This document shows positions 1 through 64,000 of a DNA stretch of 64,000 nt, piece after piece. This DNA is from an uncultured Bacteroidales bacterium (GTDB lineage Bacteria; Bacteroidota; Bacteroidia; Bacteroidales; Bacteroidaceae). Below the pieces are notes generated by a model. The model was not told where the DNA came from, ran no database searches, and was given only the letters and a program-made list of their open reading frames with translations. Where the stretch lies: the NCBI GenBank assembly GCA_902779845.1, contig CACZCZ010000008.1:1-64000 (forward strand), read 5' to 3'. The stretch's first letter is position 1, and every line of letters starts with the position of its first letter. A program made the position numbers and the translations under genes.

Positions 1-552
1 TGTGCGGCATTGGCGGCACGCGGTGACCTGCAACGTCTCGACGTGGCCATTCGCATGGCACTCGACGGCGGTGTGAGTGTGAATGAGCTCAAGGACGCCT
101 TTGCACAACTCTATGCCTACACGGGGTTCCCCCGTTCGCTGAATGCTCTGAATACGCTTGAACATGCGCTATCGGAGCGTGAGTCAGAGGGGATTGCCGA
201 CAATGAAGGGAAACCGTTCCACCGCCCCGCTGCCTGGGATGATGCCAAATTGGCATTGCAGTTTGGCACAGACATGCAGACCCGTGATGAGGGTGGCACG
301 CCATGGAACTATACTTTCTGTCCACAGGCCGACTATTATATGAAGTCGCACCTCTTTGGTGATATATTCGCCTGTGACCAATTTACTCCTGCAGAACGCG
401 AACTTATTACTGTTTCAGCCCTCAGCGCAATGGACGGTGTTACTCCACAGTTTGAGGGGCATAAGGAATGCGCCGTCTTTATGGGAAATACCAAGGGGCA
501 GGTAGATTACCTCTGCCGTTGGCTTGAAGAAAAAAACAATAGGTTTCAATAG
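1..552 (+). CDS. carboxymuconolactone decarboxylase-family protein, 3' part
   Basis: The frame is open to the window edge, so the N-terminus is missing. The visible 180 or so residues show the helical organisation of the CMD/AhpD-like family: an N-terminal part with ALDGGVSVNELKDAFAQLYAYTGFPRSLNAL-type spacing and a second half with TPAERELITVSALSAMDG, the usual family signature region. Members are often small peroxidase- or decarboxylase-like proteins with a CxxC-H active site. Here the typical CxxC is not evident, so the activity is uncertain. A broken thioredoxin gene follows directly, which suggests an old redox gene cluster. Confidence 0.7.
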   Translation, partial: CAALAARGDLQRLDVAIRMALDGGVSVNELKDAFAQLYAYTGFPRSLNALNTLEHALSERESEGIADNEGKPFHRPAAWDDAKLALQFGTDMQTRDEGGTPWNYTFCPQADYYMKSHLFGDIFACDQFTPAERELITVSALSAMDGVTPQFEGHKECAVFMGNTKGQVDYLCRWLEEKNNRFQ

Positions 553-604
553 GTTAAATTCCAATTTATCGTTCTGTCCTTTCTATCCGAAATAACAGAT
601 TCCT

Positions 605-775
605 ATGGAAACCTTCAACGATGTCATCAATAGTGGCCAGCTCGTCTTGGCTGATTTCTTTGCCACCTGGTGCGGCCCCTGTAAGGCCATGCACCCCGTC
701 TTGGAGCAGCTGAAAGCAAACCTTGTGGCAATCGGTTATTGACATCGTGGATCAGAGAAACCGTCCCCTGGTCTT
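605..775 (+). pseudogene. thioredoxin remnant, frameshifted and truncated
   Basis: An ATG at 605 opens a 45-codon frame that reads as the first half of a thioredoxin: [21 protein letters not shown], with the WCGPC redox motif at residues 22-26, then a stop at 740-742. After a frame change the next bases (about 741-775) read DIVDQRNRPLV, which resembles the family segment after the first helix (KIDVDQNxxLV). The remaining half, with the cis-Pro loop, is absent. The gene therefore carries a frameshift or small deletion plus a 3' truncation and is unlikely to give a working protein. Confidence 0.75.
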
Positions 776-845
776 TTAAAAGAGTCACCTACCAGTATTG
801 TTTTAAGACGATGACAGCAGTGTCATTCCTAAAGAGCGCGAAAGA

Positions 846-1031
846 ATGAATACCAATCAGATAGGAAGAGAGCTTACTCGAAGGCTGATAGAAGCTCAAG
901 GTTGCGACCTTCAGACAGCTATCCGCTTCTTTTATAATAGCGAGATGTATGCTCGTATGAATCCGGCAGATGACGTGGATCTCGACAAACTGTATGCGGA
1001 CTTTGAACAGGAATTTCTGCAAGGCTCGTAA
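846..1031 (+). CDS. small DUF3791-like protein
   Basis: Encodes 61 residues, acidic at the C-terminus. The core RRLIEAQGCDLQTAIRFFYNS followed by a short acidic tail resembles the DUF3791 proteins of Bacteroidota, which commonly sit beside DUF3990 proteins in toxin-antitoxin-like sets. No DUF3990 partner is visible next to it, so it may be an orphan. A GAAAG lies just upstream of the ATG. Family assignment is by eye from short sequence. Confidence 0.55.
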   Translation: MNTNQIGRELTRRLIEAQGCDLQTAIRFFYNSEMYARMNPADDVDLDKLYADFEQEFLQGS

Positions 1032-1122
1032 CAGTTCATATTCACATCGTTTAAATATACCGCTGCCGCCAATGCCCTCGTGATGGAGCATTGGCGGCAG
1101 GTAGTTGTTGGGGATAATAAGG

Positions 1123-4100
1123 TTACTTGATCAGTACCTTTCGGTTTGTGCCATCAGCGTTGCGAATGATATTCACACCCTTATGGAGCTTGTTGACCTT
1201 TACACCATTAAGCAGATAACAATCACCATCTTTTTGCCCATTCTTGATTGACTTCACGCCATCTGTAAAGTTGGCTAGAATGGTGATGTCATGAGCTGGC
1301 ATTGTGTCTGGCACATCCAACCATTCCACGAGCGTATAGCGGTCGCTATCCAGTGATTCGGGCAGAGGTATCACGGCTCCGTATTCAACCTTCGTAGTTG
1401 TCAAAACCACATCGCCATATTGGAATGTGACGCTATAGCTGTTGATCGTAAAAGTACCTGTTACCGTTACATCTCTAGCTGGCATTGTTGCTGGTATCTC
1501 ACTCCAACCACTAAAGGTATAACCTTCCTTCGTTGGTTCGTCCTCTGCGGTCAACTCTGTGCCATACGCGACGTTTGTTGTCTTGTACACTTCACCATCA
1601 ACCTTGTAAATCAGGGAATAACTATTGATAGTGAATGTTCCTGTTACTACCACATCGTGAGCAGGCATTGTTGTCGGAATCTCACTCCAACCACTAAAGG
1701 TATAACCTTCCTTCGTTGGCTCTGTCAGAGGAGTAATCGCTCCTTTATACTTAACCATGGAACTCTGGTATTCTTTACCGTCAACCATATAGGTTAATTT
1801 GTATGAATCGGGTTCCGTTACCGTAAGCTTTCCAGCTACATATTGAATCGTGTAATTCTTAGCTTCAGCACCGCTTACCGTTATTGTATACTCACCAGGT
1901 TCGCTATCCACATTTGCCGTGCAATTTAGAACTGGTTGTTTAGACATAGCAGTCTTCGTTTCACCGTTCTTGAAACCATCATAGGAAACTGAAAACTCAG
2001 GCATAGGATCATACTGCTTTTTCGTGTATGATTCAGCCTTAATCGTAAGAGGAGCCTTGGCGATTGTCGCTGTTAGTGTCTGAGCTGCCATGTCTGTGTG
2101 TTCGGCATCAGCGATGACCTTGTAATAAACCGTGTAATCTCCAGCATTGATTCCTGTAGGAAGAGTTGCTGTGTATATCTCTCCGTCAAGTGAGTATTGC
2201 AGTTCACCACCTTCCGCTACGCCCGCCGTAATGAGCGTCTGAGCCTCACCTGTATAGACAATGTTCTCAGCAGCAGCTGGTGCAGTAGTAATAATGGCAG
2301 GAGTACGCAGATAAGGATATCCATCGTTCACAGCACTATGTATTCCCCATACATTGTCGAAGTCCCAACCCAATTCTTGATAAGTTTGAGCAGATTTCAA
2401 ATCAGCATCGCTTTTGGCTACGCCATTCATGATGTCGTCATACACTTTTTGCGGCACATCATTCAAAGACATCTGCATGTTTTTAAGCGCGTAGTTGTTC
2501 AGTTCCGGGGCTAGAGCTCCGTTTTTGAAACCTCCGATGATGCGCTGGCCATAGCCGCCGCCCTGTGCCGATTGCGATTCGTATTTCACCTCTATCTTAT
2601 TGTTCATCGCTGCGCAATTCCTGACAATGGCATTCGCTCCATCGTTATAACCGATGACACCTGCAGCATAATTATTGCTATAAAGATCACCCGTTGCATA
2701 ACATTTATCCACTATTCCATAGTTATAAGCTACCACTCCTGCGGCATTATATGATGATGTCACTTGTGCATTGCTATAGCTATTAGTTATAGTTGCAGAG
2801 TTCTTACCAACCAAGCCGCCGACGTATGACTCGGTTCCAGTGGCATTCAAGCTTCCCGAAGAGACACAGAGATCAATCATTCCATCTGTTATTTCTCCTA
2901 CGAGTCCACCGATATAAGACGTTTTGCCTTCCGTGCTGATGGTGACATTAGCCTGAGAACGCAGTATTTGGCCACTTTTGAGCAAACCAACCACACCACC
3001 CACTGGCGTCCCATCTGCCACAGTTCCAGCCACACGGCAATTCTCGATTGTGCCGTTAATCATCTTACCAATCAATATACCAGTATTCGCGCCACCTTTA
3101 ACTTGTTTGCCTGCAGCTGTTTCTACGGTTAAGTTCTTGATTTCACCATCAGCGAAGCAGGAAAAGAGTCCCGTATTATTCCTTGTAGAGTTACACCAAA
3201 GTCCCGTTATTTTGTGTCCACCACCATCGAAATGAATGGTCTCACTTCCTTCGCGTCCTATCGACTGCCAACCTTCCACAGGACTGAATTGGTTGATATA
3301 GTCTGTTAGGTCAATGTCGTTCATAAGTTTGAAGTAGCCTTTACGATAGACTCCAGTCAGGTCTGATGCGGTATATATCTGATATGGGTCATTTTCTTTT
3401 CCGCTTCCAAGATATTGAACTGTTTCTATTGTAAAATAAGATTGTTCCTTACCTTCTGCCTTCACACTAATGCGTACGTCATGACCAGCCTGCAATGGAT
3501 TTACGTCAAAGCTGAACTGATTCCCAGAACTGATCGTCTGTTGTTTTTTTCCATCAATTTCTAAGGTTACTACTCCACCATCCACGCACTTACCACTAAT
3601 AGAAGTTTCCCCTGAAACGAGTTGAGAGGTGATAACGGGTGGCGCAGTCTGAGTTTTGAAATATGGATAACATTCTGTTTCTTGTATATCCCATACATTT
3701 GTGACATCCCAGCCCATAGCTGCATAGGTTGCCTTCAACTTGAGGGTGTTTTTACTCACATCAGTACCATTTATTCCAATAGTCATATCACGGACAACAC
3801 CTTGACTAATAACAATCGTACGATTATACGACTTATTATTGGAGTTCTCAGTGATGAACGGAGCAATTCGTCCTACCAAATCTTCTGTGGCAGTGACACG
3901 TGTGTTGATGGCGACAGAGTTTTTTATGATAGTTTTATAGTTAGCCCCAACCAATCCACCGACATAATTTGTGCCCGCGACAGAAGCCATTGAAAAACTA
4001 TTTGAAATGGTTCCGCCTGTCTTGTTTCCAACTAATCCACCAATATAATTCTGTCCTGAGACAGATCCGCTAAAATAGCAATCTGAAAGATTATTATATG

Positions 4101-5145
4101 TTTCTTTACTAACGTAAGATCCCTGGTAATAGTAACCACCTTGATCCTTACCTATTAGCCCTCCTGCATAATCATCGGTCGCTGTCACTGAACCAACAGC
4201 AAAACAATTGACATGAGAATCTATGTATTTATAATCTAGGTAACTTAATTTTGTTGATTTTGCAACTAGTCCAATTAATCCGCCCACATACATCGTACCA
4301 CTTACGTTTCCATAAAAACCGCAATCTTTTAAATTTATATTATGACATCCACCTTCACTGGAGCCGCAAATACCACCAACGTTGTTTGTGCCATTTACGT
4401 CAGCAGAAACATAACACGACTCAAAAATATTAGAATCACTATGATATCCTTCAATCCTACCACAAGCGCCACCGACGTGCTGTCGTCCTATTATTTTACT
4501 ATCATTTACATGACAATTAGACATGGAGAAGTTTTGACCGGCCACATTTTGTCCCACAAGCCCACCAATGCAATCATTAGCATTAATTGTGACCTTGGCA
4601 ATACAATTAGAGAGAGCTGTGTTATTGCCCGCTTTTCCAACAATTCCACCAATTTCAGAATAGCCTTTAATCGTTCCAATAAAAGATACGCCGCTAAATG
4701 TCGAGTTTTCACTATAGCCTGAGATACCGCCAACTTGGTTAAATCCCACTATAGTATTGGCAATAATGGTCAAATCCGTGATGATAGCACCAGATGTATA
4801 TCCAAAGAAGCCAATATAATCATTATTACTTTTGTTAATCCATAGTCCAGAGATGGTTTTCCCATTTCCGTCTAATATTCCTTTAAAGGCATCGGAAGAG
4901 GAACTACCTACAGGTTGCCATCCCTGTAATGGACTCTCATCTTCCAAAAATTCCGTCAAATCAACATCTGTCATTAATTTGAAGTAAACCCCACTTTGAT
5001 TCAAGAAGTTCCGTAACTGATTCAATTGAATCGGATTCATAATTAGATAAGGATCGTTCTTCGTTCCTGATCCAGATCCGCTAAACTGAGCAAAAGTTAA
5101 TAGCGAACATAGCAGCAATGCTGCAAGTAATTGTAACCGTTTCAT
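1123..5145 (-). CDS. large secreted GLUG / InlB-repeat surface protein
   Basis: Encodes 1340 residues beginning with a clear signal peptide (MKRLQLLAALLLCSLLTFAQ). Residues of roughly 20-480 and 575-900 form two blocks of GLUG-type repeats (recurring GGLVG, GGI-G and NCYxxG units, each block headed by NDPYxI...FKLMxDxDLT), a pattern expected to fold as a beta helix. About 945-1110 resembles MBG-type beta domains. About 1115-1290 holds three InlB B-repeats (GYTFSGWSEIP units). The last 40 residues (GVKVNKLHKGVNI...RKVLIK) match the end of the phage-borne LRR protein at 51695. The protein is probably cell-surface and adhesive. It is the last gene of a three-gene operon with ATGA overlaps. Confidence 0.85.
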   Translation of the reverse strand: MKRLQLLAALLLCSLLTFAQFSGSGSGTKNDPYLIMNPIQLNQLRNFLNQSGVYFKLMTDVDLTEFLEDESPLQGWQPVGSSSSDAFKGILDGNGKTISGLWINKSNNDYIGFFGYTSGAIITDLTIIANTIVGFNQVGGISGYSENSTFSGVSFIGTIKGYSEIGGIVGKAGNNTALSNCIAKVTINANDCIGGLVGQNVAGQNFSMSNCHVNDSKIIGRQHVGGACGRIEGYHSDSNIFESCYVSADVNGTNNVGGICGSSEGGCHNINLKDCGFYGNVSGTMYVGGLIGLVAKSTKLSYLDYKYIDSHVNCFAVGSVTATDDYAGGLIGKDQGGYYYQGSYVSKETYNNLSDCYFSGSVSGQNYIGGLVGNKTGGTISNSFSMASVAGTNYVGGLVGANYKTIIKNSVAINTRVTATEDLVGRIAPFITENSNNKSYNRTIVISQGVVRDMTIGINGTDVSKNTLKLKATYAAMGWDVTNVWDIQETECYPYFKTQTAPPVITSQLVSGETSISGKCVDGGVVTLEIDGKKQQTISSGNQFSFDVNPLQAGHDVRISVKAEGKEQSYFTIETVQYLGSGKENDPYQIYTASDLTGVYRKGYFKLMNDIDLTDYINQFSPVEGWQSIGREGSETIHFDGGGHKITGLWCNSTRNNTGLFSCFADGEIKNLTVETAAGKQVKGGANTGILIGKMINGTIENCRVAGTVADGTPVGGVVGLLKSGQILRSQANVTISTEGKTSYIGGLVGEITDGMIDLCVSSGSLNATGTESYVGGLVGKNSATITNSYSNAQVTSSYNAAGVVAYNYGIVDKCYATGDLYSNNYAAGVIGYNDGANAIVRNCAAMNNKIEVKYESQSAQGGGYGQRIIGGFKNGALAPELNNYALKNMQMSLNDVPQKVYDDIMNGVAKSDADLKSAQTYQELGWDFDNVWGIHSAVNDGYPYLRTPAIITTAPAAAENIVYTGEAQTLITAGVAEGGELQYSLDGEIYTATLPTGINAGDYTVYYKVIADAEHTDMAAQTLTATIAKAPLTIKAESYTKKQYDPMPEFSVSYDGFKNGETKTAMSKQPVLNCTANVDSEPGEYTITVSGAEAKNYTIQYVAGKLTVTEPDSYKLTYMVDGKEYQSSMVKYKGAITPLTEPTKEGYTFSGWSEIPTTMPAHDVVVTGTFTINSYSLIYKVDGEVYKTTNVAYGTELTAEDEPTKEGYTFSGWSEIPATMPARDVTVTGTFTINSYSVTFQYGDVVLTTTKVEYGAVIPLPESLDSDRYTLVEWLDVPDTMPAHDITILANFTDGVKSIKNGQKDGDCYLLNGVKVNKLHKGVNIIRNADGTNRKVLIK

Positions 5146-5402
5146 AAGTCAAACTTTATTATTTGTTCTTTTAAGATTTCTCTAGCTAAAATCGCGAAAT
5201 CACATGCATCGCATATGGTTTCTTGGTTAAAAGGGAAGGTGAGAAAGACCTCAGGTTTTCCTCCGACAGAATTACTTAGTACAACGGTGTTACCTTGAAT
5301 TTGATAGAGAATCTGAAAGCTCCCTTCCCATTCATTAGCAAGGTTACTAAATTGGGATTTTGAATTTAGTTCTTCAAGAACTTTTTCTTTTGTCCATTTC
5401 AT
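5142..5402 (-). CDS. small acidic protein, unknown
   Basis: Encodes 86 residues with no signal peptide or membrane segment, a charged N-terminus (KWTKEKVLEELNSKSQF) and a hydrophobic C-terminal half. Its ATG overlaps the stop of the 168-residue gene upstream, and its stop overlaps the ATG of the 1340-residue secreted protein, both as ATGA, so the three are almost certainly cotranscribed and translationally coupled. I do not recognise the family. Confidence 0.7.
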   Translation of the reverse strand: MKWTKEKVLEELNSKSQFSNLANEWEGSFQILYQIQGNTVVLSNSVGGKPEVFLTFPFNQETICDACDFAILAREILKEQIIKFDL

Positions 5403-5905
5403 AGTGATAAATAATTTATGATTGTAACAGTTGTACCCGTTTCAGCATTTGTTGTTACTGTTACATATTCATCTGTAGCTGCAGAATTGGGCCAATCCTT
5501 TTTCTCTTGAGCCTCTTCCACCGCTTTTTCAAAATCTTCAAAGAATCTATTAGGATTGATTCTTATTGGAACTGAATCTTCTAACTGACTTTCATGACTT
5601 GGGTCCAATATAATACCTTCTTTGACAGAAATCCTATGAGCTAACCCACATCTAATCAGATGATACAGATCTTTGTCATCGTACTTGTTTAAAGAAGCGA
5701 AGGTGGACAAGGCTTTATTAAATTTCTCCTCACATTTTGTTTTACTGTCAAGAGGCTCGTCGCATAGGAGCTTTCCTAAGAACTCTATTCCGGCAGAAAT
5801 ACACAGGACCGAGAGAAGCGGAGAATGATCTTTAATTTTCCTAATCTCTTCTTTGTAGCTATTTAACCACTTAATACCTGTAAATGCAGTATTTTCCACA
5901 AACAA
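5399..5905 (-). CDS. HEPN-like protein (RxxxxH motif), unknown
   Basis: Encodes 168 mostly helical residues. The stretch LYHLIRCGLAHRISV contains Arg85 and His90 in an RxxxxH arrangement, the signature of HEPN domains, which include ribonucleases and partner-binding modules. Surrounding helices (LSVLCISAGIEFLGKLL) fit a helical bundle. It is the first gene of an operon that ends in a giant secreted protein, an odd pairing. Motif-level evidence only; it may simply be a non-catalytic helical protein. Confidence 0.6.
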   Translation of the reverse strand: MFVENTAFTGIKWLNSYKEEIRKIKDHSPLLSVLCISAGIEFLGKLLCDEPLDSKTKCEEKFNKALSTFASLNKYDDKDLYHLIRCGLAHRISVKEGIILDPSHESQLEDSVPIRINPNRFFEDFEKAVEEAQEKKDWPNSAATDEYVTVTTNAETGTTVTIINYLSL

Positions 5906-6343
5906 ATATTGCGGCTTTTAACACCCCAGTTCAGCCAGTTAATCATTGGTAAATCGTAAGGCTTATGATATAAAAAAGGCGTAGGTGTCTGTTTCTTCTG
6001 CCTATCCTGGCTCTACAGGCTCTCGCATTGCCTCGTCACACAGGATAGACAACGCAGTTAGCCCACGCCAGTACGAACTATATATAGGTGTATATAGAAA
6101 CGCACCACGTGACGCTTCGGTTGCCATCTGTCTGCTGTGACTTTGAACTTGCGAGATTCGTAGAGCACAACGACAGACGTTCGAAAACGTCTTTCTCATA
6201 TATAAGACAGCCCGCCACCCATCGCTTGGGCTAACTGGCTGCACTGCAAAAGTAGGGATAATTCTTGAACCGACAAAATAAATTCCCAAAAAAAATCACA
6301 AAACCACAGAATTAAGGATTCACTGAAGCACAGGAATACACAG
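5906..6343. other. gene-poor intergenic stretch
   Basis: No supported gene. An open frame of 95 codons on the minus strand (6002-6289) has no recognisable domain and unnatural composition. The part near 6290-6345 is AT-rich with CACAG-type words common in intergenic DNA of this group. Confidence 0.5.
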
Positions 6344-6374
6344 AAAAAGCCTTCCCGAGAGTGTCGGGAAGGCT
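6344..6374 (-). terminator. intrinsic terminator after DUF2442 gene
   Basis: An 11-bp perfect stem (6348-6358 with 6364-6374), 5-base loop, followed on the minus strand by a run of five T. It lies downstream of the minus-strand DUF4160/DUF2442 pair. Confidence 0.8.
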
Positions 6375-6460
6375 ATATAGAATCTAAGCGGACGCTTCTG
6401 TCTGTATGTCTATCTATTATGGTTTATTTCATAAACAGTTTAAGAGTTTAAGGGGTTTAC

Positions 6461-6730
6461 TTATACCATTTCATGAGCATAGTTCTGGTAGTTGCCCAGA
6501 ATCTGCTCTATGTGGATGACTTCGGGGCATGAATCCCAAGTGACACCGCCTCCCATTAGATACCAATGGGGGCGTTCCTTCATTGGCACTTTCTTCATGC
6601 TGGGAAACATGGATATGGGCATAATGATCGAACGGCCGTCCTGCAGGTCAACCTGGAACTTGCCACGCTTGGGGAATGACAACGACTTGATGCGAGGCGT
6701 TACATTCCAATATCCTTCTTGCGTGTACAT
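6461..6730 (-). CDS. DUF2442 protein, probable antitoxin-like partner
   Basis: Encodes 89 residues with DUF2442 features: VDLQDGRSIIMPISMFPSM in the middle and a GGGVTWDSCPEVIHIEQIL C-terminal block. DUF2442 genes usually accompany DUF4160 genes, an arrangement predicted to be a toxin-antitoxin-like module. The DUF4160 gene lies immediately upstream on the same strand (4-base gap). No HTH beyond the family fold is visible. Confidence 0.8.
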   Translation of the reverse strand: MYTQEGYWNVTPRIKSLSFPKRGKFQVDLQDGRSIIMPISMFPSMKKVPMKERPHWYLMGGGVTWDSCPEVIHIEQILGNYQNYAHEMV

Positions 6731-6734
6731 AGTC

Positions 6735-7025
6735 TTATTTCTTTACTTTTATGATTCTTATGGTCTTGCCGCTCTTGAACTGCTCCCACTGATGTAGCAA
6801 TTGCTTGCGATAATCTGTGGCTATTTTCAGCACTTCGCGAGCCTGAGCATCTGTAAGATCGCCTTGTTTTTCAACTTCTACGTTAGGTTCCAACCATATT
6901 TTACACAGCTTTTCCATTCCTCGTTTACCCACATGTACATGAGCGCGATTCTCATTAAAGTCTGTGTTATAGAACAGAAAGTTCCATATTATTTTGGCTG
7001 ATATGTATAGGAGTATCTTAGGCAT
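6735..7025 (-). CDS. DUF4160 protein, probable toxin-like partner
   Basis: Encodes 96 residues starting MPKILLYISAKIIWNF. It contains the family landmarks: NENRAHVHVGKRGMEKLCKIWLEP (the AHVHV segment) and a C-terminal helix AREVLKIATDYRKQLLHQW. DUF4160 proteins are small basic proteins paired with DUF2442. Preceded by a good promoter at 7078-7108 on the minus strand. Biochemical activity of the family is not established. Confidence 0.8.
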   Translation of the reverse strand: MPKILLYISAKIIWNFLFYNTDFNENRAHVHVGKRGMEKLCKIWLEPNVEVEKQGDLTDAQAREVLKIATDYRKQLLHQWEQFKSGKTIRIIKVKK

Positions 7026-7077
7026 TCAGTAGCTTCTTTTTGCTATCAAAAGAAATCTTCTATGAGGTTTCACGCCA

Positions 7078-7108
7078 CAAAAGTAGCGATTAATCCGATT
7101 CGGGCAAA
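7078..7108 (-). promoter_or_regulatory. Bacteroidota-type promoter for DUF4160/DUF2442
   Basis: On the minus strand TTTG (7105-7108), 19-base spacer, TACTTTTG (7078-7085), matching the -33/-7 consensus of the group, 53 bases upstream of the DUF4160 start. Confidence 0.7.
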
Positions 7109-7323
7109 AGAAATTGCACGGAAATTCGCGGAATGGTACGGAAATACGCAGAAAAGTTTGCTGCAAGGATGAAAAAGCAGCATTAAAATTTGGCGGAATC
7201 GCAGAAAATGTGTTCCTTTGCGGTGTCAAAACAAAGTTTTGAATATCCGGGTAGAATCCCGCGTGGGGTAAGGCCTTATCGATACTGCCCAATTTTAGAG
7301 AGCCGTCGTTTTGCGACAGCTCT

Positions 7324-7593
7324 TTATTTTTGACTGTACTTCATCATGAAGTTCCTGATGAAGGATTGGCCAAGGGTATCCTCACGGATCACCGAGATGG
7401 AGCGTGAACCCTTCATAATCAGGACTTCAACGGCATAGACATTCCGTTCAAAATAGCGACGAATGTCCTTGGCAAGGGCTCGCGGATTATAATCAGAGGT
7501 CATGTTAATTAGTATGCGGTTGCTCTGTCCGATGGAATCCAAAAGTTGTGTTCCCACAGAGCCCATGCCAGAAACCGTTTTCAGATCATACAT
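7324..7593 (-). pseudogene. orphan CdiA-CT-like nuclease toxin fragment
   Basis: The 89 residues start right at YDLKT and continue GSVGTQLLDSIGQSNRILINM ... IRRYFERNVYAVEVLIMKG. This resembles the C-terminal half of CdiA-type tRNA nuclease toxin domains, where an (E/D)xK motif is followed by a Q-containing helix and a strand ending in a hydrophobic-K-G pattern. The domain's first half and any delivery region are missing; the frame stays open upstream for about 34 codons without resembling the family. I read it as a broken or orphan toxin module; no immunity gene is recognisable beside it. Confidence 0.55.
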
Positions 7594-7620
7594 CGTGTAT
7601 AAGTTCTTCTTTCTTATTGA

Positions 7621-7716
7621 TGGGCATGTGGATCTACGGCCATCGCCACCGCCCTCAATGTGAAGCGCACCTCCGTCCGCAGCATGCGCTCAAGGATCAA
7701 AGGGGGAGAGAGGTAA
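7621..7716 (+). pseudogene. remnant of an HTH regulator C-terminus
   Basis: A plus-strand frame after a stop at 7618-7620 reads STAIATALNVKRTSVRSMRSRIKGGER and stops at 7714-7716. This matches the recognition-helix end of LuxR/sigma-like HTH domains in Bacteroidota regulators (IAxxLNxSxxSVRxMRxRI). Nothing upstream encodes the rest. It overlaps the open upstream extension of the toxin fragment, so this spot is a junction of decayed genes. Confidence 0.5.
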
Positions 7717-7837
7717 AGATTCCTTTGTGAAATGTATGCGATTTTGAATTAAAACGTGCAATGAGAAAAAAAGTGCCCGAAAATTTGGAGGTTTCAGTAA
7801 ATGCGTGCTATATTTGCAGCGCAAAACATAAACTCTT

Positions 7838-8530
7838 ATGCAAGATGACGGTCGTTTTGAACGAATACCACAAGAAATCGAATGCTCTCAAAATAGCGAA
7901 GGTATCCTACTGGAAAGAGCATCCGCTGTCGCGCAGCGAGTCCTTGAGGAGATTGAAACTCTTGCGGGAACAACGGCTTGCAAATCTGTCCAATTGGTAA
8001 GACTCAAGCAGTGGGCACAGGAGCAGGGTTGCTGGTTTAGTGACCGCAGTATGTTTGGCGACTTCATTGACAGAGGATCAGAGAACGAGGTCTATCTGTC
8101 GCCCGATACTAAGGAGATTATCAAATTGAACGATTTTCGTTATTCCGACGATAATCTCACATCTTTCTTTGAACGTATAAAAGCCCACAACATCTATTTC
8201 CCTGATTGTGCCTATCGTATGCTTGGTTTTTCTGAGAACCGCGATGGGCACGTGTGTGCGGTATTGGAACAGCCTTTTATTGCTGAAGCGCGACTGGCAA
8301 CAAAAGAGGAAATATATGAGGAGTTCTTACGCCTGGGCTTCAGAGCTGTCGATGGAGGTGAATACTATACAAATGGAGTGCATGACATCTTTGATGCAGT
8401 AGATGGTAATGTTTTGATTGATGACGAGGGTCATTTGTTCTTTATCGACACCATCATCTACACTTCTGATTCAGGTGGCTATGCAAAATACCAATCATTG
8501 TCGCCTCGACACTACAGATCTACAGAATAA
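7838..8530 (+). CDS. polyvalent-protein-kinase-like protein
   Basis: Encodes 230 residues. After a variable N-terminus it shows LKQWAQEQGCWFSD...DRGSENEVYLSPDTKEIIKLNDFRY, then FFERIKAHNIYFPDCAYRMLGF and VLEQPFIAEARLATKEEI...LGF and ends with VLIDDEGHLFFIDTII. This order (glycine-containing strand, a strand with Lys, a hinge, and a late hydrophobic-IDT strand) matches the kinase-fold domain found in polyvalent proteins of phages and conjugative elements of Bacteroidota. The catalytic HxD is not obvious. It lies beside the decayed toxin fragments, pointing to an old mobile island. Confidence 0.6.
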   Translation: MQDDGRFERIPQEIECSQNSEGILLERASAVAQRVLEEIETLAGTTACKSVQLVRLKQWAQEQGCWFSDRSMFGDFIDRGSENEVYLSPDTKEIIKLNDFRYSDDNLTSFFERIKAHNIYFPDCAYRMLGFSENRDGHVCAVLEQPFIAEARLATKEEIYEEFLRLGFRAVDGGEYYTNGVHDIFDAVDGNVLIDDEGHLFFIDTIIYTSDSGGYAKYQSLSPRHYRSTE

Positions 8531-8616
8531 CTGAGCTGATGGAATAATGAGAGGACCATGCTCTTCGCGGCGTAGGACCTTGGTCTTTAGCGGTGTTCCA
8601 CGCATGGAACAGGGGA

Positions 8617-9837
8617 TTAGGCCATGAGGTCACTCATGATGTCGTCGGAGACCATGAGGGCGTGCTCGGCGAGGTGGAGATGGTCGGCGGCACGGATGAG
8701 GCGACCGGCGCTGAGGTGGGGGGCGGCGTTGGTGAGGAGGGCATCAAGACGGGACTGGCCGAAGCGGGCGAGGAACTGCTGGAGGTCGATGCCCTCACGG
8801 GTGCGGAGGCCGCACATGACGGCTTCGTCGTGGAGGTCGGGGTCTGACAGTTGCTCATAGGAGCAGGGAGCGGCCCCCTCATGACCTCCCCGAGGGGATG
8901 AGTAGAAGGACAGATATTCGTTAAGGTTGGGGAGGTTGGCGCGGCGCGTGTGCTGGCCATCATAGCTATGGGCGCCGGGACCGAAGCCGAGGTAGGGGAT
9001 GCCTGTCCAGTAGCTGCTGTTGTGGCGGGATTGATAGCCGGGTAGAGCGAAGTTGGAGATCTCGTAGTGCTCGAAGCCTGCCTCGCGGGCTCGCTGGCAG
9101 AGGCGCTGGAACATCTCTACGGAGAGCTCGTCGCTGGCTTCGCGGATGCTGCCCTCATCGCGCCAGCGGGTCAGGAGCGTGCCTTCTTCATAGCTGAGGG
9201 CGTAGGCCGAGAGGTGCTGCACGCCAAGGGCGAAAGCGGTGTCGAGGTCGTGCTCCCATTGCGCGAGGGTCTGGCCGGGGAGACCGTAGATGAGGTCGAT
9301 GCTGATGTTGCGGATACCGGTGGCCTGCAACTGCTTCACGGCGCGGACGGCGGTGGCGCTGTCGTGGCGGCGATGGATAAGGCGCAAGAGGTCATCATCG
9401 AAGGTCTGGATGCCGAGGCTGACTCTGTTAATAGACCCACCCCCGACCCCTCCCGTTAGGGAGGGGAGACCTCCGGCTTGTAGTGATGATATCAGAGCGC
9501 AGCTACCCCCCTCCCTAACGGGAGGGGCTGGGGGCGGGTCTAAATCATCCGGATTCATCTCCATTGTCACTTCGGCATTGGCATCTACCTCGTAGTTGGC
9601 ATAGACGGTGTCGAGGATGCGGCGCAGGAGAGTGGGGGAGAGGAGGGAGGGCGTGCCGCCACCTATATATATAGTGCGTACGCGCGCGTGAGGCAGTTCG
9701 CTGCGCCGAGCTTCGACTTCATGACAGAGGGCCTGGACATAGGCCGGCATCTCCGGCTCGCGTGTAGTGGAGAAGAAGTCGCAATAGGCGCATCGGGAGC
9801 GACAAAACGGAATGTGGATGTATAGGGCTGCCGTCAT
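8617..9837 (-). CDS. hemW: HemW-like radical SAM heme chaperone
   Basis: Encodes 406 residues. Near the N-terminus YIHIPFCRSRCAYCDFF carries the CxxxCxxC radical-SAM cluster motif, followed by IYIGGGTPSLL and later VSLGIQTFDDDLL and ISIDLIYGLPGQT, the standard HemW order. HemW was long annotated as an oxygen-independent coproporphyrinogen oxidase and is now viewed as a heme chaperone. Oddity: between MNPDDLD and INRVSLGIQ, about 35 residues (PPPAPPVREGGS...) are encoded by an inserted palindromic repeat (9434-9540) instead of the usual ten or so residues. The frame is maintained, so the gene may still be functional. Confidence 0.85.
   Translation of the reverse strand: MTAALYIHIPFCRSRCAYCDFFSTTREPEMPAYVQALCHEVEARRSELPHARVRTIYIGGGTPSLLSPTLLRRILDTVYANYEVDANAEVTMEMNPDDLDPPPAPPVREGGSCALISSLQAGGLPSLTGGVGGGSINRVSLGIQTFDDDLLRLIHRRHDSATAVRAVKQLQATGIRNISIDLIYGLPGQTLAQWEHDLDTAFALGVQHLSAYALSYEEGTLLTRWRDEGSIREASDELSVEMFQRLCQRAREAGFEHYEISNFALPGYQSRHNSSYWTGIPYLGFGPGAHSYDGQHTRRANLPNLNEYLSFYSSPRGGHEGAAPCSYEQLSDPDLHDEAVMCGLRTREGIDLQQFLARFGQSRLDALLTNAAPHLSAGRLIRAADHLHLAEHALMVSDDIMSDLMA
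9434..9540. repeat. 107-bp palindromic repeat inside hemW
   Basis: Two arms of about 33 bases (9434-9466 and 9508-9540) are inverted copies of one another with three mismatches, each rich in CCCCTCCC and containing GTTAGGG/CCCTAAC. The element is in frame with hemW. A related arm occurs between fabG and the RluA gene at 63466-63499, so it is a dispersed family. Confidence 0.85.
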
Positions 9838-9844
9838 TTCGATG

Positions 9845-9852
9845 CAAAGTTA
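9845..9852 (-). promoter_or_regulatory. putative -7 element for hemW
   Basis: TAACTTTG on the minus strand, just upstream of the hemW start. The -33 element is not distinct. Confidence 0.45.
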
Positions 9853-10004
9853 CAACTTTTTCGCTAAAAAAGGTCAAAAGATGAGCGGAGTTTGAAGAAT
9901 TATTGCTAACTTGCGCACGTTTTTATGGAAAATGAGCCCGTAGAGACTCCCGAAAGCTCCAAAAAGCGCATATTATAAACTGATAACTAAATACCTTACC
10001 GTCT

Positions 10005-12161
10005 ATGAAAACGTATCAGACGAAAGAAATCAAGAACATTGCCCTGATGGGTAGTGACGGGGCTGGCAAGACCACCCTCACCGAAGCGCTGCTCTATGAG
10101 AGCGGCATCATCTCGCGTCGCGGACGCATCACACAGAAGAACACCGTGAGCGACTATCTGCCCGTGGAGCAGGAGTACGGCTACTCTGTCTTCGCCACCC
10201 CCTTCCATGTGGAGTGGAACAACAAGAAGCTGAACATCATCGACTGTCCGGGTTCCGACGACTTTGCCGGTGCTGCCATGACAGCCATGGGCGTCACCGA
10301 CACCACCATCCTGCTTATCAACGCGCAGAATGGCCCCGAGGTGGCCACGCAGAACCACTTCCGCATGACAGAGAAGATGCAGAAACCCGTCATCTTCCTG
10401 GTGAACCGTCTGGATGAAGAGTGCGACTACGACCAGGTGCTGGAGCAACTGCAGAGCATTTACGGTTCCAAGGTGGTACCCGTGCAGTACCCCATCAAGA
10501 CCGGTCCCGATTTCAACGCCCTCATCGACGTGCTGCTGATGAAGAAATACTCCTGGAAGCCCGAAGGCGGTGCTCCCATCATCGAAGATATCCCCGCCGA
10601 CCAGATGGACAAGGCGATGGAGCTGCACAAAGCCCTCATCGAGGCAGCTGCCGAGCACGACGAGACTCTGATGGAGAAGTTCTTTGAGACCGAGAGCCTG
10701 ACAGAGGACGAGATGCGTGACGGCATCCGTGCTGGTCTGGCCAGCCGCGGCATGTTCCCCGTCTTCTGCGTATGCGCAGGTAAGGACATGGGTGTACGCC
10801 GTCTGATGGAGTTCCTGGGTAATGTGGTGCCCTTTGTAGATCAGATGCCCGCCGTACACAACACACGTGGTGAAGAGGTGAAGTGCGATGCCAACGGCCC
10901 CACAAGCCTCTACTTCTTCAAGACGGCTGTAGAACCGCATATCGGCGAGGTGCAGTACTTCAAGGTGATGAGCGGTGTCGTGCGCGAAGGCGACGACCTG
11001 ACGAACGCCGACCGTGGTTCGAAGGAGCGCATTGCTCAGCTCTTCGTATGTGCAGGTGCGAACCGCACAAAGGTCACCGAGCTCGTGGCTGGTGACATCG
11101 GCTGCAGCGTGAAACTGAAGGATGTGAAGACGGGTAACACGCTCAACGGCAAGGACTGCGACAACCGCTTCGCCTTCATCAAATACCCCGAGCCCAAGTA
11201 CATCCGCGCTATCCGTGCTGCCAACGAGGCTGAGACGGAGAAGATGATGAACGTGCTGCAGCGCATGAGTCAGGAGGATCCCACGTGGGTGATCGAGCAG
11301 TCAAAGGAACTGCGTCAGATTCTGGTGAAGGGTCAGGGTGAGTTCCATCTGCGCACACTGAAATGGCGTATGGAGAATAATGATAAGATCCAGATTGTCT
11401 TCGACGAGCCTCGCATCCCCTACCGTGAGACCATCACAAAGGCTGCCCGCAGCGACTATCGCCATAAGAAGCAGTCCGGTGGTGCCGGTCAGTTCGGTGA
11501 GGTACATCTCATCGTGGAGCCTTACGCCGACGGCCAGCCTGTCAGCGAGGTATATCGCTTCGGTGGTCAGGAATTCCGCATCAACGCCAAGAGCGAGGAA
11601 ATCATCGACCTGGAATGGGGTGGCAAACTGGTGTTCATCAACAGTGTCGTAGGTGGTGCCATCGATGCTCGCTTTATGCCCGCTATCCTGAAAGGTATCA
11701 TGAGCAAGATGGAGCAGGGCCCGCTTACAGGTTCGTATGCCCGCGACGTGCGCGTCATCGTCTATGACGGTAAGATGCACCCGGTAGATTCCAACGAGCT
11801 CTCCTTCATGCTTGCAGGCCGCAACGCCTTCAGCCAGGCCTTTAAGGAGGCCGGTCCGAAGTTGCTGGAGCCTATCTACGACGTGGATGTCTTCGTGCCC
11901 AGCGACAAGATGGGTGACGTGATGAGTGACCTCCAGGGACGTCGTGGCATGATCATGGGTATGACCTCAGAGAACGGCTACGAGAAACTCACCGCCAAGG
12001 TGCCTCTCAAGGAGATGTCCAGCTACAGCACAGCGCTCAGCTCCATCACCGGCGGCCGTGCCAGCTTCGTGATGAAGTTCGCCAGCTATGAGCTCGTGCC
12101 CATTGATGTCCAGCAGAAGCTCCAGAAGGAATTCGAGGAGAGCCAGAAGGACCAAGACTAA
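10005..12161 (+). CDS. fusA2: elongation factor G paralogue (EF-G2)
   Basis: Encodes 718 residues with the five-domain EF-G layout. G1 is GSDGAGKTT (residues 16-24), G4 is NRLD. In G3, DCPGSDDF puts Ser84 where canonical EF-G has the catalytic histidine (DTPGHVDF). Bacteroides EF-G2 proteins are known to support translocation without GTP hydrolysis and to matter for growth under starvation in the gut, and the missing histidine here fits that. Domains IV-V are intact (GAGQFGEVHL, LQGRRGMIMGM). A strong terminator follows. The symbol is by analogy to the Bacteroides gene. Confidence 0.88.
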   Translation: MKTYQTKEIKNIALMGSDGAGKTTLTEALLYESGIISRRGRITQKNTVSDYLPVEQEYGYSVFATPFHVEWNNKKLNIIDCPGSDDFAGAAMTAMGVTDTTILLINAQNGPEVATQNHFRMTEKMQKPVIFLVNRLDEECDYDQVLEQLQSIYGSKVVPVQYPIKTGPDFNALIDVLLMKKYSWKPEGGAPIIEDIPADQMDKAMELHKALIEAAAEHDETLMEKFFETESLTEDEMRDGIRAGLASRGMFPVFCVCAGKDMGVRRLMEFLGNVVPFVDQMPAVHNTRGEEVKCDANGPTSLYFFKTAVEPHIGEVQYFKVMSGVVREGDDLTNADRGSKERIAQLFVCAGANRTKVTELVAGDIGCSVKLKDVKTGNTLNGKDCDNRFAFIKYPEPKYIRAIRAANEAETEKMMNVLQRMSQEDPTWVIEQSKELRQILVKGQGEFHLRTLKWRMENNDKIQIVFDEPRIPYRETITKAARSDYRHKKQSGGAGQFGEVHLIVEPYADGQPVSEVYRFGGQEFRINAKSEEIIDLEWGGKLVFINSVVGGAIDARFMPAILKGIMSKMEQGPLTGSYARDVRVIVYDGKMHPVDSNELSFMLAGRNAFSQAFKEAGPKLLEPIYDVDVFVPSDKMGDVMSDLQGRRGMIMGMTSENGYEKLTAKVPLKEMSSYSTALSSITGGRASFVMKFASYELVPIDVQQKLQKEFEESQKDQD

Positions 12162-12174
12162 CAGAACATATACA

Positions 12175-12210
12175 AGAATCCCCGCCGGGCAGGCGGGGAT
12201 TCTTTTTTTT
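12175..12210 (+). terminator. intrinsic terminator between fusA2 and the lipoprotein gene
   Basis: A 12-bp GC-rich stem (AGAATCCCCGCC with its complement), five-base loop and eight T. The convergent gene ends at its T-run, so it may serve both strands. Confidence 0.9.
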
Positions 12211-12892
12211 ATCGCATCTCCTGGAAGGATATTTCGTAGAAGCAGGGATAGACGTTGCTGCTGGCATCGCTTTGGCCTTGGGAGTGCGGAATGATGAGGC
12301 GGACCTTGGCAATCTGCTCGTCTGAAACCTGACGTCCCAGGCGGATGTAGGTGAAGGGGATGAGCCAGCCTGCCGGGACACTCGTAGAGCCATAGGTGCG
12401 GTACATGGCGCCGCCGCCGTCGTCAATATTGAAGGAGGCGGTGAAGGTGCCGTAGGTGTTGGAAATGTCGATGATGTCCGGCGTGGTGTTGTAGTAGAGC
12501 GTCTCGTTGCTGCTCTGCAGGGAGTCGCGCAGGATGTTGAACTCCGTGTAGCGGGCGATAACCTGCTTGCTCTGTCCGGGTTCCAGACGGTTGCCAACGC
12601 CCTCGCGGCGAATCTGCATATACACACCCGAGTTGCCGAAGACCACATACTCATTCTTGGTGGTATCGGTCTTGTTGCCATGAGCTACAAACTGGTCCTC
12701 GTCGATGACATTGATGCGACCGACGTGGATGAGGGTGTTGCCATCGTGGTCGCGGATCGTGATGTCGCGGCTGATGAAGTTGTTGATGGCGTCGCGCTCC
12801 TTCTCCTTCTGCTCGGCATAAGTCATGTCGTTTTTGCACGACATCGCGAGCAATGCTACTGCTATAATATATATAAGGTGTAGCTTCTTCAT
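12209..12892 (-). CDS. DUF4827-like lipoprotein
   Basis: Taking the start at 12892 gives 227 residues with a lipoprotein signal peptide: MKKLHLIYIIAVALLAMSC, lipobox LAMSC with Cys19. An in-frame start further upstream (13003) would bury the signal peptide and is rejected. The rest (VFGNSGVYMQIRREG, NTYGTFTASF, WLIPFTYIRLGR, YEISFQEMR) resembles the DUF4827 family of Bacteroidales lipoproteins. Likely exported to the periplasmic side of a membrane. Family function is unknown. Confidence 0.75.
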   Translation of the reverse strand: MKKLHLIYIIAVALLAMSCKNDMTYAEQKEKERDAINNFISRDITIRDHDGNTLIHVGRINVIDEDQFVAHGNKTDTTKNEYVVFGNSGVYMQIRREGVGNRLEPGQSKQVIARYTEFNILRDSLQSSNETLYYNTTPDIIDISNTYGTFTASFNIDDGGGAMYRTYGSTSVPAGWLIPFTYIRLGRQVSDEQIAKVRLIIPHSQGQSDASSNVYPCFYEISFQEMR

Positions 12893-13042
12893 TGTTCTAT
12901 TGTTTAACGGGGCCAAAGGGACTGATGGAACCAATGGGGTGAATGGGAGTTTTTTAATGATTTTGAGTCTTTCAATCTTCAAATCGGCCGCAAAGGTAGG
13001 CATAATTTATGACTTGCAGAATAAAAAAAGTGTGAAAAATGC

Positions 13043-13072
13043 TTGGGGAATGAAGAAAAAGTCGTACCTTTG
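13043..13072 (+). promoter_or_regulatory. promoter of the rplM-rpsI operon
   Basis: TTG (13043-13045), 19-base spacer, TACCTTTG (13065-13072). The start codon of rplM is about 165 bases further on, leaving a long leader with a GAACGGCC-type hairpin that could host ribosomal protein autoregulation; no known leader motif was recognised. Confidence 0.75.
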
Positions 13073-13238
13073 CAAGCCGATTATTATCAGGGAGTCGTTT
13101 AAACGGCTCACAATCTGCGTGTTAATAGCTTTTCTCATTGGCCTGGGAGAGCGGTTAGTGAATCGCAGAAACCTCTGAACGGCCATCACCGATGGTCAAA
13201 ACGACAACATTAGTAGTAAAAAATTATTTCAACGAAGA

Positions 13239-13700
13239 ATGGACACTTTAAGTTACAAGACCATTTCTGCCAACAAGGTGACAGCACAGAAAGAATGGGT
13301 CGTTGTGGATGCAACTGACCAGGTGCTCGGTCGCCTCGCCTCTAAGGTGGCTAAAATCCTAAGGGGTAAGTACAAGCCCAGCTTTACTCCCCACGTCGAT
13401 TGTGGTGACAATGTCATCATCGTGAACGCTGACAAGATCCAGCTCACCGGTAAGAAGATGACTGACCGCGTGTACCTGCGCTACAGCATGTACCCCGGTG
13501 GCCAGAAAGCCAGCACTCCCGCTGACATCATCGCCAAGCCCAACGGCTATGAGAAACTTCTGCGTCGCGTTGTAAAGGGCATGCTCCCCAAGAACAAACT
13601 GGCCGCTCGCCTCATCACGAACCTCTATATCTATGAGGGTCCCGAGCACAAGCACGAGGCACAGAGCCCCAAGGCCATTGATATTAACCTCTACAAATAA
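13239..13700 (+). CDS. rplM: 50S ribosomal protein L13
   Basis: Encodes 153 residues starting MDTLSYKTISANKVTAQKEWVVVDATDQVLGRLAS, with the family core (LRGKYKPSFTPHVDCGD, VKGMLPKN) and C-terminal YEGPEHKHEAQSP. Six bases separate it from rpsI, so the two form the usual operon. Confidence 0.97.
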   Translation: MDTLSYKTISANKVTAQKEWVVVDATDQVLGRLASKVAKILRGKYKPSFTPHVDCGDNVIIVNADKIQLTGKKMTDRVYLRYSMYPGGQKASTPADIIAKPNGYEKLLRRVVKGMLPKNKLAARLITNLYIYEGPEHKHEAQSPKAIDINLYK

Positions 13701-13706
13701 ACAGAA

Positions 13707-14093
13707 ATGGCAGTAGTTAATGCATTAGGTCGCCGCAAGAGCGCCGTCGCCCGTGTTTATGTGACAGAGGGCACTGGTAAGATTACCATCAACAAGAAGG
13801 ACCTGACGGAGTACTTCCCCAGCAGCATCCTTCAGTTCGTCGTGAAGCAGCCTCTGAACCTGCTCGACGTTGCAGAAAAATACGACATCAAGGCCAACCT
13901 CTTTGGTGGCGGTTACACTGGACAGAGCCAGGCTCTCCGCCTCGCCATCTCCCGTGCACTCGTCAAGATCAATGAGGAGGACAAGAAGGCCCTTCGTGCT
14001 GAAGGTTTCATGACACGCGACTCCCGTGAGGTTGAGCGTAAGAAGCCCGGACAGCCCAAGGCACGTCGTCGCTTCCAGTTCAGCAAACGCTGA
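13707..14093 (+). CDS. rpsI: 30S ribosomal protein S9
   Basis: Encodes 128 residues beginning AVVNALGRRKSAVARVYV, with GGGYTGQSQALRLAISRAL and the conserved basic C-terminus ending RRRFQFSKR, which reaches the ribosomal P site in the family. Directly follows rplM. Confidence 0.97.
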   Translation: MAVVNALGRRKSAVARVYVTEGTGKITINKKDLTEYFPSSILQFVVKQPLNLLDVAEKYDIKANLFGGGYTGQSQALRLAISRALVKINEEDKKALRAEGFMTRDSREVERKKPGQPKARRRFQFSKR

Positions 14094-14345
14094 TTCTATT
14101 GGACAATTTCACTATTTTACAATTTTACGATTTTTCAATTCTTTACACCTCTTAAAGACCGCGTAACAGCTAATTGTAAATCGTCCAATTGTTAAATGAA
14201 GAGATTGTTAAATCGGCAAGCGTTTAGTATCTAAATCGTGAGGACCTTGTGATAATTGTCAAATCGCATAATTGTCAAATTGTGAAATTGTCAAATTGTC
14301 AAATATAGTTACCTCATGGTTGGTTAACAATTAACCCAAAAGAAA
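14094..14345. repeat. AT-rich intergenic repeats (AATTGTCAAATTG type)
   Basis: Iterated AATTGTCAAATTGT-like words on both strands between rpsI and rpsB. Similar words occur at 62680-62720, so they belong to a dispersed AT-rich intergenic family. No gene here. Confidence 0.6.
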
Positions 14346-14369
14346 GTAAACAATTTATCTATTTCAACT

Positions 14370-15209
14370 ATGTCAAGAACAAATTTCGACACACTCCTTG
14401 AGGCTGGATGCCACTTCGGCCACCTCAAGCGTAAGTGGAACCCCGCCATGGCTCCGTACATCTTCATGGAGAAGAATGGCATTCATATCATCGACCTCCA
14501 CAAGACTGTTGTGAAGGTGGACGAGGCTGCAGAGGCCCTCAAGAACATCGCCAAGAGCGGCCGCAAGATCCTCTTCGTTGCTACTAAGAAACAGGCCAAG
14601 TCGGTCATTGCCGAGAAGGCAACGTCCATCAATATGCCCTACGTCATCGAGCGCTGGCCCGGTGGCATGCTCACCAACTTCGCTACCATCCGTAAGGCAG
14701 TGAAGAAGATGGCTAACATCGACAAGCTCACCGCTGACGGTACATTCTCCAACCTCAGCAAGCGTGAGATTCTGCAGATTAGCCGCCAGCGCGCTAAGCT
14801 GGAGAAGAACCTGGGCAGCGTTGCAGACCTCACCCGTCTGCCCGCAGCTCTCTTCGTGGTTGATGTCCTCAAGGAGCAGATCGCTGTTCGTGAGGCTAAC
14901 CGTCTGGGCATCCCCGTGTTCGGTATCGTAGATACCAACTCCAACCCTGACAACGTGGACTTCGTGATTCCTGCTAACGATGATGCCAGCAAGAGCGTTG
15001 AGGTTATCCTCGATGCCTGCGTAGCTGCCATCGCTGAAGGTCTCGAAGAGCGCAAGGCTGAACGCATTGATGCTGAGGCCGCTGTTGAGAAGGGCGAGAA
15101 GGGCAAGAAGGCTCCCAAGCAGAGCGCACGCGTAGAGGAGGAAGACGCTGAGGCTGAGGCTGAAGAGGCTCCCGCCGAGGACGCTGAAGAAGCTCCCGTG
15201 GAGGAATAA
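14370..15209 (+). CDS. rpsB: 30S ribosomal protein S2
   Basis: Encodes 279 residues with the family start (TNFDTLLEAGCHFGHLKRKWNPAMAPYIF), NMPYVIERWPGGMLTNF and DTNSNPDNVDFVIPANDDA. Beyond the usual end there is an Ala/Glu-rich acidic tail of about 50 residues (EEEDAEAEAEEAPAEDAEE), common in Bacteroidales S2. Followed by tsf. Confidence 0.97.
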   Translation: MSRTNFDTLLEAGCHFGHLKRKWNPAMAPYIFMEKNGIHIIDLHKTVVKVDEAAEALKNIAKSGRKILFVATKKQAKSVIAEKATSINMPYVIERWPGGMLTNFATIRKAVKKMANIDKLTADGTFSNLSKREILQISRQRAKLEKNLGSVADLTRLPAALFVVDVLKEQIAVREANRLGIPVFGIVDTNSNPDNVDFVIPANDDASKSVEVILDACVAAIAEGLEERKAERIDAEAAVEKGEKGKKAPKQSARVEEEDAEAEAEEAPAEDAEEAPVEE

Positions 15210-15214
15210 TTTAG

Positions 15215-15345
15215 TTTAAAGTTTAAGGTTTAAAGTTGTATGAGGATACAACCAATAGGTGATGTTCTCATGACCTTTAGACTTTAGACTTTAAATCAAA
15301 CTACATTAAACTTTAAACATTAAACTTTAAACTGCGGGCGAACCC
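15215..15345. repeat. AT-rich intergenic repeats (TTTAAACTTTAAAC type)
   Basis: Tandem and inverted TTTAAAGTTTAA/ACTTTAAAC words between rpsB and tsf, capable of forming weak hairpins. No gene seen. Confidence 0.6.
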
Positions 15346-15357
15346 CGCATCTAACAA

Positions 15358-16353
15358 ATGGCTGTATCAATCAAAGATATCCAGAAGCTGCGCGAGATGA
15401 CTGGCGCAGGTCTGGCAGACTGCAAGAAGGCTCTCGAGGAGAGCAACGGCGAAATCGAGCCCGCCATCGAAATCATCCGCAAGAAGGGACAGGCTGTTGC
15501 TGCCAAGCGTAGCGACCGCGAGGCCTCTGAGGGCTGCGTTCTCGTGAAGGTGGACGGCAACTTCGCTGCTATCATTGCCTTGAAGTGCGAGACCGACTTC
15601 GTAGCTAATAACGCCGATTTCGTGAAGCTGACACAGGACATCCTCGATGCTGCTGTGGCTGCTCGCTGCAAGACCCTTGACGAGGTGAAGGCTCTGCCCC
15701 TAAACGGCACCACCGTGGCTGAGGCTGTCGTGGATCGCAGTGGTATCACTGGTGAGAAGATGGAGCTCGATGGCTACAGTGTCGTTGAGGGCGAGTGCAT
15801 CGCTGCCTACAACCACCAGAACAAGAACACCCTCTGCACCATGGTTGCTCTGAACAAGTGCGTGGAGGATGCCACCGTCGGCAAGAACGTTGCTATGCAG
15901 GTGGCCAGCGCAAGCCCCGTGGCTGTAGATGCTGCTTCTGTTCCCCAGGAGACAATCGACAGCGAGCTTCGCGTGGCTGTTGAGAAGACCAAGGAAGAGC
16001 AGGTTGCCAAGGCTGTTGAGGCCGCTATCCGCAAGGCTGGCGTGAATCCCGCTCACGTAGATAGCGAGGACCACATCGAGAGCAACATGGCTAAGGGCTG
16101 GATTACCCCCGAGCAGGCTCAGATGGTTCGCGAGATCAAGGAGAAGGTGGCTGCTGAGAAGGCTGCCAACCTGCCCGAGCAGATGATTCAGAACATCGCT
16201 CAGGGTCGCCTGAAGAAGTTCTTCAAGGAGAACTGCCTGCTGGAGCAGGAGTTCATCTGGGACAAGAATATGACCGTGGCTCAGTACCTCCAGAGCGTGG
16301 ACAAGGCTCTCACCGTGACTGCCTTCAAGCGCTTCACACTGCGTGCCGAGTAA
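15358..16353 (+). CDS. tsf: elongation factor Ts
   Basis: Encodes 331 residues, with the UBA-like N-terminus (SIKDIQKLREMTGAGLADCKKALEES) and the TDFVANNADF block that contacts EF-Tu. EF-Ts recycles EF-Tu from GDP to GTP. It is longer than the E. coli protein, as usual for this phylum. A terminator follows 20 bases later, immediately before the left prophage boundary. Confidence 0.96.
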   Translation: MAVSIKDIQKLREMTGAGLADCKKALEESNGEIEPAIEIIRKKGQAVAAKRSDREASEGCVLVKVDGNFAAIIALKCETDFVANNADFVKLTQDILDAAVAARCKTLDEVKALPLNGTTVAEAVVDRSGITGEKMELDGYSVVEGECIAAYNHQNKNTLCTMVALNKCVEDATVGKNVAMQVASASPVAVDAASVPQETIDSELRVAVEKTKEEQVAKAVEAAIRKAGVNPAHVDSEDHIESNMAKGWITPEQAQMVREIKEKVAAEKAANLPEQMIQNIAQGRLKKFFKENCLLEQEFIWDKNMTVAQYLQSVDKALTVTAFKRFTLRAE

Positions 16354-16372
16354 ACACGAAGCATAAAAGAAG

Positions 16373-16406
16373 AAAAGCAGGATGTGCATCGCACATCCTG
16401 CTTTTT
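16373..16406 (+). terminator. terminator of tsf
   Basis: A 15-bp stem AAAAGCAGGATGTGC (16373-16387), three-base loop, its complement and six T. In an uninfected chromosome it would also lie at the 3' end of the convergent tRNA-fMet gene, and the A-run makes it usable from both sides. Confidence 0.9.
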
Positions 16407-16407
16407 A

Positions 16408-16422
16408 GTTGCGGAGGCTCGA
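16408..16422 (+). other. attL core
   Basis: GTTGCGGAGGCTCGA, identical to 61767-61781. It is the last part of the tRNA-fMet gene (T-arm edge, acceptor strand, discriminator). Confidence 0.9.
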
Positions 16423-16597
16423 ACCGCCGAATGGCGGTGTAAGCCGCTGTTTTTCGGGCTTTTACGAGGGGGATTCATGTTAATATTTTGTTAACGATGT
16501 CCGAAAACTGTTCTCAAATCGTCCGACTTCGGGGACTTTGTAACGTATTGTTACGCTTGAAGTTAGACAGTTTTCTTGTTTTGTTATAATGCAATAG

Positions 16598-17080
16598 TTA
16601 TGTTCTATTCTTGTCCGAGTCCTCGAATTGTGTGAGCCGGATAAGGTCATCATAGCGTTTTTTCCACTGGGCAATCTCGGAGTCCTTCAGGGCAATAATG
16701 CGCTCTTTGTCCGTGAGCATCTCATCCTTTAGCCGAATCACCTCGTTCATGTGGTCGAGGCGCATGGTGAGGTCGTTGGTCAAAGAGCTGTTGACGATGT
16801 TATGACTGCCGATGATGCCTTGTGGCTGTTCGTTCCTCGGCTGCTCACCTGCCTCAAAGTCAACGAAGAAGTCAAGCGGCATGCCTGTTTCCTTCATGAG
16901 CGCCGTAAGGGATGAAATGGTGATGTTATGCCCGTCGCGGAAGAAGGGCGCAAGACTATATTCTGCGTTGCCGCCATTGGATCGCGGTTTGCGATACTTC
17001 TGCATGCGCTCCGCGAGATCGGTATAGCTGCCTCGCTCCGACTTCAGATACTCTTTTAAACGTGAACCGATGTATCTCAT
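16598..17080 (-). CDS. phage repressor-like protein, HTH plus coiled coil
   Basis: Encodes 160 residues. Residues 1-75 hold an XRE-like DNA-binding region (RLKEYLKSERGSYTDLAERM ... ITISSLTALMKETGMPLDFF). The segment IIGSHNIVNSSLTNDL is followed by a long charged helix (about 105-150) with heptad leucines/isoleucines, probably a dimerisation coiled coil. It is divergent from the early genes at 17217, the classic position of a lysogeny repressor. No peptidase domain, so inactivation would not be by LexA-type self-cleavage. Confidence 0.75.
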   Translation of the reverse strand: MRYIGSRLKEYLKSERGSYTDLAERMQKYRKPRSNGGNAEYSLAPFFRDGHNITISSLTALMKETGMPLDFFVDFEAGEQPRNEQPQGIIGSHNIVNSSLTNDLTMRLDHMNEVIRLKDEMLTDKERIIALKDSEIAQWKKRYDDLIRLTQFEDSDKNRT

Positions 17081-17216
17081 AGTTTAAAGGATGTTAAAAC
17101 ATAGAACAAAACACAACTTATTTTGAGTTTTATTCCAGTTTTATTAAAAATACCACTTATATTTGCGGCAAAATTAGTTGTAAATTTGATATTAACCAAA
17201 AATTATCGCAAAAAAA
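17081..17216. promoter_or_regulatory. divergent early control region
   Basis: AT-rich 136 bases between repressor and the first early gene. TATATTTG at 17158-17165 is a plausible -7 for rightward transcription. An ACAACT...AGTTGT pair (17112-17117 and 17176-17181) flanks it and is a candidate operator, but the evidence is weak. Confidence 0.5.
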
Positions 17217-17405
17217 ATGGATAGTGTAGGTATTAGTAACTATTATGAGAATCTGCCCCGTGGCGGGAAAGAAGTCTTCCTTGCCGAGGTCGCGACTGCC
17301 CTTGGGCAGAGTGTCACGAACATCCGCGTCAAGATGAAGAACGGACGCTGGGCGAAACTGGAGAGACCTGTGCTCGAGAAAATTATCAAGGAGAGGACTG
17401 TATGA
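17217..17405 (+). CDS. small Cro-like early protein
   Basis: Encodes 62 residues; AEVATALGQSVTNIRVKMKNGRW has the shape of a helix-turn-helix with a basic following strand. First rightward gene facing the repressor, so a Cro-like role is likely by position. Ends in an ATGA overlap with the next regulator. Confidence 0.55.
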   Translation: MDSVGISNYYENLPRGGKEVFLAEVATALGQSVTNIRVKMKNGRWAKLERPVLEKIIKERTV

Positions 17406-17950
17406 CTGCAGAGAGAAAGATAGAGTTTTACGTGACGCCGGACGGCCGCGTCATGGTGGCCGAGGTCGGCGAGGAACTGGTGGAATACACCAAGGAGATG
17501 CGCGACCTGACGGACTACATGCTGGGCATTATCGAGCGCCAGTACCCGGAGGCTGCCGAGGCGCTGGGTCAGCTGTACCGCGAATCGGAGGCCAACAGGC
17601 GATACTTCGACTACCGGCGCGTGCACAGGTTTATCCGCTGCAACTTCGGCAAGTTCGACGGGCTGACCTACGACGTTGACGGCATGGTGCTGCACCTCGA
17701 GGAGGTGTCGTGCCCCATCCGCCGCGAGTGCCCGATGGCCGGCATCGTGTGCAAGCCCAAGCCGTTTGGTTTGACGCCGCGTGAGACAGAGATTGCCAGG
17801 ATGATCAGCACCGGACGGACATACGAGGAAATCTCTGAGGCGTTGGGTATCAAGCGCAGCACCATTAACAACTTCCTACAGAAGGTGAAGGAGAAGCTGC
17901 ACCTGGGAAGCTCCAAGGATATATGTAAATTATTCACATCTATATTATGA
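17402..17950 (+). CDS. LuxR-type HTH transcriptional regulator (phage)
   Basis: Encodes 182 residues. The C-terminal part (about 124-170) is a LuxR/GerE HTH: LTPRETEIARMISTGRTYEEISEALGI followed by STINNFLQKVKEKL. The N-terminal 120 residues have no recognised sensor domain but contain four cysteines (80, 104, 110, 117), possibly metal-binding. Overlaps both neighbours by ATGA. It probably controls phage gene expression. Confidence 0.75.
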   Translation: MTAERKIEFYVTPDGRVMVAEVGEELVEYTKEMRDLTDYMLGIIERQYPEAAEALGQLYRESEANRRYFDYRRVHRFIRCNFGKFDGLTYDVDGMVLHLEEVSCPIRRECPMAGIVCKPKPFGLTPRETEIARMISTGRTYEEISEALGIKRSTINNFLQKVKEKLHLGSSKDICKLFTSIL

Positions 17951-18219
17951 AAGTAGAAGATTTTGAAAAAGCCATCGATGCACTCCAGCTAATGCTGGAT
18001 GAGCCTATAGTTATCGATGAAATGGTGTTGGGCAAAGGCGGCCAGGTGAAAGTGGTCTATGGCCACATCTTTTCTTTATGGGTGAAATGGGATACGTTCG
18101 GCCGCTGCCTTGTGGCTCGCAAAGAAGAAAAGTTACCCCTTGAACCAATAGATGGGTACCGTACGATAGAGCTTGAACAATGGGAGCACTACGAATTTTA
18201 TGATTTGAAAATTGAGTAA
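17947..18219 (+). CDS. phage early protein, unknown
   Basis: Encodes 90 residues, acidic N-terminal helix then beta-rich (GQVKVVYGHIFSLWVKWDTFGRC). Its ATG overlaps the stop of the LuxR-type gene. Not recognised. Confidence 0.6.
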   Translation: MKVEDFEKAIDALQLMLDEPIVIDEMVLGKGGQVKVVYGHIFSLWVKWDTFGRCLVARKEEKLPLEPIDGYRTIELEQWEHYEFYDLKIE

Positions 18220-18222
18220 GCC

Positions 18223-18513
18223 ATGAGGAAAAGGTTAGCACAGAAGATTCTGGCAAGAATGGCCCGGGAAGATAAGCGGGTGTACGCCGCTTACGGAAAA
18301 GAAAGATGCCGTCAGGCATTCATCCAATACTATGGATACTGGATATTCTACAAATATAAGCAAATGGGCTGGCCTGCCGCTGAAGAAGATGAACCGGACT
18401 GGTCTACTATAGCACGCCATATGTACTACAAGCAATTCCATAAGTTTGGTGCAGCGACTTGCCGTATAAAACTAAACCCTAGAGAAGGCCATGAGCTACG
18501 GAGCTCTGAGTGA
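18223..18513 (+). CDS. phage early protein, basic, unknown
   Basis: Encodes 96 residues, strongly basic N-terminus (MRKRLAQKILARMAREDKR) and many Tyr/Trp. Starts three bases after the preceding stop. Not recognised; basic character could fit nucleic-acid binding. Confidence 0.55.
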   Translation: MRKRLAQKILARMAREDKRVYAAYGKERCRQAFIQYYGYWIFYKYKQMGWPAAEEDEPDWSTIARHMYYKQFHKFGAATCRIKLNPREGHELRSSE

Positions 18514-18560
18514 GCTGACAGCTCGTAGCGTGGTTTCTTTATGTCAAAACCATTATTGTT

Positions 18561-18923
18561 ATGGAAACAAACGAAGTGAATCAGGAGATCGTGCAAGGCA
18601 TGTTCCTGTGCTGGATTCAAGTAAGCAACAAGCTACAGAAGTCCGAGACGGAGGCAGAATGGGCCCTCCTGAGCTGGCTCTACGAGAACGCTGTGCACCG
18701 CACGGTGACGACCGATGGCTGGCTGAGACTGTGCAAGGCCATTGATGCGCGCGTCGAGGAAGCGAACAGAGGGAGATACGATGTGGACTCACCCCTGGAC
18801 TCGGACTTCCATTCCCCGGTCGGGCTGACCAGCGGCTACATCCGCATCTGGCGGATGAAGGACCCGATGGCCGGCATCAACATCCCTGTCATCGGCTGGA
18901 GGGGAACGTTCGAAGAGATCTAA
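18561..18923 (+). CDS. phage early protein, unknown
   Basis: Encodes 120 residues, helical N-terminal half (EWALLSWLYENAVH) and a C-terminal half ending in IGWRGTFEEI. Last gene of the first early operon; a terminator follows 22 bases downstream. Not recognised. Confidence 0.6.
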   Translation: METNEVNQEIVQGMFLCWIQVSNKLQKSETEAEWALLSWLYENAVHRTVTTDGWLRLCKAIDARVEEANRGRYDVDSPLDSDFHSPVGLTSGYIRIWRMKDPMAGINIPVIGWRGTFEEI

Positions 18924-18945
18924 AGCAAATCCCTCAGCGGAGGGT

Positions 18946-18966
18946 CATCCCCAAGGGATGTTTTTT
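18946..18966 (+). terminator. terminator of the first early operon
   Basis: CATCCC-CAA-... stem of six bp with a three-base loop, followed by six T. Confidence 0.8.
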
Positions 18967-19058
18967 GACTCTATAGTACAGCGTAAGAAAATGTAATGGA
19001 ATTCGTTGTGCAAATAGAGGAGGTAGAAAAAAGCAGGCGGGTGAAAGCCCCGCCATCC

Positions 19059-19137
19059 GGAGAGGGAAAACCGGTAAACGGAGCAACCGGAGAGCAAAGG
19101 TTTGGCCTGAGCGTGGGTTCGATTCCCACCCTCTCCT
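19059..19137 (+). ncRNA. tRNA-like element with intact acceptor and T arm
   Basis: GGAGAGG (19059-19065) pairs perfectly with CCTCTCC (19130-19136), directly preceded by a textbook T arm: GTGGG-TTCGATT-CCCAC (19113-19129). This is the acceptor/T-arm of a tRNA-Ser-like molecule. The 47 bases between do not give a canonical 5-7-5 anticodon arm; they can form CCGGT/ACCGG or AAACC/GGTTT helices instead. The 3' end reads TCCG, not CCA. It may be a degenerate tRNA or a tRNA mimic. It lies in a structured stretch with a six-bp GC hairpin before it and a ten-bp hairpin after it. Confidence 0.45.
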
Positions 19138-19177
19138 CCGACGGAAAGCTAAAGGCAGCCTCGGATGTCCTTAGCCC

Positions 19178-19214
19178 GTGCGGGGCCTGCCATGAGGCTC
19201 CGGGGGCCCCGCAC
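19178..19214 (+). terminator. strong hairpin before the next early operon
   Basis: GTGCGGGGCC (19178-19187) pairs with GGCCCCGCAC (19205-19214), ten perfect pairs, followed by ATTTTG. Possible terminator or the 3' end of the tRNA-like transcript. Confidence 0.5.
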
Positions 19215-19248
19215 ATTTTGATACATCTAACTAACAACAAATGAAACT

Positions 19249-19593
19249 ATGGATAGACATTATTTTCTGGAAGTACAGACATACCAGTCTGTAAACAACA
19301 TGGGCCATGAACTGGGGCGCTATGTTGAGGATAAATATCATCATATGGTCGTACACGAGAGGGACATGAGTGCCATCCGGGATGACATCAGGAAGAAGAA
19401 GGAAGAACTGGAAGAAAAGTTCCCGCGAAGCAGGCCTTTCAAGTTCGGTATGGAAGAACACCGGAATAAATATGGAGAGCCCTGGTATTACATCTCCGCG
19501 AAGCCAGACAGCCAATACAACGACAACTACGTGTTCATCTTGCAGTCTACGTTAGTCAGGAACCATATATTAGATTATGGGAGGGTGGTATGA
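19249..19593 (+). CDS. phage early protein, unknown
   Basis: Encodes 114 residues with a charged central helix (DDIRKKKEELEEKFPRS) and a beta-rich C-terminus. Its stop overlaps the ATG of a 55-residue gene. Not recognised. Confidence 0.6.
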   Translation: MDRHYFLEVQTYQSVNNMGHELGRYVEDKYHHMVVHERDMSAIRDDIRKKKEELEEKFPRSRPFKFGMEEHRNKYGEPWYYISAKPDSQYNDNYVFILQSTLVRNHILDYGRVV

Positions 19594-19757
19594 AATGGAT
19601 GCATATTGACATAATGACAGTGGGGGGGGTATTTCTGTGTACCCTCCACTACAGGTACAATCCGATATTCAAGGTGTCGATGGACGAAATTCACGACTTC
19701 GTGATGAGCAAACGGCCATCACTGCAGAACAAGAATATCGTGATGTATATAAATTGA
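19590..19757 (+). CDS. 55-residue phage protein with an 8-G tract
   Basis: ATG at 19590 overlaps the preceding stop (ATGA). It reads MKWMHIDIMTVGGVFLCTL then HYRYNPIFKVSMDEI and ends VMYIN at 19757. The N-terminal third is hydrophobic and may insert in a membrane. Eight consecutive G (19622-19629) lie at codons 11-13, so single-base slippage would destroy the frame. Function unknown. Confidence 0.5.
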   Translation: MKWMHIDIMTVGGVFLCTLHYRYNPIFKVSMDEIHDFVMSKRPSLQNKNIVMYIN

Positions 19758-19774
19758 GGGCTCTACCGCTATAT

Positions 19775-19805
19775 TTTGGCAGTGCGGCGCAAAGATGTAC
19801 CTTTG
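19775..19805 (+). promoter_or_regulatory. promoter of primase-helicase gene
   Basis: TTTG (19775-19778), 19-base spacer, TACCTTTG (19798-19805), 22 bases before the start codon. Confidence 0.8.
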
Positions 19806-19827
19806 TGCCAGGTAAAAATGACGCGTT

Positions 19828-22800
19828 ATGATTAAAGACGAAGTTATTGAAAAGCTGATGGGCCTGAGCATCGTCGATGTGGTCTCGGACTACGTGACGT
19901 TGAAGAAGGCCGGTGCTAACTACAAGGGCGTGTGCCCGTTTCATGAAGACAGTTCCCCATCTTTCTACGTTTCTCCGGCGAAGAATATCTGCCACTGCTT
20001 TGCCTGTGGCGAGGGCGGCAACCCCGTGACGTTTGTCATGAAGCACGAGAAGTGCGACTTTCCGCAGGCCTGCAAGATCCTGGGCGACAAGTACCACATC
20101 AAGGTGGAGGACGAGGCGCCGCGGGAGCTGACGAAGGAAGAGCGCGAGGCGCAGGCGAAGCGCGAGAGCGGACATGTCATCTTCGAGCATGTGCAGCGCC
20201 ACTTCGTGGAGTGCCTGCACGCCGACACGCCGGAGGCCAAGGCGGCACTGAGCTATGCCGTATCCCGATGGGGAGAGCAGGAGGTGAACGAGCGCGGCAT
20301 CGGCTACGCACCCAAGGACTGGCAGGACATCATCACGTTCGCCGCGAAGGAGGGTCTGAGCATACCGCTGATGAAGGAGATGTCGCTCATCAGCACATCG
20401 GAAAAGGGCCACGACTACGGCTTCTACAACGACCGGCTGATGATTCCGGTGCGGGACAAGTACGGCCGCGTCATCAGCTACACCGCCCGCACCATGGACG
20501 AGCACAAGGAAAAGGGCTCGAAGTACATCAACGGCGCCGAGTCCTTCATCTACAGCAAGGGCGAAGTGCTCTTCGGCCTCGACATCGCCCAGAAGGAGGG
20601 TGCCAGGCAGGAACTGTTCTACGTGGTGGAGGGTGCGCCGGACGTCATCCGCATGCAGGAGATAGGCGTGACCAACACCATCGCGGCCCTGGGCACGGCG
20701 TTCACCCAGGAGCAGCTGCAGCTGCTGAAGCGGTACCGCTGCACCCTGTGCTTCATTCCCGATCAGGACGCTGCCGGCATCGAGGCCGTGAAGAAGAACG
20801 GGCGGCTGGCCATGGAAGCCGGCTTCCGCGTCACGGTGAAGGAAATTCCGCCACTGGAGGACGATGATGGCAACCAGTATAAGCAGGACGCCGACAGCTA
20901 CTTCCAGCGCAAGGCACAGGTGGAGGAGCTGGCCAGCGAGGATTTCGTGATATGGCTCGCCCGGAAGATCTACAACGAGGACCAGACAGACACGGCCAAG
21001 AGCGACTCTGTGAGGATGATATGCTCGACGCTCATCCTGGAGCGCGACGAGTTCACGCAGAGCGGCCTGCTCGATGCGCTGGCCGAGAAGTACGGCCACA
21101 AGTCGCTGTGGAAGAATGCCGTCAACGACGCCAAACGCATCCGTAATGAGGAGAAGGCCCGACGCACAGCCCGCAAGAGCGGCATCGACCTGCGGAAGTA
21201 CGGTTTCTTCGAGGAAAACAACAGCTACTGGTGCAACGAGGACGGCGGCGAGAAGCAGTGGTCGAACTTCAAGATGAAGCCCCTGTTTCATATCATGGGC
21301 GTGGAGAGTTCCACGCGCCTGTATGAGATCACCAACCAGGAAGGAACAACGCGCACGCTGGAACTGAAGGCCGAGGAGCTCGTGTCGCTCCCTCAGTTCA
21401 TGGTGCGTGTGGAGAGTGCCGGCAATTTCCTGTGGCTGGCAGGTGTCGAGGAGCTGAAGAAGCTGAAACGCTACCTCTTCGACATCACGGGTACCGCCAT
21501 CAAAGTGAAACAGTATGGCTGGCAGAAGGGCGGCTTCTGGGCTTTCGGCAACGGCTGCATCTACGAGGATGAGTGGATCCCGGCCGACAATATGGGAATT
21601 GTCCACCTGCACGATACCGAAAAGAAACTGGACAACTATTACCTGCAGGGCGCCAGCGACCTCTATGCCCAGGACACCAGCTACTTCAACTTCGAGCGAC
21701 AGTTCGTCATGCCTGAGGGCCACAGCTCGATATCGCTGCCGGACTTCTCACGGATGATGGCCAGCGTCTTCGGTGATAATGCCAAGGTGGCCATCTGCTA
21801 CCTGCTGGCCAGCATCTACAGGGACATCATCACCGGCTATACGACCAACTTCCCGTTGCTGAATTTGTTCGGCCCCAAGGGAAGCGGTAAGAGCGAGCTG
21901 GGCATCACCCTGATGCGTTTCTTTACGATTGGAGACAAACCTTTCAACCTCAGGAACGCCACCAAGGCAGGCCTCTCGGAGGTCATCGGTGCAACTGTCA
22001 ACGGCATGGTGCATCTCGATGAGTATAAGAACACGCTGAACATGGAAATCATCGAGATCATCAAGGGTGCCTACGACGGCGTAGGACGAACCCGTCTGAA
22101 CATCGACCGCGGCAAGCAAGTGGAGAAAACGCCGGTCGACTGCGGTGTCATCGTCAGTGGCCAGGAGATGCCGACACTCGATATCGCCATGTTCTCGCGT
22201 ATGATATACCTGACGCACGACACCACCGTCCACGACCGCGAGGCCAAGGACCGCTTCAATCATCTGTCAGATATCCGCAAGATGGGGCTCCAGCACCTGA
22301 CAAAGCAGATCCTTTCACACCGCGCCCTGTTCGAGAGCTCGTTTTACGAAACCTACAATGATGTCACCAACGAAGTCTATGACCTCATCGAGGGCGCACA
22401 GGTGGAAGACCGTCTGTGGCGCAACTGGGTGATTCTGCTGACGGCCTATAAGGTGCTGATGCGTCCCCTGAACCTTCCCTTCGGCTACGAGGAGATGCGC
22501 GACTTGTGTGTGGCCGGTATCAAGCGGCAGAATGCCGAGGTTATCTCTAACAACGAGCTTGGCAACCTGTGGAACTCGCTGACATACCTATACGAGGAAG
22601 GCATGATCTTCGCCGAGAGCGACTTCAAGGTGAAGTACGTTCAGACGCTGAAGACCGACAAGACCGAACGTGAGTACAAGACGCTGCACCCCATCCTGAT
22701 GCTGCGTCTGAATCACTTCATCGGCCAGTACAAACGCATGGCCAAGCAGCAGGGCGATACAGTCATGTCGAAGGACTCCATTCGCTACTATCTGACCACC

Positions 22801-23094
22801 AGCAGCGCATACCTGGGCATGAAGGCCTCAGAGCGCTGGAATGTGTACCAGGGCAACCAGCAGCTCACGGAGAGCAGAACGCAGAAGAGCGGCCTGCAGA
22901 CCGTATCCAAGATCTGCAAGTTCGACCGCTGCATGTGTTTCGACTATCTGCAGCTGAAGGATAAGTTCGACTTGAATCTGGAGCAGGTATCCTCCGACGT
23001 GGCCGACTCGCGCGAAGCTGTCAGCCGTCAGGAGGAGCAGCGCTACTTCGAGAACAAACTGGAACCCGGCTTCTGGGAATCTATGGAAGATTAG
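19828..23094 (+). CDS. phage primase-helicase fusion
   Basis: Encodes 1088 residues. A CHC2-type zinc finger uses Cys36, His39, Cys57 and Cys60 (CPFH...CFAC). A TOPRIM-like domain follows (about 260-355: VVEGAPDVIRMQEIG ... FIPDQDAAGIEAVKK). The C-terminal half has an ATPase with Walker A GPKGSGKS near residue 682 and LDEYKNT as the Walker B region. So primer synthesis and unwinding sit in one chain, as in phage primase-helicases. It has its own promoter and is immediately followed by a repeat-rich likely origin. Confidence 0.88.
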   Translation: MIKDEVIEKLMGLSIVDVVSDYVTLKKAGANYKGVCPFHEDSSPSFYVSPAKNICHCFACGEGGNPVTFVMKHEKCDFPQACKILGDKYHIKVEDEAPRELTKEEREAQAKRESGHVIFEHVQRHFVECLHADTPEAKAALSYAVSRWGEQEVNERGIGYAPKDWQDIITFAAKEGLSIPLMKEMSLISTSEKGHDYGFYNDRLMIPVRDKYGRVISYTARTMDEHKEKGSKYINGAESFIYSKGEVLFGLDIAQKEGARQELFYVVEGAPDVIRMQEIGVTNTIAALGTAFTQEQLQLLKRYRCTLCFIPDQDAAGIEAVKKNGRLAMEAGFRVTVKEIPPLEDDDGNQYKQDADSYFQRKAQVEELASEDFVIWLARKIYNEDQTDTAKSDSVRMICSTLILERDEFTQSGLLDALAEKYGHKSLWKNAVNDAKRIRNEEKARRTARKSGIDLRKYGFFEENNSYWCNEDGGEKQWSNFKMKPLFHIMGVESSTRLYEITNQEGTTRTLELKAEELVSLPQFMVRVESAGNFLWLAGVEELKKLKRYLFDITGTAIKVKQYGWQKGGFWAFGNGCIYEDEWIPADNMGIVHLHDTEKKLDNYYLQGASDLYAQDTSYFNFERQFVMPEGHSSISLPDFSRMMASVFGDNAKVAICYLLASIYRDIITGYTTNFPLLNLFGPKGSGKSELGITLMRFFTIGDKPFNLRNATKAGLSEVIGATVNGMVHLDEYKNTLNMEIIEIIKGAYDGVGRTRLNIDRGKQVEKTPVDCGVIVSGQEMPTLDIAMFSRMIYLTHDTTVHDREAKDRFNHLSDIRKMGLQHLTKQILSHRALFESSFYETYNDVTNEVYDLIEGAQVEDRLWRNWVILLTAYKVLMRPLNLPFGYEEMRDLCVAGIKRQNAEVISNNELGNLWNSLTYLYEEGMIFAESDFKVKYVQTLKTDKTEREYKTLHPILMLRLNHFIGQYKRMAKQQGDTVMSKDSIRYYLTTSSAYLGMKASERWNVYQGNQQLTESRTQKSGLQTVSKICKFDRCMCFDYLQLKDKFDLNLEQVSSDVADSREAVSRQEEQRYFENKLEPGFWESMED

Positions 23095-23159
23095 CATTTC
23101 AGCTTTTCGTCTTTTTACCAACTGTCGTGAGGGCTGGCGCGTGAAGCTTCGGCCCTTTT

Positions 23160-23490
23160 TAGACGTTTTCCCTTTGCGCGGGCGCGCGGGCGCGCGTAGA
23201 AATATGTGCACACATATGCACACACCTGCACACATCTTTATAACGCGCTGAAAATCAACACACGTACATTTTGCACACAAACAAGAAAGTGTGCACACAG
23301 TGTGCACACGTTTGCACACAGGCTGCACACAAAATCGGATTTTGCACACAAAAAGCACGTTTTGCACACAGATTTTTTATTTTGCACACAAAGAATATAA
23401 GAGTAATAAATTGAAAATCAATTAAGTATATTTTTGTGTGCAGTTGTGTGCAGCGTGTGCAGCCAAAAATGTATTCGTGTGCGCGAAAAA
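23160..23490. other. likely phage replication origin with TGCACACA iterons
   Basis: Noncoding stretch carrying about eleven direct copies of TGCACAC(A) between 23203 and 23392 and three inverted copies (TGTGTGCA) at about 23434-23464, mixed with AT-rich blocks. A GCGCGCGGGCGCGCG tract precedes it. Clustered iterons beside a primase-helicase gene are typical of an origin. Confidence 0.75.
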
Positions 23491-23514
23491 TTTTTCTTGA
23501 TTTTTATTCAAACT

Positions 23515-23548
23515 TTTGGCCGTAATTCATAGGAAATCACTACCTTTG
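23515..23548 (+). promoter_or_regulatory. promoter for the 166-residue gene
   Basis: TTTG (23515-23518), 22-base spacer, TACCTTTG (23541-23548). Confidence 0.65.
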
Positions 23549-23571
23549 CGGAGTTTTAATACAGTTTTCCT

Positions 23572-24072
23572 ATGAGCAACATCCTTATCTACGTCAAAAT
23601 TCCCCTCTACGAACGTGAATGGTGCGAACATCACTTCGGGAGTCCCTGCACCTTTCCTGCAGCTACGAACCTGAACAATGTCATCCGTCATTTCTCGCGG
23701 ATCCGTCCGTCGGGTGTGGAGCCTGACACGCAGCAACCTGGCGAGCTGGCCATCTGCCTCATGGGCAGTAAGTCAAAAAAACCGGAGGTGTACAATTTCA
23801 TTTCCACACACGGCAAGGCTGCCATCGGTCAAGCCATCGACGATCTCTTCACCATGCACATGTGGGAGGAACTGACGGATATCGGCTGCCGCTCCATCGC
23901 CATCTCCAAGCTCATCATGGACTGGATGGAGCAGAACGGGATATCGATGTCAGGGAACAATTACGAGAATCTCCGGATGAAGTTCCAACGCATAAAGGAT
24001 GCCTACAAGAATGAAGCCGGCATCAACATCTCTCGCGGCTATAAACACGAGCACACAAAAAAATCCTGTTAA
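23572..24072 (+). CDS. phage protein next to origin, unknown
   Basis: Encodes 166 residues. A central helical part (AAIGQAIDDLFTMHMWEELTDIG) and a basic C-terminus (RMKFQRIKDAYKNEAGINISRGYKHEHTKK) suggest DNA contact, consistent with its place beside the iterons, but no family is recognised. Confidence 0.6.
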   Translation: MSNILIYVKIPLYEREWCEHHFGSPCTFPAATNLNNVIRHFSRIRPSGVEPDTQQPGELAICLMGSKSKKPEVYNFISTHGKAAIGQAIDDLFTMHMWEELTDIGCRSIAISKLIMDWMEQNGISMSGNNYENLRMKFQRIKDAYKNEAGINISRGYKHEHTKKSC

Positions 24073-24146
24073 GAATCGTTAAAGTTCCGATTTTTCATTC
24101 CACTAAATCGCGATTTTTTTTTAACCCCGTTCAACCCAGTTCAACC

Positions 24147-24560
24147 ATGTTCAAGTGCGTTCACATCAACAAAATTGAAATGGCTCCCGTCGATACGCTG
24201 TCGGCTATGGAAGTCGTATCGGAATCCTCATGTCGTTTCTCTTCGGCTGTCACATTCTCCGGAATCGACATTTCGGAGCTCGTAGGAGTAACTGTGGAGG
24301 ATGACTACAACAACAACCAGAAAGTCTTCACCACGAAGGCAACCTTCAAGACCTGCTCGAAGTTACAGCCTGCAGGGCGACGCATGGCCTTCAGGGTGAC
24401 ATCGGTCGATGGCAAGCGCTTCATGATAGGCTCTCACGCGCGCCCGTACCCTATTATATCTGAAAAGAACCCGTACCCGGAGCGCCCAACTGACGCCGTC
24501 CTGAAGACTGTCACGATTACGTGGAAGTCCATGCTGCCGATGCTCCTGATCGAGGAATAG
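24147..24560 (+). CDS. phage protein before head module, unknown
   Basis: Encodes 137 residues, mostly beta by appearance (SCRFSSAVTFSGIDISELVGVTV, VTITWKSMLP). The 75 bases upstream contain three to four GTTCAAC words at 11-12 base spacing. Not recognised. Confidence 0.55.
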   Translation: MFKCVHINKIEMAPVDTLSAMEVVSESSCRFSSAVTFSGIDISELVGVTVEDDYNNNQKVFTTKATFKTCSKLQPAGRRMAFRVTSVDGKRFMIGSHARPYPIISEKNPYPERPTDAVLKTVTITWKSMLPMLLIEE

Positions 24561-24567
24561 AAGGTAT

Positions 24568-24598
24568 TTTGTCTGAGCGGTCGTACTTCGTACCTTTG
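24568..24598 (+). promoter_or_regulatory. promoter of the protease-scaffold-capsid operon
   Basis: TTTG (24568-24571), 19-base spacer, TACCTTTG (24591-24598), 22 bases before the protease start. Confidence 0.8.
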
Positions 24599-24619
24599 TG
24601 CAGTCAATAGCAACAAGGT

Positions 24620-25750
24620 ATGAAGTACGATTTCTATATCACAGGTACAATCGGCGAGGAGTTCGACTGGTGGACGGGCCAGCGAGGAACGACCGCTGAT
24701 ATGGTGAAGGCCTTCCTGGACAAACACAAGGATCAGGAAGTCCAGATTGCCGTGAGCTCTCCTGGCGGCTATCTCAACGACGGCATCACCATCGCTGAGA
24801 TGATTGCCGAGCACGGCAAGTGTAACATGGTCATCGTCGGTATGACAGCCAGCGCCGCCACGGTGCTCTGCATGAAGGCCAAGAGCGTGAAGATCGCCAA
24901 AGGCTCTCTCATGCTTATCCACAACTCTTCCCAGTACATCTACTCCGGAGGTCTCTCGAATAAGCAGAAGATTGATGCTTATATCGAGAACCTGAAGAAG
25001 ACGCGCGAGAACCTTGACACGATTGACAAGGCCATCGCCGACTTCTATGCCTCACGCAATGGTAAGACCATCGAGGAAAACATGGCCATGATGGACAAAG
25101 AGAAGTGGATGACCGCTCAGGACGCTGTGGATTTCGGTATCGTGGATGCCATCCTCGATGACGATGAAACGAAAACGCAGACGAAGGCCATCCAGAACGT
25201 CTATGCCTCCTATACCGGTATCGAGGAGCATTACGGCCTTCCGCAGTTGCCGGAGTTCGAGAAGGCTGGAGTCAAGGTTCCAAAGGGTGTTATAGCCCGC
25301 CTGAAGGAATTCATCTCCAGTTCCGGCGACACGGTCGAAGACGCAGAAGATATTTCCCAAAACCATAAACAAAATCCCATCAAAACAATGAAGAAAATTG
25401 TACTGAATCTCATCTGTGCTGTCCTTGCTCTGCAGGACATCGAGATCTGTGAGGACGGCAAGGCCGCCATCACGGAAGATCAGCTCAATGCCTTGGAGAA
25501 TGCTTTGAAGGAGAAGGACGACCGCATCAAGGCCCTCGAGACCGAGAAACAGACGGCCATCACTGACAAGCAGACCGCCGATCAGGCCAAGGCTAACGCT
25601 GAGACAGCTCTTGCAACCCTCCAGCAAGAGTTCAATGCTTTCAAGGAGGAAGCAGGTGGGGATTCTCCCCGCCATGCAGCAACGTCCAATACCCACAAGG
25701 AGCCGACGACTGCAAAGGAACTGTTGAACGACATCAAAAACCTTCTGTAA
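24620..25750 (+). CDS. ClpP-like prohead protease with C-terminal scaffold region
   Basis: Encodes 376 residues. The first 190 form a ClpP-fold serine protease: VSSPGGYLNDG oxyanion strand, nucleophile Ser78 in GMTASAATV, His101 in MLIHNSS. The last 120 residues are a charged coiled coil (ALKEKDDRIKALETEKQTA...) typical of scaffolding proteins. The C-terminal part can also be made alone from an internal start at 25388. It would mature the prohead around the capsid protein encoded two bases downstream. Confidence 0.85.
   Translation: MKYDFYITGTIGEEFDWWTGQRGTTADMVKAFLDKHKDQEVQIAVSSPGGYLNDGITIAEMIAEHGKCNMVIVGMTASAATVLCMKAKSVKIAKGSLMLIHNSSQYIYSGGLSNKQKIDAYIENLKKTRENLDTIDKAIADFYASRNGKTIEENMAMMDKEKWMTAQDAVDFGIVDAILDDDETKTQTKAIQNVYASYTGIEEHYGLPQLPEFEKAGVKVPKGVIARLKEFISSSGDTVEDAEDISQNHKQNPIKTMKKIVLNLICAVLALQDIEICEDGKAAITEDQLNALENALKEKDDRIKALETEKQTAITDKQTADQAKANAETALATLQQEFNAFKEEAGGDSPRHAATSNTHKEPTTAKELLNDIKNLL
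25388..25750 (+). CDS. nested scaffold protein (internal start)
   Basis: An in-frame ATG at 25388 (codon 257 of the protease) begins MKKIVLNLICAVLALQDIEI and gives 120 residues containing the coiled coil. It sits at the junction after a low-complexity linker (DISQNHKQNPIKT). Nested protease/scaffold pairs of this kind are known in lambda-like phages (C/Nu3). The internal start is inferred. Confidence 0.5.
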   Translation: MKKIVLNLICAVLALQDIEICEDGKAAITEDQLNALENALKEKDDRIKALETEKQTAITDKQTADQAKANAETALATLQQEFNAFKEEAGGDSPRHAATSNTHKEPTTAKELLNDIKNLL

Positions 25751-25752
25751 CT

Positions 25753-27057
25753 ATGGCAGCACTCGCTAATATGACCGTTGACGAGTTGGCAGCGTCCATC
25801 ACTCGTGAAGACCTGCGCGAAAGTGCGCAGCAGATCCGTCGCGAACTTGCCCAGATTCCCTTCCAGGTTCTGCAGGACAAGACCGCCAAGTATATCACCA
25901 TCCTCCCCGGCATCCGCAACCAGATTACCTTCGGCGAACTGGACGGCGATGCCCAGCTGGCTCCCTACAGCACAAAGAACCGCGATGCTGCCGACTACGC
26001 TATCGAAGGACGTACGCTCGTTGTGTATCCCGGCAACTGTGCCAAGGACTTCGATCCCATGCCGCTGTTCCACAGCATCTGGGGCGAGTCCATCGCCATG
26101 GGCCTGAACATCAGCAAGGGGCAGATCTGCCGCAAGCTGGTGACGATATTCGCAGCCAGGATCGGTATGCACATCAACGACGTGGTATTCGTCGGTGGTG
26201 TCCGCAACCGCGCTGGCAAGACCACAGCCGACCTCTTCGATTCGTTCGACACCATCGTCGGTCAGGAGATGCTGGGTGGTAACATCGCTGCCAACAAGGG
26301 TAACTACCTGAAGATTGGCAAGATCACCAAGATGAACGCCGAGGAGAAGTTGAAGGAGCTCTGGCGCGCCGCAGACAAGATGCTGAAGGGCCTCTCTGTC
26401 TTTATGTACGTCTCCCCCGACGTCTATATGGACTACTGCGACGACTATCAGGCTCGCCACGGCGCGCTTCCGTACAACCAACAGTTCGAGAAGAAGTACC
26501 TCGAGGGCACGAACAACAAGTGCGAGTTCGCCGTCCTGGACAACCTCGCCGGTTCCAACTTCATCTACATCACCATCAAGCAGAACCTGCTCCTGGGCAC
26601 CGATATCATGTACCAGCAGAACGTGCCGTTCATCGGCAGCTACGATCCCTGGTCGTGCACCTTCGCCTACGCAGGTGTCTATGGTGAGCAGATCCGCTCC
26701 ATCCGCAAGGAGTTCCTCATGATTGGCGACATGACCGAGGACGAGACTGTGGACGATGGCGATGACGAGTCCGAGACCGTTGTTGTCAAGAGTGACGTGA
26801 CCATCAGCTTCACCAAGGATGTGGACGAAGCCACCATGGGCGAAGAGTATGCCGGTCAGGTGGCCACCACCGACCCCGCCGGTAAGACTTTGGCCTATGA
26901 GTCCTCCGACACCGACGTAGCCACCGTTGACGAGAGCACTGGCGCCGTCACCCTCGTGGCTGCCGGTACCACGCTGATTACAGCGAAGTTCGCCGGTGAC
27001 ACCACGCACAACGCTGCGCAGGCAAGCTACGCGCTTACGGTGGCTCCAAGTACCTAA
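25753..27057 (+). CDS. major capsid protein with C-terminal Ig-like domain
   Basis: Encodes 434 residues directly after protease-scaffold. Its position, size and features (ELAQIPFQVLQDKTAKY, YQQNVPFIGSYDPWS) fit a major capsid protein of Bacteroidales phages. After an acidic linker (TEDETVDDGDDESE) residues of about 350-434 form a Big_2-like Ig domain (LAYESSDTDVATVDESTGAVTL ... ALTV), probably displayed on the capsid surface. A 12-bp hairpin follows at 27077-27123. Confidence 0.8.
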   Translation: MAALANMTVDELAASITREDLRESAQQIRRELAQIPFQVLQDKTAKYITILPGIRNQITFGELDGDAQLAPYSTKNRDAADYAIEGRTLVVYPGNCAKDFDPMPLFHSIWGESIAMGLNISKGQICRKLVTIFAARIGMHINDVVFVGGVRNRAGKTTADLFDSFDTIVGQEMLGGNIAANKGNYLKIGKITKMNAEEKLKELWRAADKMLKGLSVFMYVSPDVYMDYCDDYQARHGALPYNQQFEKKYLEGTNNKCEFAVLDNLAGSNFIYITIKQNLLLGTDIMYQQNVPFIGSYDPWSCTFAYAGVYGEQIRSIRKEFLMIGDMTEDETVDDGDDESETVVVKSDVTISFTKDVDEATMGEEYAGQVATTDPAGKTLAYESSDTDVATVDESTGAVTLVAAGTTLITAKFAGDTTHNAAQASYALTVAPST

Positions 27058-27076
27058 AACTCTTTTTCAGTCTGTG

Positions 27077-27123
27077 AAGGGCAGCGGCGAAGACGTCATT
27101 CTCGAGATGCAGCCGCTGCCCTT
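27077..27123 (+). terminator. 12-bp hairpin after capsid gene
   Basis: AAGGGCAGCGGC (27077-27088) pairs with its complement at 27112-27123. There is no T-run, so it may be an attenuator or mRNA-stabilising hairpin rather than a full terminator. Confidence 0.5.
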
Positions 27124-27156
27124 AAAAAAGAAAACAAATCGTAAATAAATAAAGTT

Positions 27157-27771
27157 ATGGGTAATTGCACAACAAAAAATCTTTACGCGTCCATCGAGGC
27201 CTGCCCCGGTCAGAAGACCATCCCCGGCATCCGTCGTCGCTTGTACTACATCGATAAGAAGTCCATCGCGGCCTTCCCCAAGCTCGGTGATCTGGATGAC
27301 ACCCCTGCTCCGACGGATATGGCAGCCCTGGCGAAGCTGAAGGGAGACTTCACGCTTCAGGGTGACGCCGTCTTCAACTTCATCGACCTGAAGGACGATG
27401 CCTCCAACGTGACCTTCGAGACGGTAGGCGAGGATGGCTCCAAGCTGTTCAACAACCAGGCCAACGCTATCGTCACCGGCATGAGTGACGATGTGAAGGG
27501 CTTTGCCCGTCAGGCCGTGAAAGACGACCTCGTGTTTGTCTATCAGGACCGCGCTGGAAAGTTCTGTGTCCTGGGCAACGAGATGTTCAAACTTCACGTC
27601 ACCCCCAGCGGCGACACAGGCTCCGAGGCGACGGGTACCATCACGTCCACGTTCGCCATACAGGTGTATGACGAGTGTCCTGTGCCTACCTATACCGGTA
27701 AGCTGAAGATCGCGGCTAATCTCCAGATTGACTGCACCACCGGCGAGGAGGAGGCCATCCCTCAGTCGTAG
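27157..27771 (+). CDS. phage structural protein after capsid, unknown
   Basis: Encodes 204 residues, beta-rich with a conserved-looking ending (FAIQVYDECPVPTYTGKLKI). Flanked by strong hairpins on both sides, suggesting separate dosage from capsid. It could be the tail tube or a head decoration protein; neither family can be confirmed by eye. Confidence 0.6.
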   Translation: MGNCTTKNLYASIEACPGQKTIPGIRRRLYYIDKKSIAAFPKLGDLDDTPAPTDMAALAKLKGDFTLQGDAVFNFIDLKDDASNVTFETVGEDGSKLFNNQANAIVTGMSDDVKGFARQAVKDDLVFVYQDRAGKFCVLGNEMFKLHVTPSGDTGSEATGTITSTFAIQVYDECPVPTYTGKLKIAANLQIDCTTGEEEAIPQS

Positions 27772-27804
27772 TTGTCGCCAAGTAAGTTTTGAATAAATGA
27801 CCGT

Positions 27805-27837
27805 GGGGCGGTCTCACGTAACGTCGTGGGCCGCCCC
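27805..27837 (+). terminator. GC hairpin between structural genes
   Basis: GGGGCGG (27805-27811) pairs with CCGCCCC (27831-27837), with an inner CACG/CGTG helix, followed by TGTTTCT. Confidence 0.55.
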
Positions 27838-27856
27838 TGTTTCTACAAAAAAAATC

Positions 27857-28645
27857 ATGGACAAACTGTTTACTGAAAAAATCGTTGCGTTCCTTAAGAT
27901 CGAGAAGCCGACAGACGCACAGATCATTGAGGGGGCCACGCTGCTGCTGCAGTGCAATCCCTCACGAGAGCGTGGCATCTATAACTCTGCGTTGCGCAGA
28001 CCGCAGTCCATGCTGCCGTGGATTGTTACTGACCTGAAGAAGTACCTGGGCATCCGCAAGCGTGGCCTCACGACCGCTGATGTCCCTCAGTACAATGAAC
28101 GAGTCCTGAAGGATGTCCGCAAGACTCTTTCCGTCGTACCAGAAGGCGTGAAGGTCAAAGACAATGGCAGTATTCCCGTTCTCGGCATCCGTCACCGCCG
28201 TGCGGATCACGACCAACTTCCGGAGGATATCCAGAAGATCTGGACGGACAATGCCGAACGCTGGAATACCATGCGCCGTGTGCATGCCCAGCTGGGCGTG
28301 ATGATAGCCAAGCCCGGCTATGCGCCCTGCGACGGAAATGAGCTGTGCTACCAACTGGCGGAGATGGATAAGGAGCAGCGCAAGGCGTTTGAACGCTATG
28401 ATAAATTCCAGCTCTCGAAGCCAACCGCACAGCCCGACAGCGTGGAGACGTTCACGGACAACGTGAAAACCGTGCAGAACGCCCGCACGATCGTTTCCCG
28501 TGGCCTGTCACGCAAGACACAGACTGACGAGTCTCTGCAGAAGATCCAGAATGCCGTGGACACACTCTTCGCGCTGAAGCAGGCCATCAAGCCCGAGACC
28601 GTGGCAAAGCTGAAGGCCATCGGCATCATCATCCCACAGGGTTGA
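27857..28645 (+). CDS. phage protein in head module, unknown
   Basis: Starting at ATG 27857 (MDKLFTEKIVAFLKI) gives 262 residues; an upstream in-frame start at 27797 lies in the preceding hairpin and is rejected. Helical and basic, with repeated R-rich segments (SALRRPQSMLPWIVTDLKKYLGIRKRGL). Ends just before the PLD-like gene. Not recognised. Confidence 0.6.
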   Translation: MDKLFTEKIVAFLKIEKPTDAQIIEGATLLLQCNPSRERGIYNSALRRPQSMLPWIVTDLKKYLGIRKRGLTTADVPQYNERVLKDVRKTLSVVPEGVKVKDNGSIPVLGIRHRRADHDQLPEDIQKIWTDNAERWNTMRRVHAQLGVMIAKPGYAPCDGNELCYQLAEMDKEQRKAFERYDKFQLSKPTAQPDSVETFTDNVKTVQNARTIVSRGLSRKTQTDESLQKIQNAVDTLFALKQAIKPETVAKLKAIGIIIPQG

Positions 28646-28649
28646 GCCT

Positions 28650-29171
28650 ATGCCCAGGGGGACGAATATAGACGAACTGCTGCGCCCTGTCCGCGAGACG
28701 CCCATACAGGCCTATTTCGGGCAGGGGCTCCACACGCTCGGCCTGCTCTCGTGGCTTCTGCCACAAACCGGCAAGGCTGACGTGTGGGTCAGCAGTTATT
28801 CCACGAGCGAGCCGTTTCTGAATGGATTCTTCCTCCTCGGGCTGAAAGACTTGATAAGACATTCAGCCATCCTGCTCGATCAGAGGGCCGCACGTAAGAC
28901 ACTCCGGCTGGAGAGTCTTCTTAGCTCGGCCTTCGAGCATGTCTTTCTCGGGCAGAACCATTCGAAACTACTACTCGTGAAAAGCGAGACGATGGCCGTG
29001 TCCGTCATCACCTCGCAGAACCAAACCTATGGCGCGCGCGCCGAGAGCACCATCATCACCACCAATCCGCAGGTCTTTGATGTCCTGATGCAACAGTTCA
29101 TCGATATCTGTGGGGAGGCTGCAGTAGAACTAGATCTAAGCAATGGAAAAGGAATTATTACAGGATGTTGA
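28650..29171 (+). CDS. phospholipase D-like (HKD) protein
   Basis: Encodes 173 residues. The segment NHSKLLLVKSETMAVSVITSQN followed by a glycine-containing stretch ending ARAESTII resembles one half of a phospholipase-D/HKD fold (HxK, then the S/N-containing strand and an Arg-x-Glu end). Only a single HxK is present, so an active enzyme would need to dimerise. Its place just before the terminase genes suggests a DNA-processing or structural job. Assignment is tentative. Confidence 0.5.
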   Translation: MPRGTNIDELLRPVRETPIQAYFGQGLHTLGLLSWLLPQTGKADVWVSSYSTSEPFLNGFFLLGLKDLIRHSAILLDQRAARKTLRLESLLSSAFEHVFLGQNHSKLLLVKSETMAVSVITSQNQTYGARAESTIITTNPQVFDVLMQQFIDICGEAAVELDLSNGKGIITGC

Positions 29172-29412
29172 GCGGTTGGCACGCCTGCTGCTGACACCGG
29201 AACAAATCGGTGATCTCCTAGGATTGGACAGTGAACAGCTGGCCATGTTCTCCAATCCATGGAGCGACGTGGGAAAACTGTACCGTCGCATCCTGTCTGA
29301 GCGTGCCAAAGAACTTCATGAAAAGACCTTGCGGCTGGCCGACGTTGGCTCGCCCACGGCGCTGGAACAAGCTAACACTTGGTTGCGTGCCGCACAAATA
29401 TGCATTGAATGA
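29143..29412 (+). CDS. small HTH protein, terminase-associated
   Basis: Encodes 89 residues; LLTPEQIGDLLGLDSEQLAMF reads as an HTH, followed by two helices. Overlaps both neighbours (29 and 4 bases). May be a small terminase component or DNA-binding accessory. Confidence 0.55.
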   Translation: MEKELLQDVERLARLLLTPEQIGDLLGLDSEQLAMFSNPWSDVGKLYRRILSERAKELHEKTLRLADVGSPTALEQANTWLRAAQICIE

Positions 29413-30053
29413 GATTCGATATAGACCTATATGCCGAGAACCTCATGCTGCCTGAAGAGGAGCTGCGGGTGAAACGTGTGGATGAACAAGTCATCCGGCG
29501 TGTCATCCGGTTACGCGATATCTACAATTTCATGTTGCGCAACCCCCTGAAGAAAGACCGCGAATATATAGACTATATTCAGGCAACCTACAAAGATGAA
29601 CAGGGTAAGCCCCTCTCCAAACGCAAGGCCTATGAGGATATCGAAATTCTCCACGCTATCATCGGCAACCTGCAGCAGTGCACCAAGGAATGGCATCGCT
29701 GGCGCTTCAATAATATGATTATGGAGGGCTATGCCATCGCCATCAGACATGAGGATGCTGCTGCCATCGCTAAACTCGCACAACAGTACGGAAAATACAA
29801 CCAGCTTGACAAAAATGATGACCACGACATCGGCTATTCTGAACTGCCGCATATTGTCTTCTGCTTCGACGTGTCGGTGATGGGCTTCCAACCAATCCCC
29901 AACGTTAAGGCTCTCATGGAAAAACTGTACACCGAGTTTTCCCAGTCGCGCTTTGCCAATATCGTGGAGGATGCTGACGCGGTGGAAATTGCCAACGAAC
30001 CGGACAATAGAAAACTTCCAGCAAATGCAGACACTAGAGCAATATCTGAATAG
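29409..30053 (+). CDS. terminase small subunit-like protein
   Basis: Encodes 214 residues with a helical DNA-binding-like N-terminus (VIRRVIRLRDIYNFML ... KRKAYEDIEILHAII) and lies immediately upstream of, and overlapping, the large terminase gene. Position is the main argument; sequence identity of the family is not certain. Confidence 0.6.
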   Translation: MRFDIDLYAENLMLPEEELRVKRVDEQVIRRVIRLRDIYNFMLRNPLKKDREYIDYIQATYKDEQGKPLSKRKAYEDIEILHAIIGNLQQCTKEWHRWRFNNMIMEGYAIAIRHEDAAAIAKLAQQYGKYNQLDKNDDHDIGYSELPHIVFCFDVSVMGFQPIPNVKALMEKLYTEFSQSRFANIVEDADAVEIANEPDNRKLPANADTRAISE

Positions 30054-31653
30054 GGCGCAGGCCTATGTCCTGGCACTCCTGCCGAAGTTCCTGACCATGG
30101 TCGCAGGACGCGGTACAGGCAAAGGCTTGGTGTGCGCCAGCATCCTTCGCCGGAACATCGAGCAGATGCCTGGATCCAACACCGGACTTGTGGGGCCTAA
30201 TTCCAAGCGAATGTGGACCAACATCATCCCGAGTTGGGATACGCATCTGCGTCGATGGGGCTTCGTGGAGGGAGTGCATTACACGTGGGGACGCAAGCCG
30301 GCCAAGGCGTGGGGCTGGAAGGAGCCCATCATCAAACCCTTGAATTGGGAAAATACGTTGTCCTTCTATACCGGTGCCTATGCCACCATTATAAGCCAGG
30401 ACAGAAAAGGTACATCGAACAGCCAGAGCTTCGACTACTTGCTAATCGATGAGTGTAAGTTCATAAATTATGCCCAGTTCAAGGATGAGACACTCCCTGC
30501 CAACCGTGGCAACGGCAACGCCTTTGGCCAGCTCTATTTCCACCACGGCATCGCCAAGTTCTCAGATATGCCCACCACTAAAAAGGGTTCGTGGTTCCTC
30601 GCGGATCGTGAAAAGTGTGATGCGGAGAAAGTAAAGGTGCTGGAAGGACTGTTGGCCTCGTTCTGGGGGCTGCGACAGCAAATAGCCAACAAGGTAGAAG
30701 CCCGCATCCCGGTGACGGCTCAGGAGCGATATAACCTGAAAAGGCTGTCCCGTGTCATCAACATGATGCGCGCGGACACATTCCTGTACAAGGAGTTTAG
30801 CAGCATCGAGAATCTGGAGATTCTGGGGGAGGACTTCATCCGTCAATGCCACCGCGACATGCCTCCAGCCACCTTCCGCACGACGATTATGTGCCAGCGT
30901 GTGGAACACTCCGAGGACTCTTTCTACAACGCTAAGAGCGACCGAAATCTCTACACCGCCGTCGATAAGACCTACATCGACTCTCTGGGCTACGACATGG
31001 AAAAGCTGCGCCACGTCGATTGCCGCATGGATGCTGATATCAACAAGGAAGAGCCGCTGTATATTGCTTTCGATGCCAACACGAACATCAACTGGTGTGT
31101 CGTTGGACAGCCTGGGCACGACCTGAAGCTGCGCATCCTGAAGTCCTTCTACGTCAAATACGAGCGTCGCTTGCCTGAGTTGGTCGATGATTTCTGCGCC
31201 TACTACCTCCCGCTGCGTCATAAAGAGGTAGTCTTCTGCTTCGACTCGACCTTTGTTGGCAACAACTTTGCCGTCGATAGTAATGACTTCCATACTGTCA
31301 TCAAGCACTGCCTGATGAGAAACGGTTGGACTGTCCGCGAAATCTATATCGGCACCCCTTGGAAGCACCCGGTAAAGAACTCGCTCATCAACCGTATGTT
31401 CCTTGGGCAGGCGCGGTACCAGATTCTTATCAACGAGGAAAACAATCCGGACCTTTTGGTCAGTATTGATTCAGCCATGACCATTAACGGCACAAACCAG
31501 AAGGATAAGTCAGGCGAGAAAGAACCGGAGACCGAGGAGAATCAGCTGCAGGGACGCACCGACGGATCCGACGCTTTTGATACTCTCTGCATAGCGGTGG
31601 AAACGGGCAGCGGCCAGATGTACAGTGGCGGCGGTGGTGGTGATATCATTTGA
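30025..31653 (+). CDS. terminase large subunit
   Basis: The start chosen at 30025 (MQTLEQYLNRAQAYVLALL) gives 542 residues and a 29-base overlap with the previous gene; an earlier start at 29953 would overlap by 101. Walker A is AGRGTGKG (residues 27-34), Walker B is YLLIDEC. The C-terminal nuclease region begins YIAFDANTNINWCVV, with a later FCFDSTFVG. It packages phage DNA into proheads. A terminator follows. Confidence 0.88.
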   Translation: MQTLEQYLNRAQAYVLALLPKFLTMVAGRGTGKGLVCASILRRNIEQMPGSNTGLVGPNSKRMWTNIIPSWDTHLRRWGFVEGVHYTWGRKPAKAWGWKEPIIKPLNWENTLSFYTGAYATIISQDRKGTSNSQSFDYLLIDECKFINYAQFKDETLPANRGNGNAFGQLYFHHGIAKFSDMPTTKKGSWFLADREKCDAEKVKVLEGLLASFWGLRQQIANKVEARIPVTAQERYNLKRLSRVINMMRADTFLYKEFSSIENLEILGEDFIRQCHRDMPPATFRTTIMCQRVEHSEDSFYNAKSDRNLYTAVDKTYIDSLGYDMEKLRHVDCRMDADINKEEPLYIAFDANTNINWCVVGQPGHDLKLRILKSFYVKYERRLPELVDDFCAYYLPLRHKEVVFCFDSTFVGNNFAVDSNDFHTVIKHCLMRNGWTVREIYIGTPWKHPVKNSLINRMFLGQARYQILINEENNPDLLVSIDSAMTINGTNQKDKSGEKEPETEENQLQGRTDGSDAFDTLCIAVETGSGQMYSGGGGGDII

Positions 31654-31673
31654 AGTAAGTCATGTTTTTTTCG

Positions 31674-31705
31674 GGTCTTCGCAGGGATGCGCAGACCTTT
31701 TTTTT
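31674..31705 (+). terminator. terminator after terminase
   Basis: GGTCT...AGACC stem with an inner CGC/GCG helix, then eight T (31698-31705). Confidence 0.8.
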
Positions 31706-32254
31706 GAATGGGCCGCCATCGGCCCCACTGTGCACCTTGGACGTCATAGGGACGTGCTAAGCACCTCGAAAGCACGGGAGAACGGCCGCACGCTACGCTC
31801 CGGTGTTATGGCTCCAGCATGAGATTCCTGATGACATCAAGTGGCCGCTCGGTTGGGTAAGTACACATCGATGATATGCACACACCCACGCGGCCCGATG
31901 GGCAACACGGCCAGTCGATGTCGGACACACACGCTGAAATCATTACACGCTGCACTCCGCTGCGGCTGTTCTCCTTATGCTTTCGAGGTGCTATGCCATG
32001 CGGCATGAAGGTGCCTGACTGGATGATAGTGCACCGCCAATGCGGCGCACCCGCACACCCTCATAGGTGTGCAGAGACCGCGGATAAGCAACCATCATCG
32101 CCATCGTCATCGTCGCCGCGCGTTCGTCAAGCGGCGCAAGTGCCCATACATATACCGCTGCGCTCATAGGGTGTAATTACGCCTCGGGCGTAGGGCGGTG
32201 TCGGGCTCACTTCCGTGAAACTTCCTTGCAAATCCAAGGAAGCGAAGATTTTTT
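31706..32254 (+). ncRNA. candidate large structured noncoding RNA A
   Basis: About 550 bases without a plausible gene. AGCACCTCGAAAGCA (31760-31774) is perfectly complementary to 31978-31992, and 14 bases at 31777-31790 pair with 31961-31974 with one wobble, giving a nearly continuous 29-pair helix closing a 230-base domain. Inside and after it are many local hairpins (31710-31725, 31741-31755, CACACC/GGTGTG, TACGCC/GGCGTA). It ends in CTTCCTTG-loop-CAAGGAAG and six T (32221-32254). Plus strand is inferred from the terminator. It could be a giant phage RNA or, less likely, a packaging site. Confidence 0.6.
32221..32254 (+). terminator. terminator of noncoding RNA A
   Basis: Eight-bp stem CTTCCTTG/CAAGGAAG with a six-base loop, then CGAAGA and six T. 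Confidence 0.75.
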
Positions 32255-32352
32255 GTCTGGAAATCAGGCTTTTTGCTTTGTGACGGTGTTCACAACTTTT
32301 TGAAAAGCCTGTTTACAGTTTTTTCTGAGCTACTGGGGCGAATAAAAAAAGA

Positions 32353-32380
32353 AAAGGAGACCGAGGCGCGGGTCTCCTTT
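32353..32380 (-). terminator. terminator of the minus-strand DUF5053 unit
   Basis: Ten perfect pairs AAAGGAGACC/GGTCTCCTTT, followed on the minus strand by a T-rich run. Confidence 0.8.
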
Positions 32381-32456
32381 CCGGGTGTCGTTACAAGAGA
32401 GTGGTCATCTTTTTGTTCAACCTTGGGCAGTGCCCTAAAAGCCTAACAGAATCGCC

Positions 32457-32747
32457 TCAGATATTTTCGGCAGCACGTCGGATGCGCTCCGAAAGATCTA
32501 TGAGAGCTCCGCGGAGCTGCTCTTTCTCTTTAGGCGTGAACTCGCACGGGTTCCCGTGTCCGTCCACTTCGTTGAGCCGCTGGTAGAACCAGGACACAGA
32601 CTTCTGAAAGTAGTCATTGGCGATGTGACGCCAATTGATGTTCAAATCGATGTCGCGCAGTGCAGACCGCACTTTCGACTTCTCTGCCTGCTCACCATAT
32701 TGTTGAGCTTTCTGCTTGGCAGCCTGCAGTTCTTCTTCGTAGGTCAT
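32457..32747 (-). CDS. DUF5053 protein
   Basis: Encodes 96 residues with an N-terminal coiled part (EELQAAKQKAQQYGEQAEK) and the DUF5053 core: DIDLNINWRHIANDYFQKSVSWFYQRLNEVDG ... LIDLSERIRRAAENI. The SVSWFYQRL helix looks like an HTH recognition helix. Such proteins are common in Bacteroidales phages. It is transcribed against the structural genes, with a 45-residue gene upstream, and is a candidate regulator of the divergent promoter region at 33027-33152. Confidence 0.75.
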   Translation of the reverse strand: MTYEEELQAAKQKAQQYGEQAEKSKVRSALRDIDLNINWRHIANDYFQKSVSWFYQRLNEVDGHGNPCEFTPKEKEQLRGALIDLSERIRRAAENI

Positions 32748-32794
32748 AGTTTGAATTTGCTGTTTGGATGTCGATGTGAAGACTTTCGGAAAGA

Positions 32795-32816
32795 CCCCGC
32801 CGCCGGAGCGGCGGGG
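32795..32816 (-). terminator. hairpin between the 45-residue gene and DUF5053 gene
   Basis: Nine perfect GC pairs (32795-32803 with 32808-32816) around a four-base loop. Confidence 0.6.
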
Positions 32817-32825
32817 CTGTCTGTG

Positions 32826-32963
32826 TCACGAGTATCTGTCAAGCAGCTTGTCGATGCAATCCTCGACGTACCTTTCCAGATAGTAGGGACTCTGTCCTTT
32901 TGCCGATTGGCAGTTCCTTACGGCAAGGATTAGTTCCCACTCGTCTTCCGAAATGTCTTTCAT
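32826..32963 (-). CDS. 45-residue phage protein
   Basis: Reads MKDISEDEWELILAVRNC then QSAKGQSPYYLERYVEDC and ends DKLLDRYS. Acidic and helical. Directly downstream of a well-formed minus-strand promoter (33027-33058) and followed by a hairpin and the DUF5053 gene, so expression is likely. Function unknown. Confidence 0.6.
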   Translation of the reverse strand: MKDISEDEWELILAVRNCQSAKGQSPYYLERYVEDCIDKLLDRYS

Positions 32964-33026
32964 CATAGGCTTCCGGTTTTGGGTTAAACATTAAGTTAAT
33001 GAACACTTGTCTCTTGTAAGACGATG

Positions 33027-33081
33027 CAAAGGTAGGTATAATATTTTATACCGCCAAATATTTGGTGAAATATTTTATACC
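33027..33081. promoter_or_regulatory. minus promoter and palindromic operator region
   Basis: Minus-strand promoter: TTTG (33055-33058), 20-base spacer, TACCTTTG (33027-33034). A perfect 12-bp palindrome CCAAATATTTGG (33054-33065) covers the -33 box. GGTATAATATTTTATACC (33035-33052) is an inverted repeat in the spacer, and AATATTTTATACC recurs at 33040-33052 and 33069-33081. This is a strong operator candidate. Confidence 0.7.
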
Positions 33082-33121
33082 AATGGGCGTTTTTTTTGTT
33101 GTTTGGTCTATTCCCCTGTAT

Positions 33122-33152
33122 TTTCATATATAAATAAAGTGTCTTACCTTTG
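33122..33152 (+). promoter_or_regulatory. promoter of the portal-connector operon
   Basis: TTTC near 33122-33125 and TACCTTTG at 33145-33152, 20 bases before the start codon at 33172. Confidence 0.65.
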
Positions 33153-33171
33153 CCGTAGAAATTAAAAAGAT

Positions 33172-34227
33172 ATGGCATCACTCTATAGTCAACCTTCAGC
33201 GCTCTGCTTTTCATCTGCCATCTCGGACATTGTGTTTCACAGTAATGCTGAGAGTGGTGTGCTGGTTCTGGACTTGGTGGCGGGAGAGACCCGCATCCAT
33301 GTCCTAGAGGAAACGATGTATCCGAATGGCGACGGGAGCGTCGCTGTCAATGATGTCAGCTCACTTGTAGAACCATATGTGAAGAAATACCTGCAGATGA
33401 GTATGGAATGTTCCTTCACAGATACTGCAGGGGCTGCAAGCATCACACCTGTCACCATCCTCTTCTCGATGGCCGACGTGGACGGTGCGGCCAGCGACTT
33501 TACCACGAACCATTTCCTGACAGTCCTGAACGGCGAGAAAATAACGGCGCGTGGCCGTGAGGAACGTCTGTATGCCTATGGCGCAAACGTTGTCACTGTG
33601 ACGGCTACCCTCCAGCTTGCTAACGGCTCGTTCGGCACACAGACGGCATCGTTGAACGCAGCGAGTACCACAGGCAGCATCTCGCAGTTCGATGTGTCGC
33701 CGGACAATATAGTGATGCTCCTCGGTCTTTCGACAGCCCGCCTGCTGTCCTACATCGTGGAAGCGGGCAACCGGCTGCAGCGCTTCCGTTGCGTGACGGA
33801 TGCCGTCTCTCCCGCACCCTCCCTGCTATTTACAAATAGCTTCGGCTGTCAGGAGTTCATCCATTGTGTCGGCAAGCACAAGAAAGACTCGAAATACGAC
33901 CGTAAATCGACACGCATTCGAGGTTTCATGCGTAACTATCTCGTCACTGAGGAAAGGAAGTTCACGGGAAACACAGGGTGGCTCAATGAGGCGATGGCCG
34001 ATTGGGCAGATGAGCTGTTCCGGTCTGATGAAGTCTATCTCTGGGTGGATGGCGTGCGAGGTCGCGAGGTGTTCATCTCTGAATCGAAGAGCGAAATCAA
34101 CAATGAAGATGACAACATGCCGGCCTTCGAGTTCACCTACGCCTACGCTCAGCGCATCCATAATGTGATGCAGCCTGAGCACGCCGGACGTATCTTCGAC
34201 AACACATTTGACCACACTTTCAATTGA
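33172..34227 (+). CDS. phage structural protein, unknown
   Basis: Encodes 351 residues; beta-rich (GVLVLDLVAGETRIHVLEE, VNDVSSLVEPYVKKYL) with an acidic end (SEINNEDDNMPAFEFTYAYAQRIHN). First gene of the long operon that leads to the portal. Possibly a tail or baseplate component; not recognised. Confidence 0.6.
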   Translation: MASLYSQPSALCFSSAISDIVFHSNAESGVLVLDLVAGETRIHVLEETMYPNGDGSVAVNDVSSLVEPYVKKYLQMSMECSFTDTAGAASITPVTILFSMADVDGAASDFTTNHFLTVLNGEKITARGREERLYAYGANVVTVTATLQLANGSFGTQTASLNAASTTGSISQFDVSPDNIVMLLGLSTARLLSYIVEAGNRLQRFRCVTDAVSPAPSLLFTNSFGCQEFIHCVGKHKKDSKYDRKSTRIRGFMRNYLVTEERKFTGNTGWLNEAMADWADELFRSDEVYLWVDGVRGREVFISESKSEINNEDDNMPAFEFTYAYAQRIHNVMQPEHAGRIFDNTFDHTFN

Positions 34228-34228
34228 T

Positions 34229-34486
34229 ATGGGAAACAAGACAAAGAAAGCAATACACCTGAAGGACGCGCAACTGTTCCTCGATGAGTGCAAGCTCGCC
34301 CGTGAAAAGGTTTGGCTCGTTGCCCTTAGTTCAAAAGGTGAACTCCTCCGCTTCGACGGATGGCTGGTACAAAGCAGCCATTGGACGGCAGGGACTCATG
34401 ATTTCTATAATCCTGTGAGCAGGCAAATCCGTAAGGTGCGCGATATCCTGATATTTGAGATTAACGGACATCCAGTATATATATAA
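34229..34486 (+). CDS. small phage protein, unknown
   Basis: Starting at ATG 34229, one base after the previous stop, gives 85 residues (MGNKTKKAIHLKDAQLFLDEC...). An alternative start at 34208 overlaps the upstream gene. Ends with IFEINGHPVYI and overlaps the portal gene by one base. Not recognised. Confidence 0.6.
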   Translation: MGNKTKKAIHLKDAQLFLDECKLAREKVWLVALSSKGELLRFDGWLVQSSHWTAGTHDFYNPVSRQIRKVRDILIFEINGHPVYI

Positions 34487-35877
34487 TGGTAGAGAATTTC
34501 TTTTATGACATTACCCGGCCAAATGTCGTTGCGAGCGAGGCAGTGACGGCTAGTGGCATCTATAGCTCTCCTGAGCAGGAGAAAGTTATGTCCGTGAAGG
34601 CCGATGATGGGAACACCTATGACGTGGTGGCTTGGGACTATGATAACCAGCTCCCCTATAAGCTGAAGGAGAAGGTGGAGAAAAACTCCGTGATGAGCCA
34701 GGATAAGTTTTTCAACGTTTTGACCTGCTATGGCCGCGGCTTGGAGTACATGGATATGGCTACGCTGGGGGAGAAAGTTCAGAAGCCATCGAAAGATGCG
34801 GACGTGCGAAAGTTCTTCATGCGCAACAATGTGAAACGCTTCTTCGCGGAGCAGATCACAGACCTGAAGTATTACTTCTTCTGCGTCTGCGTGGTCATCT
34901 TGAATCGCGAGCGCAAGAAAATCGTGCGTGTCGTTCATAAGGATGCCTGCCATGTGCGCTTCCAAAAGGCTGATGAGACCGGACGCATCAAGAACATCTT
35001 CTTCGCAGACTGGAAAGACAACAACAATCCCGAACATGTGGAAGTCACACCCCTGCTTGATGAGTACGACCCGCTCGGGGACTTGCTGGCTCGTACAGAT
35101 AAGGAAAAGGATGCTCTGGGACAGTTCAAGAAGGCTCCGATGAGCCATACACGTTTCGCCATCGTCTGCCGTATGCCAACAGTCGGCTGTCAGTATTACC
35201 CCATCCCTTACTGGAGCGCTACGCTTCGTGACGGGTGGTATGATATCTACGGACTCCTGACGGCTGCCAAGAAAGCGAAGATAAAGAACGGGCAGAATAT
35301 TCGGTACCATGTGGAAATCAACACGGAGTTCTGGGAAAACCGCGCCCGTGCGAAGGGCATCTCCATGGGGACTCCTGAGTTCCAGGCCATGAAGGATGAG
35401 TTCATCACGAAGCTGCGCGATTACCTGGGCGGCTCTGAGAACAGCGACAAAATGGTTTGGAGTGAGTTCCAGGCCCTGATGGACGGCAAGGAGCGCCACA
35501 ACATCAAGATCAACGTTGTCGATACGAGCAAGGCAGGGAACGAATACAATGATGATGTCGCGGAGGCATCTAACGTTCTGGCCTACTCCGACAACGTCCA
35601 TCCGAATCTTGCCGGTGCCACTCCTGGCAAGAGCCAGATGAACAACTCCGGTTCTGATAAGCGGGAACTGTTCACCATGAAGCAGGCACTGGAGACGATG
35701 CCGCATGACATGATGATGACTGTGCACAACACCATCATCTACTTCAACGAATGGCAGGAAAAGGTGTTCCCGGACGTGCCCATCATCCTGCTGACAACGC
35801 TTGATAAGAACACGGATGCCAAGGAGGTGTCCACAAATAACGAAGGTAACAATGGGAATTCTAGCAGCAATAACTAA
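34486..35877 (+). CDS. portal protein
   Basis: Encodes 463 residues; the layout (helical centre KFFMRNNVKRFFAEQITDLKYY, basic VVILNRERKKIVRVVHKD, and the acidic/low-complexity tail DAKEVSTNNEGNNGNSSSNN) and size fit the portal of Bacteroidales siphoviruses, the dodecameric DNA gate of the capsid. Other support is position after terminase/capsid and before connector-like genes. Confidence 0.65.
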   Translation: MVENFFYDITRPNVVASEAVTASGIYSSPEQEKVMSVKADDGNTYDVVAWDYDNQLPYKLKEKVEKNSVMSQDKFFNVLTCYGRGLEYMDMATLGEKVQKPSKDADVRKFFMRNNVKRFFAEQITDLKYYFFCVCVVILNRERKKIVRVVHKDACHVRFQKADETGRIKNIFFADWKDNNNPEHVEVTPLLDEYDPLGDLLARTDKEKDALGQFKKAPMSHTRFAIVCRMPTVGCQYYPIPYWSATLRDGWYDIYGLLTAAKKAKIKNGQNIRYHVEINTEFWENRARAKGISMGTPEFQAMKDEFITKLRDYLGGSENSDKMVWSEFQALMDGKERHNIKINVVDTSKAGNEYNDDVAEASNVLAYSDNVHPNLAGATPGKSQMNNSGSDKRELFTMKQALETMPHDMMMTVHNTIIYFNEWQEKVFPDVPIILLTTLDKNTDAKEVSTNNEGNNGNSSSNN

Positions 35878-36694
35878 GGAGGTGTTCGAGGCCAACGTGC
35901 CTGTGGCTAAGATGCCAGACAGGAACACCAGCGTCTTCACTCGCATGGAAGTCATGTTGAAGGAGTCGTATGACATGCTGATACAGACACTTGTGTCACC
36001 TGATCTCGAGAGTCAGCTGGAAGAAGAAACACGTCTTAGGGGGCATTGTATCCGGCTGGTATGTCTCAATGCCTTCGTGCGGACGTGCAGGTCTCTTGAC
36101 CTGGTACTGACAGCCACCGGCTTCGGCATCGTTTCAACAGAAAGTACGGCACCGGCATCGAAGAGCCGCGTCGAGGCGCTTGTGGAGGAGGTGGCCTGCG
36201 AAGAAATAAAGGCCATCGATGAGGTGATTCAGCAGCTGGTGAAAATCGAAGGATGGGGCGCAACAGAACAGGCCGAACAAAGAATACCGACACTGTTCTA
36301 TCTCTCCCGGCACCTGAAGCGGTTCACGACGCTGCCCCTTAGCAGACAGGGCTGGCAGACGGCTCAGGGACGCGCCATCACGGCGGACGCGCTGCTGCGC
36401 GAGGAAGTGGGTGACGAATACATGGATGAGCTACTGCAGAAGACTCGGACGGCAAGCCTGAATTCCGCAGACGTTATCGTCGTAGAGAAGTGCAACCGCT
36501 TCACGGGGGATTTCCTGTCGAACTACGAGCTGACAAATGGCTGTCCGAATCAGTTGCTGCTGCGCCAGATCGTGCACCAGCTGGAGAGCTATCGTGACAG
36601 TTATCCCACCTATTGCCAGTCCAAGATTTATGCCAAGCGCCATGCCAAGGGATATGAAAACCAAAAAGAAGATCCGTCATTCTTCTTTATGTAA
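35852..36694 (+). CDS. phage connector-region protein, unknown
   Basis: ATG 35852 (MGILAAITKEVFEANVPVAKM) is preferred over 35801, since the extra residues are a frame-shifted copy of the portal end; this gives 280 helical residues. It lies between portal and other head-tail genes. Likely head completion or adaptor; not recognised. Confidence 0.6.
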   Translation: MGILAAITKEVFEANVPVAKMPDRNTSVFTRMEVMLKESYDMLIQTLVSPDLESQLEEETRLRGHCIRLVCLNAFVRTCRSLDLVLTATGFGIVSTESTAPASKSRVEALVEEVACEEIKAIDEVIQQLVKIEGWGATEQAEQRIPTLFYLSRHLKRFTTLPLSRQGWQTAQGRAITADALLREEVGDEYMDELLQKTRTASLNSADVIVVEKCNRFTGDFLSNYELTNGCPNQLLLRQIVHQLESYRDSYPTYCQSKIYAKRHAKGYENQKEDPSFFFM

Positions 36695-36698
36695 GGAG

Positions 36699-37445
36699 AT
36701 GGCGTTCACGGTACCGACCTCCTGGGAAAATCTTACACAACAGCAGCTGCGCCATATCGTACGGTTGTTGTGGCTCTTTCAGGATGGCCCCGAATGGGAG
36801 TACCGCGTTCAGTGTGCTGCACTGTTGCACTTCTGCTCGGTAGAGGTGGTGAAGCCAACGGATCAAGGATGGCTGTGCCGTCAGCACAAGACGGGCGATG
36901 AATTCCTCCTGGATCCGGAACTGCTGCCCTCGATGCTTGAAACGGTCGCATGGACGGTGCACCCGGAAAGGATGAGGGTTCGCATCGAGGCTATCGGACA
37001 GTACACGGCCGTGGACTTCGAGCTGCGCACGCTGATGTTCGGCGCTTATCTGGCGTGCGAGAACTACTTTCAGGCGTTCCTGCAGACGAAGAGCACTAAA
37101 CACCTTGCAGCCATGGCGAGATTCCTGTACCAAATGCCCGAGGCCGACCCTTCGCCCGAATTCAAGGAGGAGGAACTGATGGGCGTGTTTCTGTGGTTCA
37201 ACGCCGTGAAGCAGCTGCTGGGGGGATCCTTTCCACATTTCCTGAAACCGTCTTCCAGTACCGGCACATCGACGGGGATGGAGAATCAGATGGAAAGCGT
37301 CCGGGCGCAAATACGCCTGCTCACCAAGGGTGATGTGACCAAACGTGAATATATATTGGACAAAACGGATACATGGGCCGCCCTGGAGGAACTGGACGCG
37401 CTGGCCATGGAAGCCGAGGAAATAAAGAAGAAATATGGAAAGTAA
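36699..37445 (+). CDS. phage head-tail region protein, unknown
   Basis: ATG 36699 follows AAGGAG closely and gives 248 residues (MAFTVPTSWENLTQQQLRHIV...). An upstream start at 36537 lies inside the previous gene. Helical, ending in a charged tail. Not recognised. Confidence 0.6.
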   Translation: MAFTVPTSWENLTQQQLRHIVRLLWLFQDGPEWEYRVQCAALLHFCSVEVVKPTDQGWLCRQHKTGDEFLLDPELLPSMLETVAWTVHPERMRVRIEAIGQYTAVDFELRTLMFGAYLACENYFQAFLQTKSTKHLAAMARFLYQMPEADPSPEFKEEELMGVFLWFNAVKQLLGGSFPHFLKPSSSTGTSTGMENQMESVRAQIRLLTKGDVTKREYILDKTDTWAALEELDALAMEAEEIKKKYGK

Positions 37446-37950
37446 CACCTTTGACGCCATCAGCTATTTCACGGGAATGGCTGCATCGAATATCCTGGCA
37501 CAGGAAAAGGGATTCTTGGCCGTGACAATCTCCAACACAGACAACCTGGAGGCCTTGATGGAAGAGTATCGCGACAATGACCGCTTCGTGGCCATCGCGG
37601 ACACCAGCAGCGGCAATCTCTCATCTCCCGACGGGGCCTATGGTTTCCAGAAACGCAGGGCCTACACCGTATTCATCCTCTCGGCTTATGAATATGGTAA
37701 TATGGCGAGCCGCCAGGAGGAGCTGGAACTTTGCCGCCAGTTGTTCCATCAATTTGTGTCGAAGATCATTCATGATAAGTACCAGTACGAGGAGAAACAG
37801 ATGTTTTTCGATACACATGCCATCCCGAATCAGGAGCTGGGACGTTACTATCTCTCAGGCATGACAGGCCTGCACTTTACACTCTATACATGGGAACCCA
37901 TCGATCTGCAGTATGAAGAGAATCAATGGAGCACTGACCCCCGAGACTGA
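37435..37950 (+). CDS. phage head-tail region protein, unknown
   Basis: Encodes 171 residues. It has a mixed alpha/beta look: VFILSAYEYGNMASRQEELELCRQLFHQF and a final TGLHFTLYTWEPIDLQY, as in some tail-terminator proteins. Overlaps neighbours by 11 and 38 bases. Confidence 0.55.
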   Translation: MESNTFDAISYFTGMAASNILAQEKGFLAVTISNTDNLEALMEEYRDNDRFVAIADTSSGNLSSPDGAYGFQKRRAYTVFILSAYEYGNMASRQEELELCRQLFHQFVSKIIHDKYQYEEKQMFFDTHAIPNQELGRYYLSGMTGLHFTLYTWEPIDLQYEENQWSTDPRD

Positions 37951-38479
37951 AGAGGAACTTCGAAAATGGGAGGAGGACTGGAGCGACATGATGGTCAAGA
38001 TATGGACGGAGAACATCATGCGGCTGGGTATCGTGGACACAGGGCACCTGATGAATTCGCTGACAGGTCGTGTGGTCGCTAGTATGGACCATCGTGAGCT
38101 GATACATGATTTCGCCAAATACGGCATCTATGTGGCGCGTGGTACCGGGCGCGGCTATAAACCAGGTAACCCCGGTGATCTTCCGTTCCTTGATAAATCG
38201 TACCGTAAGGCTCACGGCCTTGACAAACCGAGGAAAGTAGGCCCTGCATGGGGCGGCGATATCGCGGGCGGCCATCCGCTCAGCAAGAAACGTAACTGGT
38301 TCCTGAAGAAATACCTGCGCTCGATGTATGTACTGGCGGAGACGGAGCGTAACGTGTACGGCGAGATGTTCATGGGTAACGTCTCCAACGTGCTCGATGC
38401 CATCCTTGGCGGTCTCGACGGCGGCAAGATCCCTGACAGGAATGGAAAGGATATGAGCTACGTCCTGGCAGGTTTCTAG
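37913..38479 (+). CDS. HK97 gp10-like tail completion protein
   Basis: Encodes 188 residues. GIVDTGHLMNSLTGRVV near residue 40 is the typical gp10-family motif (VDTGxLRxSI), followed by AKYGIYVARGTGRGYKPGNPG. These proteins sit at the head-tail joint. It overlaps the previous gene by 38 bases. A promoter for the tail-fibre genes follows. Confidence 0.65.
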   Translation: MKRINGALTPETEEELRKWEEDWSDMMVKIWTENIMRLGIVDTGHLMNSLTGRVVASMDHRELIHDFAKYGIYVARGTGRGYKPGNPGDLPFLDKSYRKAHGLDKPRKVGPAWGGDIAGGHPLSKKRNWFLKKYLRSMYVLAETERNVYGEMFMGNVSNVLDAILGGLDGGKIPDRNGKDMSYVLAGF

Positions 38480-38481
38480 TA

Positions 38482-38513
38482 TTTTCACAGGTGGAAAATT
38501 CTTTGTAATTTTG
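38482..38513 (+). promoter_or_regulatory. promoter of tail-fibre genes
   Basis: TTTC (38482-38485), 20-base spacer, TAATTTTG (38506-38513), 17 bases before the ATG at 38530. Confidence 0.65.
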
Positions 38514-38529
38514 CAGAAAATAAAGCAGC

Positions 38530-39936
38530 ATGACGTACAATACAGAATATATGAGGCAATGGTTTGAGGGCATCCGCGACGAACGGATGACTCATGCCAA
38601 TACGGCGACCCGTGTAGGTACGGCATTTCTCATGCTGCTACATTATCTGCTGGATGCTGACACTCCCTTCATTCGCAAGGACCAGGAGGATTCCACGAAC
38701 TACCTACTAAGGCTGATAGCCGGTGCCGTCATCGGCGAGGCAGGGCAGATTCGGCTGAATCCGGACGGTTCTATCAGCTGCGGGAACCTGCAGGTGGAAG
38801 GGAACGCAATCTTCAACGAATTGGTGTTCAACCACCAGAACGTACTGGAGGGCGACACCTACTTCACAGACAGGGGAATCATCGATACGCTGGAGTACCT
38901 GGGCAATGGGCAGTACCGCCTGGCGATGCGTAAGATGTACGAGAATGACAGCATAACGTTCCATACCTACGATGTGCTGCGCTGCGCAATGAACAACCTC
39001 GACGTCGGGCGAACTTACAAGACCTCATGGATGCGTGTGGATGCTGTAGATCTGAGCGCAAATACCATGGATGTAACACTGTACGACAATGAAGATGTAC
39101 CGGGCCATCAGAACTATGCGCCTGCAGCTGCAGCAAGGGTCGTGCGCTGGGGCAATCAGATCGATGCAAGCCGTCAGCAGACCTTCTTCATATCATCGGA
39201 GGACGGCCGTTTCCTGTTCCTGCAGGGCGTGACGCAGCCCATTCTTACAGATGGCAACTATGCTGCTTTCTTCGGAGTACCGCCACAGCTTGACGTTCTG
39301 AAGGGACTGCCATTGAATGCCCGGCAGCCGTATATCTTCGCCCGTGGCTTGATAGTCCAGGATATCATCCGGATTGACTACCTCGGGAACCCCGAATATA
39401 CCGCCCGCGACTGTGGAACCTGGGATGCCCTGCGACAGTATGTCCACGGCTATGATGAGACGGCACACGGCTATTTCACTGACCGCGTGTGGTGGGGAGG
39501 TTGCCTGTGGCAGGCTGCTGTGGCTCTGCCTACGATAGGCCGTGAGCCACGCTATAACAACGCGGACTGGGTGTGCCTGCTGGGTGGCAAGAACATGTCG
39601 CTGGAGATCTATTCCAGTGCCGGTGATCATTTCCCTGCAGGGAAACCGTGGCAGACGGTCCTGACGGCAGAGCTGTGGAATGCCGAGATGCAGATATCGG
39701 AGGCAGAGATTGGACGCAACAATATCTCATGGCAACGAATCAGCAGCGACGCTCAGGGCGATATCGCATGGAACATCCAGCACGCACAAGGTATGGTGGG
39801 GCTGCAGCTGACGGTACAGTCTTCGGTTGACTTCCCCGGGAACTTGGCTGCAGGGGCGCAGGTCGGATTCCGCTGTGATATCTATATACCAGAACAAAAC
39901 GACACATTTAGTGCTATGTATTCAATACTCATGTAA
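38530..39936 (+). CDS. tail-fibre-like protein 1
   Basis: Encodes 468 residues. N-terminal helix then beta-rich repeats such as IRLNPDGSISCGNLQVEGNAIFNEL, ISSEDGRFLFLQGV and GLIVQDIIRIDYLGNPEY, a pattern of phage fibre shafts in Bacteroidales. It opens a run of five fibre-like genes ending in the variable protein. Confidence 0.65.
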   Translation: MTYNTEYMRQWFEGIRDERMTHANTATRVGTAFLMLLHYLLDADTPFIRKDQEDSTNYLLRLIAGAVIGEAGQIRLNPDGSISCGNLQVEGNAIFNELVFNHQNVLEGDTYFTDRGIIDTLEYLGNGQYRLAMRKMYENDSITFHTYDVLRCAMNNLDVGRTYKTSWMRVDAVDLSANTMDVTLYDNEDVPGHQNYAPAAAARVVRWGNQIDASRQQTFFISSEDGRFLFLQGVTQPILTDGNYAAFFGVPPQLDVLKGLPLNARQPYIFARGLIVQDIIRIDYLGNPEYTARDCGTWDALRQYVHGYDETAHGYFTDRVWWGGCLWQAAVALPTIGREPRYNNADWVCLLGGKNMSLEIYSSAGDHFPAGKPWQTVLTAELWNAEMQISEAEIGRNNISWQRISSDAQGDIAWNIQHAQGMVGLQLTVQSSVDFPGNLAAGAQVGFRCDIYIPEQNDTFSAMYSILM

Positions 39937-39947
39937 TAGTTAGAGCC

Positions 39948-41099
39948 ATGCAGATAAGAAAGAATCAGGGCCGCGTCGTCCATTCCTCGCTGAGTTTCAT
40001 CTTCCAGGTGGTGGAGATGGGCGGCTCGCTGCTTCAGAAATATGATGCCACGACGGCCTCCTTTATCCCGCACAGGGGCGTGACGCCTCTCGTGCTGCAG
40101 CCACAGCTGATCGTCAGCGACCCCGACGGCACGGTGGCCACTGCGGACTACGTTTCCCAGATGAGGAATGTTTCCTGGGAACTGACGCTGATGTCAGGAG
40201 GCAGCAGCTCCACTTTACCGGCTACGTCCGGAGCTGTCACAAACTATGCCGTTGACAGTACAACAAAACGGCTGACACTGTTCCGCAATGTCCAGCCGCA
40301 GGAGGTCGTGCACGTCCGTTTCTTCGGTCAGTACTTGGATGCCCGACGAAACGAGGTGTTCGATTTCGAATGGACGCGCGACTGTTCAACCGAAGTTCAG
40401 ACAGACCTGAATATCACGCTGGATACCGGGCAGTGGCGCAGTAAGGTTCGCATGATACCCATGCGCCGCTGGGGACAGTTCGGCATTCCCGTACAGCTGA
40501 AGAATGGTCCTGAGAATATCGCAGATGCTGATGCGTCCTATCAATGGCAGTGGTGGAACGCTGCAACGAATGCTTGGAGCGAGGACTTCTCTGAGCAGGC
40601 ATGGCTGGTCAGCGGCGAGCAGACAAAGGAAATAACCGTTGACCAGGACTTCATTCAGGATGTGAGGCTCAGGGTGATGGCCATCGCCTTCGGCAACGTC
40701 AACACGGCACAGTATTTCACGACCCGTCTGCAGCGATGGTACGGTCAGTTTGACTATGACGTGGAGTTCCTGAGAGGTAAGTATATCTTCCATGACACAG
40801 ATACGGTGGTACTGAATGCCTGGGTAGCCAACGCCAAGGGAAAGATCAGTTCGCCGTGCATGTACTTCGACATGGAACTGTTCTTCGCCATCGGCACAGG
40901 GGACTTCGAAAGCGTGGGTTATGGCGAGGAAGTCATCATCAAACGAAACGGTCTGCAGGGCGGGCAGCCGAAGGCAGGCATCCTGCTCCGCGAGCTGAGT
41001 GCTTTTCGTGCACTCTGCGAAGACAATGGTACGCCCCTTTGCCTGGATGACGGCACACCACTATTTGCACAATTCCCCACTAAATCAAGACAGGTATGA
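39948..41099 (+). CDS. tail-fibre-like protein 2
   Basis: Encodes 383 residues, beta-rich: LIVSDPDGTVATADYVSQMRNVSWELTLMSGG and DTVVLNAWVANAKGKISSPC. Ends DNGTPLCLDDGTPLFAQ, a short tandem duplication. The 12-base gap to the previous gene indicates one transcript. Function inferred from position. Confidence 0.6.
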   Translation: MQIRKNQGRVVHSSLSFIFQVVEMGGSLLQKYDATTASFIPHRGVTPLVLQPQLIVSDPDGTVATADYVSQMRNVSWELTLMSGGSSSTLPATSGAVTNYAVDSTTKRLTLFRNVQPQEVVHVRFFGQYLDARRNEVFDFEWTRDCSTEVQTDLNITLDTGQWRSKVRMIPMRRWGQFGIPVQLKNGPENIADADASYQWQWWNAATNAWSEDFSEQAWLVSGEQTKEITVDQDFIQDVRLRVMAIAFGNVNTAQYFTTRLQRWYGQFDYDVEFLRGKYIFHDTDTVVLNAWVANAKGKISSPCMYFDMELFFAIGTGDFESVGYGEEVIIKRNGLQGGQPKAGILLRELSAFRALCEDNGTPLCLDDGTPLFAQFPTKSRQV

Positions 41100-41299
41100 A
41101 TGCATTGAAATATTACATCATCAGCCATCGGGATGCAGCAAGGCTGGGTCTGACAGGCTATCGGCAGGGCACGCCGGAGAAAGGATATGTAGTGCACAGC
41201 GGCGATTTCGTCGGAGCGACAGAAGACTTCCTGGAACGTGCAAAGCTGGTGAGTGAACAAGAGGCTTTGGATTTCATAAAAACGCTGAAACATGAATAA
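41096..41299 (+). CDS. small tail-region protein, unknown
   Basis: Encodes 67 residues (MNALKYYIISHRDAARLGL...), overlapping both neighbours by 4 and 8 bases. A small YIISHRDAARLGLTGYRQG core; not recognised, possibly a fibre chaperone. Confidence 0.55.
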   Translation: MNALKYYIISHRDAARLGLTGYRQGTPEKGYVVHSGDFVGATEDFLERAKLVSEQEALDFIKTLKHE

Positions 41300-42380
41300 C
41301 GTATCAAGAATCAAAACGCTGTACGCCTATGAGGATGGCGATACAATCACCCCGCGCATGGGGGTGCAGATAGCAGCGGGTCACGGCCTGCAGCAATTCT
41401 ACGATGCCCAGACGCACGTCGTGACGAACACGGATTTCGGCACTTACCCTGCCACGCTGTTCCCGCAACCTTATAGCGGCAAGGAGGGTTTCGTGGTGGT
41501 GCCTGCAGTCGGTGGCCAGTGGTATCTGAACAATATCTCAGACAATTCCGGAATCTTGGACGCGAACGGTGCCGTGAAGAGCGCCTATTCGTCCATGTTC
41601 GAGGTGACGACTGTCACGATGAACGGCAAGACGTTCCCCGGTCTTGTCATCAAGAGCAACTTGGTGACACCGCAGAACAATGTGGCGACCGATATCTATA
41701 TTTATTATGCGGGCACGTATGCCGGCAAACAGTTCGTCTGTGAGCAGATGATCCCCGTGCAGACAGTGGTCGGCAACGCCTACAAGCTGCTGGTTTCTGT
41801 CGCCGGCGCCAACGGAACGGGCGATGAAGTGCTGTCCGATGACCAAGACTGGATACAATATACTGCGATGCTGCAGATGATGTCCACGGGAACTACCATC
41901 AGCGATGCCGTCATCACTTTCGAACATTTCGGAAGCAACGGCTGGGAGGCTGTCACTCATCAGGCGGGCGTTGTAGAGGTGAACAGCGCGAATCACACCC
42001 TGAAGCTATATGATGCAGCTGTCGATGGTACTGAACTCTATCGTGCGAAGGCCGTCTATCTCGGTAAGACGTACTACGAGACAATGAACCCCACGGATGA
42101 GCACGACCCGTACTATATCGTTGACGGCTGCTCGATTGCCGGTGATACGGTGCAGCGTGGTGAGACGGTTTCCTTCAATCCCAAGGTCTATAAACGCCGC
42201 AATGGGGTAGGAGAGGAGGATGCCGACGTGACCGCGAGTGAAGGGTGGACATTCACCTATACGCTCGTGTCACAACGCACAGGAGACACCATCACCGCCA
42301 TCAACCAGACGGGCATCACCTTTGAGACTCTGACTCAATATGGCGGCATCTCCGTTCGCATACAAGCAAGCAAAGCATAG
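41292..42380 (+). CDS. tail-fibre-like protein 3
   Basis: Encodes 362 residues, starting MNNVSRIKTLYAYEDGDT; the next gene begins similarly (MHLSRIKNLLAAPE). Repeated Ig-like pieces (ANGTGDEVLSDDQDWIQYT, GDTVQRGETVSFNPKVYKRR). Probably a fibre or baseplate spike component. Confidence 0.6.
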   Translation: MNNVSRIKTLYAYEDGDTITPRMGVQIAAGHGLQQFYDAQTHVVTNTDFGTYPATLFPQPYSGKEGFVVVPAVGGQWYLNNISDNSGILDANGAVKSAYSSMFEVTTVTMNGKTFPGLVIKSNLVTPQNNVATDIYIYYAGTYAGKQFVCEQMIPVQTVVGNAYKLLVSVAGANGTGDEVLSDDQDWIQYTAMLQMMSTGTTISDAVITFEHFGSNGWEAVTHQAGVVEVNSANHTLKLYDAAVDGTELYRAKAVYLGKTYYETMNPTDEHDPYYIVDGCSIAGDTVQRGETVSFNPKVYKRRNGVGEEDADVTASEGWTFTYTLVSQRTGDTITAINQTGITFETLTQYGGISVRIQASKA

Positions 42381-42382
42381 CC

Positions 42383-44065
42383 ATGCATCTGTCCCGCATC
42401 AAAAATCTCCTGGCAGCTCCTGAGTCCAGCGTGGAGTACTACTTGACGGCATCAGTCCCGTCTATTGCTGCCAACGCATCGGGTGTGGTGAATACACCCA
42501 CCTTGAACGTCGTTGTCAGCCGCTACAAAAAAGTGGGGGCAGAAGCTGCTGTGCTTACAACGGATGGAACGCTGCGCCTCTATACTGTGTCAGGTTCCAT
42601 ACGGACGGCGTTTTCGACGCAACCATCTGCGTCGGCTCAGACCTTCAACTTCGAGGCTGGATATGGGCAGGGGTGCACAAGTATACAGGTAGAGCTGACG
42701 GATAAGGATGGCAATCAGATGTGCTCTCCCTTGTCCATACCAGTAATCTGGAAGGGTGCAGATGCTGTGACCTACGAGATACAGACGAGCGTCTCCGTTA
42801 TACCCGCAGATGCTAATGGCCAAGTGCAGGGGGGCACAATCCTTGCAGTCCCTTATCAGATTGTCGGAGCTTCAAGGACGGCACTACTCGGATCTCCTTG
42901 GGTCGTACAGTACAGCGTTAACAACGGTGCGTCATGGAGTGATTGCGTCGATATTTATTACTCCAACTATAATCTTGGCCCCGGCGTCCCCGCGTCAGTG
43001 GTCGCAACTGTCACGCAAGCTCTGTACTTCCGGCTCTGTAAGGTAGTTGGAGGCACATATCAAGAGGTCTACCGAATAGCACCATTGCAAATCGTTAGGG
43101 ACGGAGCCCCCGGCGAACGTGGTAAGACTGGACGGTTCTATTATTACGACGGACCGTTCGACAATACCAAAGAATACACGTCAACGGACAAACTCGCACC
43201 GTACGTGGCCTTTGAATGGACTGACACGAGGACTGTCAACGGTACAACGACACTCGTAAGGGTGACAAACTATTACATGCTGGTAGCAGACTCCAATCGG
43301 TCTGGAAACACACTCGTCGCTCCACGTACGGAATCTGCTACTGGCGTGTGGGAACTGATGGAGACGAATTTCAGGTATATGATTGCCGAGGCCTTTTTCA
43401 CGAATTTCGCGAAGCTCGGCAGTGCCGTCTTCAGCGGCGATTGGATGATCTCGCAGCATGGAACGCTCAATGGTGCCGCATCGACGGCATACCAGAACTT
43501 CGATGCCTCAGATCCCACGGGAACTGTCGCCGGCCATTTCGTCCCGAATTATGCAATAGACTTTCTTACAGGAAGGGCTTATTTGAATGAGGCCTTCATC
43601 AGAGGCGTTCTGCGCGTGAAGGCTTTATATACGGAACTCGGTGGATTCGTTCAAGACGGACAACTATCCTACCTTGATCTGAATACAAGTATTGGGAATA
43701 CTTATGTCATCCCTGAATCGGAAGTACAGCATCTACCCGCAGCAACAAACTACGAAGGCCTTACATTGAACGTGCTCTTCTCTCCCGGGTCCATCTTGTA
43801 TTGTAACGACGGCATCTATGCAGCCATCTATACAGGTGGAAACTCTTACCCTGCCAGCGCTCAAAGGACCGATATAAAAGGCCTGCATGACACGGAGGGC
43901 GGTGCAGTTCTCACAATTCAGGCAATAAACGCATACGGTGGAGAATCAGGAATAAAATGGGTAGTTATTGGACAGCGTGGGGTGTTGCGCCTCCGGGGTT
44001 ATCACGCAAATGCAGACGAGGCAATGCAACTGTTGCCTGACGGTCGTCTCTTGATACAAACTTAA
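42383..44065 (+). CDS. tail-fibre-like protein 4
   Basis: Encodes 560 residues. Ig-like N-terminal half (SVPSIAANASGVVNTPTLNVVV, VSVIPADANGQVQGG), a short collagen-like GAPGERGKTG, then a fibre region with NFAKLGSAVFSGDWMISQHG. It ends QLLPDGRLLIQT. It precedes the variable receptor-binding candidate by ten bases and may anchor it. Confidence 0.65.
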   Translation: MHLSRIKNLLAAPESSVEYYLTASVPSIAANASGVVNTPTLNVVVSRYKKVGAEAAVLTTDGTLRLYTVSGSIRTAFSTQPSASAQTFNFEAGYGQGCTSIQVELTDKDGNQMCSPLSIPVIWKGADAVTYEIQTSVSVIPADANGQVQGGTILAVPYQIVGASRTALLGSPWVVQYSVNNGASWSDCVDIYYSNYNLGPGVPASVVATVTQALYFRLCKVVGGTYQEVYRIAPLQIVRDGAPGERGKTGRFYYYDGPFDNTKEYTSTDKLAPYVAFEWTDTRTVNGTTTLVRVTNYYMLVADSNRSGNTLVAPRTESATGVWELMETNFRYMIAEAFFTNFAKLGSAVFSGDWMISQHGTLNGAASTAYQNFDASDPTGTVAGHFVPNYAIDFLTGRAYLNEAFIRGVLRVKALYTELGGFVQDGQLSYLDLNTSIGNTYVIPESEVQHLPAATNYEGLTLNVLFSPGSILYCNDGIYAAIYTGGNSYPASAQRTDIKGLHDTEGGAVLTIQAINAYGGESGIKWVVIGQRGVLRLRGYHANADEAMQLLPDGRLLIQT

Positions 44066-44075
44066 AAAATACATC

Positions 44076-45494
44076 ATGGACAAAAAGTTAATGAGAGAAC
44101 TCGAGAGCCTGAATGTAGGTGCGCACACCCACATTCTGGGCTATGACACGCAAGCCGGCAAGGTCGGTCTTGTTGCCGTGTCAGAAATCAGTGGTAATAT
44201 CCCTTGGTTCGGCCGCAAGTGGGCCAAGGCGAACTCTTCTCCCGTCGGTTCTCCGGTGGGCGACTTCGACCTCGGTCAGGTGCTGGCCAAGCAGCTGGGG
44301 CTCGGAGGCTATCTGGTGACCAACGACCACCAGCGTCAGAAACTGTCACCTACGAGCCACAACTTCTTGGAGAATGGTGCTGCAGCTGACTTGACGGGTG
44401 CCGCCGGTCACTACCAGTGGGGCTGGAATGTTCCCATGTATCTCCAGGTGTACGAAGACAGCACCTACCTGTACGAGACCATTTCCCTGGGCGGCCCGAG
44501 AAAGGGCTTCTGGAACTACTACATCCCCGTCGGTTCGCGCTCGTGTGCGGGCTATGCTGCAATGGATCGCACGAACACGAAGCTGGTGAGCTATGTCAAC
44601 GAGGGCACGCAGTACCGAGGTGGAAACAACGACTCCAGTTTGGACGCTGCCTATAACTCGCAGCTGTGTAAGCCGGTTACCAATCTTGATATCAGTGCGT
44701 TTCGCACGGCGGCGCGCAAGAACGGGACGCTGTGGTTCGCTAATGAACGTGTCATGCAGTACGTCACGGCCGCGCTGAAGCGTATCATATTCGGCAACCG
44801 GAACATTCAGGCGGCTTTCAACGGTACGCTGGATGCCAACGGCCTGCGACAGGGCGGAACTGGAATGGGTATTGACTCTCCTGCGAGCTGGGATGGTCAT
44901 TTCGCTTATTATCCGTACATCCGTCTTGACGTAGGTATTGATAGCGGCGATCTGACGGGACTCCTCAGCACGGAGATAACAGAAGCTGGAGTCCAGAGGA
45001 CTATCGGCAATATACCTTCGTTCTATGGTCTGAAGAATGACTATAAGTATCTGACATGTATGAGCGAAAACATGCTGCTGCAGGACAATGCTGATAAATC
45101 ACAGTCGCTATTCGTCGCAGACATAATCGACGGCAGCAACATGAATCTTAACAGCGTCGCAGGCTTGCGTCAGGTGGCAAAAGGTCCCGTCGCCTCGTCT
45201 GCTGGATGGCAATACCCAAAGAACTGGGTGCTGAAAGACCTGGCGTTCTTCCCGGGCGAGGAGCTGGGCGGAAGCGAGAGCACCTATTTCTGCGACGGAT
45301 ATTATAATCCTGCATCCACTAGCGGTTTGCGTGGTGCCCTCTTGCTTGGCGATGCGAGCGGCGCCGACTCTGCGGGCTCGTTGTACCTCGCTGGTAACAC
45401 TGCGGTCTCGTATGCCTTTGCTTACCGGGGCGCGTTCCTCTGCGAATGGGCAGAGGCGTTCACCACGCAACCATTCTGGGCCGTGGAAGCCTGA
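44076..45494 (+). CDS. variable tail protein, DGR target
   Basis: Encodes 472 residues. The last 50 or so (LRGALLLGDASGADSAGSLYL...RGAFLCEW) match, residue by residue, the template repeat downstream, with variation confined to the 12 codons between 422 and 456 that correspond to AAY or AAA codons in the template. The end resembles the C-type-lectin-like/FGE fold that carries diversified sites in DGR proteins. It is the last fibre gene, so it is probably the receptor-binding tip. The first part (HTHILGYDTQAGKVGLVAVSEI) is a conserved attachment region. Confidence 0.85.
   Translation: MDKKLMRELESLNVGAHTHILGYDTQAGKVGLVAVSEISGNIPWFGRKWAKANSSPVGSPVGDFDLGQVLAKQLGLGGYLVTNDHQRQKLSPTSHNFLENGAAADLTGAAGHYQWGWNVPMYLQVYEDSTYLYETISLGGPRKGFWNYYIPVGSRSCAGYAAMDRTNTKLVSYVNEGTQYRGGNNDSSLDAAYNSQLCKPVTNLDISAFRTAARKNGTLWFANERVMQYVTAALKRIIFGNRNIQAAFNGTLDANGLRQGGTGMGIDSPASWDGHFAYYPYIRLDVGIDSGDLTGLLSTEITEAGVQRTIGNIPSFYGLKNDYKYLTCMSENMLLQDNADKSQSLFVADIIDGSNMNLNSVAGLRQVAKGPVASSAGWQYPKNWVLKDLAFFPGEELGGSESTYFCDGYYNPASTSGLRGALLLGDASGADSAGSLYLAGNTAVSYAFAYRGAFLCEWAEAFTTQPFWAVEA
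45322..45443 (+). repeat. variable repeat (VR)
   Basis: Aligns without gaps to 45715-45836 (offset 393). Of 122 positions 19 differ; 18 are at adenines of the template and one is at a G. This is the hallmark of DGR mutagenic retrohoming. Confidence 0.92.
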
Positions 45495-45501
45495 GCAAAC
45501 G

Positions 45502-45584
45502 GCGGGGGCGTTGTAAGCGCGGAGCGCAAAGCACACCGGCGCGAAGCGCCCCCGCCCGCAGGGCGGCCAATGCCGCGAAGCGGC
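45502..45584 (+). other. GAA-loop hairpins downstream of VR
   Basis: GCGGGGGCG (45502-45510) pairs with 45547-45555. Within and after it are GGCGC-GAA-GCGCC (45538-45550), CCGCCC-GCA-GGGCGG (45552-45566) and GCCGC-GAA-GCGGC (45572-45584). In the Bordetella phage DGR a hairpin after VR promotes homing; these occupy the same place. The last one plus GATTTT may also terminate the fibre transcript. Confidence 0.6.
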
Positions 45585-45644
45585 CGATTTTAAATCGCAT
45601 CGTGGAAAAATTATTAAAATTGCAATAAAATTGCGCTCTTTGAC

Positions 45645-45674
45645 TTGTTGTAAAAGAATAAATGTGTAACTTTG
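45645..45674 (+). promoter_or_regulatory. promoter of template repeat and reverse transcriptase
   Basis: TTG (45645-45647), 19-base spacer, TAACTTTG (45667-45674). Predicted start near 45680, 35 bases before the template repeat. Confidence 0.7.
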
Positions 45675-45679
45675 CACCC

Positions 45680-46029
45680 GCTTTCCGTTACGAAAGCTGG
45701 TAGAACTCCCAAGCGCGGTTTGCGTGGTGCCAAATTGCTTGGCAATGCGAACAACGCCGACAATGCGGGCTCGTTGTACCTCAATGGTAACAATGCGGTC
45801 TCGAATGCCAATGCGAACCGGGGCGCGTTCCTCAACAAGACGAAATCTTTTTTAAGGGAGTGAGCCAGACCCAAAGGTCAAAAATAGCTGAGATGACAGC
45901 GAGCCTCGTAGCCCTGAAGGGCGAGCGGCATACCTGTCTGGACGTCTTTGCAGACAGCCGCCAAGCACCTTTAGATCCCGCCAAGACCCCGCCAAGACCC
46001 CTTTATCTTACCCACTAAGAACCCGTCTC
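45680..46029 (+). ncRNA. DGR template RNA region
   Basis: Contains the template repeat and the leader before the reverse transcriptase. The template RNA of a DGR is transcribed from such a region; its spacer here (45864-46029) has CCGCCAAGACCCCGCC-type repeats. Confidence 0.6.
45715..45836 (+). repeat. template repeat (TR)
   Basis: Contains 27 adenines, mostly in AAY codons relative to the target frame (11 Asn and one Lys), which is the arrangement that diversifies residues without making stop codons. 18 of the 27 differ in the VR. Confidence 0.92.
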
Positions 46030-46065
46030 ATGCGCAGGATTTGCGACAGGCAGGAGAATGAGTCG

Positions 46066-47274
46066 ATGGATAATGCCCACAAGGCTTTCGACAACTACTC
46101 CGACCAGAAGCACTCCCGTGACTACGTGCAGGCCTTCGAGGCAGATCTTGAAGAGAACCTGCGGGCGATTGTGCAGCAGATAGCCGAAGAGTCATGGCAG
46201 CCCGGTGGATACACCGAGAAAGTCATCTTCGAGCGCAAGCAGCGCAAGCTGGCCAAGGCTCCCATCGAGGACCACGTGCTGGAGAGTGCCACTATATTGC
46301 CCTACGAGAAAGCCATCTATGATTATTCTACTTGGCGGGCACCAGCCGTGAAGCCCGGACTGGGCACACACGGCCTGTTCCGTCATCTCCGGAATGAGCT
46401 CTATGCGTGGTCCCAGGAGGAGATGGCCTACTATGTGGCCATCGACGCACACCACTACTTTCCACTGATGGATCATGCCATCCTGAAGGATGCCCTTGCC
46501 CGACTTGTAAAGCCGGGCAAACTGCTCACATTCTTCTTCAAGGTGGTGGACAGCTATCCACAGGGCACGCCGCTGGGCATCAAGGTGGCGCAGCTCTTCG
46601 GGCAAATATACCTCGCTCGCTTTGACAGACTGGCTATGCGATTCTTCGACATCGGGAAGGATCCTGAGAAGCTGGCCTATTGGACGAACCGGTACGTCAC
46701 GGATCGCATCTGCACCGCGAGGACAAAGGCTGACTACGATGACTTGTGCCGCGGCCCTGCATTCCTGGCAGGGAAGTTCCAGCGCTATGTGCGGCGCGGT
46801 CTGCCCTTCTACCTCCGCTTCGTCGATAACATCATCTTCCGGCACGCTGACAAGACAGTCTTGCACATCGTGCTCGAGCTGACCATCATGCACCTGGCAC
46901 GTGACTGGCATGTGACTGTCAACAAGGACTACAACGTGAGGCCGTGCTGGACAGGAATCCGACTGTGCGGCTACGTCTTCTATCACGACCATGTGGCCGC
47001 AGGGAAACGCAATAAGAAAGAGCTGGCCAGGCACGTGAGGAAGCTGCAGAAGAAGGGCTTCGATGAGGAACAAATCCGAATTCGCCTGTCCTCGAGGTTT
47101 GGGTATATCAAACATGCAAACAGTACACATTTATTCAAGACTCTAGGTATGGAAAAGACACTTGGAAAAATCATCAAGAACCGCCGCGTGAGGCCTCCGT
47201 TCCCCGGAATGACCGGCAACCAGAAAGTGAAATTCTCCTCAATCGTTAACGAATGTAAAACGGGGGGGGGGTAA
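46066..47274 (+). CDS. DGR reverse transcriptase
   Basis: Starting at ATG 46066 (after AGGAG) gives 402 residues; an in-frame start at 46030 is possible. Motif A is VAIDAHHYF with Asp127. The region QGTPLGIKVAQLFGQIYL is the DGR/retron-type motif 4 (usually SQ; here AQ). Motif C reads RFVDNIIF: Asp254 then Asn255, where YxDD is expected. The enzyme copies the template RNA with adenine-specific errors. The gene ends in ten G and a stop; no Avd gene is seen between template and RT. Confidence 0.88.
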   Translation: MDNAHKAFDNYSDQKHSRDYVQAFEADLEENLRAIVQQIAEESWQPGGYTEKVIFERKQRKLAKAPIEDHVLESATILPYEKAIYDYSTWRAPAVKPGLGTHGLFRHLRNELYAWSQEEMAYYVAIDAHHYFPLMDHAILKDALARLVKPGKLLTFFFKVVDSYPQGTPLGIKVAQLFGQIYLARFDRLAMRFFDIGKDPEKLAYWTNRYVTDRICTARTKADYDDLCRGPAFLAGKFQRYVRRGLPFYLRFVDNIIFRHADKTVLHIVLELTIMHLARDWHVTVNKDYNVRPCWTGIRLCGYVFYHDHVAAGKRNKKELARHVRKLQKKGFDEEQIRIRLSSRFGYIKHANSTHLFKTLGMEKTLGKIIKNRRVRPPFPGMTGNQKVKFSSIVNECKTGGG

Positions 47275-47303
47275 ATTGTAAAATCCTTCTCATCGACTAC
47301 AAA

Positions 47304-47651
47304 GTGCTGGACTCCAAAATCGACAAAGACACCTTCATGGTGCAGGTCGAAAAGTCTGACGGAGGACAGCAGATGGTGGAGAAGAGCAAGCCCAACAAGG
47401 CGCTGGCCATCAAGTTCAAGAAAATCCTCCGGACGTTCGAGACGGCAGAAGAAACCCGCTACGTATTCGAGAAGAAGAAGGATGATGACGGCAACCCTAC
47501 AGACGAGGATGCGGTGTTCTACAGCTTCACCGGCTCCAAGATCCTGATAGACCAGGCGCTCAATGACTTTTCTATCGAAGACCTTCCATGTCCTACTGTC
47601 ATACAGCAATACAGGGGCAAGAATGGTCAAACCTTTGTAAAATTTACATAA
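47304..47651 (+). CDS. protein downstream of RT, unknown, start uncertain
   Basis: A GTG at 47304 gives 115 residues (LDSKIDKDTFMVQVEKSDGG...). The same frame is open upstream as VNCKILLIDYK to the 10-G tract (47262-47271), and no ATG occurs near the start. Gain of one G would fuse it to the reverse transcriptase. A charged, mixed fold with YVFEKKKDDDGNPTDEDAVF and TFVKFT at the end. Not recognised; could be a DGR accessory. Confidence 0.55.
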   Translation: MLDSKIDKDTFMVQVEKSDGGQQMVEKSKPNKALAIKFKKILRTFETAEETRYVFEKKKDDDGNPTDEDAVFYSFTGSKILIDQALNDFSIEDLPCPTVIQQYRGKNGQTFVKFT

Positions 47652-47652
47652 C

Positions 47653-48066
47653 ATGAACAGAAAAGTCTATCAGGAGCGCCGCACCTATCTGCGGTATGAT
47701 GAAGCTCACATCATCGGCTACCTCAACGAGGAGGAGCTTGAGAACTATGTCCCCGAAGCTACGACACACGAGAACGATGAAGAAGAGGACGAACAACCCG
47801 TAGCGTGGCCGAAGGCTTACGCTTACTCCGGAACAGAGGCGGACGGAGGCACCGTGATGCCCTGCAGCAAGCAGGACGACAGCGGTGAACTGGCAAACGC
47901 CATCATCCGCTCACGCTACTCCGAGAGTCAGGAGCTGGCCATCCAGCGCCATGCCATCAACGGCGACTACGAGGAAACGCCCCAGGAGTACGAGGAGTAC
48001 AATGCCTGGTGCCAATACGCCGTCGAGACCGCCAAAGAGTGGATCGCGGCAAAAGCTGTAGCATAA
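47653..48066 (+). CDS. phage protein after DGR, unknown
   Basis: Encodes 137 acidic residues (HENDEEEDEQPVAWPKAY), helical at the end (EEYNAWCQYAVETAKEWIA). Starts one base after the previous stop, so in the DGR operon. Not recognised. Confidence 0.6.
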   Translation: MNRKVYQERRTYLRYDEAHIIGYLNEEELENYVPEATTHENDEEEDEQPVAWPKAYAYSGTEADGGTVMPCSKQDDSGELANAIIRSRYSESQELAIQRHAINGDYEETPQEYEEYNAWCQYAVETAKEWIAAKAVA

Positions 48067-48084
48067 ATCGCCCGGAATACGACG

Positions 48085-48115
48085 GCGGGGCCTGTGTCAA
48101 GCACACGGGCCCCGC
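48085..48115 (+). terminator. terminator of DGR operon
   Basis: GCGGGGCC (48085-48092) pairs with GGCCCCGC (48108-48115) with an inner TGTGT/ACACG helix, followed by TGTGTATTTT. Confidence 0.7.
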
Positions 48116-48122
48116 TGTGTAT

Positions 48123-48153
48123 TTTCATGCGCGAATATATATTCCTATCTTTG
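48123..48153 (+). promoter_or_regulatory. promoter of lysis genes
   Basis: TTTC (48123-48126), 19-base spacer, TATCTTTG (48146-48153), 26 bases before the holin ATG. Confidence 0.75.
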
Positions 48154-48179
48154 TACCGGAAAACATAACACCCAAAGAC

Positions 48180-48653
48180 ATGATCGAGAAAATCAAAGAC
48201 GTATTCGTCTGTATCGTGATGGCCGTGCTGGCCTACCTGAAGCCCATCGAGGGGGAACTGTGGTCGCTGTTCCTCATCTTCTTCCTGAACTTTGTCTTCG
48301 GCTATCTCGCCGACATGATAGCCAACGGCGAAGACTTCCAATTCAAAAAAGCGTTCCGCTGTATCTGTGAGGCCACGGTGTTCTTCATCCTGTGTACGGT
48401 CATCTACGCCATCGGCCGCTTCAAGGGACAGCAGGCCGGCGCGCTGCAATGTGTGTCGTTCATCACATACACCATCATCTACTTCTATGCCATGAACGTG
48501 CTGCGCAACCTTAGACAACTCTTCCTCGAGGGCACCACACCCTGGAATGTGGTGGCATTCCTATACTATGTGTTGCGCTTCAAGTTTATCAAGCGCATCC
48601 CGTTCCTGTCCGATTATATGAACATCAAACATAAACAACATGAGAAAGATTAA
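48180..48653 (+). CDS. holin-like membrane protein
   Basis: ATG at 48180 gives 157 residues with about four hydrophobic segments (VFVCIVMAVLAYL, LFLIFFLNFVFGYLADMI, ATVFFILCTVIYAIG, VSFITYTIIYFYAM). Next to the amidase and overlapping it by 14 bases, this is the expected place of a holin that releases the endolysin. Frame upstream of 48180 is open but lies in the terminator and promoter. Confidence 0.7.
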   Translation: MIEKIKDVFVCIVMAVLAYLKPIEGELWSLFLIFFLNFVFGYLADMIANGEDFQFKKAFRCICEATVFFILCTVIYAIGRFKGQQAGALQCVSFITYTIIYFYAMNVLRNLRQLFLEGTTPWNVVAFLYYVLRFKFIKRIPFLSDYMNIKHKQHEKD

Positions 48654-49098
48654 GCGCATCTTCGTGCATTGCACGGCGGCCCGGCAGACGCAGACGCTGA
48701 ATGATCTGCTCGCCGAGTTCAAGAGAAAGGGATGGAAGAATCCCGGCTATCACTACGTCGTATTCCCCAATGGCGTGATTCAGCAGCTGGCCAGCGAGGA
48801 CGTCGTTGCCAATGGCGTGTACGGCTACAACAAGGAAAGCATCCATGTGGCCTACGTAGGTGGCATCGACAACCAGGGCAAGGCCATCGACAACCGCACA
48901 CCGGAACAGAAGGAAAAGCTCCTGTCCGTTCTGAAGCTGCTGAAGAAGCGTTATCCTGCGGCAGAGATTCTCGGCCACCGCGACATCAGTCCGGACAATA
49001 ACAACAACGGCATCGTCGATCCATGGGAACGCATCAAGGAATGCCCTTGCTTCGATGCCAAGGTAGAGTACAGAACCCTCAATCAACCAGAGTCATGA
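48640..49098 (+). CDS. N-acetylmuramoyl-L-alanine amidase (endolysin)
   Basis: Encodes 152 residues of the Amidase_2/T7-lysozyme type: RIFVHCTAA with zinc ligand His10, GYHYVVFPNG, VAYVGGID, LGHRDISPD with His113, and a final CPCFD providing Cys. It cuts the amide bond between the glycan and peptide of peptidoglycan. No signal peptide, so it depends on the holin. Overlaps the spanin-like gene by ATGA. Confidence 0.9.
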   Translation: MRKIKRIFVHCTAARQTQTLNDLLAEFKRKGWKNPGYHYVVFPNGVIQQLASEDVVANGVYGYNKESIHVAYVGGIDNQGKAIDNRTPEQKEKLLSVLKLLKKRYPAAEILGHRDISPDNNNNGIVDPWERIKECPCFDAKVEYRTLNQPES

Positions 49099-49664
49099 AA
49101 AAAGAAAACATCATCCTCGTCATCCTCCTCGCTGTACTGGGCGCAGCTGCAGCCCTGAAGTACGGCACGGAAGCGAGACGCCTGAAAGGCGAAGTGAACC
49201 GCCTGAGCGTGGAACTGGCGCAGGCGCAGATCCCCCTGCAGCGCGACACCATCCGCGACAGTATCGAGGTGGTGACGCAGACAGTCGTAGAAGTGGCGCC
49301 GAAGAGCCTGACGGATGCGCTGGCCGCTGATCAGCAGCTCATCAAGGACCTGCAGCTGAAAGTAAAGCAGCTGGAGTCCCTGCAGACCACCGTCATAGAG
49401 ACCGGCGACACCGTAGCCGCGCAGCACGAACCGCAAGACAGCCTCTTTTACTACTCCGACCAATGGGCCGACCTGAAGCTGTCGCTGAAGGACACCACCT
49501 TCTACTACAATATCCGCGACTCGCTGAGTACCGCGGTCTATCGCGAGTACCGCCATCGCTTCCTGTGGTGGCGCTGGGGCACGAAGGGCTATCGACTCAA
49601 AATCGTCAACTTCAACCCGCACTCGAGAGTGACATACAACAAGTACATCAAATCCGGGAAATAG
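49095..49664 (+). CDS. spanin-like (Rz-like) membrane-anchored protein
   Basis: ATG 49095 overlaps the amidase stop and gives 189 residues: a single N-terminal membrane helix (IILVILLAVLGAAAALKY) followed by a long coiled coil (EVNRLSVELAQAQI, LKVKQLESLQ) and a basic C-terminus (RHRFLWWRWGTKG). This is the shape of an inner-membrane spanin, needed for outer-membrane disruption. It also resembles DUF6549 proteins. No separate o-spanin seen. Confidence 0.65.
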   Translation: MKKENIILVILLAVLGAAAALKYGTEARRLKGEVNRLSVELAQAQIPLQRDTIRDSIEVVTQTVVEVAPKSLTDALAADQQLIKDLQLKVKQLESLQTTVIETGDTVAAQHEPQDSLFYYSDQWADLKLSLKDTTFYYNIRDSLSTAVYREYRHRFLWWRWGTKGYRLKIVNFNPHSRVTYNKYIKSGK

Positions 49665-50143
49665 GTATCGGGCCGGTCCTCTGAGGGGATCGGCCCGCGC
49701 TGTCTATGCCCGTTTTTTTCTTTTCTGCGTCCCTCCCAGGGCTTCGTTTCCTCCATCGTTTCTTTTGCCTGTTCCCTGCCACGTCTTGCCACTTGGTTGC
49801 CATGCTGCAGGGAGCGTTGTCCGCTGATGGGCGGCATAGGTCCGAAGCCGGCATCGCCATGAGGGCGCTTTTCTGTGCAGTAGCGTCGGGCTGCCTGTGC
49901 CCGCTGTTGCCGCATTCTTCCTTCTCCTGTTCGTAGCCCCATCACAGCTACCTTGCTTTCGCCGAAGTGAATGGTGGGGGCGACTCCTTCATCGTTCATG
50001 ATGCCGGATGCCCTCGGCGGTTGGGTTCTGTGTGCCGTGCCGCCACGTGGTGCAGCGCTACCCGTCGATGAGCTGTTCCCCTGTCCGGTCTCTCCGTATT
50101 GGTGCCGGAAGGCGCTGACGAAGCGGGCGTAGCCGGATGTCAC
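49589..50143 (-). CDS. possible minus-strand accessory gene
   Basis: A GTG at 50143 opens 184 residues (VTSGYARFVSAFRHQYGETG ... VAPTIHFGESKVAVMGLRTGEG) with natural codon usage in the middle and a basic, Gln-rich end. A TACCTTTG (minus strand, 50196-50203) lies just upstream. It would run against the phage genes and end inside the spanin gene. No family recognised; it may be noise from GC-rich DNA. If not real, 49720-50400 contains no gene. Confidence 0.3.
   Translation of the reverse strand: MTSGYARFVSAFRHQYGETGQGNSSSTGSAAPRGGTAHRTQPPRASGIMNDEGVAPTIHFGESKVAVMGLRTGEGRMRQQRAQAARRYCTEKRPHGDAGFGPMPPISGQRSLQHGNQVARRGREQAKETMEETKPWEGRRKEKNGHRQRGPIPSEDRPDTYFPDLMYLLYVTLECGLKLTILSR
49669..49719 (+). 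terminator. terminator of lysis operon
   Basis: CGGGCCG-GTCC stem (49669-49697) followed after 15 bases by seven T. Confidence 0.6.
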
Positions 50144-50195
50144 GGAGTTGTCGGTGTGGGGTTTTCGGGGTGAGTGAACACGACTTTTTCCAGCG

Positions 50196-50203
50196 CAAAG
50201 GTA
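50196..50203 (-). promoter_or_regulatory. putative minus-strand -7 element
   Basis: TACCTTTG on the minus strand with a TTTC about 18 bases upstream. It suggests minus-strand transcription in the 49.6-50.2 kb gap. Confidence 0.45.
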
Positions 50204-50410
50204 ATTCGCCGTCTTCCGCTGAAAGGATGGCCGGGGCCTTGGCTTCCTCACTTTCTTTCAAACAAATGAGCCGTGCCGGTGGCAGACTAATTTCTGCTGG
50301 CGCCCTAAAGGGTGAAACAAACTGCATACGTCCTTGCTGCGATGCACCTGGCTTACCTTGGTAAAGCACTGTAAAAAATCTATTCATTCACCCTAAAAAC
50401 CCTTATCACA

Positions 50411-50626
50411 ATGACAACTCCTTACATGACATCCAGCTTCCGCACCCGCTCACGTCGCCGCTGCCTCCTCAGCAACCAATTTACAGTAGAGATCCAGGAC
50501 TTCGACGGGGATCAGGTCATCTACGAGGTCTGCGCAGAATCGCACCACGAGGCCGCACGTGAAGCACACGAACTGGCCGACGCCGACGGCATACAAATCA
50601 ACATCATGACTATCTATGAATTCTAA
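50411..50626 (+). CDS. small phage protein, unknown
   Basis: Encodes 71 residues: basic start (SSFRTRSRRRCLL) and an alpha/beta core VEIQDFDGDQVIYEVCAESHHEAAREAHELADADGIQINIM. The core resembles that of the next gene (small beta-alpha-beta units). Not recognised. Confidence 0.55.
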   Translation: MTTPYMTSSFRTRSRRRCLLSNQFTVEIQDFDGDQVIYEVCAESHHEAAREAHELADADGIQINIMTIYEF

Positions 50627-50654
50627 GTCTAACCCCCTAAATACATTTCACATC

Positions 50655-50978
50655 ATGGAAAAGCAAGTTATCGTAGCAGAGATGGTTCAATCGAACAAGA
50701 GCATGAATCAAGTGTGGTTCGTCCACGTCACCGGCACGGACAGCCCCGAACAGCAGGGCTACTGCAAAAGCGCCTTCAAGGCCATGCGCCTGGCGTTCGT
50801 CCTCAAACAGCGCTCCGGAATCCGTATTGCGGACAGCTCGCTGCAGCTCCTCAGGCAACTGAGCCAAATGGCCAAGCCTCAGGTGGCAGAAACCGAACAG
50901 CCGGCAGAGCCGCTGCAGGAGGAAGAGAAACCGAAGCGCAGGAACCGCCGCGCAAAGAAACAGGAGGCTGCCGCATAG
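50655..50978 (+). CDS. small phage protein, basic C-terminus, unknown
   Basis: ATG 50655 gives 107 residues (MEKQVIVAEMVQSNKSM...), with VWFVHVTGTDSPEQQGYCKSAFKAMRLAFVLK and a lysine/arginine-rich tail (EEKPKRRNRRAKKQEAAA). Possibly nucleic-acid binding. Translation could also begin at 50616. Confidence 0.55.
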   Translation: MEKQVIVAEMVQSNKSMNQVWFVHVTGTDSPEQQGYCKSAFKAMRLAFVLKQRSGIRIADSSLQLLRQLSQMAKPQVAETEQPAEPLQEEEKPKRRNRRAKKQEAAA

Positions 50979-51017
50979 GCGGCCTCCATTGGTCTAACCC
51001 TCAAAACGGATGATGCC

Positions 51018-51566
51018 ATGTTGAAGTACGCTCTCTTCGAATACATCCCGCGCCGATGCGCCGAGTACGCGCCCTTCGAGCTGCAGGACACTTGCCGGAA
51101 GATCCTGGACTTCAAGCATGGTCGCAAGTACGCCGTCCGCTGGGCGGCAGAAGAAGTGGGCCGCGCCCTCGCAGCGGCAAAGCTGCAGGACGCTGTTCTC
51201 GTATGCGCTCCGGCAAGCTGCCAACGCACATACGTCCGCCGATGCCGGACATTCTCACAGATGCTGTGCAGCAGCTGCGGCATGACCGACGGCTTCAGCT
51301 ACATAGAAGTCATCGGCAACCGCCGGAAAGCCCACAACGGAGCCGCCCGCGATGCAAGCCTGGTGCAGAACGTCGTCATCAGCTCAGACCTTCGAGGAAA
51401 GAAGGTACTGCTCTTCGATGACATCTACACCACGGGTGCCACCTCCCGCGCATTCATCGACCGCCTGCAGGCAGCAGGTGCGGAGGTCATCGGCGCCGTG
51501 TTCCTTGGCAAAACGCGCAGGTTCTGCAGCTGCTGCAGGCAGAAAACCGGGTGCTCGCTTGGTTAA
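51018..51566 (+). CDS. ComF-like phosphoribosyltransferase
   Basis: Encodes 182 residues. VLLFDDIYTTGATSRAFID (residues 130-148) is the PRPP-binding motif, followed by AGAEVIGAVFLGKTRR; RKAHNGAARDASL precedes it as in ComF-type PRTases. Cys-rich ends (CSSCGM; CSCCRQKTGC) could bind zinc. ComF-like proteins are linked to DNA uptake or nucleotide handling; the job of a phage copy is unknown. GC-rich like the phage genes, unlike the LRR gene after it. Confidence 0.75.
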   Translation: MLKYALFEYIPRRCAEYAPFELQDTCRKILDFKHGRKYAVRWAAEEVGRALAAAKLQDAVLVCAPASCQRTYVRRCRTFSQMLCSSCGMTDGFSYIEVIGNRRKAHNGAARDASLVQNVVISSDLRGKKVLLFDDIYTTGATSRAFIDRLQAAGAEVIGAVFLGKTRRFCSCCRQKTGCSLG

Positions 51567-51664
51567 AAGTAAACTAAGCCCACATTTACAAAGTTATAAC
51601 ATAAAACCCCTTTCTTTCGCGCAAAAATGTACTTTCCCCGTGCGTGCGTTTCATGGATTCTTTG

Positions 51665-51672
51665 TACTTTTG
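51665..51672 (+). promoter_or_regulatory. -7 element of LRR gene
   Basis: TACTTTTG, 23 bases before the ATG. No good -33. Confidence 0.55.
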
Positions 51673-51694
51673 CAGCAGCAAAATCACTTACAAT

Positions 51695-52600
51695 ATGAAA
51701 AAAATTATAACTATTTTTGCAATGGTGCTATGTTGCGCCGCATCTGTAGTAAAGGGACAGGTCTTTTTTATAGACGGAGTCGCTTACCGACCAATTAACG
51801 AGGTTTCGATACAAGAGGGGAGCTATTTTTCAGGGGATGTGGTAATACCAGATGTCATTAACAAAGATGGTCAAGGCTACTGGGTAACAGAAATTTCTAG
51901 AGGCGCATTTGATAAAAGCAATGGTGTGACATCTATCAAATTAGGACTTTACGTTAAAACAATTGCACCTTATGCTATTTACGGAACATTCAGTAGAATA
52001 AAGCTGAATATGAATCTTGCGAAAGTTGATCCGCTCTCGTTCTATGGTTGCCCCAATCTTGAATATATTGATGCGTCAGAGTGTAGCTACTTGGCAGACG
52101 ATGAAGGAGTGCTGTATGACAAAGATATGTCGGAATTAAAAATATATCCGATAAAGAAGAAAAACGAGAAATATGTGATACCAGAGGGAGTTAGGAAAAT
52201 ATTACATTATGCCTTTTGGGAAACACAGATAGTCGAATTAGATATACCTTCATCTATCCAGGTTGTGGGTGGATTTGACAACGCTCCGTATTTAAAGACT
52301 ATCGTAGTACGTGCTATAAATCCGCCATCGCTATTTATTAACAGTGTTGACACAAGGGTATTACGAGAATGTACAATATATGTTCCAGAAGAAAGTATTG
52401 AAGCTTATCAACAGCACAAAGACTGGGGAAAGTTTAATAAAATAAAGGGAATAGGCGAATATGTATCTGTCAAATCAGTCAGAAATCCCAAGATGCCAAA
52501 AGGCTACTATGACATAAAGGGGGTTAGACATAACGAACTTCAAGATGGGGTAAACATAGTAGTTGAAGAAGAAGGAGGAGTAAAAAAAATAGTAAAATAA
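51695..52600 (+). CDS. secreted BspA-like leucine-rich-repeat protein (phage moron)
   Basis: ATG 51695 gives 301 residues with a signal peptide (MKKIITIFAMVLCCAASVVKG). The body is BspA-type LRRs (ISRGAFDKSNGVTSIKLG, LSFYGCPNLEYIDASECSYL, LDIPSSIQVVGG). The C-terminus (GVRHNELQDGVNIVVEEEGG) matches that of the host GLUG protein at 1123-5145. Much more AT-rich than flanking phage genes, with its own promoter and terminator, so it looks like an acquired lysogenic-conversion gene. Probably cell-surface or secreted. Confidence 0.85.
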   Translation: MKKIITIFAMVLCCAASVVKGQVFFIDGVAYRPINEVSIQEGSYFSGDVVIPDVINKDGQGYWVTEISRGAFDKSNGVTSIKLGLYVKTIAPYAIYGTFSRIKLNMNLAKVDPLSFYGCPNLEYIDASECSYLADDEGVLYDKDMSELKIYPIKKKNEKYVIPEGVRKILHYAFWETQIVELDIPSSIQVVGGFDNAPYLKTIVVRAINPPSLFINSVDTRVLRECTIYVPEESIEAYQQHKDWGKFNKIKGIGEYVSVKSVRNPKMPKGYYDIKGVRHNELQDGVNIVVEEEGGVKKIVK

Positions 52601-52628
52601 CATCTATTTTCATAGATATTGAAAAATA

Positions 52629-52661
52629 ATCCCGAAATCTTTTGGAGGTTTCGGGATTTTT
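52629..52661 (+). terminator. terminator of LRR gene
   Basis: ATCCCGAAA (52629-52637) pairs with TTTCGGGAT (52649-52657), then T-run. Its loop contains the TTTG of the next promoter. Confidence 0.8.
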
Positions 52662-52673
52662 GTCTTACCTTTG
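52641..52673 (+). promoter_or_regulatory. promoter of noncoding RNA B
   Basis: TTTG (52641-52644), 21-base spacer, TACCTTTG (52666-52673). The expected start is about 52679-52680, the first base of the 12-base repeat that opens the structured region. Confidence 0.75.
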
Positions 52674-52678
52674 CTCCC

Positions 52679-53296
52679 GCTAAACACATATGGCGCGAGT
52701 CATAGGGGCGACGATGACGCCCGAAATCACATCGATACCGGGCATTATTTATGCTCTTACATAACGGGACTCCCAAGTAGTCTCATCTCGCCAATAGCGG
52801 CGGCCACCCAGTATAGAATTTAGTCCCCCGTGACGAAGTCTGTATGTGTTTAGCGACAGGGAAGGCTGCCGCTTTCTCTGTCTATAGCCGGAGATGCGTT
52901 TGGCCGCGAGGCAAACGAGAAATTGGAATAACCGACAGGCCAAGAGGGCCTACGGGAAAATGCCCTGGACATCTCCGGCCCACATTGGAGAGAAGCCCCT
53001 ACCCGCGAGGATGGGGAGAATGAGAAAATCCTTCCGCGAGGGAGAACGCCTTGAGAACCTGCCACTTCTCTCCAAATCCCTACGCAGGGGGAGATGCCGC
53101 CACCCGTGAGGGCGCGGTGGACATAGTACTTCTACGCACATGACGGCGTAGCATATCTGGAACCCGGAACGTCTCTCCCTGCTTGGATGAAGGTCAAGTC
53201 CTTCAGGCCGGAAGGTCTAGTCCTTATGGCCGAAAGGACAGGTCCCTATAACCGACGGCACAGGGCCGATTCCCTGTAACAGCTAAACACATACAG
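52679..53296 (+). ncRNA. candidate large structured noncoding RNA B
   Basis: About 618 bases, no plausible gene. Long-range helices: CTGTATGTGTTTAGC (52840-52854) with 53282-53296, continued by ACAGGGA (52856-52862) with TCCCTGT (53271-53277), 22 pairs; GCCGGAGATG (52887-52896) with 52970-52979, 10 pairs; TTGGAGAGAAG (52985-52995) with 53065-53075, 11 pairs. Local hairpins with GNRA-type loops occur at 52897-52917 (GCGA), near 53000 and 53035 (GCGA) and near 53105 (GTGA). The 5' end GCTAAACACATA repeats at 53282-53293, so two strands compete for one partner. The outer helix ends five bases before the next ATG. Reminiscent of GOLLD/ROOL-type phage RNAs, but not recognised as either. Confidence 0.65.
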
Positions 53297-53300
53297 CAAC

Positions 53301-53618
53301 ATGAGACAATTAACTTTGAACTTCGACGGCTATGCATCCGGGACGGGTGCTGCCGCTCGCGCCGTAGCAGCGCGGGACGAGAGGACTGAGAATCAACGGG
53401 TGGCCGCTAAGTCCGGCCATACTCTGGCAGGGGCCTTCGCATGTGCCGCAGCCAGCGCCATGGCAGTGATGCCGGCGCTGCTGCTGCCTGCGGGTTTCGT
53501 GCTGGCCACAGGCGCCGACACGATCCCGCAGGCCTTGGCCTCGCTGGCGTGCTTCGCCCTCGGGGCATGGCCGCTGGGAGTGTTCGACATGAAGAGGAAA
53601 GGAGGTGAGTCATGCTGA
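53301..53618 (+). CDS. small phage membrane protein, unknown
   Basis: Encodes 105 residues with an Ala-rich start and two hydrophobic segments (GAFACAAASAMAVMPALLLPAGFVLA; ALASLACFALGAWPLGVF). The start codon lies right after the outer helix of noncoding RNA B, so translation may depend on its folding. Overlaps the next gene by 7 bases. Confidence 0.6.
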   Translation: MRQLTLNFDGYASGTGAAARAVAARDERTENQRVAAKSGHTLAGAFACAAASAMAVMPALLLPAGFVLATGADTIPQALASLACFALGAWPLGVFDMKRKGGESC

Positions 53619-53866
53619 AAGAACTGGAATTCCTGAAGGCACAGGTGCAACTGGAACACAAGCTGGTGGCCGCCTACGAGGAAGAGACTCGCGAGGCTGA
53701 CATCCTGGAACTCGAGCGCCAGCAGATTATGAAGCGCCTGGCCGAGAACTCGGCGAAGTTCGACCAGCTGAAGCTGAAGAAAGAGGGCCACCGCCGCGAC
53801 ATCCGCGAACGCATGGCCGAGCTGCAGGCGGAGTACGAAGGTAAGGAGAAAGGAGGTGCAGCATGA
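53612..53866 (+). CDS. small coiled-coil phage protein
   Basis: Encodes 84 residues that are almost entirely charged helix (EEETREADILELERQQIMKRLAEN). Possibly a tail assembly chaperone or regulator, given the tape measure gene downstream. An AAAGGAGG sits just before the ATG of the next gene. Confidence 0.6.
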   Translation: MLKELEFLKAQVQLEHKLVAAYEEETREADILELERQQIMKRLAENSAKFDQLKLKKEGHRRDIRERMAELQAEYEGKEKGGAA

Positions 53867-54057
53867 CAAAGACCGAGCAGAAGATCCTGAGCAGCTACGT
53901 GCAGAACCAGGACAGCGGACGCTTCACCTCGCAGGACATCTGCGACAACCTGCGCGAGACAGCCGCACTCTCACCCGCCGTAGTCACCGAATACATGCTC
54001 TCCCACGGATGGCAGCTGCAGCGGGATGACGACAGACTGGTGTGGGTGAAGAAATGA
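53863..54057 (+). CDS. small winged-helix-like phage protein
   Basis: Encodes 64 residues (ILSSYVQNQDSGRFTSQDICDNL ... VTEYMLSHGWQLQRDDDRLVWVKK); helices followed by a hairpin resemble a winged helix. ATGA overlap with the previous gene. Not recognised. Confidence 0.5.
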   Translation: MTKTEQKILSSYVQNQDSGRFTSQDICDNLRETAALSPAVVTEYMLSHGWQLQRDDDRLVWVKK

Positions 54058-54088
54058 AGCCCCGGATGCCACTTTCCAGCCGTTTCGC

Positions 54089-54119
54089 TTTCGCGATTCA
54101 CTGAGAAGCAGTATATTTG
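54089..54119 (+). promoter_or_regulatory. promoter upstream of 24-residue gene
   Basis: TTTC (54089-54092), 19-base spacer, TATATTTG (54112-54119). Confidence 0.65.
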
Positions 54120-54142
54120 CAACGAATTAGAAGGAAAAGAAT

Positions 54143-54217
54143 ATGTTCATCCTGATCATCTGGTTACTAGTCATCTGGTTCGCAGTGCTGTTCATCGGCG
54201 CGTGCAGGCAGAAATAG
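54143..54217 (+). CDS. 24-residue membrane microprotein
   Basis: MFILIIWLLVIWFAVLF followed by IGACRQK: one membrane helix with a short basic end. It has its own promoter 24 bases upstream and GAAAAGAAT before the ATG. Could be a tail-insertion or lysis accessory peptide; too short to classify. Confidence 0.4.
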   Translation: MFILIIWLLVIWFAVLFIGACRQK

Positions 54218-54223
54218 CAGTAT

Positions 54224-54254
54224 TTTCGTACGCGAGATAATGGCGGTATATTTG
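54224..54254 (+). promoter_or_regulatory. promoter of tape measure gene
   Basis: TTTC (54224-54227), 19-base spacer, TATATTTG (54247-54254), 30 bases before the ATG. The GCGGTATATTTGCA context resembles the promoter at 54112. Confidence 0.7.
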
Positions 54255-54283
54255 CAGAAAGAAACAAATATACCGCTTTTATT

Positions 54284-57200
54284 ATGGCAGCACGTAATGA
54301 GACTTATACCGCGACCATCAAGGTGAACGCGGAGCAGGCACATTCCGAGATTGCCCGGCTGGAAAAGGAGAAGACCACCTTGGAGCAGAGGATGATGGAC
54401 CTGGCAGGCAAGAAGGATGCACAGTCGAGGAAGGAGCGCGATCAGCTGCGCCGCGACCTGAAAGACATCAACCGGCAGCTGAACGACCAGCGGAGGTATG
54501 CGAGCGGGTTGAACTCTGTCCTCGGTGGACTGTCCACAAAGACATACAAGGACCTGAAGAACGAGGTCCGACAGCTGAACAAACTGATGCGCGACGGCAC
54601 CATCGAGAAGGGCAGTGCAGAGTGGCGCGAGATGGCTGAGCACATCAAGCGCTGCAAACGCGAGATGAAGGAGTACGAGGCTGCCGTGGAGGATATGCCG
54701 AAGAAGATGTCCGCGTGGGAACGGAGCATGAACTTCCTCAACAAGAACTGGGGAGCCATCACGCAGGTCTTCGCTGCCATCTCCGGCATTTCCCTGACGA
54801 TACGCAAGGCGGTGCAGGACTTCGCCAAGATGGAAGAGGCGATGGCTGACACCCGCAAATATACCGGCTTGACGGATGAAGCCATCCGCGACCTGAATGA
54901 GGATCTGAAGAAGATGGACACCCGCACGAGCCGTGAGGAATTGAACGACTTGGCCGGTGCTGCAGGCCGATTGGGCAAGACAGCTAAGCAGGATATTCTG
55001 GAATTCGTGGATGCCGGCAACATGATCAAAGTGGCGCTGGGCGACGATCTGGGCGAGGACGCCATCGATAAGGTGGGCAAACTGGCCATGGCCTTCGGCG
55101 AAGATGAGAAAATGGGCCTGCGCGGCGCGATGCTGGCGACGGGCTCTGCCGTCAATGAGCTGGCGCAGAACAGTAGCGCTCAGGCAGGCTACCTGGTTGA
55201 CTTCACGGCGCGTGTGGCAGGCTTCGGCAAGCAGCTGGGACTGACTCAGGCGCAGATCATGGGCTTCGGCGCAGTGATGGACGAGAACTTGTTGCGCGAC
55301 GAGATGGCCGCCACGGCCTTCGGCAACATGCTCACGAAGATGCAGCTCGACACGGAGAAGTTCGCGAAGATTGCCGGCATGAACGTCAAGGAGTTCACGA
55401 AGCTGCTGAATGAGGATGCCAACGAAGCCATCCTGCGACTGGCCGACAGTCTGAAACGTGCCGACTCGCAGACGATGATGAAGATGCTCGACGACATGGG
55501 GCTCGACGGATCGCGCGCCGTTGGCGTGCTGGCGACGCTGGCCGACAAGGTCGATGACGTGCGGGCGCGTCAGCAGCTGGCCACCAAGGCATACAAGGAA
55601 GGTACATCGGTGCTGGAAGAGTACAACACGATGAACAACACCGTGGAAGCCGGCATCGAGAAAGCGAAGAAACAGTTCATGGAGATGTCCGTGGAGCTGG
55701 GACGCAAGCTGGAGCCCGCGGTGAAGTACACCATCAGCAGCACGGCTCTGCTGGCGAAAGGGCTGTCTGCTCTCATCACCTTCCTTTCGCAAAACTACAA
55801 GATGCTGCTTTCGCTGGTTGTCCTGATAGGGCTCTACAACGCGGCCAAGCTGAAGAAGATTGCCCTGGAGAAACTTGATGCGGCATGGACAAAGACAGTG
55901 GAGGTGGCCGACAAAGCGCTGATAGCTACGAAGACGCTGCTGAGGAGCGCGCTACTGGCACTGGAACTGGCATGGACACGCGTGACGAAGGGCGCCATGG
56001 CTTACAAGAGGGCGATGGTGGCGGCGAGAGCGGCCAGCCTGACGAACCCGTGGACGGCACTCCTGACGGTGCTCACGGGTGTCGGCATCGCCATCTACGC
56101 CCTGGTGAAGGCTTGGAACAGCCATACAAAGGCGCTACGGGAACAGGAACCCGCGTTCCGCGCAGCCAAACAACACGCCAAAGATATGGCGGACATCTCG
56201 AAGAAAGTGAACTCCGATATCGCCAAGGAAGTGGCCACCATCCAGCACCTGACAACAGTCATCAGGAGCAACGCCTACAGCATCAACGAACGGCGCAGCG
56301 CCATCGACCAGCTGCAGAAGATCGTTCCGGAATACCACGCCAGCATCAGCAACGAAGGTGTGCTCATCGAGACGAACACCCAGAAGCTGCAGGACTACAT
56401 CACCGAGCTGAAGAATGCTGCCAAGGCGCAAGCCTACATGGATAAGATGACTGAGATCGCGCAGGCGAAGCTGGACAACGAACTGAAGCTGGCGCGCAAG
56501 CAGAACAACCTGAAGGCCGTCGATGCCGAGCTGGAGCGTGGCGAGCGGATGGGAGACAAGAATCCGTATAAGTCCGAGAAGAAACTGGTGCCGGTGGCCA
56601 GTACCGTCCCCGGAGGTCCGGGAAGCTCGGTCGAGATAGAGACCAACGACAAACTCATCGACAAGCTGAAGGAAAGAGAACACCAGCAGAAAGCCGTGAA
56701 CGAGGCGCTGAAGGAGCAGGAGGTGCTGAACCGTCGGCAGGCTGAGCTGGAGAAGCAGATGCGCAAGGACGGCATCATGAACCAGGTGACTGTCACAGGC
56801 AGCAAGCCTGCGCCTACGCCTACGCCGGCCGCCACCTTCGAAACCGATGCCGACAAGAAACGCCGGCAGAAGGAAGAGGAGGATCGGAAGAAGCAGCTGA
56901 AGGAGCGTGCCGAGGCAGCCAAGGCCAGCTGGCAGGAGCAGGTGGCAGAGGAGATGCTGGCCTACCAGCAGGGCATCTCCAGCTACACCAACTACATGGA
57001 AGAGAAGCACAACCTGACGCAGAACTACTACGACGAGTTGAAGCGCATCTACGGCGAGGATTCCAACGAGTATAAGAAGGCCCTGCTGCAGCAGGCACGC
57101 GACGAACAGGAATACAACAGCTGGAAGATCAAGCAGGATGACGACAGTCTGCTGCGCGATAAGCTGGAAATCGAGCACCGCATCAGGATGCAGTATGCCC

Positions 57201-58615
57201 AGCAGACTGTGCGCGATGACCGTCAGATGAACGAAGCGCTCTTCCAAAATGAAATCGCCTACCTGAAGAAGAAGCGGAACCTCTACAAGGACGGCTCCAA
57301 GGAGCAGATGGACATCGATATGCAGATACTCCAGAAGGAGAACCAGCACAAGTATAAAAAGGAAAAGGAATGGACTGAGCGGATATCCAAGTACAAAGCC
57401 GAGGCAAACAAGCTGAACTATGACGAGCTGATGAAAATGGAACTGCAGGGAATCCAGGACGTTCACGAGATGCTGATTGCCGCTGGCCAGCTTACAGAGG
57501 AGGAGTACACAAAGATCATCGAGAACATCAAGCGCAAGTACGCCGAGCTGAAGGCCGAGGCGGTAGCCAACAGCGATGTGCAAAAAGATGCCTCTGGCGC
57601 AGTCGATATAGCGAAGAAGACCGTCGGTGCCAAGCAGTCTGATGCCGGCGACAATATCGCAACGGGCATCTTCTCCATCGTTCAAGCAGTGGAGAACCAA
57701 AGGCGCATTAACGATGAGCTGGAGAATATGTATAAAGAAGGTCTTATCACCTTTGAGCAGTACGAGGAGGCAAAGAGACAGGTTGCCATGGAGACCTCGA
57801 CGGCCATCGTGGCTGGGGCACAGGCAGCCTTAAACACCATCAACTCCCTGCTTTCAGCTGCCAGCAGCTACGCCCAGGCGTGCAGCGACCTCGAGCTGGC
57901 CAAGATTACCAAGAACTACGACCGACAGATCAAAGCCGCAGGCAACAACGAAAAGAAGAAACAGAAACTGGAGGAGGAACGCGACAAAAAGATCCGCGAT
58001 GCCAAGAATAAGGCCAACAAGCGCGCCATGGCCATCGAGATGGCGCAGGCCATCGCCACAACAGCCCTGACTGCACTGCAGGCCTACCAGACTGGTATGC
58101 AGGCGGGCTATCCCGCAGGCCTGGTACTGGGACCTGTGGCTGCCGGACTGGCACTTGCGGCAGGTGCAATACAGATTGCCACCATCAAGAAAGCCCACGA
58201 AGCGGAAGCGGAAGGTTACTACGAAGGCGGCTTCACGGGCGGCCACCGTTATAGAAAAGAGGCAGGGGTAGTTCACGAAGGGGAGTTCGTGGCCAACCAC
58301 CAGGCCGTGAACAATCCACAGCTCATGCCGGTGCTCTCTCTGATTGATCAGGCGCAGCGCAACAACCGCGTAGGGCAGCTGCGTGCCGAGGATGTCACGA
58401 ACGTCATGGGTGGCGCTGCATCGGCTGCCGTCGTGGCGCCCGTCGTGAACGTTCAGAACGATAACAGCGAACTGCAGGAAGGGCTGGGCGAGCTGCACGA
58501 GGTAGTAGAGAACCTCAGTGGGCAGCTGGAGAGTGGCCTGCATGTGATCTTCGTATTCGACGGCCCTGAAGGGTTCGAATCCAATTACAGAAAATACAAA
58601 AAACTGAAATCATGA
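54284..58615 (+). CDS. tail tape measure protein
   Basis: Encodes 1443 residues. N-terminal coiled coil (to about 140), then the TP901-type core (MEEAMADTRKYTGLTDEAIRDLNEDLKKM ... LTQAQIMGFGAVMDENLLRD), hydrophobic segments near 495-520 and 585-615, a long charged coiled coil and a C-terminal hydrophobic stretch. It determines tail length and helps DNA entry. At 1443 residues a tail of roughly 200 nm would be expected from the usual ratio of the family. It overlaps the tail-tip gene by 4 bases. Confidence 0.92.
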   Translation: MAARNETYTATIKVNAEQAHSEIARLEKEKTTLEQRMMDLAGKKDAQSRKERDQLRRDLKDINRQLNDQRRYASGLNSVLGGLSTKTYKDLKNEVRQLNKLMRDGTIEKGSAEWREMAEHIKRCKREMKEYEAAVEDMPKKMSAWERSMNFLNKNWGAITQVFAAISGISLTIRKAVQDFAKMEEAMADTRKYTGLTDEAIRDLNEDLKKMDTRTSREELNDLAGAAGRLGKTAKQDILEFVDAGNMIKVALGDDLGEDAIDKVGKLAMAFGEDEKMGLRGAMLATGSAVNELAQNSSAQAGYLVDFTARVAGFGKQLGLTQAQIMGFGAVMDENLLRDEMAATAFGNMLTKMQLDTEKFAKIAGMNVKEFTKLLNEDANEAILRLADSLKRADSQTMMKMLDDMGLDGSRAVGVLATLADKVDDVRARQQLATKAYKEGTSVLEEYNTMNNTVEAGIEKAKKQFMEMSVELGRKLEPAVKYTISSTALLAKGLSALITFLSQNYKMLLSLVVLIGLYNAAKLKKIALEKLDAAWTKTVEVADKALIATKTLLRSALLALELAWTRVTKGAMAYKRAMVAARAASLTNPWTALLTVLTGVGIAIYALVKAWNSHTKALREQEPAFRAAKQHAKDMADISKKVNSDIAKEVATIQHLTTVIRSNAYSINERRSAIDQLQKIVPEYHASISNEGVLIETNTQKLQDYITELKNAAKAQAYMDKMTEIAQAKLDNELKLARKQNNLKAVDAELERGERMGDKNPYKSEKKLVPVASTVPGGPGSSVEIETNDKLIDKLKEREHQQKAVNEALKEQEVLNRRQAELEKQMRKDGIMNQVTVTGSKPAPTPTPAATFETDADKKRRQKEEEDRKKQLKERAEAAKASWQEQVAEEMLAYQQGISSYTNYMEEKHNLTQNYYDELKRIYGEDSNEYKKALLQQARDEQEYNSWKIKQDDDSLLRDKLEIEHRIRMQYAQQTVRDDRQMNEALFQNEIAYLKKKRNLYKDGSKEQMDIDMQILQKENQHKYKKEKEWTERISKYKAEANKLNYDELMKMELQGIQDVHEMLIAAGQLTEEEYTKIIENIKRKYAELKAEAVANSDVQKDASGAVDIAKKTVGAKQSDAGDNIATGIFSIVQAVENQRRINDELENMYKEGLITFEQYEEAKRQVAMETSTAIVAGAQAALNTINSLLSAASSYAQACSDLELAKITKNYDRQIKAAGNNEKKKQKLEEERDKKIRDAKNKANKRAMAIEMAQAIATTALTALQAYQTGMQAGYPAGLVLGPVAAGLALAAGAIQIATIKKAHEAEAEGYYEGGFTGGHRYRKEAGVVHEGEFVANHQAVNNPQLMPVLSLIDQAQRNNRVGQLRAEDVTNVMGGAASAAVVAPVVNVQNDNSELQEGLGELHEVVENLSGQLESGLHVIFVFDGPEGFESNYRKYKKLKS

Positions 58616-60477
58616 TAAGATGTACCATCAACGGTCAGGAGGCCATACCCACCCTGAAGAACAACATAAAGATAACGTCGGAGAACCCATTGTTGAAGGA
58701 CAAGGACTCCTGGACAATGGAAGTAATATTTCCCATGAGTATCGAGGAGAACGCCAGGATCTTTGGCAACTGCCACCGGCTCGAGGTCTCGAGGAGGGTG
58801 GCACAATATGACGACTGTGCAATCATCGCAGGCAACCAGATGGTCATCCGGGGAGTAGGGATTGTTGTGGGCGTCAATCAGAGCGAGGTGAAGCTGCAGA
58901 TCAAGAGCGGCATTCAGGGCATCGCCTATCGTTCAGAGTTCGAGAAGATATACATCGACCGCCTCACATACAACACCAAATTCCCATCATCTTCTCTGTG
59001 CAATTATGATAATGAAGCCGGTGATGAGTACATCTATATCGACAAATTTGCACAGTATCAGAAGGACTGTCAGGACCGCTATATCTACGCCTGCATCTAC
59101 GACACAAAGAACAGTCGCGTCATGAACGAGCCGGAGGTGAGATGGGAGCCCGGAGAGACTCCAGAAGGGGATGCCTTCTATGTTGTCCTGAAGAATCGCG
59201 CACAGTGTCCGAACGTCAACTACGTGCTGCGAACTGTTTTCAGCAGAATGGGCTACAGAATGAAAAACTCGCTGGCGGATATTGTGGGTGAGCTGGCTAA
59301 TGCATACGTCTGCAATACGAGAAAAGGCGGACTCATACCCCACGCGCTACCACATTGGACTGTGAAGCGCTTCCTTGATGAAATGCGTAAGATGTACAGC
59401 ATAGTATTCATCTTCGATGAAGAGAAGAAAACGGTGGAAATCATTAAGGAAGACCCTCTGGTACGCGGTATTGTGGAATACGAATGCCAGGACGAATTCA
59501 CTACGGACTACAACGAACAGGGATTGTCATACGTCGGGGCCTCCAATGTGGAATATAATCTGGCAGACTGCGAATACAGATACTGCAGCGACGATATTTC
59601 AGAAGATGCACTGCAGCATTTCGAGAGACGCGAATATGCTTCATGGGGTGATATGCAGTACGCTTGGGAGCAGATGAACGAGGAAACGAAAATGACCACA
59701 ATCTTCGAGTGCCCATACGGGACCTACTACACACAGAAATGGGAGGATGAAAATGAGGCCGTACATTTCGGCCTCCGGAAGGCCAAGTTCCAGCACATCA
59801 CACGCATCGAGGGCGGGGACAACGCCGTTGCACTGAACATCGCGCCCGCGGCCATCGGACCTGTCACAGTAAACCTTCCTGCGACATATCCGTTAGGAAG
59901 AGGGAACCTCGCACCTCTAGTACATAGAGGCGAACAGACAGAAGAATACGAGGTGCAGTTGTATCTCCCCTGTATAGAAGGCAAGGAGGACGGGAGCGAC
60001 GGCGAGTATCAGACTGTACAAGCTGTCGTCGAAGGCGGTGGAGATATCAGCGAAGATGAGGATGAGCGCATGGAGGTGGTATTTCTCGGGAGTGGAGATA
60101 AAGGGGTGTCGCTGAACCTAGGAGGAAAGATTTACTTCCTTAACACAAGACCCGAAAGAGGGTATACCTTTGCAACGTCGTTCACGATGGTGATGTGTTC
60201 CACAGATCCGGATGCCAACCCCGACACCAGCTGCAACCGTTCCTTCGCGTTGACGAAGACGGCTGCAGCTGTGTTCATAGGCCAGCTCCACCAGAAAGAG
60301 AAGGTCATCGAGAACCAGGAACCGACCGTCATCAAGTTCTTGACAAATGAAAGAACGGACCCGACCAAGATTCACCAGTTTCGCAACAAACGCTATATAT
60401 GCGAGAAGATAGAGACGGTGATTGACGAAAACGGGATACGTGAAGAGAAAACCGGCTATTTCTACGAGATGATCTAA
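58612..60477 (+). CDS. tail tip / baseplate protein
   Basis: Encodes 621 residues starting MIRCTINGQEAIPTLKNNIKITSENPLL, a start seen in tail-associated proteins following tape measure genes of Bacteroidales phages. Middle part alpha/beta (WTVKRFLDEMRKMYSIVFIFDEEKKTVEIIKED). Overlaps tape measure by ATGA and ends next to the convergent integrase, overlapping it by 4 bases. Probably distal tail/hub; family not certain. Confidence 0.65.
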   Translation: MIRCTINGQEAIPTLKNNIKITSENPLLKDKDSWTMEVIFPMSIEENARIFGNCHRLEVSRRVAQYDDCAIIAGNQMVIRGVGIVVGVNQSEVKLQIKSGIQGIAYRSEFEKIYIDRLTYNTKFPSSSLCNYDNEAGDEYIYIDKFAQYQKDCQDRYIYACIYDTKNSRVMNEPEVRWEPGETPEGDAFYVVLKNRAQCPNVNYVLRTVFSRMGYRMKNSLADIVGELANAYVCNTRKGGLIPHALPHWTVKRFLDEMRKMYSIVFIFDEEKKTVEIIKEDPLVRGIVEYECQDEFTTDYNEQGLSYVGASNVEYNLADCEYRYCSDDISEDALQHFERREYASWGDMQYAWEQMNEETKMTTIFECPYGTYYTQKWEDENEAVHFGLRKAKFQHITRIEGGDNAVALNIAPAAIGPVTVNLPATYPLGRGNLAPLVHRGEQTEEYEVQLYLPCIEGKEDGSDGEYQTVQAVVEGGGDISEDEDERMEVVFLGSGDKGVSLNLGGKIYFLNTRPERGYTFATSFTMVMCSTDPDANPDTSCNRSFALTKTAAAVFIGQLHQKEKVIENQEPTVIKFLTNERTDPTKIHQFRNKRYICEKIETVIDENGIREEKTGYFYEMI

Positions 60478-61649
60478 AGGTAACCCTCGAAGTCAGCGAG
60501 GACATCATAGACCTTCATGCCGTGCCCCTTCAGGTACATGTTCGTGGTCTGGATGCTACTGTGGCGCGCCTGCTTCTGGGCAACTTCCACACCCACGGAG
60601 TTCGAGATGTCACGCAGGCCGCTGTCCTTCAAACTGTAGAACATGTAGTGCTTCGGGAAGCCCAGCAGCTCGCGGACCTTGTTGAACTCATACGTGAAGT
60701 GGCGCCCGTCCTGACGGTTCTCGCTGGGCAGGAAACCGCGGCCGAAGAGATAGCTGTTATTTGGGTGGTCGAAGACATGGAGATCGATCATCAACTTGAT
60801 GACCTTGTTGGGCAACTTGATTTTTCCGTCGCGACGGTTCTTGCTGATCTGACTGCTGACAAACACGCTGCCCTCCTCGACGCTGATATCCTTCAGCTGG
60901 ATGAAGCTGAGCTCCGTCGGACGGATGGCCGTGAAGTACTCCATCATGACAGCCAAAAGGAACGGCCTGTTATTCTCCTGAAGGAATTCACTCAAACGCC
61001 TCAGGTCTTCAGGTTCCAATGGCTGGCGGAACTTCTCATGCTCCGGCAGCTGATGGATGTACTGGATGGGGTTCTCATTCAGAAAACGCTTTTCCACCAT
61101 CCACGAACAAAGCGTCGAGGACCATGTGCGGTAGTTATTCCTGGTCTTGGCCGAGAGGTCGCGGTCGATGAGCAGGTAGTCGAAGAAATCCACCCAGAAA
61201 GCCTGGTCCATCTGGTAGCACATACGGACAGGCTGCAGCTGCTCATCGATGTACTCCAGCAGCACTCGCAACCGCGACGAATAGTCGTAGAAAGTCTTGT
61301 GCTTCAACACGCCCTTATTATATATATTAATAATGTACGCGCGATAGCGCTCCAGGACATCCTTCACCGCACAGTCGCTTCGGGACGTGTTCGTCGGAGC
61401 CCACACGTTCCAGCCGCGGGAGACCTGATTGTAGATGTTGGCGATGATGCGGTTGGCGGCGAAGTCACGTTCGCGTCCGGGGCGGAAACGGTCGAGCATA
61501 TACTTCTTCCGCTTCAACCGACCTGTCATCGGATCTGTCTGGGAAAACCAAATGTAGGAATGCTTGCCGTCATGCCGGCGAGGGGGAATAAAATCAACGA
61601 TCCTGCTTTTTAATATAGAGAAATCGTCGCGCTCACTTTTAGGAAACAT
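60474..61649 (-). CDS. int: tyrosine-recombinase integrase
   Basis: ATG at 61649 gives 391 residues (MFPKSERDDFSILKSRI); an upstream TTG start at 61679 is less likely. N-terminal arm-binding and SAM-like domains (about 90-190), then the catalytic domain: AIRPTELSFIQLKDI (Arg I), YSLKDSGLRDI (box II, where the first histidine is Lys and the Arg is retained), ARHSSIQTTNMYLKG (His and Tyr nucleophile). It recombines the 15-bp core in tRNA-fMet. It sits beside attR with candidate arm sites between. Confidence 0.93.
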   Translation of the reverse strand: MFPKSERDDFSILKSRIVDFIPPRRHDGKHSYIWFSQTDPMTGRLKRKKYMLDRFRPGRERDFAANRIIANIYNQVSRGWNVWAPTNTSRSDCAVKDVLERYRAYIINIYNKGVLKHKTFYDYSSRLRVLLEYIDEQLQPVRMCYQMDQAFWVDFFDYLLIDRDLSAKTRNNYRTWSSTLCSWMVEKRFLNENPIQYIHQLPEHEKFRQPLEPEDLRRLSEFLQENNRPFLLAVMMEYFTAIRPTELSFIQLKDISVEEGSVFVSSQISKNRRDGKIKLPNKVIKLMIDLHVFDHPNNSYLFGRGFLPSENRQDGRHFTYEFNKVRELLGFPKHYMFYSLKDSGLRDISNSVGVEVAQKQARHSSIQTTNMYLKGHGMKVYDVLADFEGYL

Positions 61650-61691
61650 TTTTTTTACGTTGTTTGCCGAAGCCCCCAACGTAGATGAAAC

Positions 61692-61711
61692 ATGTCCGAG
61701 TTATGTCCGAG
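61692..61711. other. candidate integrase arm sites (right)
   Basis: ATGTCCGAG occurs twice (61692-61700, 61703-61711), 11 bases apart, between integrase and attR. ATGTCCGA also occurs near attL at 16497-16504, with TCGTCCGA at 16519-16526. Confidence 0.5.
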
Positions 61712-61722
61712 TAAAATACTCG

Positions 61723-61758
61723 AAAAAACCGCAAGTCCTGTGTTTACTGGGCTTGCGG
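61723..61758 (-). terminator. phage-supplied terminator for tRNA-fMet
   Basis: On the minus strand CCGCAAG, a 16-base loop, CTTGCGG and six T, beginning 10 bases beyond the tRNA 3' end. It replaces the host terminator now at 16373-16406, separated by the prophage. Confidence 0.75.
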
Positions 61759-61766
61759 CTTGTGTT

Positions 61767-61781
61767 GTTGCGGAGGCTCGA
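61767..61781 (+). other. attR core
   Basis: GTTGCGGAGGCTCGA, identical to attL, overlapping the 3' end of the tRNA-fMet gene on the minus strand. Confidence 0.9.
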
Positions 61782-61840
61782 TTCGAACGAGCGACCTCCA
61801 GGTTATGAGCCTGGCGAGCTGCCAACTGCTCCACTCCGCG
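61768..61840 (-). tRNA. tRNA-fMet (CAT anticodon)
   Basis: Folds as a full cloverleaf: acceptor CGCGGAG/CTCCGCA with an unpaired C1-A72, the initiator hallmark, D arm GAGC/GCTC, anticodon loop CTCATAA in stem CCAGG/CCTGG, T arm GCTCG/CGAGC. 73 bases, CCA not encoded. The anticodon stem has two rather than three terminal G-C pairs. The prophage is inserted at its 3' end, leaving the gene intact. Confidence 0.9.
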
Positions 61841-61941
61841 ATATTCCGACATGTCTTTCTGTCGTTTGCGGGTGCAAAGGTACGTCTTTTCTGCGAAATG
61901 ACCAAAAGAATGCATAGAAAAATGCAGCGAAGAGACCTTTT

Positions 61942-62006
61942 TTGCTCACGTGTGCAAAAAGAATTCCCCTTTTTCTTGCACGAATCGTGCAAATCCGTTA
62001 CTTTTG
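61942..62006 (+). promoter_or_regulatory. TetR gene promoter with palindromic operator
   Basis: TTG (61976-61978), 20-base spacer, TACTTTTG (61999-62006). TTGCACGAATCGTGCAA (61976-61992) is a perfect palindrome spanning the -33 box. A related imperfect one, TTGCTCACGTGTGCAA, lies at 61942-61957. Likely autoregulation by the TetR protein. Confidence 0.8.
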
Positions 62007-62029
62007 CACTGATAAAAGCACCAGATATT

Positions 62030-62620
62030 ATGCCGCAACTGAAAACGCGTCAACTGCTGGTCGATGTTGCTCGCCAGCTATTTGCCAAGAATGGCTTTGA
62101 CAGTACTACGATGAACGACATCGCAGAGTCCTCTGGTAAGGGGCGTCGCACACTCTATACCTATTTCAAGAATAAGGAAGAGGTCTATTCGGCTGTCATT
62201 GATGCTGAGTTAATGCGTATTTCTTCTACTTTTTTGGCCGTTGCACGCCGTCAGCTACCGCCCTTGGAGAAGCTGGTGGAACTGATTTTTGCTCACTTGA
62301 GTTTGATGAAGGAGGCGGTGGAACGCAACGGCAACCTTCGTTCTGCTTTTTTCAGGAATATATGGAAGGTCGGGAGCGTGCGTAAGAAATACGACAAGAA
62401 AGAGCATGATATCATCGCCAAGACATTGGAAGAAGGCCGACGTGCTGGTGTCTTCGACATAGACGACCTCCTTTTCTATACTGACATCATCCAGGCGACG
62501 GCAAAAGGTCTGGAAATTCCCTACATCTATGGGCGACTGGGCATCGGAATGGACATCAATGGCACACGGCCTATTGTCACGAAGATCCTGCGCAGAGCGC
62601 TGGGGATGAGGGAGAATTGA
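62030..62620 (+). CDS. TetR-family transcriptional regulator
   Basis: ATG 62030 gives 196 residues; starts further upstream lie in the tRNA and promoter. The N-terminal HTH is standard (LFAKNGFDSTTMNDIAESSG...GRRTLYTYFKNKEEVY), followed by a helical ligand-binding domain. It is upstream of fabG and in many Bacteroidales a TetR gene precedes a FabG-type reductase, so it may respond to a fatty-acid or lipid signal. The ligand is unknown. Confidence 0.88.
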   Translation: MPQLKTRQLLVDVARQLFAKNGFDSTTMNDIAESSGKGRRTLYTYFKNKEEVYSAVIDAELMRISSTFLAVARRQLPPLEKLVELIFAHLSLMKEAVERNGNLRSAFFRNIWKVGSVRKKYDKKEHDIIAKTLEEGRRAGVFDIDDLLFYTDIIQATAKGLEIPYIYGRLGIGMDINGTRPIVTKILRRALGMREN

Positions 62621-62624
62621 AAAT

Positions 62625-62720
62625 TGAAAATTGAAAGATTTTCGAAATAACGAAATAACGTAATAACGTCATCTTGAAGAAATCAAATTGTCAAATTGTA
62701 AAATTGTCAAATCGTAAAAT
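62625..62720. repeat. AT-rich intergenic repeats
   Basis: GAAAATTGAAAATTG, AATAACGTAATAACG and AAATTGTCAAATTGT words, of the same type as at 14094-14345. No gene. Confidence 0.6.
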
Positions 62721-62724
62721 ATAA

Positions 62725-63462
62725 ATGGGATTATTAACAGGAAAGACGGCACTGATTACAGGTGCCGCACGAGGCATAGGCAAGGCCATTGCCCTGAAGT
62801 TTGCCGCTGAAGGTGCTAACATAGCATTCACTGATCTCGCAGTGAACGAGGAGACCGAGGCGGAAATCGCTGCTCTGGGCGTGAAGGCCAAGAGTTATGC
62901 CAGTAATGCTGCTGACTTCGCTGAGAGCGAGGCTGTTGTGCAGCAGGTGAAAGCTGATTTTGGCAGCATCGATATTCTTGTGAATAACGCTGGTATCACC
63001 AAGGACGGCTTGATGCTGCGTATGACCGAACAGCAGTGGGATGCTGTGATCGCTGTGAACCTGAAGTCGGCCTTTAACTTCATCCACGCAACTGTGCCTG
63101 TGATGATGCGCCAACGTGGCGGTTCCATCATCAACATGGCCAGCGTTGTTGGTGTTCATGGTAATGCGGGCCAGGCTAACTACAGTGCATCCAAGGCTGG
63201 TATGATTGCCTTGGCGAAGAGCATCGCTCAGGAGATGGGCCCCAAGGGCATCCGTGCTAACGCCATTGCTCCGGGCTTCATTGAGACAGCTATGACAGCA
63301 GCGCTGCCCGATGCTGTTCGCGAGGACTGGATGAAGAAGATTCCTCTCCGTCGTGGTGGCAAGCCCGAGGATGTGGCTGACGTAGCCCTTTTCCTCGCTT
63401 CTGACCTCAGCTCCTATGTCAGCGGTCAGGTCATCCAGATTGACGGCGGCATGAATATGTAG
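62725..63462 (+). CDS. fabG: 3-oxoacyl-ACP reductase (FabG-type SDR)
   Basis: Encodes 245 residues, with TGAARGIG at residues 12-19 for NADPH, LVNNAGIT, the catalytic Ser in NMASVVG, and YSASK. C-terminal PGFIETAMT and GQVIQIDGGMNM are typical of FabG. It reduces 3-oxoacyl-ACP in fatty acid elongation. Downstream of the TetR gene, with an AT-rich repeat between. Confidence 0.9.
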   Translation: MGLLTGKTALITGAARGIGKAIALKFAAEGANIAFTDLAVNEETEAEIAALGVKAKSYASNAADFAESEAVVQQVKADFGSIDILVNNAGITKDGLMLRMTEQQWDAVIAVNLKSAFNFIHATVPVMMRQRGGSIINMASVVGVHGNAGQANYSASKAGMIALAKSIAQEMGPKGIRANAIAPGFIETAMTAALPDAVREDWMKKIPLRRGGKPEDVADVALFLASDLSSYVSGQVIQIDGGMNM

Positions 63463-63465
63463 GAC

Positions 63466-63499
63466 TCTCCCCCGACCCCTCCCTAAGCAGGGAGGGGAG
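63466..63499. repeat. CCCCTCCC palindromic repeat after fabG
   Basis: CCCCTCCCTAAGCAGGGAGG-type inverted repeat, related to the arms of the element in hemW at 9434-9540. It lies between fabG and the next gene and could act as an attenuating hairpin. Confidence 0.7.
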
Positions 63500-63511
63500 T
63501 AGTTTGCAAAG

Positions 63512-64000
63512 GTGATTCCACTATACGAAGATAATCACGTTATCATCGTCTCGAAGAGCGCAGGTGAAATCGTGCAGGGCGACAAGACCGGCGATACTCC
63601 GCTCTCCGAGACGGTGAAATTGTATATTAAGGAGAAGTATGCAAAGCCCGGCGCCGTATTTCTCGGCGTCGTGCATCGTCTGGACCGTCCCGTCAGCGGG
63701 GTGGTGCTGTTTGCCCGCACCAGCAAGGCCTTGGCACGCCTTAATGAGATGTTCCGTACACAGGCCGTTCAGAAAACTTACTGGGCGCTGGTGCAGAACG
63801 CGCCGCGCGAGCCGGAGGCTACGCTGACGCATTATCTTGTGCGCAACGAGAAGCAGAACAAGAGTTATGCCTACGACCATGAGCGTCCGAATGCGAAGAA
63901 GGCTGTTCTTGACTACAAGGTCATAGGGCATACAGATCGTTACACGCTCCTTGAGGTACATCTCCACACCGGACGTCATCATCAGATTCGTTGTCAGTTG
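63512..64000 (+). CDS. RluA-family pseudouridine synthase, 5' part
   Basis: A GTG at 63512 (VIPLYEDNHVIIVSKSAGEIVQ) after a stop at 63500-63502 starts the frame, which runs off the window after 163 codons. VVHRLDRPVSGVVLF holds the catalytic Asp (HRLD), and LHTGRHHQIRCQL is the conserved end of the catalytic domain. Likely an rRNA or tRNA pseudouridine synthase; the exact target cannot be told. No S4 domain is present at the start. Confidence 0.88.
   Translation, partial: MIPLYEDNHVIIVSKSAGEIVQGDKTGDTPLSETVKLYIKEKYAKPGAVFLGVVHRLDRPVSGVVLFARTSKALARLNEMFRTQAVQKTYWALVQNAPREPEATLTHYLVRNEKQNKSYAYDHERPNAKKAVLDYKVIGHTDRYTLLEVHLHTGRHHQIRCQL

Follow-up and report, generated by a model that had tools for sequence, protein, structure and literature searches.

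One of the closest described systems is the CI RNA of phage P4, in which an inner segment is complementary both to seqA upstream and to seqC downstream in its own leader (PMC4825925). The c4 RNA of phages P1 and P7 (RF01695 in Rfam, and listed in Table 1 of PMC2864571) combines a conserved scaffold with a variable target-pairing loop that sets heteroimmunity, and the sequence it targets in an antirepressor operon lies close to a ribosome-binding site (PMC12197685, PMC5320573). IsrK of Gifsy-1, a short prophage RNA, doubles as the beginning of an mRNA that encodes an antirepressor; it differs from the RNA reported here in activating translation in trans, and the consulted part of its source describes no triplet of the kind set out below (PMC4825925). 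GOLLD and ROOL are large prophage RNAs of unknown function (PMC12286853).

The hallmark of the RNA found in the window, i.e., the whole 64,000-nucleotide stretch of Bacteroidales DNA analyzed, is a triplet: a code, A, where the transcript is predicted to begin; B, which is the reverse complement of A; and A', a further copy that lies at the start codon of the gene that follows. The order A-B-A' is that of seqA-CI-seqC, a likeness of architecture. Unlike P4 CI, the RNA belongs to another phylum, is built on a D:D' pseudoknot scaffold, and has A' at a start codon instead of a termination site; moreover, its operon does not consist of replication genes. With c4, it shares a conserved scaffold and a variable pairing segment, and antirepressor-type genes stand behind some relatives, but the fold differs, the code also occurs at the transcript start, and RF01695 had no match in the window or in seven divergent loci. 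Unlike GOLLD and ROOL, it is not near a tRNA island, its conserved part is much smaller, and it is an operon leader.

Locus, fold, and parts of the RNA

The RNA stretch occupies positions 52679-53296 and ends 4 nt short of the ATG at 53301 of a 105-amino acid gene, p1. A sequence-only reading had described about 618 bases without a plausible gene, and the plus-strand ORFs inside the stretch are indeed at most 71 amino acids long. The TTTG-N21-TACCTTTG promoter-like layout from which it predicted the start of transcription, which we take to be the Bacteroidetes-type consensus, was confirmed in the sequence. The parts are as follows.

52641..52673, + strand: promoter; TTTG at 52641-52644, 21 nt, then TACCTTTG at 52666-52673; same layout directly 5' of A in relatives
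52666..52885, + strand: conserved core according to covariance model R1, promoter box included (176 bits, E 1.2e-57)
52679..52693, + strand: A, first code copy, GCTAAACACATA plus a wobble extension, where transcription is predicted to begin; forms 15 pairs with B if G-U is included
52741..52755, + strand: 5'-domain hairpin GGCAT/ATGCT; 99.5% of cells paired in 37 cores
52796..52805, + strand: D, 5' strand of the pseudoknot; 10 pairs with D' (52864-52873)
52840..52854, + strand: B, complement of the code; pairs with A and, perfectly, with A'
52855..52882, + strand: C stem, 52855-52863 with 52874-52882, its loop being D' (52864-52873); 100% of cells paired in 37 cores
52886..53269, + strand: variable, hairpin-bearing insert; the 10- and 11-pair helices noticed in the sequence-only reading lie here
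53183..53251, + strand: tandem hairpin units like host intergenic repeats; 12 further matches in its own genome
53270..53277, + strand: alternative partner for the 5' arm of C; lengthens B:A' to 22 pairs and is separated from A' by four unpaired bases
53282..53296, + strand: A', second code copy, perfect complement of B, 4 nt 5' of the start codon; position conserved in relatives
53301..53618, + strand: p1, first gene, 105 amino acids; membrane-protein-like by eye; E 1.4e-19 with profile A4, which was built with p1
53612..54057, + strand: two more small operon genes, of 84 and 64 amino acids, in overlapping ORFs; similar ones lie 3' of p1 in relatives, by eye

The predicted fold energy of 52679-53296 was -266.9 kcal/mol. 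Twenty dinucleotide shuffles averaged -211.0 (sd 9.0), which gives a z of -6.19, and none of them was as stable. The 22-pair helix described earlier is real, consisting of 15 perfect pairs (52840-52854 with 53282-53296) and a second run (52855-52862 with 53270-53277); it ends four bases short of the start codon. Overlooked at that time was that 12 nt of the downstream arm (GCTAAACACATA) recur at the 5' end of the RNA, at 52679-52690, and because of this repeat the strand at 52840-52854 has two competing partners. As B can bind only one of them, the A:B and B:A' pairings are mutually exclusive. Pseudoknot D:D' and stem C flank B. Among relatives, conservation is high in the pseudoknot and in the 5' domain. 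Host promoters (L010-L015), some of which drive tRNA genes and one a sigma-factor-like gene, give transcripts that begin CCCGCTAA(AC), like A; B could in principle meet these host 5' ends.

Outside the core of ~215 nt, the elaborate remainder of ~400 nt is folded yet poorly conserved. The 398-nt stretch from the search pattern (below) to A' folds with a z of -5.4 against mononucleotide shuffles, and the distance from the end of the pattern to A' ranges from 16 to 433 nt in relatives. The 10-pair helix (52887-52896 with 52970-52979) and the 11-pair helix (52985-52995 with 53065-53075) are both perfect in sequence and count as predicted helices, as they lie in the insert, which matches those of the other members examined only in scraps of 20-39 nt. 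Intergenic tandem repeats of ~22 nt, of the AAGGACTTGACCTTATNGCC type, were seen elsewhere in the genome (e.g., L002-L008) and partly resemble the 3' end of the RNA at 53183-53251.

The RNA occurs once in its own genome, in a prophage, between the gene for an LRR_5 protein and the tape-measure gene (PhageMin_Tail). An integrase gene (60474-61679) lies further along the prophage and faces an adjoining tRNA-Met gene (61767-61840); this is likely the prophage attachment site. The window also contains a diversity-generating retroelement at 44076-47274, with a tail-type target protein (phrog_5302) followed by a reverse transcriptase (phrog_1423, E 1.6e-46), and the ORF at 45672-45863 resembles a template repeat by eye. 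At 54108-54282 there is a promoter-like GTATTTTT, ~18 nt, TATATTTGCA, and then a palindrome. The GTATTTTT-TATATTTGCA layout recurs 5' of the tape-measure gene in many relatives and is a candidate phage late promoter. A scan against Rfam (4227 families), a check suggested with the earlier reading, found no GOLLD, ROOL, or other Rfam match to the window RNA; it and the seven divergent loci had no match, or only one below the gathering score. Elsewhere in the window, 13092-13164 is an L13-Bacteroidia ribosomal protein leader (RF03127).

Relatives and covariation of the helices

A blastn search with the window RNA in 139 same-genus genomes returned two homologues (L051 and L054), from which the search motif GTTTAGCGACRGGGN{1,5}GGCNGCCG was taken. 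This matched 33 viral-contig stretches and 14 genome stretches; one of the latter, in Hymenobacter (L126), was a chance match in coding sequence and was left out of all counts. A counterpart of A is present in 40 of 41 unique pattern-found RNAs, and both A and A' are visible in 31 of the 33 viral loci, the sequence of L088 ending before A and that of L108 before A'. Two additional motifs matched 13 and 14 viral-contig stretches. A route through the tape-measure neighborhood reached 34 viral loci, where blastn with the RNA gave one clear match only, to the promoter/terminator stretch of L017. The window RNA had no match in phage and plasmid records; as a query, the related L138 matched one phage record with 13% coverage and no plasmid. 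The RNA family ranges over Bacteroidales genomes and viral contigs, and the named genome records that carry it are of Prevotella, including Prevotella sp. tf2-5, and other Bacteroidales MAGs. The open-access literature yielded no description of a Bacteroides prophage RNA of such a kind (subscription papers fell outside this search), and the family is apparently undescribed; possibly, it is an RNA-based phage immunity system.

Covariance model R1, which contains A:B but not A', was used with a threshold of E ≤ 0.001 and matched 5 of 139 genomes of the genus, 24 of 399 of the family, and 12 of 393 of the order, the window's own genome being counted each time. By inspection, the matches in G090 and G230 (L152 and L153) and in G750 and G607 (L169 and L170) were judged to be due to chance. 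Because R1 lacks A', this element provides an independent check: an exact downstream complement of the B region of at least 12 nt was found in 18 of 37 R1 loci versus 1 of 740 shuffled targets, where the 37 exclude L152 and L153, which are tRNA promoters, and still include the likely chance matches L169 and L170. The GCTAAAC part of the triplet is altered in distant members (GCCAAA, GTCAAA, GGTTCAAAG, and others), whereas the triplet itself is kept.

Alignment A1 comprises 37 distinct cores, after omission of L088, which ends before A, of the divergent L113, L124, and L125, and of eight duplicates. Over A:B, D:D', the C stem, and three small hairpins, 96.6% of the 1618 cells are paired, and 13 pairs have changes on both sides; homologues that lose the pairings, which would have spoken against a structured RNA, were thus looked for and the pairings were found to hold. 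The covariation score was 0.234, versus 0.125 (sd 0.005) in 500 shuffles and 0.024-0.068 with the partners slid. For D:D' alone, 99.2% of cells are paired and two pairs changed on both sides, with G-C/U-A and A-U/U-A exchanges; more variants were seen by eye in further loci, e.g., GGTTCCG with CGGAACC. RNAalifold recovered A:B unaided and, with A held unpaired, D:D'. B:A' lies outside the aligned core and was judged instead by matching each B to its own A'. Conserved, without an Rfam match, and with covarying long-range pairs, this is a real structured phage-borne RNA, and to that extent the sequence-only reading is supported.

The code, the genes behind it, and stacked units

The code, i.e., the segment of A, B, and A' beyond GCTAAAC, occurred as 24 distinct 7-mers in 39 RNAs; counts involving A' are without L108, which is cut off, and L116, whose A' is not of the GCTAAAC form. 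Within an RNA, B matched its own A' by Watson-Crick pairing at all seven code positions in 36 of the 39 and at six in the other three, and the mean duplex energy was -20.8 kcal/mol for own partners versus -11.3 for partners of a different code. Turnover is visible even between close relatives: where scaffold identity is at least 94%, the code differs in 18 of 24 pairs (4/7 at 97% or more, 14/17 at 94-97%). L096 and L110 have 99.4% scaffold identity and inserts that are 97% identical, and three of six code sites are changed in each of A, B, and A'; their flanks are unrelated except for a 53-nt stretch at the promoter. Similarly, L136 (G249) and L138 (G293) share 97-100% identical DNA for 1 kb from the start of p1, whereas their codes and 5' domains differ, a pattern that would fit modular exchange of the RNA. 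A ParA-like partition gene lies ~750 nt 3' of the RNA in L136, after p1 and a short ORF, judged by sequence; some carriers may therefore be plasmid-like elements.

The rule is broken by L116, in which A equals A' in code and B is of another code; recombination, decay of the copy, or chimeric assembly would account for this. Because G249 holds two units with an identical code at two sites (L136 and L155), equal codes can coexist. Code differences within a genome had been considered as proof of incompatibility, but this was dropped, as nearly all random pairs of RNAs differ (560/595). Nor does A' always displace A thermodynamically, an idea not supported by the duplex strengths: B:A' is the stronger in 23 of 38 RNAs and A:B in 15.

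In the core group, the first gene behind the RNA encodes a short protein, membrane-like by eye, and other small genes follow. The window's own operon is flanked by a lysis-like region and by the tape-measure gene, and Pfam and PHROG searches recognized no repressor or antirepressor in it; p1 itself had no PHROG match and no Pfam match at the curated cut-off. The controlled operons of P4 and P1 begin with the small harmful proteins kil and icd, to which p1 may, by analogy, be a parallel. Profile A4 matched in 49 of 201 genomes, with nine strong matches (E < 1e-18). Eight of these nine are in RNA units found with R1, and the ninth (L202, in G094) also has the A-B-A' arrangement. Among the 22 weaker loci (L204-L225), a clear arrangement was seen solely in L220 (G028), and most weak matches are therefore chance membrane proteins or p1 without the RNA; the A-B-A' finder applied to the A4 loci was crude, and overlooked the RNA at L196, L197, L198, and L201.

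Antirepressor-type first genes, not present in the window's own phage, were found in 4 of 11 order-level loci (own excluded). They encode Bro-N proteins in L163 (1.5e-23), L166 (4.5e-26), and L168 (2.6e-20), and a Rha protein (Phage_pRha) in L165 (3.9e-27). L163 additionally encodes a KilA-N domain (4.4e-12) in its second gene. In these four loci the triplet was recognized by eye, with bulges or G-U pairs, and the exact B/A' match is just 6-10 nt. In L165 the start codon overlaps the beginning of A'.

Stacked units occur in L134 (three), L143 (two, the same array being present in viral locus L179), L174 (three), and L175 (two by R1; an additional ORF that starts in the same way hints at a third). 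By eye, the upstream units contain just ~24-59 codons that resemble the beginning of p1, after which the next unit begins; unit 2 of L134 starts differently. Only the last unit of each of the four arrays has an intact p1. Every array unit found with R1 has a B:A' match of at least 9 nt, and the codes are different, though chance could in part explain the shortest of these matches, and in L174 the A copy of unit 3 is uncertain. L185 deviates, with the intact gene in its first unit and an odd-looking ORF after the second, and two units of different code occur on a single viral contig (L186 and L187).

Possible modes of action

With the architecture, the covariation, the mutual exclusion of the pairings, and the hypervariability of the code established, we infer that this is a code-bearing leader or antisense RNA that controls a small phage operon through B:A', also acting in trans, and we put the probability of this reading at roughly 0.55. 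Pairing of B with A' would hide the initiation region and turn the operon off, whereas A:B pairing would hold B away from A' and relieve the block. Translation in Bacteroidetes reportedly depends on a start region free of structure; B:A' at the start codon should block it. A search of the window between core and gene turned up no terminator-like hairpin, so termination of the P4 type is not supported here. The B-bearing RNA of a resident element would then act in trans on transcripts whose code matches its own, and the code would consequently set an immunity or incompatibility group, as in P4 CI and P1/P7 c4. Trans action makes the most sense of the arrays because A-B-A' is kept in units with truncated genes; it may also be that the upstream units are simply recent. 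Against this reading are the rule-breaking B of L116, the two identical-code units of G249, the lack of a fixed order of duplex energies, and, in the window's own phage, the position of the operon and its lack of a recognizable repressor or antirepressor. A wider proposal, which we regard as tentative, is a Bacteroidales-wide RNA code of self and non-self, in which phages and other elements would carry antisense modules (promoter, A, scaffold, B, and A') that are interchangeable and whose hypervariable code defines immunity groups, and arrays of foreign codes would make an element immune to several types of rival.

Possible, though rather doubtful, is a switch acting only in cis: A:B would form first during transcription, A' would compete later, and the 5' domain, as an aptamer or protein site, would decide whether the operon is translated. 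The conservation of both exclusive pairings, the position of A' at the start codon, and the highly conserved 5' domain and pseudoknot all agree with this, but a three-way pairing used in this manner would be expected to change little, whereas the code varies more than any other part of the RNA, and the triplet is retained in array units whose gene is truncated.

In the hok family, metastable competing pairings are mutually exclusive and show coupled covariation, in the mRNA of a small membrane protein on a mobile element. The RNA could likewise be a toxin mRNA, in which p1 would be a putative toxic membrane protein and the alternating pairings would keep the message metastable and silent until processed. 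A small, membrane-like first gene and competing metastable pairings fit such an mRNA; unlike hok/sok, however, different downstream genes occur in relatives, four of which have a Bro-N or Rha protein as their first gene, and we consider this explanation improbable.

More improbable still is a feature of the DNA itself, whether sites of recombination or inversion, targets duplicated by a mobile element, or inverted repeats homogenized by template switching. The concerted change of three copies does require selection or a homogenizing process, and modules of near-identical core and insert do occur between unrelated flanks. Inversion is opposed by the fact that all pattern-found members with both ends readable are in one orientation, and target duplication by L136 and L138, which have the same downstream gene and different A'; in addition, D:D' and C covary like RNA helices. 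Finally, a giant ornate RNA of the GOLLD or ROOL kind, a possibility raised in the sequence-only reading, is suggested by size, fold stability, and prophage location but is very unlikely, as there is no Rfam match, the only conserved unit is a core of ~215 nt that heads an operon, and the ornate domain proves to be an insert whose length varies among relatives.

The preferred reading, a code-bearing leader or antisense RNA, would, if the RNA does act in trans, mean that an RNA-based immunity code exists in gut and rumen phages, and it would be of use in forecasting mutual exclusion among prophages. Action in cis alone would still make this a new RNA switch of clear architecture. In either case, an RNA family without an Rfam match combines triple covariation with hypervariable complementarity.
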